DNA of 39,908 bases from Ignavibacteriaceae bacterium (GTDB lineage Bacteria; Bacteroidota; Ignavibacteria; Ignavibacteriales; Ignavibacteriaceae): the NCBI GenBank assembly GCA_014860115.1, contig JACZKK010000155.1, forward strand, positions 1 to 39,908. The letters are read 5' to 3'. The translations under genes were made by a program, and so were the position numbers. Numbering within the stretch: the stretch's first letter is position 1; each line of letters begins with the position of its first letter. The notes beneath the pieces are model-generated. The model was not told the DNA's origin. It was given only the letters and a program-made list of their open reading frames with translations, and did no database searches. Shown here piece by piece: positions 1-39,908 of this stretch.

Positions 1-644
1 TTTTTGCACTTTCAACAAACTCACCTTTCTGGCTTGGAAGGAATACCGGATTCAAATCGTATCGCAGCAAGGTATTTGATCGTTTCCCGCGGACAGGAAT
101 TCCGGATTACTTTGGAAGCATTGCTGAGTACGATAATTATGTAAAACTTTTGGTCAAGACAAAATGTATTGACGATGCAAAGAAAATCTGGTGGGATATT
201 CGTGCACATCCTTATTTCAATACGCTTGAGTTTCGTATTTGTGATATTCCAATGAGAGTTGATGAAACAATTTGTCTTGCTGCCATTATGCAGGCAGTTG
301 TTGCAAAACTTCATAAGCTGATAAAACAAAATCTCGGTTTCAGATTATACCGACGAGCATTGATTGCAGAAAACAAATGGCGGGCTGCACGTTACGGAAT
401 ACACGGGAAGTTAATTGATTTCGGCAAACAGGAAGAGGTCGAGTTCAAGAAACTTATCGGCGAACTACTTGAGTTTATTAATGATGTTGTTGATGAACTT
501 GGATCGAGAGAGGAGATTCAATACGTTTATAAGATTATTGAAATGGGTACTGGTGCTGATCGTCAATTAAAAGTTTACGAGCAATCCGGTGATACAAAAT
601 CGGTTGTTGATTATATAATCCAGGAAACTCACGTTGGGCTGTAA
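1..644 (+). CDS. carboxylate-amine ligase, YbdK/GCS2 family (5' end outside window)
   Basis: The reading frame is open from base 3, so the gene enters from the left edge and about 213 C-terminal codons are visible. The piece carries the family's C-terminal signatures: NSPFWLGRNTGFKSYR near the edge, then LEFRICDIPMRVDETI, and an AENKWRAARYGIHG stretch. Members (COG2170) are ATP-dependent glutamate-cysteine-ligase-like enzymes that join an amine to a carboxylate; E. coli YbdK has only weak glutamate-cysteine ligase activity, so the true substrate is unknown. It is followed, after a 153-bp repeat-bearing gap, by a glutamine amidotransferase and an ATP-grasp-like protein on the same strand, which suggests a shared amide-forming pathway. 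Family assignment is firm; substrate is not. Confidence 0.88.
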   Translation, partial: FALSTNSPFWLGRNTGFKSYRSKVFDRFPRTGIPDYFGSIAEYDNYVKLLVKTKCIDDAKKIWWDIRAHPYFNTLEFRICDIPMRVDETICLAAIMQAVVAKLHKLIKQNLGFRLYRRALIAENKWRAARYGIHGKLIDFGKQEEVEFKKLIGELLEFINDVVDELGSREEIQYVYKIIEMGTGADRQLKVYEQSGDTKSVVDYIIQETHVGL

Positions 645-645
645 A

Positions 646-791
646 GGCCCTCACCTATCCTCTCCCAAAGGGAGAAGAATTTAAATTACTTTTTTCATAT
701 TAAGTCAGACTCAATGAATTTAAATTTTACTATACAAAAAATTATTGATAATAACTCCGCTTCCCTTGGGGAAAGGGTTGGGGGTTAGGCC
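646..791. repeat. intergenic repeat pair in inverted orientation
   Basis: The gap between the ligase and amidotransferase genes is bounded by two C-rich/G-rich tracts beginning and ending with GGCC (646-666 and 771-791) that are imperfect inverted copies. The left one holds a small perfect hairpin, TCTCCC-AAA-GGGAGA at 661-675. The right one contains CTTCCCTTGGGGAAAGGG. There is no T-tract, so it is not a classical terminator. The style matches the other palindromic intergenic repeats of this window. Confidence 0.5.
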
Positions 792-797
792 TTCCTT

Positions 798-1628
798 ATG
801 ATTAAAATCGCGACAATAGATCTTTACAACAATGAACGCAATGAAGGAATGCGCTGTATCAAAGAAATTGTTTCAGAAGCTCAAGTAAGAAACAATGAAA
901 CTGAAATTACCTATGAAGTCTTTGATACAAGATTTAAAGGTGAAGTTCCTGGAATAGAAAATGATATATTCATTTCATCAGGTGGACCGGGAAGTCCTTT
1001 CGAGGGAGAAGGAACACAGTGGGAGAAAGATTATTTCAATCTAATTCAGAAAATCTGGGACTACAATCAGAATAATCCTGAACGAAAAAAATATCTTTTC
1101 TTCATTTGTCATTCATTCCAGATGATGGGAAGGTTTTTCAAATTCGGGACAGTCAATCAAAGACACTCAAAATCATTTGGTGTGATGCCTTTTAATCTTA
1201 CCAAAGAAGGAAAATCTGATAACTTAATGAAAGAATTGTCAAACCCATTTTACGCCGCTGATATCAGGCAGTTCCAGGTAATTGAACCAGATAAGAAAAT
1301 ATTAAAAGAGCTCGGTGCAAAAATTCTTTCCTATGAAATTGTTGATGATAATGAGAAAGCACAGCCAGCTCTTGCGGCAGTGAGAATTTCTGAAGAGATT
1401 GTTGGCACTCAATTTCATCCTGAAGCTGATCCTGATAGTATGCTGTACCACTTCAAGCAGGATGAAAGAAAAAAGCAGGTAGTGGAGAAATATGGTGAAG
1501 AAAGATATTTCGAGATGATAAAAATTCTTGAAAGACCTGACACTATTAAAAAAACCAGGAAGACGGTTATTCCTTCATTCCTTAATTATGCGATTGATGA
1601 ATTGACTACTGTGATGAGTAATAAATGA
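798..1628 (+). CDS. class I glutamine amidotransferase
   Basis: A 276-residue single-domain class I amidotransferase. The catalytic triad is visible: nucleophile Cys104 in FFICHSFQMMG, and His207 plus Glu209 in QFHPEADP. An oxyanion-type glycine stretch SSGGPGSP lies upstream. Such domains hydrolyse glutamine and deliver ammonia to a partner synthetase. No synthetase domain is fused here, so the partner is probably encoded nearby; the upstream YbdK-type ligase and the downstream ATP-grasp-like protein are the obvious candidates. Its TGA stop overlaps the ATG of the next gene (ATGA), indicating translational coupling. It resembles stand-alone GMP-synthase-like amidotransferases, but the acceptor cannot be read from sequence. 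Confidence 0.85.
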   Translation: MIKIATIDLYNNERNEGMRCIKEIVSEAQVRNNETEITYEVFDTRFKGEVPGIENDIFISSGGPGSPFEGEGTQWEKDYFNLIQKIWDYNQNNPERKKYLFFICHSFQMMGRFFKFGTVNQRHSKSFGVMPFNLTKEGKSDNLMKELSNPFYAADIRQFQVIEPDKKILKELGAKILSYEIVDDNEKAQPALAAVRISEEIVGTQFHPEADPDSMLYHFKQDERKKQVVEKYGEERYFEMIKILERPDTIKKTRKTVIPSFLNYAIDELTTVMSNK

Positions 1629-2806
1629 TTCCAGAGCTACGCAAAAAATTCAACGCTGAATTCACACAAGAAAAGTATGATGCTTTTTTGAAAGATATTA
1701 ATACCTTATTAAAGTATCCTGTTGATTTCCGAATTTCTGAAACTCCCCTCTTTTTAAGTAATGATTTAAAGAACAAATTGTTAAAAGCCTGCGATGAACT
1801 TTGTAAACAGGTAACTAGCAATGAATTTAAATTAAAAATGAAAGATGCTGTCCCTCCACATTTGCATATTCCAGGAGAAACTGATCATCCCGAATTTTTT
1901 GTTTTTGATTTTGGTATATGTCAGGATAATAGATTAGGCCAGTTTATTCCAAAGCTTATTGAATTACAGGGTTTCCCTACTCTTTACGGCTACCAATATT
2001 TCTTTGAAAGAAAAATCAGAAATCATTTTGCTATTCCTGAAAACTTTACAACATACTTCAATGGAATTACCTCGGACAAATATGTTGAGTTACTAGGTGA
2101 AGTAATTGTTGGTGAAGCCGATCCAGCAAATGTTATTCTTTTAGAAATTGAACCTGAAAAGCAGAAAACCCGAATTGACTTTGCTGCGACTGAAAAACTT
2201 TTAGGTGTAAGGGAAGTCTGCATCTCTGATTTAATTAAACACGGCAAAGTACTCTTTTATAAATGGAATGGAATTGAAATCCCGATAGAAAGAATTTACA
2301 ACCGTGTAATTTTTGATGAACTGAGCAGAACTGAAAAGAATTTCAATTTTGATTTGCAGGAAGAACTAAATGTAAACTGGATTCCTCACCCGAACTGGTT
2401 TTATAAAATTAGCAAATACTCATTACCAGTGCTTAAAGGTGAGTTTGTTCCAAAATGTTTTTATCTGCGTGATCTAACTTCTTATCCTGCTGACCTTGAA
2501 AATTATGTTTTAAAACCTCTCTTCTCTTTTGCAGGACTTGGAGTAAAGATTGATGTTACAAAAAAAATGCTTGATGAAATAAAAGATCCTGAAAATTATA
2601 TCCTGCAGGAAAAAGTAGAATACGCCCCGCTGATTGAAACTCCTGATGATTTTGCCAAAGTTGAAATAAGAATGATGTATTTTTATGATAAAGAACCGAT
2701 ACTGGTAAATAACCTTGTTAGACAAAGCAAAGGAAAGATGATGGGAGTTGACTTTAACAAGAACAAAACCTGGGTTGGCGGAAGCGCGGCACTGCATAGA
2801 GTTTAA
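1625..2806 (+). CDS. ATP-grasp-like protein, putative amide-bond ligase
   Basis: A 393-residue protein without signal peptide. The C-terminal third looks like an ATP-grasp nucleotide-binding unit: NYVLKPLFSFAGLGV with Lys297, then YILQEKVEYAP with Glu329 (adenine-contact position in ATP-grasp enzymes), EIRMMYFYD with Glu347/Arg349, and an NxxxGGSAA-type end (KNKTWVGGSAAL). The N-terminal two thirds have no feature I recognise. ATP-grasp enzymes activate a carboxylate as acylphosphate and couple it to an amine. The ATGA overlap with the amidotransferase gene and proximity to a YbdK-type ligase support a joint role in making an unknown amide compound. The fold call is by motif reading only and could be wrong in detail. 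Confidence 0.6.
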   Translation: MIPELRKKFNAEFTQEKYDAFLKDINTLLKYPVDFRISETPLFLSNDLKNKLLKACDELCKQVTSNEFKLKMKDAVPPHLHIPGETDHPEFFVFDFGICQDNRLGQFIPKLIELQGFPTLYGYQYFFERKIRNHFAIPENFTTYFNGITSDKYVELLGEVIVGEADPANVILLEIEPEKQKTRIDFAATEKLLGVREVCISDLIKHGKVLFYKWNGIEIPIERIYNRVIFDELSRTEKNFNFDLQEELNVNWIPHPNWFYKISKYSLPVLKGEFVPKCFYLRDLTSYPADLENYVLKPLFSFAGLGVKIDVTKKMLDEIKDPENYILQEKVEYAPLIETPDDFAKVEIRMMYFYDKEPILVNNLVRQSKGKMMGVDFNKNKTWVGGSAALHRV

Positions 2807-2822
2807 CAAATTTTATTTTAAC

Positions 2823-2871
2823 AAATCCCTCCCTCTCACTTCGTTCGAGGACTCCCTTTACTAAAGGGAGA
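2823..2871 (-). repeat. double-hairpin palindromic repeat, copy 1
   Basis: Read on the - strand it starts with a perfect 8-bp hairpin (CTCCCTTT-AGT-AAAGGGAG, 2852-2870), followed by an imperfect second stem closing on a GAA loop (CTC..AC-GAA-GTGAG) and a G-rich tail. It has the same order of parts as the two copies at 2884-2927 and 3368-3415 but in opposite orientation. Confidence 0.55.
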
Positions 2872-2883
2872 CTTTTAAATAAT

Positions 2884-2927
2884 TCCCCCTTTAATAAAGG
2901 GGGACGCGGCGAAGCCGAGGGGGATTT
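2884..2927 (+). repeat. double-hairpin palindromic repeat, copy 2
   Basis: Perfect hairpin CCCCCTTTAATAAAGGGGG (2885-2903, 8-bp stem, AAT loop), then a second hairpin CGGC-GAA-GCCG (2907-2917), then GGGGGATTT. It lies just beyond the stop codon of the DUF559 gene and is in direct orientation with copy 3 on the other side of that gene. Confidence 0.7.
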
Positions 2928-2939
2928 CCAAAGTTAAAT

Positions 2940-3347
2940 TCATTTCAATTTTAATTCTTGTTCTCGTATATGCAATTGTTCCTTAAAATCCGTCTCAACT
3001 AAATGAAAATTGCTCAGAACTCTAAAATCATTGTAATGCAAAACTTTTAATCCATAAGGTTCCAATATTTTGTCCCTATGTTTATCGTAATCTTGCTTGT
3101 CATCGTGACTTGTTCCATCAATTTCAATTACTAATTTTAACTTCGGACAATAAAAATCAACAATGTAATGATAAAGAATTTTTTGTCTATAGAATTGATA
3201 ACCGCTTTGTCTCTTTCTTAACAACTCACACCAGAATTTTATTTCTCCTTTTGTTGAGTTGTTACGCATTTCATTTGCTCTATCCTTCAACTTCGGATTA
3301 TAAGGCAATTCTCTGAAATTTGTAATCAATCCATTCTTCTTTGGCAT
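2940..3347 (-). CDS. DUF559 endonuclease-domain protein (Vsr/PD-(D/E)xK-like fold)
   Basis: A 135-residue protein filling a typical DUF559 domain. The N-terminal helix region (NPKLKDRANEMRNNSTKGE) precedes the core: Asp64 in YIVDFYCPKL, Glu75 and Asp77 in KLVIEIDG, and His81 in GTSHDD, matching the layout of the very-short-patch-repair nuclease fold. DUF559 proteins are widespread and often multicopy, and their function is not established. The gene is opposite in strand to both neighbours and is framed by related double-hairpin repeats at 2884-2927 and 3368-3415, which is more typical of an inserted unit than of a housekeeping gene. Start is ATG; no signal peptide. Confidence 0.85.
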   Translation of the reverse strand: MPKKNGLITNFRELPYNPKLKDRANEMRNNSTKGEIKFWCELLRKRQSGYQFYRQKILYHYIVDFYCPKLKLVIEIDGTSHDDKQDYDKHRDKILEPYGLKVLHYNDFRVLSNFHLVETDFKEQLHIREQELKLK

Positions 3348-3367
3348 AGTGCAAAATTAAATTAAAG

Positions 3368-3415
3368 TCCCCCTTTAATAAAGGGGGTGTCATTCCGAAG
3401 GAATGACGGGGGATT
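3368..3415 (+). repeat. double-hairpin palindromic repeat, copy 3
   Basis: Starts with the same perfect hairpin as copy 2 (CCCCCTTTAATAAAGGGGG, 3369-3387). The second hairpin is GTCATTCC-GAA-GGAATGAC (3389-3407, perfect 8-bp stem), followed by GGGGGATT. Compared with copy 2 the second stem has a different sequence on both sides but keeps the GAA loop and position. Confidence 0.7.
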
Positions 3416-3472
3416 CAGTGAATTACAAATCTTAAACACTTATAAATCCACAACATTTAAGCTTCATTTTAG

Positions 3473-3480
3473 TATATTTG
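3473..3480 (+). promoter_or_regulatory. possible -7 promoter element (TAnnTTTG)
   Basis: TATATTTG followed by CA lies 56 nt upstream of the GH13 start codon and matches the Bacteroidota-type -7 consensus. No convincing -33 TTG is seen at the right spacing, so support is weak. Confidence 0.3.
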
Positions 3481-3535
3481 CACACAAATCTCCGACTATT
3501 CCGAAATTATTCACAAGATTTTCCAATTATTTAAA

Positions 3536-6500
3536 ATGATAAAATTTGATTTTCACGTATCAAGACAAGCAAGAGAAAAATATAAGATTCAGCAATCGCT
3601 TTTCTCTATAACTGGCAAGATTATTCTTGCTGATTATCAGCGAGCACGTATCCTTTCTGACAAGATAAATTCTATGAGAAGAGAAGAAGGCAACGAGCAA
3701 TTTGTAACTGCGGGACAAATAAATGCTCTGGGCTTGCTTCACGAAATATTTCATCTTTTAATTAGAAAGTACGAGGAAAGCGACAATCCCGGAGTATTTG
3801 GGAAAGCAATTAATTATCTCAGGAATGAAATCGATGAAACCAGACTGGATAAAACTCTGCTTGCTTTTATTGAGGAATTCCCTCCACTCTCAGTTTACGA
3901 CAAGGTAATCACTCCCGATGAATATTTGAGAAGAAGCACTTCCGGTAAATCAAACAAAGAAATTATTCTTGAAGAAATTATTCTTCTTCATATGGAAAAC
4001 AGTAATCCGGCTGCATCAAACCTGAGAGAGTTTTATGCTGATGATAATCTTGTGATCAAAACAAACTACAAGCAGCTAATTGAAAAAACTGAAACATTTT
4101 TTGATAATGAAGTTCCATCTCGTTTGGGCGGACTTCCACTTTTCAAACTTTTACGAAAACCAATTTCAGAAAATCCATTCGATCTTGAAAAGCAGCTGGA
4201 GTTTATAAGAAATGAATACGGTTCTTATCTTGGTGATGATATTTTAAACAGACTTCTCCGTGGAGTTGATCTGATACATGAAGATTATAAATTATTTGTT
4301 CAGCACGGCGGTGGTGAAAAAGGAACTCCGCCTGTTCCAACTTACGATGAAGATCTTGAAAGATTGAGATTGATCAGAGAAAAAATTGCATCTGAGAATA
4401 GACTATCTGAAGACGAAAAAAGATTTTATCTTGAATACGAAAAATTTACAGAAGATGTGCAGTGGATCCCAGAAGTAGTGATGATCGCAAAAAATGTTTA
4501 TGTATGGCTGCATCAGCTTTCAGAAAAATATCAAAGAGAAATAAAACGACTCGATCACATTCCAGATGAGGAGTTAGATCAGCTTGAGAAATGGAATTTT
4601 AACTCACTTTGGCTGATTGGAATTTGGGAAAGGAGCACTGCATCTCAAAAGATTAAACATCTAACAGGAAATATTTCTGCTGTTTCATCTGCGTATTCAC
4701 TTTATGATTATGTGATCGCAAATGAGCTTGGTGGTGAATCAGCTTTTCAGAATTTAAAGGATCGTGCGTGGGCTCGCGGGATCAGAATGGCGAGCGATAT
4801 GGTTCCGAATCATACAGGAATTTATTCTAAATGGGTAGTTGAAAAACCTGATTATTATTTGCAAAGGAACGAACCTCCCTATCCGAACTATTCGTTCACA
4901 GGACAAAATCTTTCTGAAGATGACAGAGTTGAAATAAGGATTGAAGATCAATATTACACCCGCAAAGATGCTGCAGTAGTTTTTCAAAGAAAAGACAGAT
5001 ACACCGGATCAGTAAAATATATTTACCATGGCAATGATGGTACAAATATGCCGTGGAATGATACTGCACAGCTAAATCTGCTCAATCCGGAAGTTCGCGA
5101 ATCTCTCATTCAGACAATAATGCATGTAGCCCGCAAAACACCGATCATTCGTTTTGATGCAGCGATGACGTTAGCAAAAAAACATTACCAGAGATTATGG
5201 TTTCCGAATCCCGGCTCAGGTGGAGCTATTCCTTCAAGAACTGATTACTCGATGACCCTTGAACAATTCAACCAGCTAATGCCAAATGAATTCTGGCGCG
5301 AAGTTGTCGACAGGATTAATTCGGAAATGCCGAATGTACTTCTGCTGGCAGAAGCTTTCTGGTTAATGGAAGGTTACTTCGTCCGCACACTCGGAATGCA
5401 TCGTGTTTACAACAGTGCCTTTATGCATATGATGATGAAAGAAGAAAATGATAAATACCGCCAGCTTGTTACCAACACCCTAGAATTCAACCCAGAAATT
5501 CTGAAACGTTACGTCAATTTTATGAGCAATCCTGATGAAGAAACCGCTATCAATCAGTTTGGTAAAGGAGATAAATATTTCGGAGTTGCGGTGATGATGT
5601 TAACAATGCCGGGACTTCCAATGTTTGGTCACGGACAAATTGAAGGCTTCGCCGAAAAGTACGGGATGGAATACAAACAAGCATATTATAATGAAACTCC
5701 CGATGAACATTTAATCTGGCGGCACAACAAAGAATTATTTCCTTTGATGAAGATGAGGTACTTGTTTAGCCAGGTGGAGAATTTTGAATTTTACGATTTC
5801 ATCGATAAGAATGGAGAAGTAAATCATAATATATATGCCTTTAGTAACAGATCTGGAAACGAATCGGCTCTGGTTCTTTACAACAATTCGTATTACGAAA
5901 CCGAAGGAAGCATTGCATTTTCTCATCCAAAAATGATATCAGGTAATGGGGGGATGAAAAGACCTCATCACTTAATTGAACTGCTGAACTTCAAACCATA
6001 CAAAGAATACTATTACATATGTAATGATCACAGGACTCAATTACAGTATTTGTTGTCAGGAAAAGAAATTGCAGAGAATGGTTTCAGGATTCAATTGTTT
6101 GGTTATCAGTACCGGGTATGCCTTCACTTCAGAGAAGTATACGATCGGGAAGGCAAATACGAAAAGCTTTATTATTTACTAAATGGGAAAGGTGTTTCAT
6201 CAGTTGATGAAGCTTTGAAAGAAATGGAACTTCTTCCTCTGCACAGCAGATATGAAAATTTCTTTTCTTATGATAATCTAGAAAAAATGCGGACCTATCT
6301 GATTTACAAACCTGATAAGAAAAAGAAGGAAGCAGAAATTTCACTCCCAGGAAAATTAGATAACGAGCTTAATGCACTTATATCGGAATTCAACAATTAT
6401 ATAAATGAGAAAAAGACAGGTGAAAAAGTTGAAAAGAAGTTCCACAAACAACTTTCTTCAAGCAGAGATTTCTACCAGCTGTGGATGTCACTCAACAACA

Positions 6501-7225
6501 GGAAAAGTATTACTAAGTGGATGAAAAGTTGTGATGAAATTCTGCCTGTTAACAGCAAAGTTGAAACAAACAGAGAATATCTGACGTTTATAAACTTAAT
6601 ATTACTCAAACAGCTTTTTAGTAAAAAGTCTGATGGTGAAAAGATTCATATTTTCTTTGATGATCTGTTGCTTTATAAACCAATCACTAATATTATTCAG
6701 AAACAGACGAACGGTTCAAGCATTCATCAAAGGATTGAATTGATAAAGACTTTATTGACGGCTTTCTTATTTGAAAAGAAAAAAACAATAGCAAAAACAT
6801 CAGGTAAAAAGTCAGCTTCAATCTCAGCAAAAAAACAAGACGGTACTAATATCCTATCCTTAATAAAAACCTTGCTTGCTGAGAATAATGTTCATAAATT
6901 TCTACGAATTAATGAGTTTGAAGGTACTACATATTTTAATAAAGAACGCTTTGAAGAACTATCAAAATGGATTTTGTTGTTTCATCTTACTGAGATTCCA
7001 TCACAGATTAAAGATAGAACAATAGAAAAAAGTAAACTCAAAAAGACAGACTTTGAAAGGGAGATTATTAAAATTTCTAAAGAAAATTTCGAAAAATTTA
7101 TTGAGCTTATAAATAAAGCCGAGTCCACTAGTTATGACTTTACACAATTCCAAAAGGAATTGAGTAAAGAGAATAACATAAAAGCCAAAACAAAGCCAAT
7201 AACTAAAAAAAGGAAAAAAGTATGA
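3536..7225 (+). CDS. GH13 (alpha-amylase family) glycosidase with long N- and C-terminal extensions
   Basis: A 1229-residue protein without signal peptide, so probably cytosolic. The GH13 barrel occupies roughly residues 320-800. It shows motif I DMVPNH (Asp421, Asn425, His426), the nucleophile Asp541 in IRFDAAM, acid/base Glu606 in LLAEAFW, and the transition-state Asp667 in SNPDEET, where Asn-Pro-Asp replaces the usual His-Asp. These enzymes act on alpha-glucans or related glucosides. About 300 residues precede the barrel with no recognised domain and contain HEIFH (69-73), which resembles a zinc-protease motif but may be chance. The last ~350 residues are Lys/Glu-rich and probably helical. 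Its stop overlaps the ATG of the following sugar dehydrogenase. Typical GH13 enzymes have 450-700 residues, so the extensions are notable. Confidence 0.85.
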   Translation: MIKFDFHVSRQAREKYKIQQSLFSITGKIILADYQRARILSDKINSMRREEGNEQFVTAGQINALGLLHEIFHLLIRKYEESDNPGVFGKAINYLRNEIDETRLDKTLLAFIEEFPPLSVYDKVITPDEYLRRSTSGKSNKEIILEEIILLHMENSNPAASNLREFYADDNLVIKTNYKQLIEKTETFFDNEVPSRLGGLPLFKLLRKPISENPFDLEKQLEFIRNEYGSYLGDDILNRLLRGVDLIHEDYKLFVQHGGGEKGTPPVPTYDEDLERLRLIREKIASENRLSEDEKRFYLEYEKFTEDVQWIPEVVMIAKNVYVWLHQLSEKYQREIKRLDHIPDEELDQLEKWNFNSLWLIGIWERSTASQKIKHLTGNISAVSSAYSLYDYVIANELGGESAFQNLKDRAWARGIRMASDMVPNHTGIYSKWVVEKPDYYLQRNEPPYPNYSFTGQNLSEDDRVEIRIEDQYYTRKDAAVVFQRKDRYTGSVKYIYHGNDGTNMPWNDTAQLNLLNPEVRESLIQTIMHVARKTPIIRFDAAMTLAKKHYQRLWFPNPGSGGAIPSRTDYSMTLEQFNQLMPNEFWREVVDRINSEMPNVLLLAEAFWLMEGYFVRTLGMHRVYNSAFMHMMMKEENDKYRQLVTNTLEFNPEILKRYVNFMSNPDEETAINQFGKGDKYFGVAVMMLTMPGLPMFGHGQIEGFAEKYGMEYKQAYYNETPDEHLIWRHNKELFPLMKMRYLFSQVENFEFYDFIDKNGEVNHNIYAFSNRSGNESALVLYNNSYYETEGSIAFSHPKMISGNGGMKRPHHLIELLNFKPYKEYYYICNDHRTQLQYLLSGKEIAENGFRIQLFGYQYRVCLHFREVYDREGKYEKLYYLLNGKGVSSVDEALKEMELLPLHSRYENFFSYDNLEKMRTYLIYKPDKKKKEAEISLPGKLDNELNALISEFNNYINEKKTGEKVEKKFHKQLSSSRDFYQLWMSLNNRKSITKWMKSCDEILPVNSKVETNREYLTFINLILLKQLFSKKSDGEKIHIFFDDLLLYKPITNIIQKQTNGSSIHQRIELIKTLLTAFLFEKKKTIAKTSGKKSASISAKKQDGTNILSLIKTLLAENNVHKFLRINEFEGTTYFNKERFEELSKWILLFHLTEIPSQIKDRTIEKSKLKKTDFEREIIKISKENFEKFIELINKAESTSYDFTQFQKELSKENNIKAKTKPITKKRKKV

Positions 7226-8649
7226 TAAAAAATCTCTTGTATGCAATAATGATATTATTCATCACAGGGACAAGCATAAATGCGCAATTTACACTTCAGA
7301 ATGCGTTTCCAAATTTATCCTTCAACGGCGCGGTATTCTTAACTCACGCCGATGATAGCACAGATAGAATTTTTATAGTTGAGCAGGCAGGAAGAATAAA
7401 AGTATTCCCAAATAGTCAAAATGCTTCTGTTGCAAAAGAATATTTGAATATAACTGACCGTGTTTCATCAGGTGGTGAAAAAGGTTTGCTTGGATTAGCT
7501 TTTCATCCTGACTATGAATCTAACGGATATATCTATGTAAATTATACTAATGCAACCAGTACTGTTATTTCAAGATTCCAGGTGACAAATAATCCAGATT
7601 CTGCAGATAAAAACACCGAGTTTCAGTTACTAACATTCACTCAGCCTTATTCAAATCATAACGGCGGATGGATAGGCTTTGGACCAAATGATGGTTATCT
7701 CTACATCGCAACTGGCGACGGCGGTTCAGGTGGCGATCCACAGAATTATGCACAGCGGATAAACACTTTGCTTGGTAAAATCCTTCGCCTCGATGTTGAT
7801 GGCGGTACACCATATGCAATTCCACCAACAAATCCATTTATTGATAGCACAAATGTTCAAGTTAGAAAAGAAATTTATGCGTGGGGACTACGGAATCCAT
7901 GGCGCTGTAGTTTCGATCTCGTAACAGGCTGGCTTTTTGCCGGTGATGTTGGACAAGGTGACTGGGAAGAAATTGATGTGATTGAAAACGGAAAAAATTA
8001 TGGCTGGAGATGTTACGAAGGCAATCATACTTATAACATGTCTGGCTGCAATTACCCTGAATATATTTTCCCTATTTGGGAATATAGTCACTCTGTTGGT
8101 TACTCTATAACCGGAGGGTATGTATATAGGGGAGTAAATGTCCCTGAACTTCTTGGGAAATATATTTACGCTGACTACGGAACAAGAAGAGTATGGGCCC
8201 TTTCTTACGATGGTATTACTCCGCCTTCAAATGAATTATTGTTAACCGCAGCGAACAATCCTACTTCGTTTGGAGTTGATCAAGCAGATGAACTTTATCT
8301 CGTTGGATTCAGCACAATCTATCGTTTTACACCGACTGTAACTTCCACTGACAATGAATCCAGTCTTAGTGATTACACACTAGAACAGAATTATCCAAAT
8401 CCGTTTAATCCTTCTACTGTCATAAGATATAATCTTCCTGAAGATAGTGATGTAACAATAAAAATTTATGATGCGGTAGGTAGAGAGATTGATTCAATTA
8501 CAACCGGATTCCAACAAAAAGGTTACTATCAGAAAACATGGAATGCCGAAAGATTATCTTCAGGTGTTTATCTTGTTAAGATGAATGCAAAGTCACTTTC
8601 ATCTGATAAAGAATTTTCAAAAGCTATTAAGATGATTTATTTGAAGTAG
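7222..8649 (+). CDS. secreted PQQ-dependent sugar (glucose/sorbosone-type) dehydrogenase with type IX sorting domain
   Basis: 475 residues: signal peptide ending near SINAQ, a six-bladed propeller of the soluble glucose dehydrogenase/GSDH family (about 25-370), and a C-terminal type IX secretion sorting domain (about 388-475, starting YTLEQNYPNPFNPST and ending SGVYLVKM...KMIYLK). Family hallmarks are GLLGLAFHPDY with the conserved His, YLYIATGDGGSGGDP, GKILRLDVDGG and YAWGLRNPWR. Members oxidise aldoses with PQQ, but many homologues have unknown substrates. The ATG overlaps the GH13 stop (ATGA), so the two are translationally coupled even though one product is cytosolic and the other exported. 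Confidence 0.88.
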   Translation: MIKNLLYAIMILFITGTSINAQFTLQNAFPNLSFNGAVFLTHADDSTDRIFIVEQAGRIKVFPNSQNASVAKEYLNITDRVSSGGEKGLLGLAFHPDYESNGYIYVNYTNATSTVISRFQVTNNPDSADKNTEFQLLTFTQPYSNHNGGWIGFGPNDGYLYIATGDGGSGGDPQNYAQRINTLLGKILRLDVDGGTPYAIPPTNPFIDSTNVQVRKEIYAWGLRNPWRCSFDLVTGWLFAGDVGQGDWEEIDVIENGKNYGWRCYEGNHTYNMSGCNYPEYIFPIWEYSHSVGYSITGGYVYRGVNVPELLGKYIYADYGTRRVWALSYDGITPPSNELLLTAANNPTSFGVDQADELYLVGFSTIYRFTPTVTSTDNESSLSDYTLEQNYPNPFNPSTVIRYNLPEDSDVTIKIYDAVGREIDSITTGFQQKGYYQKTWNAERLSSGVYLVKMNAKSLSSDKEFSKAIKMIYLK

Positions 8650-8663
8650 AACCCCATCACTGA

Positions 8664-8682
8664 CCCTTCCCTAAGGGAAGGG
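8664..8682 (+). repeat. palindromic intergenic repeat
   Basis: A perfect 8-bp hairpin CCCTTCCC-TAA-GGGAAGGG directly after the sugar dehydrogenase gene, without a T-tract. It belongs in style to the dispersed palindromes elsewhere in the window. Confidence 0.5.
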
Positions 8683-8713
8683 AGATAATAATCGAATTAA
8701 AATATTGTTTTTA

Positions 8714-8737
8714 GGCGGTCTTCAGATCGCCTTTTTT
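8714..8737 (+). terminator. rho-independent terminator
   Basis: GGCGGTC-TTCA-GATCGCC (7-bp stem with one G-T pair) followed by TTTTTT. It ends the GH13/sugar dehydrogenase transcript. A short CTGAA...TTCAG repeat (8748-8762) follows; the rest of the gap to 8934 shows nothing further. Confidence 0.7.
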
Positions 8738-8934
8738 ATTCTCTACCCTGAACTCGTTTCAGTGTCTCTTGTCTTTAAGAATTCAAATGTTGAGATTTCG
8801 AAACAATATGCTTCAAGAGGACGATATGAAAAATTACACTTCAGCTACCTATTTGTGGCAATTGAGCATTTTGTTTACGAAGTTAGTAGTATAGATTTTT
8901 ATTCACTTCAAAATAATTCAAAAGGACATTCCTG

Positions 8935-10863
8935 ATGAAAAAAACTTTACTCTTGATCCCGATGATTCTTATTCTCATTACAGCATCAAATTTTGCTCAG
9001 AAAGAATTAAGTATCTTTGATAAACCACACGAATTGAACACAGAATACTGGCTAAGCAGATTTCCTCATTCATTCATACCAATAACTTATGAATATACTC
9101 CAACGGTATTTTCAAGCTTTGATAATATTAACATTTCTGGCGATCCCTTACCACAGAACGAACCTTCAGTAAAGATTAGCAGAAAAGATCCGAACAGAGT
9201 TGTTGCAGCATGGCGTGATTTCAGGACAGGTGTGACTCCTGCACTACGAAGAATCGGATATAGCTTTTCAACTGATGGTGGTCAGACTTGGTCAGTAAGT
9301 CAACTTACTCCTCAAATTATTCCCGATGCACCGCTTAGCAGTGACCCTGTTGTAGTAGTTGATACTTCCGGCAATTTTTATATTTATACAGTTTCGCTTA
9401 ACGAAGTTACCGGCGATGGAGAACTGTGGCTCTTTAAATCAACAGATCAAGGAGAAACATTCGATCAGGTTTATGAAATGGCAACAGGACCATGGTTTGA
9501 AGATAAAGAATGGGGAACAACAGATTTAAGTCCAACAAGCCCGTATGTTAACACACAGTATTGCAGCTGGACACGGTTCGCAGCCAATACGGCAATCTTA
9601 CTAATAAGATCAACTAACGATGGCGTAAACTGGAGCTCACCGGTTACAGTCAGCGATGATAACGGAGTGCAGGGTTCATTTCCAGCCGTCTCTTCGGATG
9701 GAGAATTATATATTGTCTGGAGAAATTATGATAATGGCGGGCAAATTCTTTTTGATAAATCCACTGACGGAGGTTTAACTTTCAGCACTGATAAGATTGT
9801 AAGTACTTCACCGAATTCATGGTTTCCACACATGGCTGTCGACCTCAGCGGAGGTCCATTCCATAACAACATTTATGTAGTCTGGAATGATTTAAGAAAC
9901 GGAGACGATGATGTGTTTCTAAGCATCTCATCAAACGGCGGAGACAACTGGTCACCGCCACAAAGAATTAATAATGATCCGATAAGCAATGGTAAAGATC
10001 AATATTGGCCTAGTATTGCAATAAGTGAATTAGGTGAGATTGTGATTTTATTTTATGACACAAGAAATACTACAAACAATACTGTCATCGAAGCATATAT
10101 AGCCAGATCAACAGATGGCGGAACAACTTTTACAAATGAACTTGTAAGTACACAGCAATCTCCAACTAACATTCCCAATCAGGATGTAAGGTTTGGCGAT
10201 TATATTCACATTGATTTTTACGGCGGTAACATTGTTCCTGTATGGACAGACGAACGTGCCGGCGGGTTCGATATGGAAATCTACACTGCAATGATAAACC
10301 CGATTGTTCCTGTTGAGCTTATTAGTTTTACTCACAGGATTGTAAACGGAAAAGTAATACTTGACTGGGTAACAGCAACAGAGCTGAACAATTGGGGATT
10401 TGAAATCCAAAGAAGTCTTGACAATAACATTTTTGTTACGATAGGTTTTGTTGAAGGAAAGGGAAACTCAACTACGAACCAATATTACAATTATACCGAT
10501 GAGAGTATAGGAGGAAATGTTTATTACAGGTTGAAACAGATGGATTACATCGGCAGTTACAATTACTCAGAAGTCATAGAAGTTAATGGAGTGACAATCT
10601 CAACAATGCAGCTTGAGCAGAATTACCCGAACCCATTTAATCCTGCAACAACAATTAAGTACCAGCTTGGCAATGATGGATTTGTGAGCTTGAAAGTTTT
10701 TAACTCACTTGGTGAAGAAGTGGCAGAGTTAGTAAACCAATTCCAGAAAGCAGGAAGTTACGATTTAACTTTTAATGCAAAGAATCTGACGAGCGGAGTT
10801 TACGTTTATAATTTGAGTTCAGGCAATTTTACCGAAACTAAAAAGATGATATTAATGAAATAA
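8935..10863 (+). CDS. secreted BNR/Asp-box repeat protein (sialidase-like propeller) with type IX sorting domain
   Basis: 642 residues. A signal peptide (hydrophobic to about 20, ending NFAQ) precedes a beta-propeller region of about 50-460 with six Asp-box-like motifs, such as STDGGQTW, STDQGETF, STNDGVNW, STDGGLTF, SSNGGDNW and STDGGTTF. Next comes a fibronectin-like module (PVELISFTHR...ATELNNWGFEIQRS), and last the sorting domain (LEQNYPNPFNPATT to KKMILMK). Asp-box propellers occur in sialidases and many non-enzymatic surface proteins. I do not see enough of the sialidase arginine triad to claim that activity. The product is probably exported to the cell surface or medium through the type IX system. 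It lies alone after a terminator. Confidence 0.82.
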   Translation: MKKTLLLIPMILILITASNFAQKELSIFDKPHELNTEYWLSRFPHSFIPITYEYTPTVFSSFDNINISGDPLPQNEPSVKISRKDPNRVVAAWRDFRTGVTPALRRIGYSFSTDGGQTWSVSQLTPQIIPDAPLSSDPVVVVDTSGNFYIYTVSLNEVTGDGELWLFKSTDQGETFDQVYEMATGPWFEDKEWGTTDLSPTSPYVNTQYCSWTRFAANTAILLIRSTNDGVNWSSPVTVSDDNGVQGSFPAVSSDGELYIVWRNYDNGGQILFDKSTDGGLTFSTDKIVSTSPNSWFPHMAVDLSGGPFHNNIYVVWNDLRNGDDDVFLSISSNGGDNWSPPQRINNDPISNGKDQYWPSIAISELGEIVILFYDTRNTTNNTVIEAYIARSTDGGTTFTNELVSTQQSPTNIPNQDVRFGDYIHIDFYGGNIVPVWTDERAGGFDMEIYTAMINPIVPVELISFTHRIVNGKVILDWVTATELNNWGFEIQRSLDNNIFVTIGFVEGKGNSTTNQYYNYTDESIGGNVYYRLKQMDYIGSYNYSEVIEVNGVTISTMQLEQNYPNPFNPATTIKYQLGNDGFVSLKVFNSLGEEVAELVNQFQKAGSYDLTFNAKNLTSGVYVYNLSSGNFTETKKMILMK

Positions 10864-10867
10864 CAAG

Positions 10868-10930
10868 ATGTCATTCCGGCCTGCCCGCTGAAGCGAGGCG
10901 TGGCGAGCTCCAGAAGCTACCTGCCAGCAG
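10868..10930. repeat. dispersed intergenic repeat (TCATTCCGG/CCTGCC type)
   Basis: GC-rich block right after the BNR gene, starting TCATTCCGGCCTGCCCGC and ending ACCTGCCAGCAGG. Its composition differs sharply from the AT-rich surroundings. It abuts the sorting-domain remnant downstream. The 318-bp gap 10864-11181 otherwise holds no gene that I can support. Confidence 0.45.
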
Positions 10931-10931
10931 G

Positions 10932-11015
10932 AAAGGTCCAACGAGTGGATTGTATGTTTATCAGCTTACTTCCAGTAACTTTTTTGAGGGTAAGAAAATG
11001 AATTTGATGAAATAG
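10932..11015 (+). pseudogene. remnant of a type IX sorting-domain C-terminus
   Basis: One frame reads PTSGLYVYQLTSSNFFEGKK then MNLMK and a TAG stop at 11013-11015. This is the characteristic end of a type IX sorting domain (compare LTSGVYVYNL...KKMILMK of the preceding gene). It is in a different frame from the upstream gene and has no open frame or start behind it, so it is the tail of a lost or recombined gene copy rather than an extension. Just before it the same frame reads LPASRKG, encoded by the GC-rich repeat. Confidence 0.65.
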
Positions 11016-11172
11016 GCACTGATTGATCTCATAAAAAATCATGGGCTTCTAGATTAATATAGTAATTGGAATCAATAATTTGTAAGTAATACTAAATTAA
11101 CTATCTCTGTTTTTTTCAAGCGATTAGCATTTAGAAACCCTTTTGCGCAAAACAAAGTTTATAAAATTTTTC

Positions 11173-11177
11173 AGGAG
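11173..11177 (+). promoter_or_regulatory. Shine-Dalgarno site deciding the VOC gene start
   Basis: AGGAG four bases before the ATG at 11182. It favours this ATG over an in-frame TTG at 11143, because the ATG also begins a clean signal peptide. Confidence 0.6.
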
Positions 11178-11181
11178 TGTT

Positions 11182-11637
11182 ATGTACAAGCTGTTAGTAA
11201 TTTTCTTTTTTTTCCTCTCATTTAGTCTCTTTGCACAAAACAGTCAGTCATTCACTTTGACTTACAACCATCAGGCGCTGTTAGTTAAAAATCTGGAAAG
11301 AAGTTCTGCATTTTACACTGACATTCTTAAACTAAAAGAAATCCAGAATTTAACTGGATTCGATTTTATCAGGTGGTTCTCAACAGGCAAAGGCACTCAG
11401 TTACATCTTATTCAGGGAGAGACAAAAAATATAGTGACCAATAAAGGAGTCCACCTTGCTTTTTCAACATCAAACTTCGCCCGTTTTATAGAATTCCTTG
11501 ACATCAAAGAAATTAATTATGTGAATTACGTCGGAGATAAAAACGAACCAAATGTACGTGCAGATGGAGTTAAGCAAATTTACATTCAGGACCCGGATGG
11601 ATATTGGATTGAGATAAATGATGCAGGGATAGAATGA
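11182..11637 (+). CDS. exported VOC (glyoxalase/bleomycin-resistance superfamily) protein
   Basis: 151 residues from the ATG at 11182, which has AGGAG upstream and starts a signal peptide (MYKLLVIFFFFLSFSLFAQ). The rest is one VOC domain with paired beta-alpha-beta-beta-beta modules: first module YNHQALLVKNLERSSAFYTD, a His in TQLHLIQGE, and the family ending QDPDGYWIEIND with a candidate metal-binding Glu. VOC proteins include glyoxalase I, dioxygenases and antibiotic-binding or antibiotic-modifying proteins; the exact activity is not readable. Export is unusual, since most VOC enzymes are cytosolic. Its stop overlaps the ATG of the beta-lactamase gene (ATGA), so the two are co-translated. 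Confidence 0.82.
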   Translation: MYKLLVIFFFFLSFSLFAQNSQSFTLTYNHQALLVKNLERSSAFYTDILKLKEIQNLTGFDFIRWFSTGKGTQLHLIQGETKNIVTNKGVHLAFSTSNFARFIEFLDIKEINYVNYVGDKNEPNVRADGVKQIYIQDPDGYWIEINDAGIE

Positions 11638-12449
11638 AAACAATGAGTCGAACAATAGGTCTTACGATTCTTGTCATTATTATTATTGCGATTTGTAATA
11701 GTGCACAAACAACCGAATCCAGGGATGACTTAAAAAAATACTACGAGCAGTATAACGTCGAAGGTTCTTTTGTTCTTTTTGATCAGACAAACAACAAATA
11801 TATTTTTTACAACAAGTCACAATTCAAACAACCATTTACACCTGCATCAACATTCAAGATTTGCAATTCATTAATAGGTTTAGAAACAGATGTGATTAAA
11901 GATGAGAATTTTATTATTCCGTGGGACAGTATTTCACGACGTGTTCCTGCCTGGAACACAGAGCAAGATTTAAAGACAGCCTTTAAAAATTCAACAGTCT
12001 GGTATTACCAGGAACTTGCAAGGCGAGTCGGTGGAGAGAAAATGAAATACTGGCTCGACAAAATAAATTACGGTAACGCAGATACCTCGGGTGGAATAGC
12101 TAGGTTTTGGTTAAGTGGTGGACTTCGTATTTCACCTGAACAGCAGATTCACTTTTTAAGAAGAATTCACGATAACATGCTTCCCTTTTCTCAAAGATCA
12201 ATTGATATTGTAAAAAACATTATGATAGCGAAAGACACTTTGGGTTATGTTGCCCGAGCAAAAACCGGCTGGGGCGAACAGAATGACACAAACATCGGCT
12301 GGTATGTTGGATATGTTGAAAAAGGTAATGATGTCTATTACTTTGCTAATTGTATTCAAACAAAGAATTCTGAGAACAAGGAATTTGCCAAAGCAAGAAT
12401 CGAGATTGTTTACTTAATACTTAAAAATTTGAAAATTCTACCAGAGTGA
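11634..12449 (+). CDS. class D (OXA-type) beta-lactamase
   Basis: 271 residues with an N-terminal hydrophobic export signal (about 6-24, ending CNSAQ). All class D landmarks are present: serine nucleophile and carbamylatable lysine in STFK (Ser72, Lys75), STV at 120-122 in the SxV position followed by WYYQELARRVG, YGN at 146-148, and KTGWG at 210-214. The enzyme should hydrolyse beta-lactams in the periplasm; the spectrum cannot be read. It is coupled to the upstream exported VOC gene and lies 4 bp before a Crp/Fnr-type regulator gene. No integron, transposase or composition shift is seen around it, so it looks like a resident chromosomal gene rather than a recent import. Confidence 0.92.
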   Translation: MKTMSRTIGLTILVIIIIAICNSAQTTESRDDLKKYYEQYNVEGSFVLFDQTNNKYIFYNKSQFKQPFTPASTFKICNSLIGLETDVIKDENFIIPWDSISRRVPAWNTEQDLKTAFKNSTVWYYQELARRVGGEKMKYWLDKINYGNADTSGGIARFWLSGGLRISPEQQIHFLRRIHDNMLPFSQRSIDIVKNIMIAKDTLGYVARAKTGWGEQNDTNIGWYVGYVEKGNDVYYFANCIQTKNSENKEFAKARIEIVYLILKNLKILPE

Positions 12450-12453
12450 CACT

Positions 12454-12999
12454 ATGTTCGATTTACTTCGAAAGCATATAGAAAAAAGAGTTCACATTTC
12501 TGATGAAGAGTTTGACATTATTTCTAAGTTCTTTGTTCCAAAAAAGATGAGAAAAAAGCAGTTTCTCCTCCACGAGGGTGAAGTTTGTAAAAATATTGGA
12601 TTTGTAAATTCCGGCAGCCTTCGTGAATATACAATTGATAACAAAGGTTCAGAACACATTATTCAGTTTGCAATTGAGGACTGGTGGGTATCAGATTTGA
12701 ACAGCTTTTTATCTGGTTTGCCAGCAACTTACAATATTGATGCTCTTCAGGATTCTGAAGTATTGCTGCTGGATAAATCAGAGAGAGAAAATATGCTCGA
12801 CGTTTGTCCAAAGATAGAACGGTTCTTCCGCATTCTAATTGAATCAAACCACGTTGCTACTCAACAGCGAATAACAGACTCACTCAGCACTTCTGCAGAA
12901 GAAAGATATCTTAAATTCGTAAAAACTTACCCGAAACTTTTTGAACAGGTGCCACAAACCATATTGCTTCCTACCTTGGTATCACTCCACAATCCTTAA
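12454..12999 (+). CDS. Crp/Fnr-family regulator, frameshifted before its DNA-binding helix-turn-helix
   Basis: As read, 181 residues: a cyclic-nucleotide-binding-type beta-roll (about 30-120, with FLLHEGEVCKNIGFVNSGSL) and the dimer helix, then TSAEERYLKFVKTYPKLFEQ. After the codons for VPQ (12949-12957) the frame goes wrong. The expected continuation HIASYLGITPQSLSRIRKEI is encoded from 12960 in another frame, ending at a TAA at 13029-13031. One missing base around 12955-12959, possibly in the AAA run, explains it. With that base restored the protein would be about 192 residues, normal for the short Bacteroidota-type Crp/Fnr proteins. It follows the beta-lactamase gene by 4 bp. Either a true lesion or a sequencing error. 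Confidence 0.85.
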   Translation: MFDLLRKHIEKRVHISDEEFDIISKFFVPKKMRKKQFLLHEGEVCKNIGFVNSGSLREYTIDNKGSEHIIQFAIEDWWVSDLNSFLSGLPATYNIDALQDSEVLLLDKSERENMLDVCPKIERFFRILIESNHVATQQRITDSLSTSAEERYLKFVKTYPKLFEQVPQTILLPTLVSLHNP

Positions 13000-13031
13000 G
13001 CAGGATAAGAAAAGAGATCTCACAAAAATAA
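12960..13031 (+). pseudogene. out-of-frame helix-turn-helix end of the Crp/Fnr gene
   Basis: Reads HIASYLGITPQSLSRIRKEI then SQK and stop, a textbook Crp-type recognition helix (TPQSLSRIRKE), but in the frame shifted by one base from the upstream 181-codon frame. It has no start of its own. Confidence 0.8.
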
Positions 13032-13127
13032 CTCTGTGCCTCTCTGATTTCTCTGCGGTTCTCTGTGCAGCCATTCCTTTTAATCCATACACCGAGTTCC
13101 ACAAAGAAGGCATAAAGAACCATAGAG
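13032..13127. repeat. inverted dispersed repeat (CTCTGTG...CATAGAG type)
   Basis: Two imperfect inverted arms, 13032-13067 (CTCTGTGCCTCTCTG...) and 13090-13127 (...AAAGAACCATAGAG), separated by 22 bp. A relative built of CTTTGTGTCTT units is at 29872-29965. It is noncoding, and the arms could fold back on each other. Confidence 0.55.
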
Positions 13128-13207
13128 AATAATGATCAATTATCAAAATTACCATATGTTAATCCCATTTTTTACCCTAAGTGAATGTGCCGGAACTATA
13201 TCTCTGA

Positions 13208-13215
13208 TATTTTTG
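13208..13215 (+). promoter_or_regulatory. possible -7 element of the YceI gene
   Basis: TATTTTTG matches TAnnTTTG and lies 50 nt upstream of the YceI start codon. A -33 TTG is not clear. Confidence 0.25.
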
Positions 13216-13264
13216 TTTTAATAACTAAAATCAATCATCAATAATAAAACAGAGGATAAAAACA

Positions 13265-13810
13265 ATGACAACCTGGAAAATAGACCCAGCACATTCTGAA
13301 ATAAACTTTAAAGTAAAGCATCTTGTGGTTTCAACTGTAACCGGACATTTCAGCAAATTCGATGCAGTTATCGAAACTAGTAAAGATGATTTCAGCGATG
13401 CAAAGATTAATTTCGAAGCTGACATTAACAGTATAGATACCAAGAACGATCAGCGTGATGGCCATTTAAAATCTGCTGATTTTTTTGGTGCTGAGAAATA
13501 CCCAAAGATGACTTTTGTCTCAAAATCAATTAAGAAAATTTCTGATCACGAAATGCATGTAATTGGTAATCTAACATTACGCGGAGTTACAAAAGAAATT
13601 ATTCTTGATGTAATCTACAACGGAACAGTTGCTGGATTTGGCGGAACAGAGGTTGCAGGTTTTGAAGTGCGCGGTAAATTAAATCGTTTTGATTTTGGTC
13701 TTGAGTGGAATGCGCTTACCGAAGCAGGCGGCATTGTAGTAAGCAACGAAATTAAAATTGAAATACTTGCAGAATTCAACAAAGTTCAGGAAGCAGTAAA
13801 GGCTGCTTAA
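13265..13810 (+). CDS. YceI family protein
   Basis: 181 residues with the YceI lipocalin-like barrel throughout: WKIDPAHSEINFKVKHLVVS at the start, GHLKSADFFGAEKYP in the middle, NLTLRGVTKEI, and FGLEWNALTEAGG near the end. The family binds isoprenoid-like lipids in a long barrel; physiological roles are varied and mostly unclear. Many members are periplasmic, but this one begins directly with the domain and has no signal peptide, so it should be cytosolic. An AGAGGA ribosome site precedes the ATG. It is a single-gene unit, with a repeat upstream and a strong terminator downstream. Confidence 0.92.
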   Translation: MTTWKIDPAHSEINFKVKHLVVSTVTGHFSKFDAVIETSKDDFSDAKINFEADINSIDTKNDQRDGHLKSADFFGAEKYPKMTFVSKSIKKISDHEMHVIGNLTLRGVTKEIILDVIYNGTVAGFGGTEVAGFEVRGKLNRFDFGLEWNALTEAGGIVVSNEIKIEILAEFNKVQEAVKAA

Positions 13811-13874
13811 GTTTTAAATATTCTTTGGTTAAAATTAAGTGTCTGCATTCTAGCCTCCTTGCAGATGCTATGTC

Positions 13875-13913
13875 AACAGCCCGATAAACATAAAATCTTC
13901 GGGCTGTTTTTTA
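13875..13913 (+). terminator. rho-independent terminator of the YceI gene
   Basis: Perfect 10-bp stem AACAGCCCGA / TCGGGCTGTT with a 14-base loop, followed by a run of T. The T-tract is on the + side only. Confidence 0.85.
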
Positions 13914-13940
13914 TTAAATAATAATGTGAAAGAATAATAT

Positions 13941-15488
13941 TTATTCTAAATATTTATTTACAGCATCAGCGCAATTCTCCCCATCAATTGCTGAAGAAAC
14001 AATACCACCAGCATAGCCGGCACCTTCACCGCAAGGGAATAAACCATTAACTTCAACATGCATAAAAGTTTCTCTATCCCTCGGGACTCTTATTGGTGAA
14101 CTTGTCCGGCTTTCTACACCAACCAAAATAGCTTCGGTGGAAAGATAGCCCCACATTCTCTTGTTAAAGTCTTTCAAAGCTTTTTTTAGTCTTTTAACCA
14201 TGAATGCAGGAAGCTCTTCATCAAGTCTTGCAGATGTTACACCGGGAATGTACGATGTTTTCGGTAATGATTGAGAAAATTTTCCTTCTACAAAATCAGT
14301 TGCCCTCTGTGCAGGTGCAGATAATGAAAAACCTGCGAGCTTAAAAGCGTGCTGTTCCAGCTTCTGCTGAAGTTCCAATGCAGCAAATCGAGAATCATTG
14401 CTTTCTTTATCCCAATCATTTTCTTTTACTTCAACAACAAGACCAGAATTAGCAAAAGGAGAATCTCTTTTTGACATAGACATTCCGTTAACTACTATCT
14501 CACCCGGTGAAGTCATCGCTGGTACTATGATTCCTCCCGGACACATACAAAATGAGTACACTCCTGCTCCATCAATATTGCTAGCCAGACTATAGTTTGC
14601 CGTTGGCAGGTTTTCAGGTTTTATTTTAGTATGATATTGAATTTCATTTATCAGCGGTTGTGGATGTTCGATTCTAACACCCATCGCAAAGGGCTTTGCT
14701 TCAATTTTTATTTTTTTGCTATCAAGAAGATAAAAAATATCCCTAGCCGAATGACCGGCAGCCAGAATAACAGCATCTCCGAGATATTCCTTATTAGCAG
14801 TAACCACACCTTTAAGTTTATTATTCTTGATAATAAAGTCCGTTACACGTGCGCCGTGATGTATTTCACCACCTGCATTCAGAATCGTTTGTCTAACAGC
14901 TGCAATGATTTTGGGTAATTTGTTCGAGCCAATATGCGGGTGAGTATCGACTAAAATATCCGGATGGGCGCCATGCTGAATAAAAATTTCTAATATTTTT
15001 GATACGTTGCCTCTCTTAACTGCTCTGGTATAAAGTTTACCATCGCTGTATGTACCAGCTCCTCCCTCACCGAAACAATAATTGGAGTCAGGATTGACAA
15101 TTTGTTCCCGCTGAAGTAAACGTAAATCTCTTCGCCTTGTTTGTACATCTTTACCTCTCTCAAGAACTATCGGTTTAATACCAAGTTCGATAAGCCTTAG
15201 TGCTGCATACATTCCGGATGGTCCAAATCCAACAATTATAACTTTTTTCTTACCATTAACCGGATTGTAAATGTACCTTGGTTTATCTTTTTTGGGATTT
15301 TCACCAACGTAAACATCAACCATCAAATGAAAAACAGGAGACTTACGGGCATCAACTGATCTGCGTATCGGAACAATAGCAGTTATTTCTTCCTGACTGA
15401 TTCCAAGCTTCCTTGAGGCGATATAACGAAAGAAACTATCTTCGTGAATTTTTTCAGGAGGTACAATTATTTCTATTTGTTGTTTCAT
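13941..15488 (-). CDS. FAD-dependent oxidoreductase, COG2509 family
   Basis: 515 residues from the ATG at 15488; an in-frame TTG three codons earlier is the alternative start. A short N-terminal domain (about 1-80) precedes the FAD-binding Rossmann motif GFGPSGMYAAL (from about residue 87). Further family marks are CFGEGGAGTYSDGKLYTR, VILAAGHSARD, the CMCPGGIIVPA segment, and a C-terminal FAD-contacting GEGAGYAGGIVSSAIDG. COG2509 proteins are uncharacterised flavoprotein dehydrogenases, and the substrate is unknown. It is the last gene of a - strand run after the 3-hydroxyacyl-CoA dehydrogenase, acetate kinase and SDR genes, 15 bp after the SDR stop, so it is probably co-transcribed. Confidence 0.87.
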   Translation of the reverse strand: MKQQIEIIVPPEKIHEDSFFRYIASRKLGISQEEITAIVPIRRSVDARKSPVFHLMVDVYVGENPKKDKPRYIYNPVNGKKKVIIVGFGPSGMYAALRLIELGIKPIVLERGKDVQTRRRDLRLLQREQIVNPDSNYCFGEGGAGTYSDGKLYTRAVKRGNVSKILEIFIQHGAHPDILVDTHPHIGSNKLPKIIAAVRQTILNAGGEIHHGARVTDFIIKNNKLKGVVTANKEYLGDAVILAAGHSARDIFYLLDSKKIKIEAKPFAMGVRIEHPQPLINEIQYHTKIKPENLPTANYSLASNIDGAGVYSFCMCPGGIIVPAMTSPGEIVVNGMSMSKRDSPFANSGLVVEVKENDWDKESNDSRFAALELQQKLEQHAFKLAGFSLSAPAQRATDFVEGKFSQSLPKTSYIPGVTSARLDEELPAFMVKRLKKALKDFNKRMWGYLSTEAILVGVESRTSSPIRVPRDRETFMHVEVNGLFPCGEGAGYAGGIVSSAIDGENCADAVNKYLE

Positions 15489-15503
15489 ATCTTTCAAAAA
15501 AAA

Positions 15504-16295
15504 TTAATAAACACTTTTTATGTAACCACCATCGACCTGAATGGTGACACCTGTTACATAGCTAGCTTGCTTCGATGCAAGAAACAATACAACTGATGCA
15601 ATCTCTTCAGGTCTGCCTAAACGATTCAGTGGAATTCGTTTAGCCATTTCAACCAAAATTTCTTCATGCGACTTGCCCTTTTCTTTTGCTTCAACTACTG
15701 CTAGTTCGTAGAGGCGTGCTGTCAATGTCATTCCCGGAGCAACATTGTTAACTGTTATATTAAATTTTGCAACCTCGTTACTAAGCGATTTTGTGAATCC
15801 TGTAACTCCCGCACGAAGGGAATTCGATAAAATTAAATTGTCTACCGGCTGCTTTACAGAAATCGAAGTCAGATTAATTATTCGTCCCCAATTGCTTGCC
15901 ATCATTCCAGGTAAAACTAATTTAGAAAATCGGACGGCACTAAGAAGTACTTGCTCATAAGCATTGTTCCAGTCTTCCTCTTCCAGCTGTTGAAACAAAC
16001 CTGGCACCGGACCGCCGCAATTGTTTACAAGTATATCAATGTTTCCAAAATGAGCACTAACCGCATTGAAAGTGTTCTCAATATCTTTTTGCTTATTCAA
16101 GTCACAAACAGACCAGAATGGCTCAATCCTGTATTTTTCTTTTAGTTCAGCTGCAGTGGATAATAAATTCTCTTTTGAACGCGACGATATCGCTAACTTA
16201 CAACCTTCCTCAGCAAACATCTCAGCAATTGCTTTTCCTATACCCATGCTTGATGCAGTAATGAGAACAGTCTTATTTTTTAATCCGGCATCCAT
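15504..16295 (-). CDS. SDR family oxidoreductase with atypical active site
   Basis: 263 residues, one short-chain dehydrogenase Rossmann domain. The cofactor motif is TASSMGIG (13-20), followed by NNCGG (91-95) and the C-terminal GGRPEEIA/VDGGY-type ending (LGRPEEIASVVLFLASKQAS, then VTIQVDGGY). The usual Ser...Tyr-xxx-Lys triad is altered: Ser144 is there, but the positions thirteen and seventeen residues on are Ser157 and Arg161 (LSNSLRAG) instead of Tyr and Lys. A subgroup of SDR proteins annotated as 3-oxoacyl-ACP reductase-like shares this S-N-x-L-R pattern, so it is probably inherited rather than damage. Reductase activity should not be assumed. It lies 59 bp after acetate kinase in the same direction. 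Confidence 0.88.
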   Translation of the reverse strand: MDAGLKNKTVLITASSMGIGKAIAEMFAEEGCKLAISSRSKENLLSTAAELKEKYRIEPFWSVCDLNKQKDIENTFNAVSAHFGNIDILVNNCGGPVPGLFQQLEEEDWNNAYEQVLLSAVRFSKLVLPGMMASNWGRIINLTSISVKQPVDNLILSNSLRAGVTGFTKSLSNEVAKFNITVNNVAPGMTLTARLYELAVVEAKEKGKSHEEILVEMAKRIPLNRLGRPEEIASVVLFLASKQASYVTGVTIQVDGGYIKSVY

Positions 16296-16354
16296 AATTT
16301 ACCTCTTAAGTAAAATTAAAGATATATTGATTGGCAAAAATTAAAATAAAACAT

Positions 16355-17563
16355 TTATTCTAATTTATGCACATGTTCGCTCACAATTTTTGCAGTATCC
16401 ATTGCAATTACCAACTCTTCATTGGTTGGAATACGAAAAACCTTCACTTTTGATGAATTATCAGAAATCTGGATTTCACGGCTTTCACTTTTGAGCCTGT
16501 CAAGCTTTATCCCGAGATACTCCATATTTTTACAAACTTCTTCTCTAACCTCAGCAGCATTTTCACCAATACCGCCTGTAAAAACGAGTGCATCCAACCC
16601 ACCCATTGCGGCGGTATAAGCTCCAATGTATTTCTTGATTCGATAACAGAATATCTCGAAAGCATAAATAGATCTCTTCTGCTCGTCTTTAACTGAAGCA
16701 AGAATTTCGCGCATATCACTGCTCTCCCCACTAATACCAATTAAGCCAGAATGTTTGTTAAGAAGTGTTCCTGCTTCGCTAAGAGATAGGCCTTCTTTCC
16801 CCATTATGTAAAGAATCAGTGATGGATCGAGATCACCGCTTCTTGTTCCCATTAGTAAGCCTTCCAGTGGAGTAAATCCCATAGTTGTATCAACTGAAAT
16901 TCCATTATCCACAGCAGCCATACTGCAGCCGTTTCCCAGATGAGCAGTTATAATTTTTAACTGGCTAACATCTTTTCCCATCAACTCAGCTGTTTTTTGT
17001 GAAACGAAAAGATGAGACGTTCCGTGAAATCCATATCTTCTTATTTTATGTTTCTTATATAATTCGTAAGGAATACCATATAAATAAGAACGAGGCGGCA
17101 TCTTTGAATGAAATGCTGTGTCGAATACCCCGACCTGTGGAGTGTTTGGTAAAAGTCTGGTAACAGCTTGTATACCTTTTATGTTTGGAGGATTGTGAAG
17201 AGGTGCAAGTTCAATATTATCCTGTAGCACTTTTATCACTTCCTCATTGATCAGCACCGAACCAGTAAATGATTCACCACCATGAACAACACGATGGCCA
17301 ATTGCATCTATTTCTTTTATATCTGATATTACTCCATGGGTTTTACTAAGGAGGATAGCAACTACATATTCAATTGCTATTTGATGATCAAGAATTTCAC
17401 CTGCTATCTTAATGCTGTCTCCATCGTATCTCGAATGAGACAAAACTGCTCCGCTCATTCCGATTCTATCAACAATACCTTTTGCCAGTGCCAATTCTGT
17501 ATCTGTTTCAATGAATTGATATTTTATTGATGAACTTCCGCAATTTAATACAAGTACTTTCAT
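16355..17563 (-). CDS. ackA: acetate kinase
   Basis: 402 residues, full family length. Key residues are visible: the N-terminal NCGSSSIK phosphate loop, Arg91 in RVVHGGES, Asp148 in VFDTAFH, His180 in RYGFHGTSH, HLGNGCS, and Arg241 in GTRSGDLDP. It converts acetyl phosphate and ADP to acetate and ATP, giving substrate-level ATP in fermentation, or runs in reverse for acetate activation. No phosphotransacetylase gene is in the window. It sits 32 bp downstream of the 3-hydroxyacyl-CoA dehydrogenase gene on the same strand, fitting a small acyl-CoA/acetate metabolism operon. Confidence 0.96.
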   Translation of the reverse strand: MKVLVLNCGSSSIKYQFIETDTELALAKGIVDRIGMSGAVLSHSRYDGDSIKIAGEILDHQIAIEYVVAILLSKTHGVISDIKEIDAIGHRVVHGGESFTGSVLINEEVIKVLQDNIELAPLHNPPNIKGIQAVTRLLPNTPQVGVFDTAFHSKMPPRSYLYGIPYELYKKHKIRRYGFHGTSHLFVSQKTAELMGKDVSQLKIITAHLGNGCSMAAVDNGISVDTTMGFTPLEGLLMGTRSGDLDPSLILYIMGKEGLSLSEAGTLLNKHSGLIGISGESSDMREILASVKDEQKRSIYAFEIFCYRIKKYIGAYTAAMGGLDALVFTGGIGENAAEVREEVCKNMEYLGIKLDRLKSESREIQISDNSSKVKVFRIPTNEELVIAMDTAKIVSEHVHKLE

Positions 17564-17595
17564 TTTTCGCTTTATAATTTTAAGTTAAAAAAAAA

Positions 17596-18531
17596 TTAGT
17601 TGATAATATTTCCGTGCTCGTCGTATTTATAAAAACCTTCCCCGCTTTTTTTACCTAATTTTTGCTCACGAACAAGCTTACGAATGATTGGACAAGCCCT
17701 ATACCTTGGTTCTCCCAAAGTTTTCCAAAGAGTTTCCATCCATGCAAGAACTTCATCTAGACCCATACTATCTGCCATTTCGAGAGGACCCTGCTGGAAG
17801 TTGTAGCCAAGCTTCATTGCAGTATCGATATCCTTTGCAGTAGCAATGCCTTCCTGCAAAATATGCATTGCTTCGTTCAACAATGGAACAATTGCCCTCG
17901 TCGTTACAAACCCGGGATATTCATAAACCTCTACAGGAGTTTTTCCGATGTTTGAAACAAAGGTTTTAACTTTTGCAATCGTTTCATTCGATGTATGCAA
18001 ACATTTAACAACTTCAACTACCGGTATTTTAGGAACGGGATTTAAAAAGTGAAGTCCGATCATTTTATCCGGTCTGCTGGTTGTTTCCGCAAGCTTTGTT
18101 AAGCTTAGTGTGGAAGTGTTGGATACAAAAATACAATCCTTCTTTGCTTGCTTATCCAGCTGGGAAAAAATGTTTACTTTTAAATCGTAGTCTTCATCAA
18201 CAGCTTCTACTATTAAATCCCGATCAGCAATTTTATCAAAGTTTATATCCCAATTAATTCTGCTAAGAATAGCCTTCTTGTCAGATTTTGTCATCGCCCA
18301 ACGTTTTATTTCACGATCAATAGACTCTGAAAGCATTGCTTTGGATTGTTTTAATTTTTTTTCATTTTTTTCAATCAGCAGAACATCCATACCTGCAGCA
18401 GAAATAGTTTGGGCAATTCCCTGCCCCATCACTCCGGCTCCTATAATGGCAATCTCATTTATTTTGTCCTGTTCATCCATTTTAGGACTAGACTTTAATA
18501 AATCTTCTAACTTTAGTTCTTTTTCCGGCAT
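17596..18531 (-). CDS. 3-hydroxyacyl-CoA (3-hydroxybutyryl-CoA) dehydrogenase
   Basis: 311 residues: NAD-binding Rossmann domain with GAGVMGQGIAQ (31-41), conserved SNTS (137-140), catalytic-type His161 in HFLNPVP with Glu173 in VVEVVKC, and the C-terminal dimerisation domain with YPGFVTTRAIVPLLNEA and GKKSGEGFYKY. It oxidises 3-hydroxyacyl-CoA with NAD in beta-oxidation, or reduces acetoacetyl-CoA in butyrate-type metabolism. It is a stand-alone form, not a FadB fusion. The first ~25 residues are a hydrophilic extension; a second Met at residue 18 would give a more standard N-terminus. First gene of the - strand run that continues with ackA. Confidence 0.9.
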   Translation of the reverse strand: MPEKELKLEDLLKSSPKMDEQDKINEIAIIGAGVMGQGIAQTISAAGMDVLLIEKNEKKLKQSKAMLSESIDREIKRWAMTKSDKKAILSRINWDINFDKIADRDLIVEAVDEDYDLKVNIFSQLDKQAKKDCIFVSNTSTLSLTKLAETTSRPDKMIGLHFLNPVPKIPVVEVVKCLHTSNETIAKVKTFVSNIGKTPVEVYEYPGFVTTRAIVPLLNEAMHILQEGIATAKDIDTAMKLGYNFQQGPLEMADSMGLDEVLAWMETLWKTLGEPRYRACPIIRKLVREQKLGKKSGEGFYKYDEHGNIIN

Positions 18532-18740
18532 TTAATAAACCTTTATAATTTTTTCTTTTGAGAATTTTATGTGTGCTTAATTTTGGAGATACGCATTGAA
18601 GTTCGAACAGTTCTTGTAATTCAATATTTGCAAATAAAGACTACCCAAAATTAACTATATTATTGATGTTTTAACAGTAGAAAAATTGTCTTGATCGATT
18701 AAGACCTGTTAAATAAATATTAAGAGATGCTCCTTGTCAC

Positions 18741-18773
18741 AAAACAAAAAAGGCTGTCCTTTTGAGACAGCCT
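18741..18773 (-). terminator. rho-independent terminator of the 373-residue secreted protein gene
   Basis: On the - strand AGGCTGTC-TCAAAAG-GACAGCCT (perfect 8-bp stem) followed by TTTTTTGTTTT. It lies 30 bp after the stop codon. Confidence 0.75.
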
Positions 18774-18832
18774 CTTCAAAGAAATAATATTTAATCTTTT
18801 TGTTACTTCAGAAAGACAATTTTCTTCATCTC
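18759..18832 (-). repeat. 3' module shared with 20296-20369
   Basis: 74 bp identical to 20296-20369: 44 bp of noncoding sequence after the stop plus the last 10 codons. High but no longer perfect similarity continues upstream into both coding regions to about 19058 and 20595, without indels. Confidence 0.85.
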
Positions 18833-19924
18833 CCTGTGCGATTGGGAACCATCAGAACTATTTACTTCAAATGAATAATAATAAATTCCTGAAGAATAAT
18901 TCTGAGCATTCCAGGTTACTTCATAATTACCATAGCTTTGAGACTTCGAAACCAACTCTTCTATTATTTCACCAAGTGCGTTATAAATATTAATTCGTAC
19001 AAAGCTTTCAACCGGTAATGAATACTTTATTGTTGTAGATGGATTGAATGGATTCGGGTAATTCTGATAAAGCACCAATTCTTTCGGAGAAAAATCAACT
19101 TGCACTTCTATTTCATTTGAATATGTGAATGATCCATCAAAATCAATTTGCTTGAGCCGGTATTTGTAAGTTCCGGTTGTAACATTCTCATCAATGAAAG
19201 AATAAGACTTCGGTTCTATAGTCGTTCCAAATCCCGGAACGAAACCAATTGCAGTCCAATTCGAATTTCGAAATTCGGATTTCGGATTTGCGATTGAATT
19301 TCTTTCGATAGTAAAACCTGAATTATTGATTTCAGTTGCTGTTTTCCAATTTAACTGAACTGCGTTTTCATTTTGTAAAACTGAAGCAGTAAACGAAGCT
19401 AGCTCAACAGGCACTGTTGACCAATAGTCAATTGACACTTCAACCCATGGAATAAAAGACCAGTTTATAACTACACTGTCTGTCCCTGAAAAGCTAACAT
19501 TTATAAAAGCCCCACCAAACGGATCCCTTAAGTAACTTGATGGACTTATTATATATGGTAAACTCCAACTGATTGTTATTGGAAAATCTGTTGTTTGAAA
19601 TTTTATGACGTGCATTTTGTTCCCTGTAAAAGGGAAATTAAATGGTGATCTGTAATCTCTCCAGGAAGATAATGAACCATTAAACGGTGGAATCCACCAA
19701 CGTGCATCAAATACATTTGCCGGTGGTGGAGGTGGTAGATCAGATTCTCCCAAAGCAGGATCAATACTATCTGTTGCTGCAAGGTCTAATCCAAACCATA
19801 ATGGATATGACAAACCTGCATTATCGTGTACCATAATTTGAATATCAACTGCTGCTTGTCCAAAAATATTTGTAATAGTTAGCAGCGCAAAAGAAAATAT
19901 TAAATAAAGTTTAATCAATTTCAT
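18803..19924 (-). CDS. secreted protein of unknown function with type IX sorting domain
   Basis: 373 residues: signal peptide (to about residue 23, ending NIFGQ), an unrecognised N-terminal region (about 24-190; FDARWWIPPFNGSL, a proline run PPPPPA), a fibronectin-like module (PVELASFTASV...ATEINNSGFTIERN), and a sorting domain (about 288-373, YQNYPNPFNPSTTIKYSLP to KKIVFLK). The N-terminal part gives no function. The last 72 residues differ at only three conservative positions from those of the 926-residue protein encoded next to it, and the shared part extends past the stop codon. A strong AGGAGGG ribosome site precedes the ATG. Probably exported and retained at the surface. Confidence 0.8.
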   Translation of the reverse strand: MKLIKLYLIFSFALLTITNIFGQAAVDIQIMVHDNAGLSYPLWFGLDLAATDSIDPALGESDLPPPPPANVFDARWWIPPFNGSLSSWRDYRSPFNFPFTGNKMHVIKFQTTDFPITISWSLPYIISPSSYLRDPFGGAFINVSFSGTDSVVINWSFIPWVEVSIDYWSTVPVELASFTASVLQNENAVQLNWKTATEINNSGFTIERNSIANPKSEFRNSNWTAIGFVPGFGTTIEPKSYSFIDENVTTGTYKYRLKQIDFDGSFTYSNEIEVQVDFSPKELVLYQNYPNPFNPSTTIKYSLPVESFVRINIYNALGEIIEELVSKSQSYGNYEVTWNAQNYSSGIYYYSFEVNSSDGSQSHREMKKIVFLK

Positions 19925-19928
19925 TTTT

Positions 19929-19935
19929 CCCTCCT
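19929..19935 (-). promoter_or_regulatory. strong Shine-Dalgarno site
   Basis: AGGAGGG, 4 nt before the ATG at 19924; unusually complete compared with the weak sites of most genes here. Upstream (19945-20180) is a long AT-rich untranslated stretch containing a GGTTA...TAACC hairpin and a G/T-rich tract, with no gene. Confidence 0.55.
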
Positions 19936-20180
19936 GATAAAAAATCTTGCGGTTAACCGGATAACCTTGTGGTGTGTTGTGGTTTGTGTTCTTCCTAATG
20001 AATCGTAGTTTAAGCGTGGGATAGGAAGAAATTCAGATTCAATTTTTATTCTCACCGAAATTTTTCCTTTTTACTGAGTTTAACTTAGCAAAAATAAAAT
20101 TATAATCAATCCTTCTTTTTAAAACTAAATGGTGACACAATACAGGTTATTACATTTTCAAACAGCTTTTTTATAATAAA

Positions 20181-20313
20181 AAGAGGCTGTCTCAAATGGT
20201 TCTCTCGATACATTTCATTACTCGAGAACCTTTTATTTTTTTCGGTTTTCGAGTTTTTTTCTGATGGAATCAGAAAAATTATCGAGAAAACATTACTTTT
20301 GAGACAGCCTCTT
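20181..20313. mobile_element. 133-bp MITE-like element with 16-bp terminal inverted repeats
   Basis: The ends AAGAGGCTGTCTCAAA (20181-20196) and its exact reverse complement (20298-20313) enclose 101 bp with no coding capacity. The inside holds two further palindromes: GGTTCTC...GAGAACC and TTTTCTGAT-GGA-ATCAGAAAA. The right end lies within the 3' untranslated part of the 926-residue gene. Target-site duplication is not clear. It could also be a long split terminator stem; together with the sites above it accounts for the 415-bp gap 19925-20339. Confidence 0.5.
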
Positions 20314-20369
20314 CAAAGAAATAATATTTAATCTTTTTGTTACTTCAGAAAGACAATTTTCTTCATCTC
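20296..20369 (-). repeat. 3' module shared with 18759-18832
   Basis: Second copy of the 74-bp identical block spanning the stop codon of the 926-residue gene. Its noncoding part overlaps the right end of the inverted-repeat element. Confidence 0.85.
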
Positions 20370-23120
20370 GCGATGAGATTGCGAACCATCAGAACTATTC
20401 ACTTCAAATGAATAATAATAAATTCCTGAAGAATAATTCTGAGCATTCCAGGTTACTTCATAATTACCATAGCTTTGAGTTTTCGAAACCAATTCTTCAA
20501 TCACTTCACCGAGTGCGTTGTAAATATTAATTCTTATAAAGCTTTCAACCGGTAAAGAATATTTAATGGTTGTAGAAGGATTGAACGGGTTTGGATAATT
20601 TTGTGATACATAATAATCCGAAGGTATAAAAGTTAAGTTGACTGCTACCTGCTCTGAATACTCAAAAGTTCCATTATAATCGATTTGCTTTAATCTGTAT
20701 AAGATAGTCCCTTCATAAGGCAGTGAAGAATAATCATCCACATAATTGTAATTCTGGATTTCAGTAGTTGTGCCATTCCCCTTTACAAACGCAATTGTAA
20801 CCCACTCCTGGTTTTTCAGTTTTCTTTCGATTTCAAAACCATTGTTGTTTGTCTCGGTTGCGGTAGTCCAGTTTAATTCAACCTTATTTACTCCCGTTTC
20901 TGCAGTGAAAGATGAAAGTTCAACAGGCACTGTAAAATCTATGAATGCTTCATAAACTCCTCTGCCGTGAGTTCCTGCTCTCATCATCTGGTTTGAATGG
21001 GTGTAATCAAGATGAATAATAACAGTGTTGGGAAGATTGTTTTTGAGCTCTACCCAACTAGTGCCATCATCTTGAGTTAAGAAAACACCGATATCAGTAG
21101 CAACAAAATATGTATTTGGATTGAGTGCATCGTAAGTATAAATAAAACCATCATTCACAGGTGAATCTGGCAAGTCGCCGTTAATACTAAACCAGGTTGT
21201 TCCCATATTCGTTGTCTTGTAAACCTTGCTGGTTCCAAAACCGGAGAAAGTTAAAATGGTAATATTCTCATCAGTTGGATGAACATTAATGGAAGTTATT
21301 GTTCTGCCAGGTAAACCGCTTGTTTTATTGGTGAAAGTAGCGCCGGCATCAGTTGAAAGAAATATGCTTGAACCTGTCGATGCGTACAAAATATTTGAAT
21401 TTGATTTACTGATTGCCATCTCCCTAACAGCACTTGTTCCGTTTACGTTTGCTGATATTGCTGTCCAGGCTCCACCGTTATTAGTTGAGCGATAAACGCG
21501 CTGTCTTGCAACATAAAAAGTTCCGTCTGTAGTTGGATGAGCAATTATTGGGGCAACCCATGCAACATTCTCACTTGTGCTGATACCACTCGTTGCACTG
21601 CTCCAGGAAGTGCCACCGTTTGTCGTTCTGAATATTCCACCGTTCTGAGTTTCACCAAGAATAAAATTTGAATTGAATGGATTGAAGCATACTTCTCCTC
21701 CATCACCGCCATAAGCAGCAGCCCAGTTTAGTGCGGAGTAGGTTTGCTGGGTTCCATTATCCTGTGTTCCGCCCAAAATACGGCTTGGTGTAAATGGACT
21801 TGCAGCTATTCTATAAAATTGTGTCAGCGTTAAATTCTGATTTAAGTTGGTGAAGCTATTTCCACTATCGGTAGATCGCCAGATTCCTCCATCATTGCAT
21901 GATATAACTGTATTTGGATCTATTGGATGGAAAAATAAAAAGTGTTGATCGACATGAACATATCCACCTGCATAACCGTTTGTGATGTTTGTAAAAGTGG
22001 TACCGTCTGTCGTACGCCATATATCTATTGTTCCAACATAAACTAAATTTGGATTAACCGGATTAACTCTGCAATACAAATCATACCATGCCTGTCCTCC
22101 CTGATTTTGAAATGCAGATGAGGTTGTAAGCTGAGTCCAGTTAGCACCATAGTTTGTTGACTTAAATAGATTAACATTCCCGCTAACATGCACTGAGGCA
22201 TACATAAATGCTGGTTGGGCAAGGCATAGATCAAAATGGGTTCTTACCCCGGTGCCTAACCCGGTTCCAAACACTGTAAAAGTTTGGCCGCCATCCAGTG
22301 ATCTTCTAAAACCAATTCCGGATCCTACCGCAAATGCGGTATCACCGGTAAAAGTGAAAACTACATCATCGCATCTGCCACTAACCAATGTAGTCCAGTT
22401 CACACCAGAATTCGTGCTTCTGAGTAAACCTCCTGAACCAAGTGCAGCAAGAAGCTCATTTGGATGATTTGGTCGGATTTTAATTCTGGAAAAGTATGAA
22501 GATGCTGGTAAGCCATTTGTAATATGCTGCCAGGACGCACCCGCATCAGTAGATTTTAATAAGCCTCTTCCATAATATGATGCGCCGCTGTAAGTAGCTT
22601 CACCCGTTCCTGCATAAATAATATCAGGATTGGTTGGGTCGATAGCTATTGCACCCATTGACATTGATGGTTGATCATCGGTCAAAGGTGTCCAATTAAC
22701 TCCGCTGTCAGTTGATTTCCAGACACCGCCGTTTGCTGGTCCGATATAAATTGTGCTTGGATTTGTTGGATGAAATGCTCCTGTAACTACTCGTGAAGAA
22801 ATATTTCCATAGTTGAAATAATACCCCGGCGTTGGTCCAAGACTAACCCAATTTATGTTCGGCACTCTATCAGAATTTTGAATCCTCAGCTCATCACGTT
22901 GATTCATTGCGTTAGCATAAGCATTCTCTGGAATAAAATTATTCGGATAGGCTCTCTGTTCAAAGAACCATCTTTGTCTTATAAATGGTTTTGTCTGCTG
23001 AATTTCAGCTGGAGCCTCAGAGTAAATCGAATTTTCAATGAGGATGTCTGTGTAAGTAGTCTGCGGAAAACTATTGCCTGCTACTACAAAAAAAAGAATC
23101 AAATAAAAAAATACTTTCAT
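20340..23120 (-). CDS. secreted BNR/Asp-box propeller protein (sortilin/GH74-like) with type IX sorting domain
   Basis: 926 residues. The signal peptide ends near NSFPQ. A large propeller region (about 65-740) has around twelve Asp-box-like motifs, such as KSTDSGVNW, KSTDAGASW, RSTNSGVNW, RSLDGGQTF, RTTNGGTSW and KTTNMGTTW, alternating with HPTNPSTIYIG / DPTNPDIIYAG strands as in sortilin/GH74-type double propellers. A fibronectin-like module (PVELSSFTAE...ETNNNGFEIERK) and a sorting domain (SQNYPNPFNPSTTIKYSLP to KKIVFLK) follow. Such proteins are abundant exported proteins in this group; glycosidase activity is not shown by any catalytic residue I can identify. The last 72 residues are nearly identical to the neighbouring 373-residue protein. 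Confidence 0.84.
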   Translation of the reverse strand: MKVFFYLILFFVVAGNSFPQTTYTDILIENSIYSEAPAEIQQTKPFIRQRWFFEQRAYPNNFIPENAYANAMNQRDELRIQNSDRVPNINWVSLGPTPGYYFNYGNISSRVVTGAFHPTNPSTIYIGPANGGVWKSTDSGVNWTPLTDDQPSMSMGAIAIDPTNPDIIYAGTGEATYSGASYYGRGLLKSTDAGASWQHITNGLPASSYFSRIKIRPNHPNELLAALGSGGLLRSTNSGVNWTTLVSGRCDDVVFTFTGDTAFAVGSGIGFRRSLDGGQTFTVFGTGLGTGVRTHFDLCLAQPAFMYASVHVSGNVNLFKSTNYGANWTQLTTSSAFQNQGGQAWYDLYCRVNPVNPNLVYVGTIDIWRTTDGTTFTNITNGYAGGYVHVDQHFLFFHPIDPNTVISCNDGGIWRSTDSGNSFTNLNQNLTLTQFYRIAASPFTPSRILGGTQDNGTQQTYSALNWAAAYGGDGGEVCFNPFNSNFILGETQNGGIFRTTNGGTSWSSATSGISTSENVAWVAPIIAHPTTDGTFYVARQRVYRSTNNGGAWTAISANVNGTSAVREMAISKSNSNILYASTGSSIFLSTDAGATFTNKTSGLPGRTITSINVHPTDENITILTFSGFGTSKVYKTTNMGTTWFSINGDLPDSPVNDGFIYTYDALNPNTYFVATDIGVFLTQDDGTSWVELKNNLPNTVIIHLDYTHSNQMMRAGTHGRGVYEAFIDFTVPVELSSFTAETGVNKVELNWTTATETNNNGFEIERKLKNQEWVTIAFVKGNGTTTEIQNYNYVDDYSSLPYEGTILYRLKQIDYNGTFEYSEQVAVNLTFIPSDYYVSQNYPNPFNPSTTIKYSLPVESFIRINIYNALGEVIEELVSKTQSYGNYEVTWNAQNYSSGIYYYSFEVNSSDGSQSHREMKKIVFLK

Positions 23121-23284
23121 AAGGAAAACTCCTGATTATTTATAACTTGAGAGAAATTATATTGAAGGTAATGTGCTGAATTGATTTTTTGAATATATAT
23201 TATGTTAAAGGAATAATTATCATTATTTAAATAATATCTCGGTTTAAAAATAAACCTATGGCTAGGATATAACAAACAAATACG

Positions 23285-25933
23285 GTGCCGACTCTGGAAA
23301 ACCCTCTTAAAATACTGCAAGAATTCTTCGGATATGATAACTTCAGAACCGGACAGCTTGAAATAATTGAAGCAGTCATCAAATACAACAATGTACTTGT
23401 TGTGCTTCCTACCGGTGCCGGGAAGTCAATTTGTTACCAGATACCAGCACTACTATCGGAAAATTTTTCTATCATAATTTCGCCACTTATTGCGCTGATG
23501 AAAGACCAGGTTGATGGCTTGAACCGAAAAAAAGAAGTCGCTGCTTTCATTAACAGCACAATGACTTATTCGGAAACAGAAAATGTGCTGAATAACATTG
23601 CTCTCGGAAGCATTAAACTCCTCTATCTTGCACCTGAAAAGGCAGAGAGTCTCAAGTTCGCCGAACGAATTAAAGAATTAAAACCAAAAAACCTTTTTGT
23701 TGATGAAGCTCATTGCATTAGTGAATGGGGACACAACTTCAGACCAAGCTATTTGAAGATAAAAGAATTTATTGATCATATTGGAGTAAAAAAAGTTTCT
23801 GGTTTTACTGCCACCGCAACTCCGGAGGTTAGAGAAGATATTGTCTTACAGCTTGACTTTAAAGAGGCTAAAATATTTGTAAGAGGGTTTGAACGGGAAA
23901 ATCTTCATATCAGAGTTCTTCTTTCTAAAAAGAAAAAGGAAAAATGTCTTGAACTTTTTAAGGATATCAACGGACCTGCAATAATTTATTCGACTTCAAG
24001 AAAAAAGACAGAGGAAGTTGCAGAATTCCTGAACATAAAAGGAATTCACTGCAATTATTATCATGCAGGATTAACTGCACCTGAAAGAAGGCGTGTCCAG
24101 GAAGAATTCATTCAGGGCAGAACTGAAATCATTGCTGCAACTAACGCATTCGGGATGGGAATTGACAAAGCTGATATCAGGTTAATAATTCATTACAATA
24201 CTCCCGGTTCAATAGAAAGTTTTTATCAAGAAATTGGAAGAGCAGGACGAGATGGGAAAGAATCATTCTGTTACTTACTCCATGATGAATCCGACATGGC
24301 AATCCAGAACTTTTTTATTTCCAATTCTCATCCCAATAAAGATCTTATTCAAAAAATTTATAAGGCTGTTTGCGATTATAACCGTGTTGCTGTTGGCAGC
24401 TCAATTGACAAAGAGCTAATTGTTGACAGAGAATATATTGTAAAATATGTGGGTACTGAAGTTTCATCCGGCCTGCTTCACTCGGCACTTAAATATCTGG
24501 AAAATTCAGGATACATCCGTCAGGTTTCTGAATATGATAAAAAGGATTCAATACAAGTATTGTTTAGTAAGGAAATGCTGAGACAATTCGTTCAAGATTC
24601 TTCTTACCAGGAATTAGCAAATATTCTGATTTCATTACTTAGGGAATATGGCAGCAATATTTTGAGTAATCCAATAAAAATTTCAGCTTCACATCTTGCA
24701 AACAAATTATTAATTCCCGAACAAATTTTTCTTGATTCAATGAATGTTCTTGACAATATGGGAATCATTTCCTTTACTCAGGCAATAGCTAAAGAAACTG
24801 TTGTCCTGACAACTCAAAGAGTTGATGCTGAGAAATTAATTCTAAATTATAAATTAATAAACGAAAGCTACCTTAACTCCCAGCATAAGCTGGATAAAAT
24901 GCTCGAGTTTGTGTTTACAAATGAATGCCGCTTCAAAAATATTCTCAATTATTTTGGTGAGAATGTTACTGATTACAGATGCGGCAAGTGCGATAATTGT
25001 ATATCTGCCGGAAAACTAAAGGACTCCTCTTCTGCTTATCTCTCTGAAATAATATTAGAAACTCTTGAAGAAGCAAATGAAGAAATTCCCGAGAATTTTT
25101 TAGTCAATCTGCTGCGAGGTGAAAAAGTAAAAGAGAGTGCCGCATTTTTTAAACACTTTGGTACATGCAAAAATTTTTCTACAGCAGAAATAAAAGGTGT
25201 TCTTGCTGATCTAATTTCAAAAAGAAAGATTTTAAAAAGTTTAGGCAAGAGAAATTATTTAAGTCTTCCAAATGTTGATAAAGTTAAATCAGAAAGAACG
25301 TATGATGACAATAGAACGAATCAAGTCTCTAAAGGTTACGATGATGAATTATACCTTTTTAACTTGTTGCGCGAAGCAAGAAAAAAAGCTGCTGATAGGT
25401 TTATGCAATCGGGTTATTTGATTTGTCCTGATAATGTATTGCGGGAAGTGGCAAGATTGCAACCTAAGAGCAAATTTGAGTTGATGAACATTAACGGATT
25501 CAACAGTCGTATGTTCAATAAACTTGGGAATGACTTTCTTGAGATTATAAGCAGCTACAAACCGAGTGCCCCACAAAAAACAGAAACTGAAGCGAAGCAG
25601 GAACTTCCGCAAAACATTATTGAAACGAAAAAGCTCATTCAAAAAAAATATACGCTGAAGGAAATTGCTGAGACAAGAAAACTTTCCGAAGCAGTCATTT
25701 CTATGCAGATTGAAACTATAGTTGAGTTTGATCCGGATGTTGATATTTCTTCGCTTGTAAAAAAAGATATTCTTCAGATAATATTAAGTGAAGCAAAAAA
25801 AGGATTTACTAATCTGAAAGAATTAAAGGAAAGGTTACCCTCAAAAATTACATATCCCGAAATAAGAATAGCTATCGCACAATTTAAGGCTGCTTCTCAG
25901 CTTCCTTCTTTAAACCCTCTGCATAAGCAGTAG
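23285..25933 (+). CDS. recQ: ATP-dependent DNA helicase RecQ
   Basis: 882 residues from a GTG start. The helicase core carries Walker A PTGAGKS (42-48), DEAH (140-143) followed by the RecQ-specific CISEWGHNFRPSY, the FTATAT motif, and motif VI QEIGRAGRDG. The RQC zinc-binding cysteines are in TNECRFKNILNYFGE and YRCGKCDNC. An HRDC domain follows (LFNLLREARKKAA...LMNINGF), and then about 100 residues with HTH-like helices (YTLKEIAETRKLSEAVI). It unwinds recombination and repair intermediates 3' to 5'. At 882 residues it is longer than E. coli RecQ (about 610) because of the C-terminal part, as in many Bacteroidota. Its 3' end overlaps the convergent DUF4296 gene by 50 bp. Confidence 0.94.
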   Translation: MPTLENPLKILQEFFGYDNFRTGQLEIIEAVIKYNNVLVVLPTGAGKSICYQIPALLSENFSIIISPLIALMKDQVDGLNRKKEVAAFINSTMTYSETENVLNNIALGSIKLLYLAPEKAESLKFAERIKELKPKNLFVDEAHCISEWGHNFRPSYLKIKEFIDHIGVKKVSGFTATATPEVREDIVLQLDFKEAKIFVRGFERENLHIRVLLSKKKKEKCLELFKDINGPAIIYSTSRKKTEEVAEFLNIKGIHCNYYHAGLTAPERRRVQEEFIQGRTEIIAATNAFGMGIDKADIRLIIHYNTPGSIESFYQEIGRAGRDGKESFCYLLHDESDMAIQNFFISNSHPNKDLIQKIYKAVCDYNRVAVGSSIDKELIVDREYIVKYVGTEVSSGLLHSALKYLENSGYIRQVSEYDKKDSIQVLFSKEMLRQFVQDSSYQELANILISLLREYGSNILSNPIKISASHLANKLLIPEQIFLDSMNVLDNMGIISFTQAIAKETVVLTTQRVDAEKLILNYKLINESYLNSQHKLDKMLEFVFTNECRFKNILNYFGENVTDYRCGKCDNCISAGKLKDSSSAYLSEIILETLEEANEEIPENFLVNLLRGEKVKESAAFFKHFGTCKNFSTAEIKGVLADLISKRKILKSLGKRNYLSLPNVDKVKSERTYDDNRTNQVSKGYDDELYLFNLLREARKKAADRFMQSGYLICPDNVLREVARLQPKSKFELMNINGFNSRMFNKLGNDFLEIISSYKPSAPQKTETEAKQELPQNIIETKKLIQKKYTLKEIAETRKLSEAVISMQIETIVEFDPDVDISSLVKKDILQIILSEAKKGFTNLKELKERLPSKITYPEIRIAIAQFKAASQLPSLNPLHKQ

Positions 25934-26204
25934 CACTATCAAAAAATGCGACCCACTTTTCTGGTTGTGAGTTGTAATAATTAATTGTTTCATCATACTG
26001 TTTGCGAGAAATATCGTGTTTTGTAAAGACTAATTCCTTAACTGAATCCAGAGAAAATGTAACAGCGGTTGTTGTGTCCTGAACAATTAATAAATCAACA
26101 TAAACTTTGATAAATTTTTCCTCAGGAATTGGAGGTCCCTTATCGCAGGCTGAGAGGATAATGAATAACGATATGGCAAAAAATTTATAATTCATTAATT
26201 TCAT
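25884..26204 (-). CDS. DUF4296-type lipoprotein
   Basis: 106 residues. The N-terminus is a lipoprotein signal: hydrophobic stretch FFAISLFIILSAC with the lipobox cysteine at 20, then a charged mature part with FIKVYVDLLIVQDT and DISRKQYDETINYYNSQPEKW, the usual DUF4296 pattern of two helices. The family is common in Bacteroidota and has no known function; the protein should be anchored in a membrane on the periplasmic side. A second ATG three codons later is possible. The gene is convergent with recQ and overlaps its last 50 bp. It lies after the rhomboid gene on the same strand, with a 118-bp gap. Confidence 0.8.
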   Translation of the reverse strand: MKLMNYKFFAISLFIILSACDKGPPIPEEKFIKVYVDLLIVQDTTTAVTFSLDSVKELVFTKHDISRKQYDETINYYNSQPEKWVAFFDSATAYAEGLKKEAEKQP

Positions 26205-26322
26205 TCAGTCAATCAAGCGTTAATTCAACTATCTATGCCTGGTTGATTGATGGTTTTGAGTTTAGGTCACAATAGCGAATGGCTTTTATAATTTTTAATT
26301 TTTACTTTTTTAATTGCTTGCT

Positions 26323-27264
26323 TCAATTCATCTTCTTGCTAGCTTCAAAAAGAATTTTCTTCTCCCGTTCAGATAAGTTTTGATAACCTGACTGACTGAT
26401 CTTATCTAGTATTTCGTCAATTTCTTGCTGGGATATTTCTTCGCCTTCCTTTTTCTGATTGAGATCATAATAATTAGCGTCCTCAATATTCTGACTTCTC
26501 TTTTTGAACTTATCAGAAAGTCCACTAAATGGATTATTGAATGTATTAGTTCTACGGTAGCCGGAAATGTTTAACATTCTTTTAAGCGGAACATCAATGC
26601 TTTTATCAAATAGAATGAATAGGAAACCAGCCAAGGCACCGCCAAGGTGAGCAAGATGAGCAACATTACTTTGTGCGCTGTCAACAAGCATAAATTCTAA
26701 CACAATTAAAAATCCAATAAGATATTTAGCTTTAACCGGAACAAGGAAATATAGGAAGATGTATCTATCAGGGAACATTAATCCGAATGCAATTAAAACT
26801 CCATAAACAGCACCGGAAGCACCAATTGTAGGTGCAAGAGAGGATCCAAGAATAGGAGTTAAAAACAATTGAAACATTCCAGCCACCACGCCACACAGCA
26901 GATAGTAAATGAGGAATTTTTTTGCTCCCCAGTAATTTTCAATCTCCATCCCGAACATCCATAAAGCGAACATATTGAAGAGAATATGAGTGAAACTGCC
27001 ATGCATAAACTGGTAAGTAATCAATTGCCATGGTAAAAAATTCCAAATAATTTGTTCAGAACCTATCCTTCCAGCTACGTACCCCTCCACTGGAATCAAA
27101 CTAAAATATTTCATAATCATATCTGAAAGCTTAAAGCCAGGTCCAACGAGAAAATTTTCACTAACTATCTGTATAAAAAATACTGCAACGTTGATGATTA
27201 GAAGATTTTTAATCACCGGAGGGAATACACTAAATCCGCCAAAAGGTTTGTAAGAATTGTTCAA
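26323..27264 (-). CDS. rhomboid family intramembrane serine protease
   Basis: 313 residues with at least six membrane segments. The rhomboid active site is visible: Ser150 in GASGAVYG, the partner His206 in NVAHLAHLGGALAG, and the HGSFTHILFNMFALW segment with His93 and Asn97. These enzymes cleave transmembrane substrates within the membrane. The C-terminal ~75 residues are charged and cytosolic. The start is read as TTG at 27264; no ATG lies between it and the first membrane segment, so TTG is most likely. It lies 26 bp downstream of pgk in the same direction and may be transcribed with it. The substrate is unknown. Confidence 0.9.
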   Translation of the reverse strand: MNNSYKPFGGFSVFPPVIKNLLIINVAVFFIQIVSENFLVGPGFKLSDMIMKYFSLIPVEGYVAGRIGSEQIIWNFLPWQLITYQFMHGSFTHILFNMFALWMFGMEIENYWGAKKFLIYYLLCGVVAGMFQLFLTPILGSSLAPTIGASGAVYGVLIAFGLMFPDRYIFLYFLVPVKAKYLIGFLIVLEFMLVDSAQSNVAHLAHLGGALAGFLFILFDKSIDVPLKRMLNISGYRRTNTFNNPFSGLSDKFKKRSQNIEDANYYDLNQKKEGEEISQQEIDEILDKISQSGYQNLSEREKKILFEASKKMN

Positions 27265-27290
27265 AAAGTTTCCTTAATTGTTTTCACTAT

Positions 27291-28487
27291 TTACGCATCA
27301 GTTAAAGCCGCAACACCGGAAAGAACTTTTCCTTCAAGGAATTCAAGTGATGCACCACCTCCGGTTGAGACGTGAGAAACTTTTTTCTCAAGTCCGGCAT
27401 CTGCAATTGCTGCTGCTGAATCCCCGCCACCAATTACTGTTATAGCACCGCTTTCAGTAGCTTTGGCAAGAGACTCTGCTACAGCAAATGTTCCTTTAGC
27501 AAAGTTTTCCATTTCAAAAACACCCATCGGGCCGTTCCATACAATCGTCTTCGATTTCATCAATTCATCAGAAAATAACTTAATTGATTTTGGTCCTATA
27601 TCCAATCCCATTTTGTCAGCAGGAATTTTATCGACATCAACGGTAATTGCAGGAGATTCATTTTTGAATTCATCTGCAACAACAACATCAACTGGAAGTA
27701 AGAATTTTAATTTGGATGATTTCACTTTTTCTAAAAGTTCTTTAGCCAAATCAAGCTTTTCTGCTTCAAGCAGAGATTTACCAATTTCTTTTCCTTGAGC
27801 TTTAAAGAAGGTAAAAGCCATCCCTCCACCAACAATTAGTATGTCAACATTATCCATCAGATTATTTATCACATCTATCTTACCGGAGATTTTTGCACCG
27901 CCGAGAACTGCACAGTAAGGTCTTTTTGGATTTGCCAAAGCACTGCCAAGATAATCTAATTCCTTTTGCATCAGGTAACCGGCTGCACAGATTTTAATAT
28001 ATTTTGTTACTCCTTCGGTCGAAGCGTGAGCTCTGTGTGCACTTCCAAATGCATCATTGATGTAAACATCGCCAAGATTTGCTAATTGCTTTGCAAAATC
28101 AGGATCATTCTTTTCTTCTTGTTTGTGGAAGCGAAGATTTTCAAGAAGAACCACATCGCCGGCTTTCATTTCATTTACCAGCTTTTCTGTTTCAGCACCA
28201 ATACAATCAGGAGCTAATTTAACTTCTTTACCAAGTAATTTTTCTAATCTTTCAGCAGCAGGTTTCAAACTGAATTCTAGTTTGCGTTCTCCTTTTGGTC
28301 TTCCAAGATGACTCATCAAAATTGCTTTGCCGCCGGAAGCAATTATCTTCTTAATTGTTGGAAGTGATTCAACAATACGGATATCATTTGTTACATTAAG
28401 GTTCTCATCCAAAGGAACATTGAAGTCCACTCTGACGAGAACTCTTTTATTTTTTAATTCTACTTTATCTATTGAAAGTTTGTTCAT
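27291..28487 (-). CDS. pgk: phosphoglycerate kinase
   Basis: 398 residues, normal length. Signatures: RVLVRVDFNVPLD at the start, SHLGRPKG, LLENLRFHKQEEKNDP, the HRAHASTEGV segment, NGPMGVFE, and the nucleotide-binding GGGDSAAA with the STGGGASLEFLEGK ending. It transfers phosphate from 1,3-bisphosphoglycerate to ADP in the cytosol. It is preceded on the same strand by the GAPDH gene, 173 bp away, with a palindromic repeat between them, so the two successive glycolytic steps are neighbours. Confidence 0.97.
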   Translation of the reverse strand: MNKLSIDKVELKNKRVLVRVDFNVPLDENLNVTNDIRIVESLPTIKKIIASGGKAILMSHLGRPKGERKLEFSLKPAAERLEKLLGKEVKLAPDCIGAETEKLVNEMKAGDVVLLENLRFHKQEEKNDPDFAKQLANLGDVYINDAFGSAHRAHASTEGVTKYIKICAAGYLMQKELDYLGSALANPKRPYCAVLGGAKISGKIDVINNLMDNVDILIVGGGMAFTFFKAQGKEIGKSLLEAEKLDLAKELLEKVKSSKLKFLLPVDVVVADEFKNESPAITVDVDKIPADKMGLDIGPKSIKLFSDELMKSKTIVWNGPMGVFEMENFAKGTFAVAESLAKATESGAITVIGGGDSAAAIADAGLEKKVSHVSTGGGASLEFLEGKVLSGVAALTDA

Positions 28488-28547
28488 TCTAGTATACCGT
28501 TAGTTTGATCAGAATTTATTTTTATCAAATTATTTTTTATTCTTTCC

Positions 28548-28653
28548 GTCATTCCGGCGAATGTAATGAGTCCGGAATCTGAAGAGAAAAATCACAGTCA
28601 GATTCTGGACAAGTTCGCTAGAACTTCGTTCTTTCGAAACTTTCCAGAATGAC
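28548..28653. repeat. nested inverted dispersed repeat between gap and pgk
   Basis: Outer arms GTCATTCCGG (28548-28557) and CCAGAATGAC (28644-28653) pair at 9 of 10 positions. Inner arms TCCGGAATCTG (28571-28581) and CAGATTCTGGA (28599-28609) pair at 10 of 11. A GAACTTCGTTC palindrome lies between them. It has no coding potential and sits inside a glycolytic gene pair. Confidence 0.6.
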
Positions 28654-28660
28654 AAATAAC

Positions 28661-29793
<1,133 letters not shown>

Positions 29794-29871
29794 TTCACAA
29801 TTATGGTAGAAAGTGGTGTATCACAAAATTTATTTAATAAAGAAATCAGAGAGTAACTCATTGTATTTTCA

Positions 29872-29965
29872 ACTTTGTGTCTTAGAGTCTTTGTGGCAAT
29901 TACCTTTTAAGACAATTTTAGCCACAAAGACACAAAGCCTCAAAGAATCACAAAGAAATTCTTTA
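29872..29965. repeat. inverted dispersed repeat (CTTTGTGTC/GACACAAAG type)
   Basis: Left arm 29872-29897 (CTTTGTGTCTTAGAGTC... ending TTTGTGGC) and right arm 29931-29965 (GCCACAAAGACACAAAG...), an inverted pair with an 8-base insertion in the left arm. It is related in composition to 13032-13127. The 377-bp gap 29720-30096 holds this repeat and the promoter elements of gap and ferritin; I see no gene in it. Confidence 0.6.
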
Positions 29966-30044
29966 TTTAGTAAAGATATCTTTAATAATTGTGAACCCTG
30001 CAATTCCCAATTTTGTTTAAGTCAAGAGTTTAATTCACTTTCAT

Positions 30045-30052
30045 TATATTTG
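30045..30052 (+). promoter_or_regulatory. possible -7 element of the ferritin gene
   Basis: TATATTTG followed by CA, 45 nt before the ferritin ATG; the same octamer precedes the GH13 gene at 3473. The -33 element is unclear. Confidence 0.3.
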
Positions 30053-30096
30053 CAGAAAATCATTGCAAAAAAAATAAAAATAGAAAGAGGTTAAAA

Positions 30097-30594
30097 ATGA
30101 TATCTAAAAAAATGCTCGACTCGCTCAATAACCATTTAAACGAGGAAGTATATTCTTCTTATTTGTATTTATCTATGGCTGCTTATTTTGAAGAAAAAAA
30201 TCTTAAAGGATTTGGACAATGGTTCAAAATACAGTCGCAGGAAGAATACATGCACGGAATGAAATTCTACGATTTTATTAATCAGACCGGCGGCAAAGTA
30301 AATTTGAAAGCAATAGCAGCACCGAAAACAAACTGGAAATCAATTATGGAAGTCTTTAAGGATACTCTCGCTCACGAAAAGCACATAACCGAATTAATTA
30401 ACAAGCTTGTCGGACAGGCAATGCAGGAAAAGAATTACGCAACCAATAACTTCCTGCAGTGGTTTGTTACTGAGCAGGTTGAAGAAGAAGCTAATGTTGA
30501 GGAAATTATAAACAAGCTCGAAATGATTGGCGATAATAAAGGTGGATTATATATGTTAGACCGAGAATTAGGTGCAAGAACGACTGCAGGTTGA
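30097..30594 (+). CDS. bacterial non-haem ferritin
   Basis: 165 residues forming one four-helix ferritin bundle. The ferroxidase ligands lie at the standard FtnA positions: Glu17 (HLNEEVYSSY), Glu50 and His53 (QSQEEYMHGMKFYDF). A later EQVEEEANVEEII segment carries the fourth-helix glutamates. It stores iron as a ferric mineral core inside a 24-mer and protects against iron-driven oxidative stress. The ribosome site is AAAGAGG. It is transcribed divergently from gap. No iron-regulator box is recognisable by eye. Confidence 0.95.
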   Translation: MISKKMLDSLNNHLNEEVYSSYLYLSMAAYFEEKNLKGFGQWFKIQSQEEYMHGMKFYDFINQTGGKVNLKAIAAPKTNWKSIMEVFKDTLAHEKHITELINKLVGQAMQEKNYATNNFLQWFVTEQVEEEANVEEIINKLEMIGDNKGGLYMLDRELGARTTAG

Positions 30595-30706
30595 AAGAGT
30601 TATTGAACAGATATAGATGAAATTTTGGCATGCTTAGTTTCTAATTTTGTAGGTCTGGTGTTTTTTAGTTAAACAAATAAACATAGTCAAACATTATGTT
30701 TTTGAA

Positions 30707-31564
30707 ATGTCGACTATAAAGGAAAATATAAAGGATGTATTTCAATTTATAATCATTTCATTTTTTATAATTCTATTCAGTCCATTTCTTTTATTTTTTT
30801 TAGTTTTAAGTCTTATTAGTAAGGAAAAACCAATTTCTACGAATATTCCAAATTTAGCTTTCGATGTACCTTATAAAAATTCCTATCTACCAGATTCAGT
30901 GACAAGATATGTACGCCAAATACTTTCGGAAGAATATGAAACATTAAGATCTGCATTTGGATTATTCAGCGCTAAAAAAGTATCTGCAGAGGGTAGCGTT
31001 GAAGTACTACATATGAAAGCAGAAACAGTTTATTACCTAAACCCATGCGGTCCTAGTTGTTGCCCACCTCAACTACTTTTTCAAATTAATAAACAGGATT
31101 ACTTATATGTCGCAGGTTTGAAATATAGCCATGGTTTGGATCTATTCGCAGACGAGGAGGAAAACTTAAAGCCTCTTTTTCAAAATCTTGTTGTCATTCG
31201 TTCTGTAAAAAGTCATATACCACTTCAAATACTCGGAACGGGAGAACTATTATTAGTAAAAGAAATTATGATATCTGATCCAAATGAACCACTTGTATTC
31301 ACCTCAAGCCTAAAGGAACTTAGTTGCACCTTCTTGAGAAGTAATGAATTACCTGAAACATTGACAGATAAATTCACCTCGGCATCAGAACCGTGTTTTA
31401 GTTCCAAAACAAGCGAACTTTCATGGGCTAAGAACCAGGAATTCATTAATATAGTAATTTGTAGTTATTGTGGGACAGAACTTCAACTCACTGACGTCGA
31501 AATAAAAAAGCAAACATACGATTGTCCTGTTTGTTGCAAACAAATAGTGGTTCAGAATAACTAA
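30707..31564 (+). CDS. unrecognised membrane-anchored protein with C-terminal zinc ribbon
   Basis: 285 residues that I do not recognise. Visible parts are one strongly hydrophobic segment (about 13-37, FQFIIISFFIILFSPFLLFF), a central globular part with a cysteine/proline knot NPCGPSCCPP around residue 112-121, and a C-terminal zinc-ribbon-like CSYC-x17-CPVC. The N-terminus has no cleavable-signal look, so it is probably a membrane-anchored cytosolic protein. It follows ferritin with a 112-bp gap but no clear operon link. Its stop codon overlaps by 4 bp the stop of nuoF on the other strand. Start is ATG with no good ribosome site. It is a coherent open frame, so very likely real. Confidence 0.65.
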   Translation: MSTIKENIKDVFQFIIISFFIILFSPFLLFFLVLSLISKEKPISTNIPNLAFDVPYKNSYLPDSVTRYVRQILSEEYETLRSAFGLFSAKKVSAEGSVEVLHMKAETVYYLNPCGPSCCPPQLLFQINKQDYLYVAGLKYSHGLDLFADEEENLKPLFQNLVVIRSVKSHIPLQILGTGELLLVKEIMISDPNEPLVFTSSLKELSCTFLRSNELPETLTDKFTSASEPCFSSKTSELSWAKNQEFINIVICSYCGTELQLTDVEIKKQTYDCPVCCKQIVVQNN

Positions 31565-32883
31565 TTCTTCACATCCGCTAGCGGGAAAGCGGTTTCTCTC
31601 ATCGAGTGTACTTTGTTTGCAACAGGCAGGCTAATTTCTTTACTTACTCTTTGTTCAAAATAATCACGGAATCTTTCAACCATAAACTTAACAGGCCAGG
31701 CAGCGGCTTCACCAAGTGCGCAGATTGTGTTACCCTCAATCTGGTTTGCAACTGTGATAAGTAAATCAAGATCGCTTGTAGAACCTTTACCAGCAATTAT
31801 TCTTTTAAGGATTTTTTCCAGCCAGCCTGTTCCTTCGCGGCAGGGAGTGCATTGTCCGCAGCTTTCGTGGTGATAGAAGTGAGCAATTCTTGCTAAAACT
31901 TTTACGAGGTCTGTGTCTTCATCCATAACAATTACACCGCCAGTGCCAATTGCAGAGCCAACTTCCTTCAAAGACTCAGCATCCATTCTTACGCCTTCGA
32001 GCTTATCACCTCTTATCGGAGGCATAGAAGTTCCGCCGGGAATAACACATAAAACTTTTTTATTGTTTGGAACACCACCGGCATAATTGTAAATAATATC
32101 TGTTAGAAGAGTTCCGGTGGGAAGTTCATAAACTCCTGGTTTGTTAATGTGTCCGCTTACTCCAAATAACAAAGTTCCGGGATGTTTTGGATGACCAATT
32201 TTTGAAAACCATTCCCATCCTTTTTCAATTATCTTTGGAACGTTTGCAATCGTTTCAACATTATTGATTGTAGTCGGACAACCCCACAAACCATTCTGTG
32301 CCGGGAAAGGAGGTTTTACTCTTGGGTATCCCCTCTTCCCTTCCAAAGAATTCATCAAGGATGATTCTTCACCGCAGATGTAAGCACCAGCACCTTTGTG
32401 AATGTAAACATCACAGGAGAAGTTCGTGCCGAAAGTTTCTTTCATCTTCTCGCCGAGGTAACCTTTTGCATAAGCATCATCAATTGCTTTCTGTAATAAC
32501 TTTACCCATTTGTGGTATTCACCTCTTATATAAACGTAAGCAGTCTTTGCACCGATTGCATAACAAGTAATTATCGTTCCCTCAATCATCTGGTGAGGAT
32601 TGAATTCAAATATTTGCCTGTCCTTGAAAGAACCCGGTTCACTTTCATCACCATTGATGCATAGATATTTTGGTTTGTCTGTGGTCTTCGGCATGAAGCT
32701 CCACTTCAGTCCACATAAAAACGCAGCACCGCCTCTACCTCGTAAACCAGATTTTTTTACCTGGTCAATTATTTCATCAGAAGTTTGTTTGAATGCTTTC
32801 TTTGCAGCATTGTATCCGCCGTTGGAAACATAAACATCAATTAAGTGAAGATCTTTTATATCGGGAAGGAGAATTTTTTCCAT
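31561..32883 (-). CDS. nuoF: NADH-quinone oxidoreductase subunit F
   Basis: 440 residues. FMN/NADH-binding glycine stretch GLRGRGGAAFLCGLKW near residue 47, GAGAYICGEESSLMNSLEG, and the N3 4Fe-4S ligands Cys342, Cys345, Cys348 (SCGQCTPCREG) and Cys388 (GNTICALG). This is the NADH-oxidising subunit of complex I, on the cytosolic tip. It is last in a nuoA-to-F run; its ATG overlaps the nuoE stop by one base (TGATG). No nuoG follows: the next gene is convergent on the other strand, so the rest of complex I must be elsewhere. Confidence 0.96.
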   Translation of the reverse strand: MEKILLPDIKDLHLIDVYVSNGGYNAAKKAFKQTSDEIIDQVKKSGLRGRGGAAFLCGLKWSFMPKTTDKPKYLCINGDESEPGSFKDRQIFEFNPHQMIEGTIITCYAIGAKTAYVYIRGEYHKWVKLLQKAIDDAYAKGYLGEKMKETFGTNFSCDVYIHKGAGAYICGEESSLMNSLEGKRGYPRVKPPFPAQNGLWGCPTTINNVETIANVPKIIEKGWEWFSKIGHPKHPGTLLFGVSGHINKPGVYELPTGTLLTDIIYNYAGGVPNNKKVLCVIPGGTSMPPIRGDKLEGVRMDAESLKEVGSAIGTGGVIVMDEDTDLVKVLARIAHFYHHESCGQCTPCREGTGWLEKILKRIIAGKGSTSDLDLLITVANQIEGNTICALGEAAAWPVKFMVERFRDYFEQRVSKEISLPVANKVHSMRETAFPLADVKN

Positions 32884-33365
32884 CAGTTACTTCCCTTCAA
32901 TGATTGGAGTAGTTCTTCGACTTTTTCTTTTGTAAGATTTTCATAATAATCTTCATTCACAGCTATCATTGGAGCCGTGCCGCAGCTTCCCATACATTCA
33001 ACTTCCTCCAGAGAAAATTTTTGATCGGCAGTCACACCCATATGATCTAATCCAAACTTATCTTTAACCTGGTTCCAGATTTCATACCCACCACGAAGCA
33101 TACACGAGACATTAGTGCATACCTGAATGTGAAATTTCCCCATTTGTTTCTGATGATACATTGTGTAGAAAGTTACAACGCCGAGTACTTCTTCAGCAGT
33201 TATTCCCAAAACATCAGCAATTGCCTTCATCACTTCGAAAGAAATATAACCGTTTTGTTCTTGAGCAATATAAAGTGCAGCCATAACAGCAGGCTTGCGA
33301 ACGGGATATTTTTTGGTTTCCTGTTCTATTCTTTCAAGATTAGCTTGTGTGAATTTGAATTCCAT
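32883..33365 (-). CDS. nuoE: NADH-quinone oxidoreductase subunit E
   Basis: 160 residues, thioredoxin-like 2Fe-2S protein. The cluster ligands are Cys83 and Cys88 (CTNVSC) with Cys124 and Cys128 (CMGSC), the classical Cx4C...Cx3C pattern. The N-terminal helix bundle includes YIAQEQNGYIS and GVVTFYTMY. Together with NuoF it forms the NADH dehydrogenase tip of complex I and carries cluster N1a. It is tightly packed between nuoD (1-bp gap) and nuoF (1-bp overlap), so translational coupling is likely. Confidence 0.95.
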   Translation of the reverse strand: MEFKFTQANLERIEQETKKYPVRKPAVMAALYIAQEQNGYISFEVMKAIADVLGITAEEVLGVVTFYTMYHQKQMGKFHIQVCTNVSCMLRGGYEIWNQVKDKFGLDHMGVTADQKFSLEEVECMGSCGTAPMIAVNEDYYENLTKEKVEELLQSLKGSN

Positions 33366-33366
33366 C

Positions 33367-34617
33367 CTATTTATCCGCTTCTCCCATTATAGGATCAATG
33401 CTACCGATGATTGCAACCACATCTGAAATTAAATGCCCGATAACCAATTTAGGTAATGATTGAATATTATTAAATGAAGGTGAGCGGATTTTACACTTCC
33501 AGGGATGGCCTTCTCCTTTACTGACGAAGTAAAATCCAAGTTCTCCTTTAGATCCTTCAATTGCATGATATATTTCTCCAACGGGTGGATTTATTCCAAA
33601 GTTGACAATCATGAAATCGTGAATTAATTCTTCCATTTTTGTATAAACTTCATCTTTTTGTGGAAGAACTTGCTTCGGCATATCTGCGTGCACCGGACCC
33701 TGCGGCATTTTTTCCAAAACTTGTCTTACAATTTTTGCACTTTCTCTGCATTCATCGAGTCTTAGAAAATATCTAGCAAGGCAATCACCTTCAGTATAAG
33801 TTGGGATCTTAAAATCCATTTCATTATAACAGAGATATGGTGCATTTCTTCTTAAATCAAACTCAACTCCACAAGCACGAAGGTTTGGTCCACAAAAACC
33901 GAGGTCAATTGCATCTTCTTTTGAAATTACACCTACTCCATCAACACGCTCAATAAAAATTCTGTTTGTATTAAGAAGCTGTTCAACTTCAGCCAAGTAT
34001 GGTTCAAACTGGTCAATAAACCACTTAGCTTTAGCGAGAGCTTCAGGCTGCGCATCATTTGCAACACCTCCGATACGGGTGTAGCTATTAGTAAACCTTG
34101 CACCGCAAAGTATATCCCATATATCTAGAATCTTTTCACGTTCACGTAGTGTCCATAAGAAAACTGTCAAGGCTCCAACATCCATAGCAAAAGCACCGAC
34201 AGCAACAAGGTGTGAGGCAATACGAGCAAGTTCAGCAATCATCATTCGAATATATTGTGCTCTTTTGGGCGCTTCAATTCCGGCAAGCTTTTCAACTGCA
34301 AGAACCCATGCAACATTGTTTGCCATTGGAGAAATATAATCAAGCCTGTCTGTGTGAGGAATAAATTCATAATAGCTCATGTTCTCAGCCATTTTTTCGT
34401 AGCCGCGATGAAGATATCCTAGTTCAGGGACACAACCAATAATTCTTTCGCCATCTAATCTTAATAAAAGCCTTAGCACACCATGAGTAGCAGGATGCTG
34501 AGGACCCATATTCAGGATCATTTCATTTTCAAGAGCATCTTCAATTGTATAGTCGTTCCTTGAAGCAAGAAGCGCTTGTAATATTTTCGGATCTGTTTCT
34601 TTTTCGAGTTGTTCCAT
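33367..34617 (-). CDS. nuoD: NADH-quinone oxidoreductase subunit D
   Basis: 416 residues of the 49-kDa subunit family, derived from the hydrogenase large subunit. Hallmarks: MGPQHPATHGVLRLLLRLDG near the N-terminus, GYLHRGYEK, HTDRLDYISPMANN, RIASHLVAVGAFAMDVGA, and the C-terminal DVVAIIGSIDPIMGEAD. It forms the quinone-binding cavity together with NuoB. It is a separate gene, not fused to nuoC as in E. coli, and follows nuoC by 7 bp. Confidence 0.97.
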   Translation of the reverse strand: MEQLEKETDPKILQALLASRNDYTIEDALENEMILNMGPQHPATHGVLRLLLRLDGERIIGCVPELGYLHRGYEKMAENMSYYEFIPHTDRLDYISPMANNVAWVLAVEKLAGIEAPKRAQYIRMMIAELARIASHLVAVGAFAMDVGALTVFLWTLREREKILDIWDILCGARFTNSYTRIGGVANDAQPEALAKAKWFIDQFEPYLAEVEQLLNTNRIFIERVDGVGVISKEDAIDLGFCGPNLRACGVEFDLRRNAPYLCYNEMDFKIPTYTEGDCLARYFLRLDECRESAKIVRQVLEKMPQGPVHADMPKQVLPQKDEVYTKMEELIHDFMIVNFGINPPVGEIYHAIEGSKGELGFYFVSKGEGHPWKCKIRSPSFNNIQSLPKLVIGHLISDVVAIIGSIDPIMGEADK

Positions 34618-34624
34618 AAAAACT

Positions 34625-35113
34625 TTATTTTTTAGGTAAAGGAAGTGAGCCCGGAATCCCCATCAAAGGAAAATCTTTTCTTAATGGGTAATACTCAAAC
34701 TCTTCCGGCATATACATTCTCCTGAGATCGGGATGATTGTTGAATTTAATTCCATACATATCATACGTTTCTCTTTCCTGCCAGTTTGCTGCACGCCAGA
34801 CCGATGAAACTGAATCAACCTTGCAATCTGCCTCATCAACATCAGCTTTTAATCTCAGTCGGAAATTATGCTTCATCGAAAAAATATTATATACCATTGT
34901 GAATCTGTTTTTTCTTGTTGCCCAGTCAATCGCAGTAATATCAGTACAGGATTTGAACTCGAGTTCGGGATCTGATTTTAGAAACGCACAAATCTCAACC
35001 ACAAATTTTTTATCAAATTTAAAAGTAAGTTCATCTTTGTAATCCGTAATTTCGAATTCGACAGCAGGAAACTTCTCTTTTAGTTTTTGAGGAATAAGAG
35101 TTTTGAGATCCAT
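34625..35113 (-). CDS. nuoC: NADH-quinone oxidoreductase subunit C
   Basis: 162 residues, 30-kDa subunit family. The C-terminal signature is WQERETYDMYGIKFNNHPDL followed by RRMYMPEEFEYYPLRKDFP. It is a structural subunit of the connecting part of complex I and carries no cofactor. It lies 5 bp after nuoB and 7 bp before nuoD, in the standard order. Confidence 0.95.
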   Translation of the reverse strand: MDLKTLIPQKLKEKFPAVEFEITDYKDELTFKFDKKFVVEICAFLKSDPELEFKSCTDITAIDWATRKNRFTMVYNIFSMKHNFRLRLKADVDEADCKVDSVSSVWRAANWQERETYDMYGIKFNNHPDLRRMYMPEEFEYYPLRKDFPLMGIPGSLPLPKK

Positions 35114-35118
35114 AAAAG

Positions 35119-35661
35119 TTAGTTTTTCTGAATAACGTTTAGTTCAGGAAGTTTAACACCTTCTTCTTTGAGAGGTACGTTGTGAAATTGTGATGCCTTG
35201 GTTTTTCCAATCTTCTCCTGAATTTTCATCAAAGCGTGAAGAAGATTATCAGGACGAGGGGGACAGCCGGCAAGATAAATATCAACCGGTAAAAACTGAT
35301 CTATTCCCTGCACAACAGAGTATGATCGATACATTCCACCAGTGGAGGTACACGCACCCATCGCAATTACCCATTTTGGATCAGGCATCTGGTCATAAAT
35401 TTTTCTAACCACAGGAGCCATTTTGTAAGTCACAGTTCCAGCAACAATCATCAGGTCGCATTGACGAGGAGTGAATCGCATTACTTCTGAACCAAATCTT
35501 GCAATATCATATTTAGGATCACCGACAGCCATCATTTCAATAGCACAGCAGGAAATTCCCATCGGCATTGGCCAAACAGAACTTTTCCTTGCCCAGGCAA
35601 TAATTGCATTAACCTGCGTGGTTATAAATCCTGTATCCTTTAAATAAGCTTCTAATCCCAT
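35119..35661 (-). CDS. nuoB: NADH-quinone oxidoreductase subunit B
   Basis: 180 residues. All four ligands of the N2 4Fe-4S cluster are visible: Cys38 and Cys39 ([10 protein letters not shown]), Cys104 ([10 protein letters not shown]) and Cys133 (LAGCPPRPD). It passes electrons to quinone at the NuoD interface. Its ATG lies 10 bp inside the end of nuoA. The final ~15 residues are a short variable tail. Confidence 0.97.
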
Positions 35662-36020
35662 TTGAATCCACCTTTTTTATATGCGTATAAATATCCTAGC
35701 TCAAGCACTATTAAAAATATTAACATAGAAAGGAACACAGAAATTCCAAACTCCCCGAATAATTTTCTAAACTGGACAGCCCAGGGGTAAATAAAAATCA
35801 CTTCAAGGTCAAAAATGATGAAGAACATTGCTACCAGGTAGTATTTAATCGAAATCCTCTGCCTGGTAGTTCCAACCGGCTGCATCCCGCTTTCATAAGT
35901 TGATGTCTTTGCACGGTTTGGTCTTTGCGGACCGATAATAGTTGAGGTAAGCACCAATACACTTCCAAATATCAATGCAACTGCTAAAACGATAAGTACG
36001 GGAATATATTCTTCGATCAT
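35652..36020 (-). CDS. nuoA: NADH-quinone oxidoreductase subunit A
   Basis: 122 residues with three membrane helices (about 6-27, 63-85, 90-112). The conserved loop after helix 1 contains [13 protein letters not shown], including the key glutamate/cysteine-switch region (here SGMQP rather than a Cys-bearing form), and the [15 protein letters not shown] segment is typical. It is a small membrane subunit near the quinone site. It is first in the nuoA-F run; the 142 bp upstream show no confident promoter. Confidence 0.94.
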
Positions 36021-36162
36021 TATTATAATTATAGTTTAATTGGGTGTAAAATTATCCAAAATACCGCGGATTATCAAAGTAAAGTTTGATGCATTTCTAC
36101 TTTTTTCGACCTCTTATAAATTTCTTTCGGTCCAAATATTTGAAAAACCATGCAAGTTTTTG

Positions 36163-36885
36163 CTACTTAACTTTAATAGCAATTTGGAGGTAATTATTTA
36201 TAGCACCTAGAAATTCGTAGTTAAATTTATAAGCCGAAACAATTTCAGTGAACGCCTTAAATTCGTGAGTCGGTACACCGAACTCATCAAAAATTATTAT
36301 ATCATCTTCTTTTAATAATGGAAGCAGCTTTGTAAGAACAAATAAAGTTGAAGTATAAAGATCTGCATCCATATGTATGACTTTTCTTTTATCTGATTTA
36401 TAATTTTCCAAAAAACTAGGTAATGAATCCTGAAATAGCCCTTTTATAAAAGTAACTCTTGCATCGTCAATATTCGGAGTTGTTCCTTGTGTATCATAAT
36501 GGTGTTTATGCATTACTCCAAAATCTTCAGGCAACCCTGTGAATACATCGAATCCGTAAAATCTGGTTTCAGGATTTTTATTTTTTTCAACCCACCATTT
36601 AAAAGCTATACCACCTGCTACCCCAAATTCCAAATAATCTATTGTCTGATTTTTAATTTCTTCATTCAGGATAAACTCATGCAAATGAAATCTATTTTCA
36701 TAATTGACTTTGTGATTATAGAAATCATTGAATTTTCCTTTTTGTGTTTTCGAAATCCATCGAGATAATCTGGATAAATAGACAATATTCAGAAACAGTG
36801 CTTCAAATGGCTTAAATAGAACATGAAGTTTAAATCTGGAGAATAATGCTTTAATTTTTCTGATGAAAAAAAGTTTAGTGTGCAT
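36163..36885 (-). CDS. TylF/MycF-like class I SAM-dependent methyltransferase
   Basis: 240 residues. The SAM-binding motif I is YLEFGVAGGIAF (about 84-95), followed by FYGFDVFTGLPEDFG; a candidate metal-binding acidic motif HMDADLYTST (171-180) and IIIFDEFGVPTHEFKAF follow, as in the macrocin O-methyltransferase (TylF) family. Such enzymes methylate sugar hydroxyls in antibiotics and in surface polysaccharides. With a membrane glycosyltransferase gene just upstream on the same strand (34-bp gap), a role in cell-surface glycan decoration is plausible. The first ~45 residues are basic and hydrophobic and may associate with the membrane. The substrate is unknown. Confidence 0.85.
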   Translation of the reverse strand: MHTKLFFIRKIKALFSRFKLHVLFKPFEALFLNIVYLSRLSRWISKTQKGKFNDFYNHKVNYENRFHLHEFILNEEIKNQTIDYLEFGVAGGIAFKWWVEKNKNPETRFYGFDVFTGLPEDFGVMHKHHYDTQGTTPNIDDARVTFIKGLFQDSLPSFLENYKSDKRKVIHMDADLYTSTLFVLTKLLPLLKEDDIIIFDEFGVPTHEFKAFTEIVSAYKFNYEFLGAINNYLQIAIKVK

Positions 36886-36919
36886 ATTAAATATTTGTGA
36901 CCTTCTTAATAATTAACAA

Positions 36920-38539
36920 TTACTCGTTCATCACTCTATATAAGACGGAAGGCGGATCTTTAAAATAAACCACAACTTCAAGACCCGGATGATTGCCTTT
37001 TGGATCAATCAGAAATTGAAACTCTCTTCTTAATCCGGCTTCTGCAATTCCAAAATAAAGATAATCAACATTGCTTTCCCTGAGTTTTGAGATTAACTCC
37101 TCGTAAGAATCAGCCATTGGCAAAAGCTTGAAATCCATGTTAAGATAATATGCAACGTGGGCTTTTCTAGCTGCTACAATTTCTCCTCCTTTTCCAACAG
37201 GGATATTTTCTTCGTACCAGTCTCTAAGAGTTAAAAGCTCCGTCGGACCGGAATTAATATTTCTGCTGTTGAATGAATATGACTTCGCAAAAGTGAAAGC
37301 GATAACTCCCACCATCAAAAGATAACTGAATTTAACAGGAATAAATTTTCTTAATTTATATTTTTCATTGAAAAATGGCTGAACAGCAACCACAGCATAA
37401 AACGGAATAAGAAACAAAGAAAATCTTTCGCTGTAAAAAACAACAAGCAATAATGCAAAGAAAAATAAATTAACTAAATAGAAACCTGTTTCCTGAGTTT
37501 TCCATTTTTTAAATGGATTTGAAATAATCAATAGAGCCAATCCAAGAATTACAAATACACCAAGCTGCCAGCCAATAAGCTTTTCCATATCACTTACAAA
37601 ATGATCGGTAATGTTCTCGACAACGGTTGAGAAGAATAAACCAGTATCTTTAAATATCACTTCGGTCAATGAAGTAATCTTGCTGCTTTCTTTAAACCAG
37701 TAATCATCCCAGCTGATTTTTCCTTTTCCATAAACTTCAAAAGCAATGTTCTTATAATTTTCATTGTAAAAAAAAGAACCTTTTTCGCTCAGACAGTAAA
37801 ATCCCCAGGGTGAAAAAGTTAGCAGGAAAATAGCAGCAAACATTATTGAAGCTTTAATTCTTTGAACCCAGCTTGTGTTCCAGGAATTCACAAAAAGTAT
37901 TACAAACACAAAACTTGAAAGGAAAATTCCGTTATATCTTGTCAGGTAAGAAAGCCCTCCAAAGATTGCGGCAAGAATTAAATTTTTATAGCTCAATTCA
38001 TTCTGCTTAAAAAAGAAAAAGAGAGTTAAAGCTGCCAGAGCATTAAAGAACATATCTGTTCCGGCGCTGTATGTATATTGGATAAAGACGGGATTTACAA
38101 AGAGCAGAATTGTAACAAAAAATGAAATGACTGTTGAAAATATTTTTTTTAACAATTCAAAGGTGACATAAATTAACACCGATGCTGAAAGAACAGCTAT
38201 GAAAATTCCTGCGTGAAAAAAATCTCCTATAATAAAACCAAAGATTGCAAGAACCATCGGGTAAAGCGGACCTCTGAAAGCATCCATAGGAATTTCACCG
38301 GAAAGAAATTTCTTTGCACTTGGTACGTATCCCCAGAAAAAGTCTGTTTCTATTCCATAGTCGCCTACTGTATGAAAAATAAAACTAATCAATCCCACAA
38401 CAACAAAATAAAGAGCTGCGATGACCAGCCCTGTATATTTGCCGGAGATATAGTTTTCAAAAATCGAGGAGATTGATTTTTTGTCAGAGATGATTCGATT
38501 GATTTCTGTCTTTTTCTTTTGGGATCGAGATTTAGCCAT
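36920..38539 (-). CDS. GT39/ArnT-like membrane glycosyltransferase
   Basis: 539 residues from the ATG at 38539; a TTG nine codons earlier is less likely. The N-terminus is basic and soluble (about 1-40), followed by some ten or more membrane helices. The first large loop has the acidic region GIETDFFWGYVPSAKKFLSG and MDAFRGPLYP, as in dolichyl/undecaprenyl-phosphate-dependent glycosyltransferases of the GT-C fold. The C-terminal ~130 residues form a soluble domain (LRDWYEENIPVGKGGEIVA). Members transfer a lipid-linked sugar to lipid A, protein or glycan on the outer face of the membrane. The precise acceptor is not readable. It is transcribed together with the downstream methyltransferase. 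Confidence 0.82.
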   Translation of the reverse strand: MAKSRSQKKKTEINRIISDKKSISSIFENYISGKYTGLVIAALYFVVVGLISFIFHTVGDYGIETDFFWGYVPSAKKFLSGEIPMDAFRGPLYPMVLAIFGFIIGDFFHAGIFIAVLSASVLIYVTFELLKKIFSTVISFFVTILLFVNPVFIQYTYSAGTDMFFNALAALTLFFFFKQNELSYKNLILAAIFGGLSYLTRYNGIFLSSFVFVILFVNSWNTSWVQRIKASIMFAAIFLLTFSPWGFYCLSEKGSFFYNENYKNIAFEVYGKGKISWDDYWFKESSKITSLTEVIFKDTGLFFSTVVENITDHFVSDMEKLIGWQLGVFVILGLALLIISNPFKKWKTQETGFYLVNLFFFALLLVVFYSERFSLFLIPFYAVVAVQPFFNEKYKLRKFIPVKFSYLLMVGVIAFTFAKSYSFNSRNINSGPTELLTLRDWYEENIPVGKGGEIVAARKAHVAYYLNMDFKLLPMADSYEELISKLRESNVDYLYFGIAEAGLRREFQFLIDPKGNHPGLEVVVYFKDPPSVLYRVMNE

Positions 38540-38742
38540 TGCAATTTCTAATTTGGTTGTTATCAATAAGAAAAATATTAATAGATAATATAAGTAATTT
38601 TATCTATTAGCTGAATTTGGGACTCAACGAAGGATGGAACCATTTAGAGTAAAAATTATCATCAGTTAGTTTTTGTATTTTATAGCTCCATCGGAAGTGC
38701 TTATTTTTAATTGAAGTAATAATCAAATAATTCCTGACTCGT

Positions 38743-39816
38743 TTGAAATCAAAAGCAAAGAAAAATTTCTCAATTATTCTACTGGCAATGATTGTCCTTT
38801 GCAGCCAGAAATTCTTTGCACAGTCCACGCCTGACTCAACTTTATATTTCATACCCATCGGTTCACTTAACCGGTTATTTTCAAACTTCGATAAGCAATT
38901 AAACACATATTACCTGAATACCGGCATTGATTTATATGGCTCGTTTTCAAAATTTGAATACAGAGTAAATCAGAATTATCGCTCTACATTAATTCAAACT
39001 AATCAAAACACAGTGCGTGACGAGCAGTACCTCTTCGCATTAGGCAAATATAAATTGAGTAAAGGATGGAAACAGGGAATCGCTATCAGCAGCAATATTG
39101 TTTCTGATGATAGACAACTTGGAATTAACGAGGCTACAATTTATCAGGCGGTCACATTAAGCGAATTGAATTTTATCAGAGGCTTGACCATAACTCCTTA
39201 CGGAGGATATTCTGACAACCGGCAGGTAAACGAAGATGACAGAGGCCCTATTTATGGTTTGGATGGCAAACTTAATTATCTCAAATCGGTTGATTTTGAT
39301 ATCAATTCTGCCCTTAGACTTGAAAACGAAGACATCTCTCCGAGAAAAAATACAATCCGATATTTAGATTTACTGGTTACAAATCCTTTTAATCCCGACG
39401 TAATAAATTTTTTTAATGCTCGGTTTCACGAAAGCCGTAAAGATTTTTATATCTCCGCTGATTCAATAACTTCACAGCAATTTGATATCACAAACAATAT
39501 AGAGAGCAGAACTGAAACTGCTTTTCTTCTACAGGATAGGATTAATTACAATAATTTTTTCGATTTGTTTTCGTTAGAGCTTGGCGGAAGAGTAAATTTC
39601 CGTACCATTGACAGAAACACACGCTATAAATCAACCAGTATTCAATCACCTTCAATTTTTGATACACAAGTTGATGAACTGGGAATTGTGGTTGAATCCG
39701 GGTTGTATTACAGAACTGAATTTGCCAACGCAGGCATAAACTTAAACTATAACGAACGTGATGAGAAACATATCACAAAAAGATTTGAAGGAGTAGCTGA
39801 AAGTTTTTACGAATAG
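38743..39816 (+). CDS. exported, probable outer-membrane protein, interrupted by in-frame TAG
   Basis: 357 codons from a TTG start, chosen because it gives a complete signal peptide (basic KSKAKKN, hydrophobic IILLAMIVLC, ending KFFAQ); the next ATG would remove the basic part. The mature part is rich in alternating polar and hydrophobic stretches with terminal aromatic residues (FEYRVNQNY, LELGGRVNF, AGINLNYNERDE), suggesting an outer-membrane beta-barrel or surface protein. I do not recognise the family. The frame stops at TAG (39814-39816), but coding-like sequence continues in the same frame to the window edge, so the stop looks like a nonsense change within a longer gene. Confidence 0.65.
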   Translation: MKSKAKKNFSIILLAMIVLCSQKFFAQSTPDSTLYFIPIGSLNRLFSNFDKQLNTYYLNTGIDLYGSFSKFEYRVNQNYRSTLIQTNQNTVRDEQYLFALGKYKLSKGWKQGIAISSNIVSDDRQLGINEATIYQAVTLSELNFIRGLTITPYGGYSDNRQVNEDDRGPIYGLDGKLNYLKSVDFDINSALRLENEDISPRKNTIRYLDLLVTNPFNPDVINFFNARFHESRKDFYISADSITSQQFDITNNIESRTETAFLLQDRINYNNFFDLFSLELGGRVNFRTIDRNTRYKSTSIQSPSIFDTQVDELGIVVESGLYYRTEFANAGINLNYNERDEKHITKRFEGVAESFYE

Positions 39817-39908
39817 AGGTCGGAACTGGAAAGCAGAAAAAATAATAATTCTTACAGAACAACAATTTCTTTCCTTGGAAATATTTATCCCTCACGAAAG
39901 GATCAGAT
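39817..39908 (+). pseudogene. in-frame continuation of the preceding gene after TAG (runs off window)
   Basis: Directly after the TAG the same frame stays open for 30 codons to the edge and reads RSELESRKNNNSYRTTISFL followed by GNIYPSRKDQ, consistent in style with the preceding barrel-like protein. No start codon or ribosome site opens it independently. Confidence 0.55.

Follow-up and report, generated by a model that had tools for sequence, protein, structure and literature searches.

A DUF559 nuclease gene between palindromic repeats in an Ignavibacteriaceae genome is probably a copy of a homing-endonuclease-like mobile element

Short, often paired palindromes that flank a nuclease gene, co-vary with it and also occur alone are known from the RAYT system. 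Rickettsia palindromic elements (RPEs) are palindromic DNA lying in frame within unrelated protein-coding genes, and the cited passages of a review describing them name no nuclease partner (PMC10969869). The homing endonuclease I-Bth0305I is reported to have additional regions that bind DNA and to recognise a target almost 60 bp long (PMC3943268). A DUF559 gene has already been put in the EDxHD homing family by a paper whose text does not mention palindromes (PMC9403480), and in the open-access literature we found no earlier description of DUF559 elements with palindromic ends.

The window, that is, the whole stretch of 39,908 nt analysed here, contains a putative mobile unit of repeats and gene at 2824-3415. 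Within it the lone DUF559 gene (2940-3347, minus strand) lies between two plus-strand repeat copies in direct orientation. Copy 1 (2881-2927) consists of the palindrome CCCCCTTTAATAAAGGGGG (2885-2903), the GAA-loop stem CGGC-GAA-GCCG (2907-2917) and the G5-ATT tail GGGGGATT (2919-2926), and copy 2 (3366-3415) of the identical 19-mer CCCCCTTTAATAAAGGGGG (3369-3387), the stem GTCATTCC-GAA-GGAATGAC (3389-3407) and GGGGGATT again (3408-3415). The third copy, inverted on the minus strand (2824-2871), has an AATCCC end, a weak second stem and the palindrome CTCCCTTTACTAAAGGGAG at 2852-2870; a TCTCCCTTTAGTAAAGGGAGA palindrome stands on both flanks of the relative L079. Folding z-scores of the repeat copies were -2.5, -4.5 and -2.3. 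The preliminary description of this DNA had given the repeat positions, the two direct copies with an inverted third and the single antisense gene, and all of these were confirmed in the sequence. It had also read the difference between the second stems as structure being kept. The second GAA-loop stems of copies 1 and 2 do differ in sequence; those at 3389-3407 and 2829-2845 resemble other dispersed repeats of the type GTCATTCCGAnCGAAGnGAGGAAT, and the difference may thus reflect mosaic repeats rather than a maintained structure.

The window gene encodes 135 aa, and PF04480/DUF559 was its sole Pfam match (E 9.5e-29). In a structure comparison its AF2 model (pLDDT 84) matched a Neisseria putative endonuclease-like protein (Z 13.6), the homing endonuclease I-Bth0305I (3r3p; Z 11.8, rmsd 2.2 over 94 residues) and Vsr (1cw0; Z 9.5). 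I-Bth0305I is the closest functionally characterised match of the model and was also matched by sequence profile (E 1.7e-5). Residues E35, D64, E75, D77, H81, D88 and R91 are invariant across 20 DUF559 proteins. The window protein gave no Pfam match to the Y1 HUH transposase family, and its fold is Vsr/PD-(D/E)XK-like. On the model, DUF559 is thus predicted to be a Vsr-type fold nuclease of the EDxHD kind, related to I-Bth0305I; it would probably be active as a nuclease, and it may be the enzyme that recognises or spreads the palindromes.

Palindromes were counted genome-wide by pattern searches with a centre of 3 nt; a pattern with a 4-nt centre matched almost nothing. We use YR for a perfect palindrome with a pyrimidine-rich left arm and a purine-rich right arm, the opposite order (RY) serving as internal control. 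The 3.93 Mb genome contains three exact copies of the 19-mer CCCCCTTTAATAAAGGGGG, two of them as the flanks of the window DUF559 gene, which exceeds chance; the same pattern read backwards, as a control, is present nowhere in it. Only four palindromes of this class are present in the whole 39.9 kb, three of them inside the unit. At 8655-8682, directly after the stop of a gene ending at 8649, stands a single YR palindrome CCCTTCCCTAAGGGAAGGG with CCCCATCACTGA in front of it; its stem type is that found at the left end of elements embedded in methionine synthase (MetH).

All six DUF559 genes of the window genome are adjoined by palindromes that share this plan and differ in their stems. DUF559 is distributed patchily and in multiple copies across 59 related genomes, which have 0-10 genes each. 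Among loci taken from these relatives without regard to palindromes, 49 of 57 standalone DUF559 genes had a YR palindrome within 300 nt and eight lacked a perfect-arm one. The flanks (34.2 kb) held 100 YR palindromes versus two in the 68.4 kb at 600-1200 nt; only two RY controls lay within 300 nt, and the background at unrelated loci was 0.016 YR per kb. None of 25 PIN-domain control loci in the same genomes had a YR palindrome (Fisher p 1.8e-14). In the window genome (G000) and its relative G002, 23 copies of one palindrome type were counted, of which 7 lay near DUF559 genes, with 0.03 expected. Palindrome type A was present in 8/8 genomes with the matching DUF559 subfamily versus 16/51 without it, which suggests that copies can outlive the gene or have another mover. 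The preliminary description had asked whether DUF559 genes lie beside the repeats more often than chance, which they do, also across phyla, and whether repeats go with DUF559, which is borne out in that repeat presence follows a DUF559 subfamily. Neither of the outcomes that it named as refuting its reading, a missing enrichment or the gene in synteny without repeats, was obtained. In one complete genome, tandem palindrome-bearing units with a period of about 206 nt stand beside a DUF559 gene (L061), and six further tandem copies have a period of about 199 nt (G030:C1:199154-200166).

A scan of one genome per species gave 80 DUF559 loci from taxa including Bacteroidetes, Cyanobacteria (Microcystis, Scytonema, Okeania), Alphaproteobacteria, Geobacter and other Deltaproteobacteria, Leptospiraceae, Patescibacteria, Acidobacteria, Nitrospirae and Planctomycetota. 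In 52.7 kb of near flank, 77 YR palindromes were counted versus six in 97.5 kb of far sequence, and the RY control gave four and three, respectively. A perfect-arm palindrome was present at only about half of these loci, so the association there is strong and not universal. Re-examination of 20 of the genomes found YR at 24/28 loci, in a biased sample, as most genomes had been picked for one palindrome-bearing locus that was then counted again.

The ends of an element usually match each other. Where palindromes stood on both sides, identical 8-nt arms were found in 21 of 28 loci, compared with 9% arm identity between mismatched loci and 10% when the loci compared came from a single genome (permutation p 1e-4). 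Between different genomes, arms were shared in 62% of gene pairs with more than 60% protein identity versus 5% of pairs below 50%, and palindrome and DUF559 protein relatedness were correlated (Mantel r -0.36, p 2e-4). Inverted outer ends are common among the elements, for example AACTCACCC...GGGTGAGTT, and in some loci (L006, L030, L054) the DUF559 gene sits between the two halves. The window unit has no counterpart at the syntenic site in two species of the same genus (genomes G001, G002), where the bordering genes are adjacent without palindromes or DUF559 between them; orthologous sites lacking the unit, which the preliminary description had proposed to look for, therefore exist. Solo palindromes occur without DUF559, also in genomes without any DUF559 match (e.g. 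G010, G020). Two window-type solo palindromes of the window genome lie in frame, one in a 572-aa ORF with an apparent T9SS sorting-type tail (L001, G000:C200:12504) and one in an 879-aa ORF in an apparent histidine-kinase ATPase region (L004, G000:C195:32323).

DUF559 matches in ORFs longer than 900 aa had been intended as a control of ordinary domain fusions, which they proved not to be: they are palindrome-bearing units in frame, with the order palindrome-DUF559-palindrome, within MetH and HsdR. Hosts confirmed by Pfam are LeuRS, RecG, a UvrD-type helicase, methylmalonyl-CoA mutase, peptidase M23, MetH and HsdR, and the palindromes of the embedded units are translated on both sides of DUF559; the embedded copies belong to a subfamily of DUF559. 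A set of 296 genomes from the phylum gave 21 embedded-type matches, 18 of them in frames of 425-1402 aa. In ten embedded proteins, Pfam at E<=1e-8 matched no splicing (Hint) domain next to DUF559, and the embedded form is presumably not spliced out. LeuRS holds embedded DUF559 at two different sites in different genomes (L320, L328, L330 and L333 versus L324), and within the genus g99 the host differs by species, being RecG, LeuRS or the UvrD-type helicase. In a member of Leptospiraceae (L287, G101:C230) a DUF559 unit is in frame in an apparent adenine-specific DNA methyltransferase of a restriction or BREX-like system, a host domain left unnamed by Pfam at E<=1e-8.

The MetH site allowed occupancy to be followed through the relatives. 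The linker was read in 56 of them: 12 carried the insert, three a remnant without DUF559, and 41 were empty, with no palindrome in any empty linker and the states often mixed within one genus. Well-supported branches of the MetH host tree, built with the insert removed, force at least seven changes of state, and the tree rejected the idea that inserted MetHs are one gene lineage forming a single clade. The MetH inserts form one clade (100/97) and the HsdR inserts another. Insert and host trees are incongruent, each rejecting the topology of the other (AU p 4e-5 and 2e-90), with an insert alignment that is short (about 118 aa). As far as can be read from sequence, an insert clade in conflict with the host tree is the pattern of homing, with same-site invasion of empty alleles, and repeated loss or transfer of whole MetH genes could partly account for the patchy occupancy. 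The motif LE[PT] stands just upstream in 14/15 occupied or remnant sites versus 0/41 empty ones, a skew that could be due to co-conversion.

We consider it likely that the window unit is a copy of a homing-endonuclease-like mobile element made up of a single DUF559 gene and its cognate palindromic ends, accompanied by solo copies without the nuclease. Most likely, DUF559 would cut DNA at or near the insertion site of the element, and repair of the break from an element-bearing copy would install palindrome, gene and palindrome by homing, sometimes at a new site. Neither a duplication of the target site nor a strict consensus of the target emerged. If the gene between the repeats were lost, palindromes would be left behind singly or in pairs. 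Reading through the palindromes gives short peptides (PPTPSLREGE, LPLGEGLGGA), which would allow copies to persist in frame in conserved proteins. A wider reading, to which we give slightly less than even weight, is that units of DUF559 and palindromes are a phylum-spanning mobile class, intein-like without splicing, in which a Vsr-fold nuclease and its palindromic ends make one translatable cassette that inserts by homing, in frame, into essential enzymes, and in which derivatives lacking the nuclease make up many of the short YR palindromes dispersed within and between genes of bacterial genomes.

Solo palindromes in genomes without any DUF559 match would also be expected if DUF559 were cargo, riding between two MITE-like palindromes that an unrelated transposase moves in trans. 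However, stem sequence follows the DUF559 subfamily between genomes, as seen in the shares of identical arms, the association recurs across many phyla, and a plain reading of the short flanks brought no conspicuous transposase to light; we regard the cargo explanation as unlikely. The palindromes might instead be older, independent REP-like target sites into which DUF559 homes, so that the flanks are the pre-existing target. Homing endonucleases do insert at their own targets, and flanking copies in direct orientation look like a target that was split or duplicated, but the empty sites, both the syntenic ones of the same genus and the 41 MetH linkers, carry no palindrome. The target-site explanation is weakened by this, and we set it aside as improbable.

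Many genes have flanking hairpins, and the Vsr-like model together with weak PADLOC matches of DUF559 to restriction-type models would suit an immobile nuclease of repair or defence whose gene is surrounded by host hairpins acting as regulators or terminators. Against this, copies form a translated, in-frame part of MetH, RecG, LeuRS and others, two further genes of the window genome contain solo copies in frame, RY hairpins are not enriched and the presence of DUF559 is patchy. The embedded copies with palindromes on both sides refute host hairpins as the sole explanation, and we find it very improbable overall.

DUF559 is a common family still labelled as unknown, and its cognate palindromes give it a testable role. 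The family may also be what mobilises orphan palindromic repeats, and the element provides a nuclease-bearing parallel to RPEs, for which no enzyme is named in the cited passages of the review (PMC10969869). Putatively selfish nuclease cassettes inside LeuRS, RecG and MetH without a visible splicing domain raise the question of how the hosts tolerate them, and a further question is whether DUF559 nucleases could be useful as sequence-specific cutters.

Compared with known systems, the element shares with EDxHD homing endonucleases such as I-Bth0305I the predicted fold, the sequence-profile match and, at MetH, the pattern of same-site invasion. I-Bth0305I is intron-borne, whereas the DUF559 element is a single small domain between palindromes, intergenic or in frame, and neither intron nor intein was seen at the DUF559 elements. 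As in REP/BIME sequences with RAYT, the palindromes are short and often paired, flank and co-vary with a nuclease gene and occur solo, but RAYT is a Y1 HUH enzyme while DUF559 is Vsr/PD-(D/E)XK-like, and the DUF559 element also stands in frame in conserved enzymes. The nuclease-linked REP-like element suggested by the preliminary description is supported by the enrichment, the empty sites, the subfamily tracking and the co-variation of stems with protein, the in-frame copies in conserved enzymes being an addition to the intergenic element first described; its parallel to RAYT gives way to a homing endonuclease as closest mechanistic relative. Like RPEs as described in the review, the element has palindromic DNA translated in frame inside unrelated genes, and in contrast to them it carries a nuclease gene inside. 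With inteins that contain homing endonuclease domains it has in common the in-frame position in conserved enzymes, patchy occupancy of the same site and discordance between the phylogenies of insert and host, but the DUF559 units lack a splicing-domain match, have palindromic ends and are mostly standalone intergenic copies. The parts are thus known separately, in EDxHD homing enzymes, REP/RAYT, RPEs and inteins. Since REP/RAYT and inteins each fail in a defining feature, and the homing fold leaves the palindromic ends unexplained, the combination fits none of these families, with RPEs judged by description; under a stricter classification it may be regarded as a variant of homing elements.
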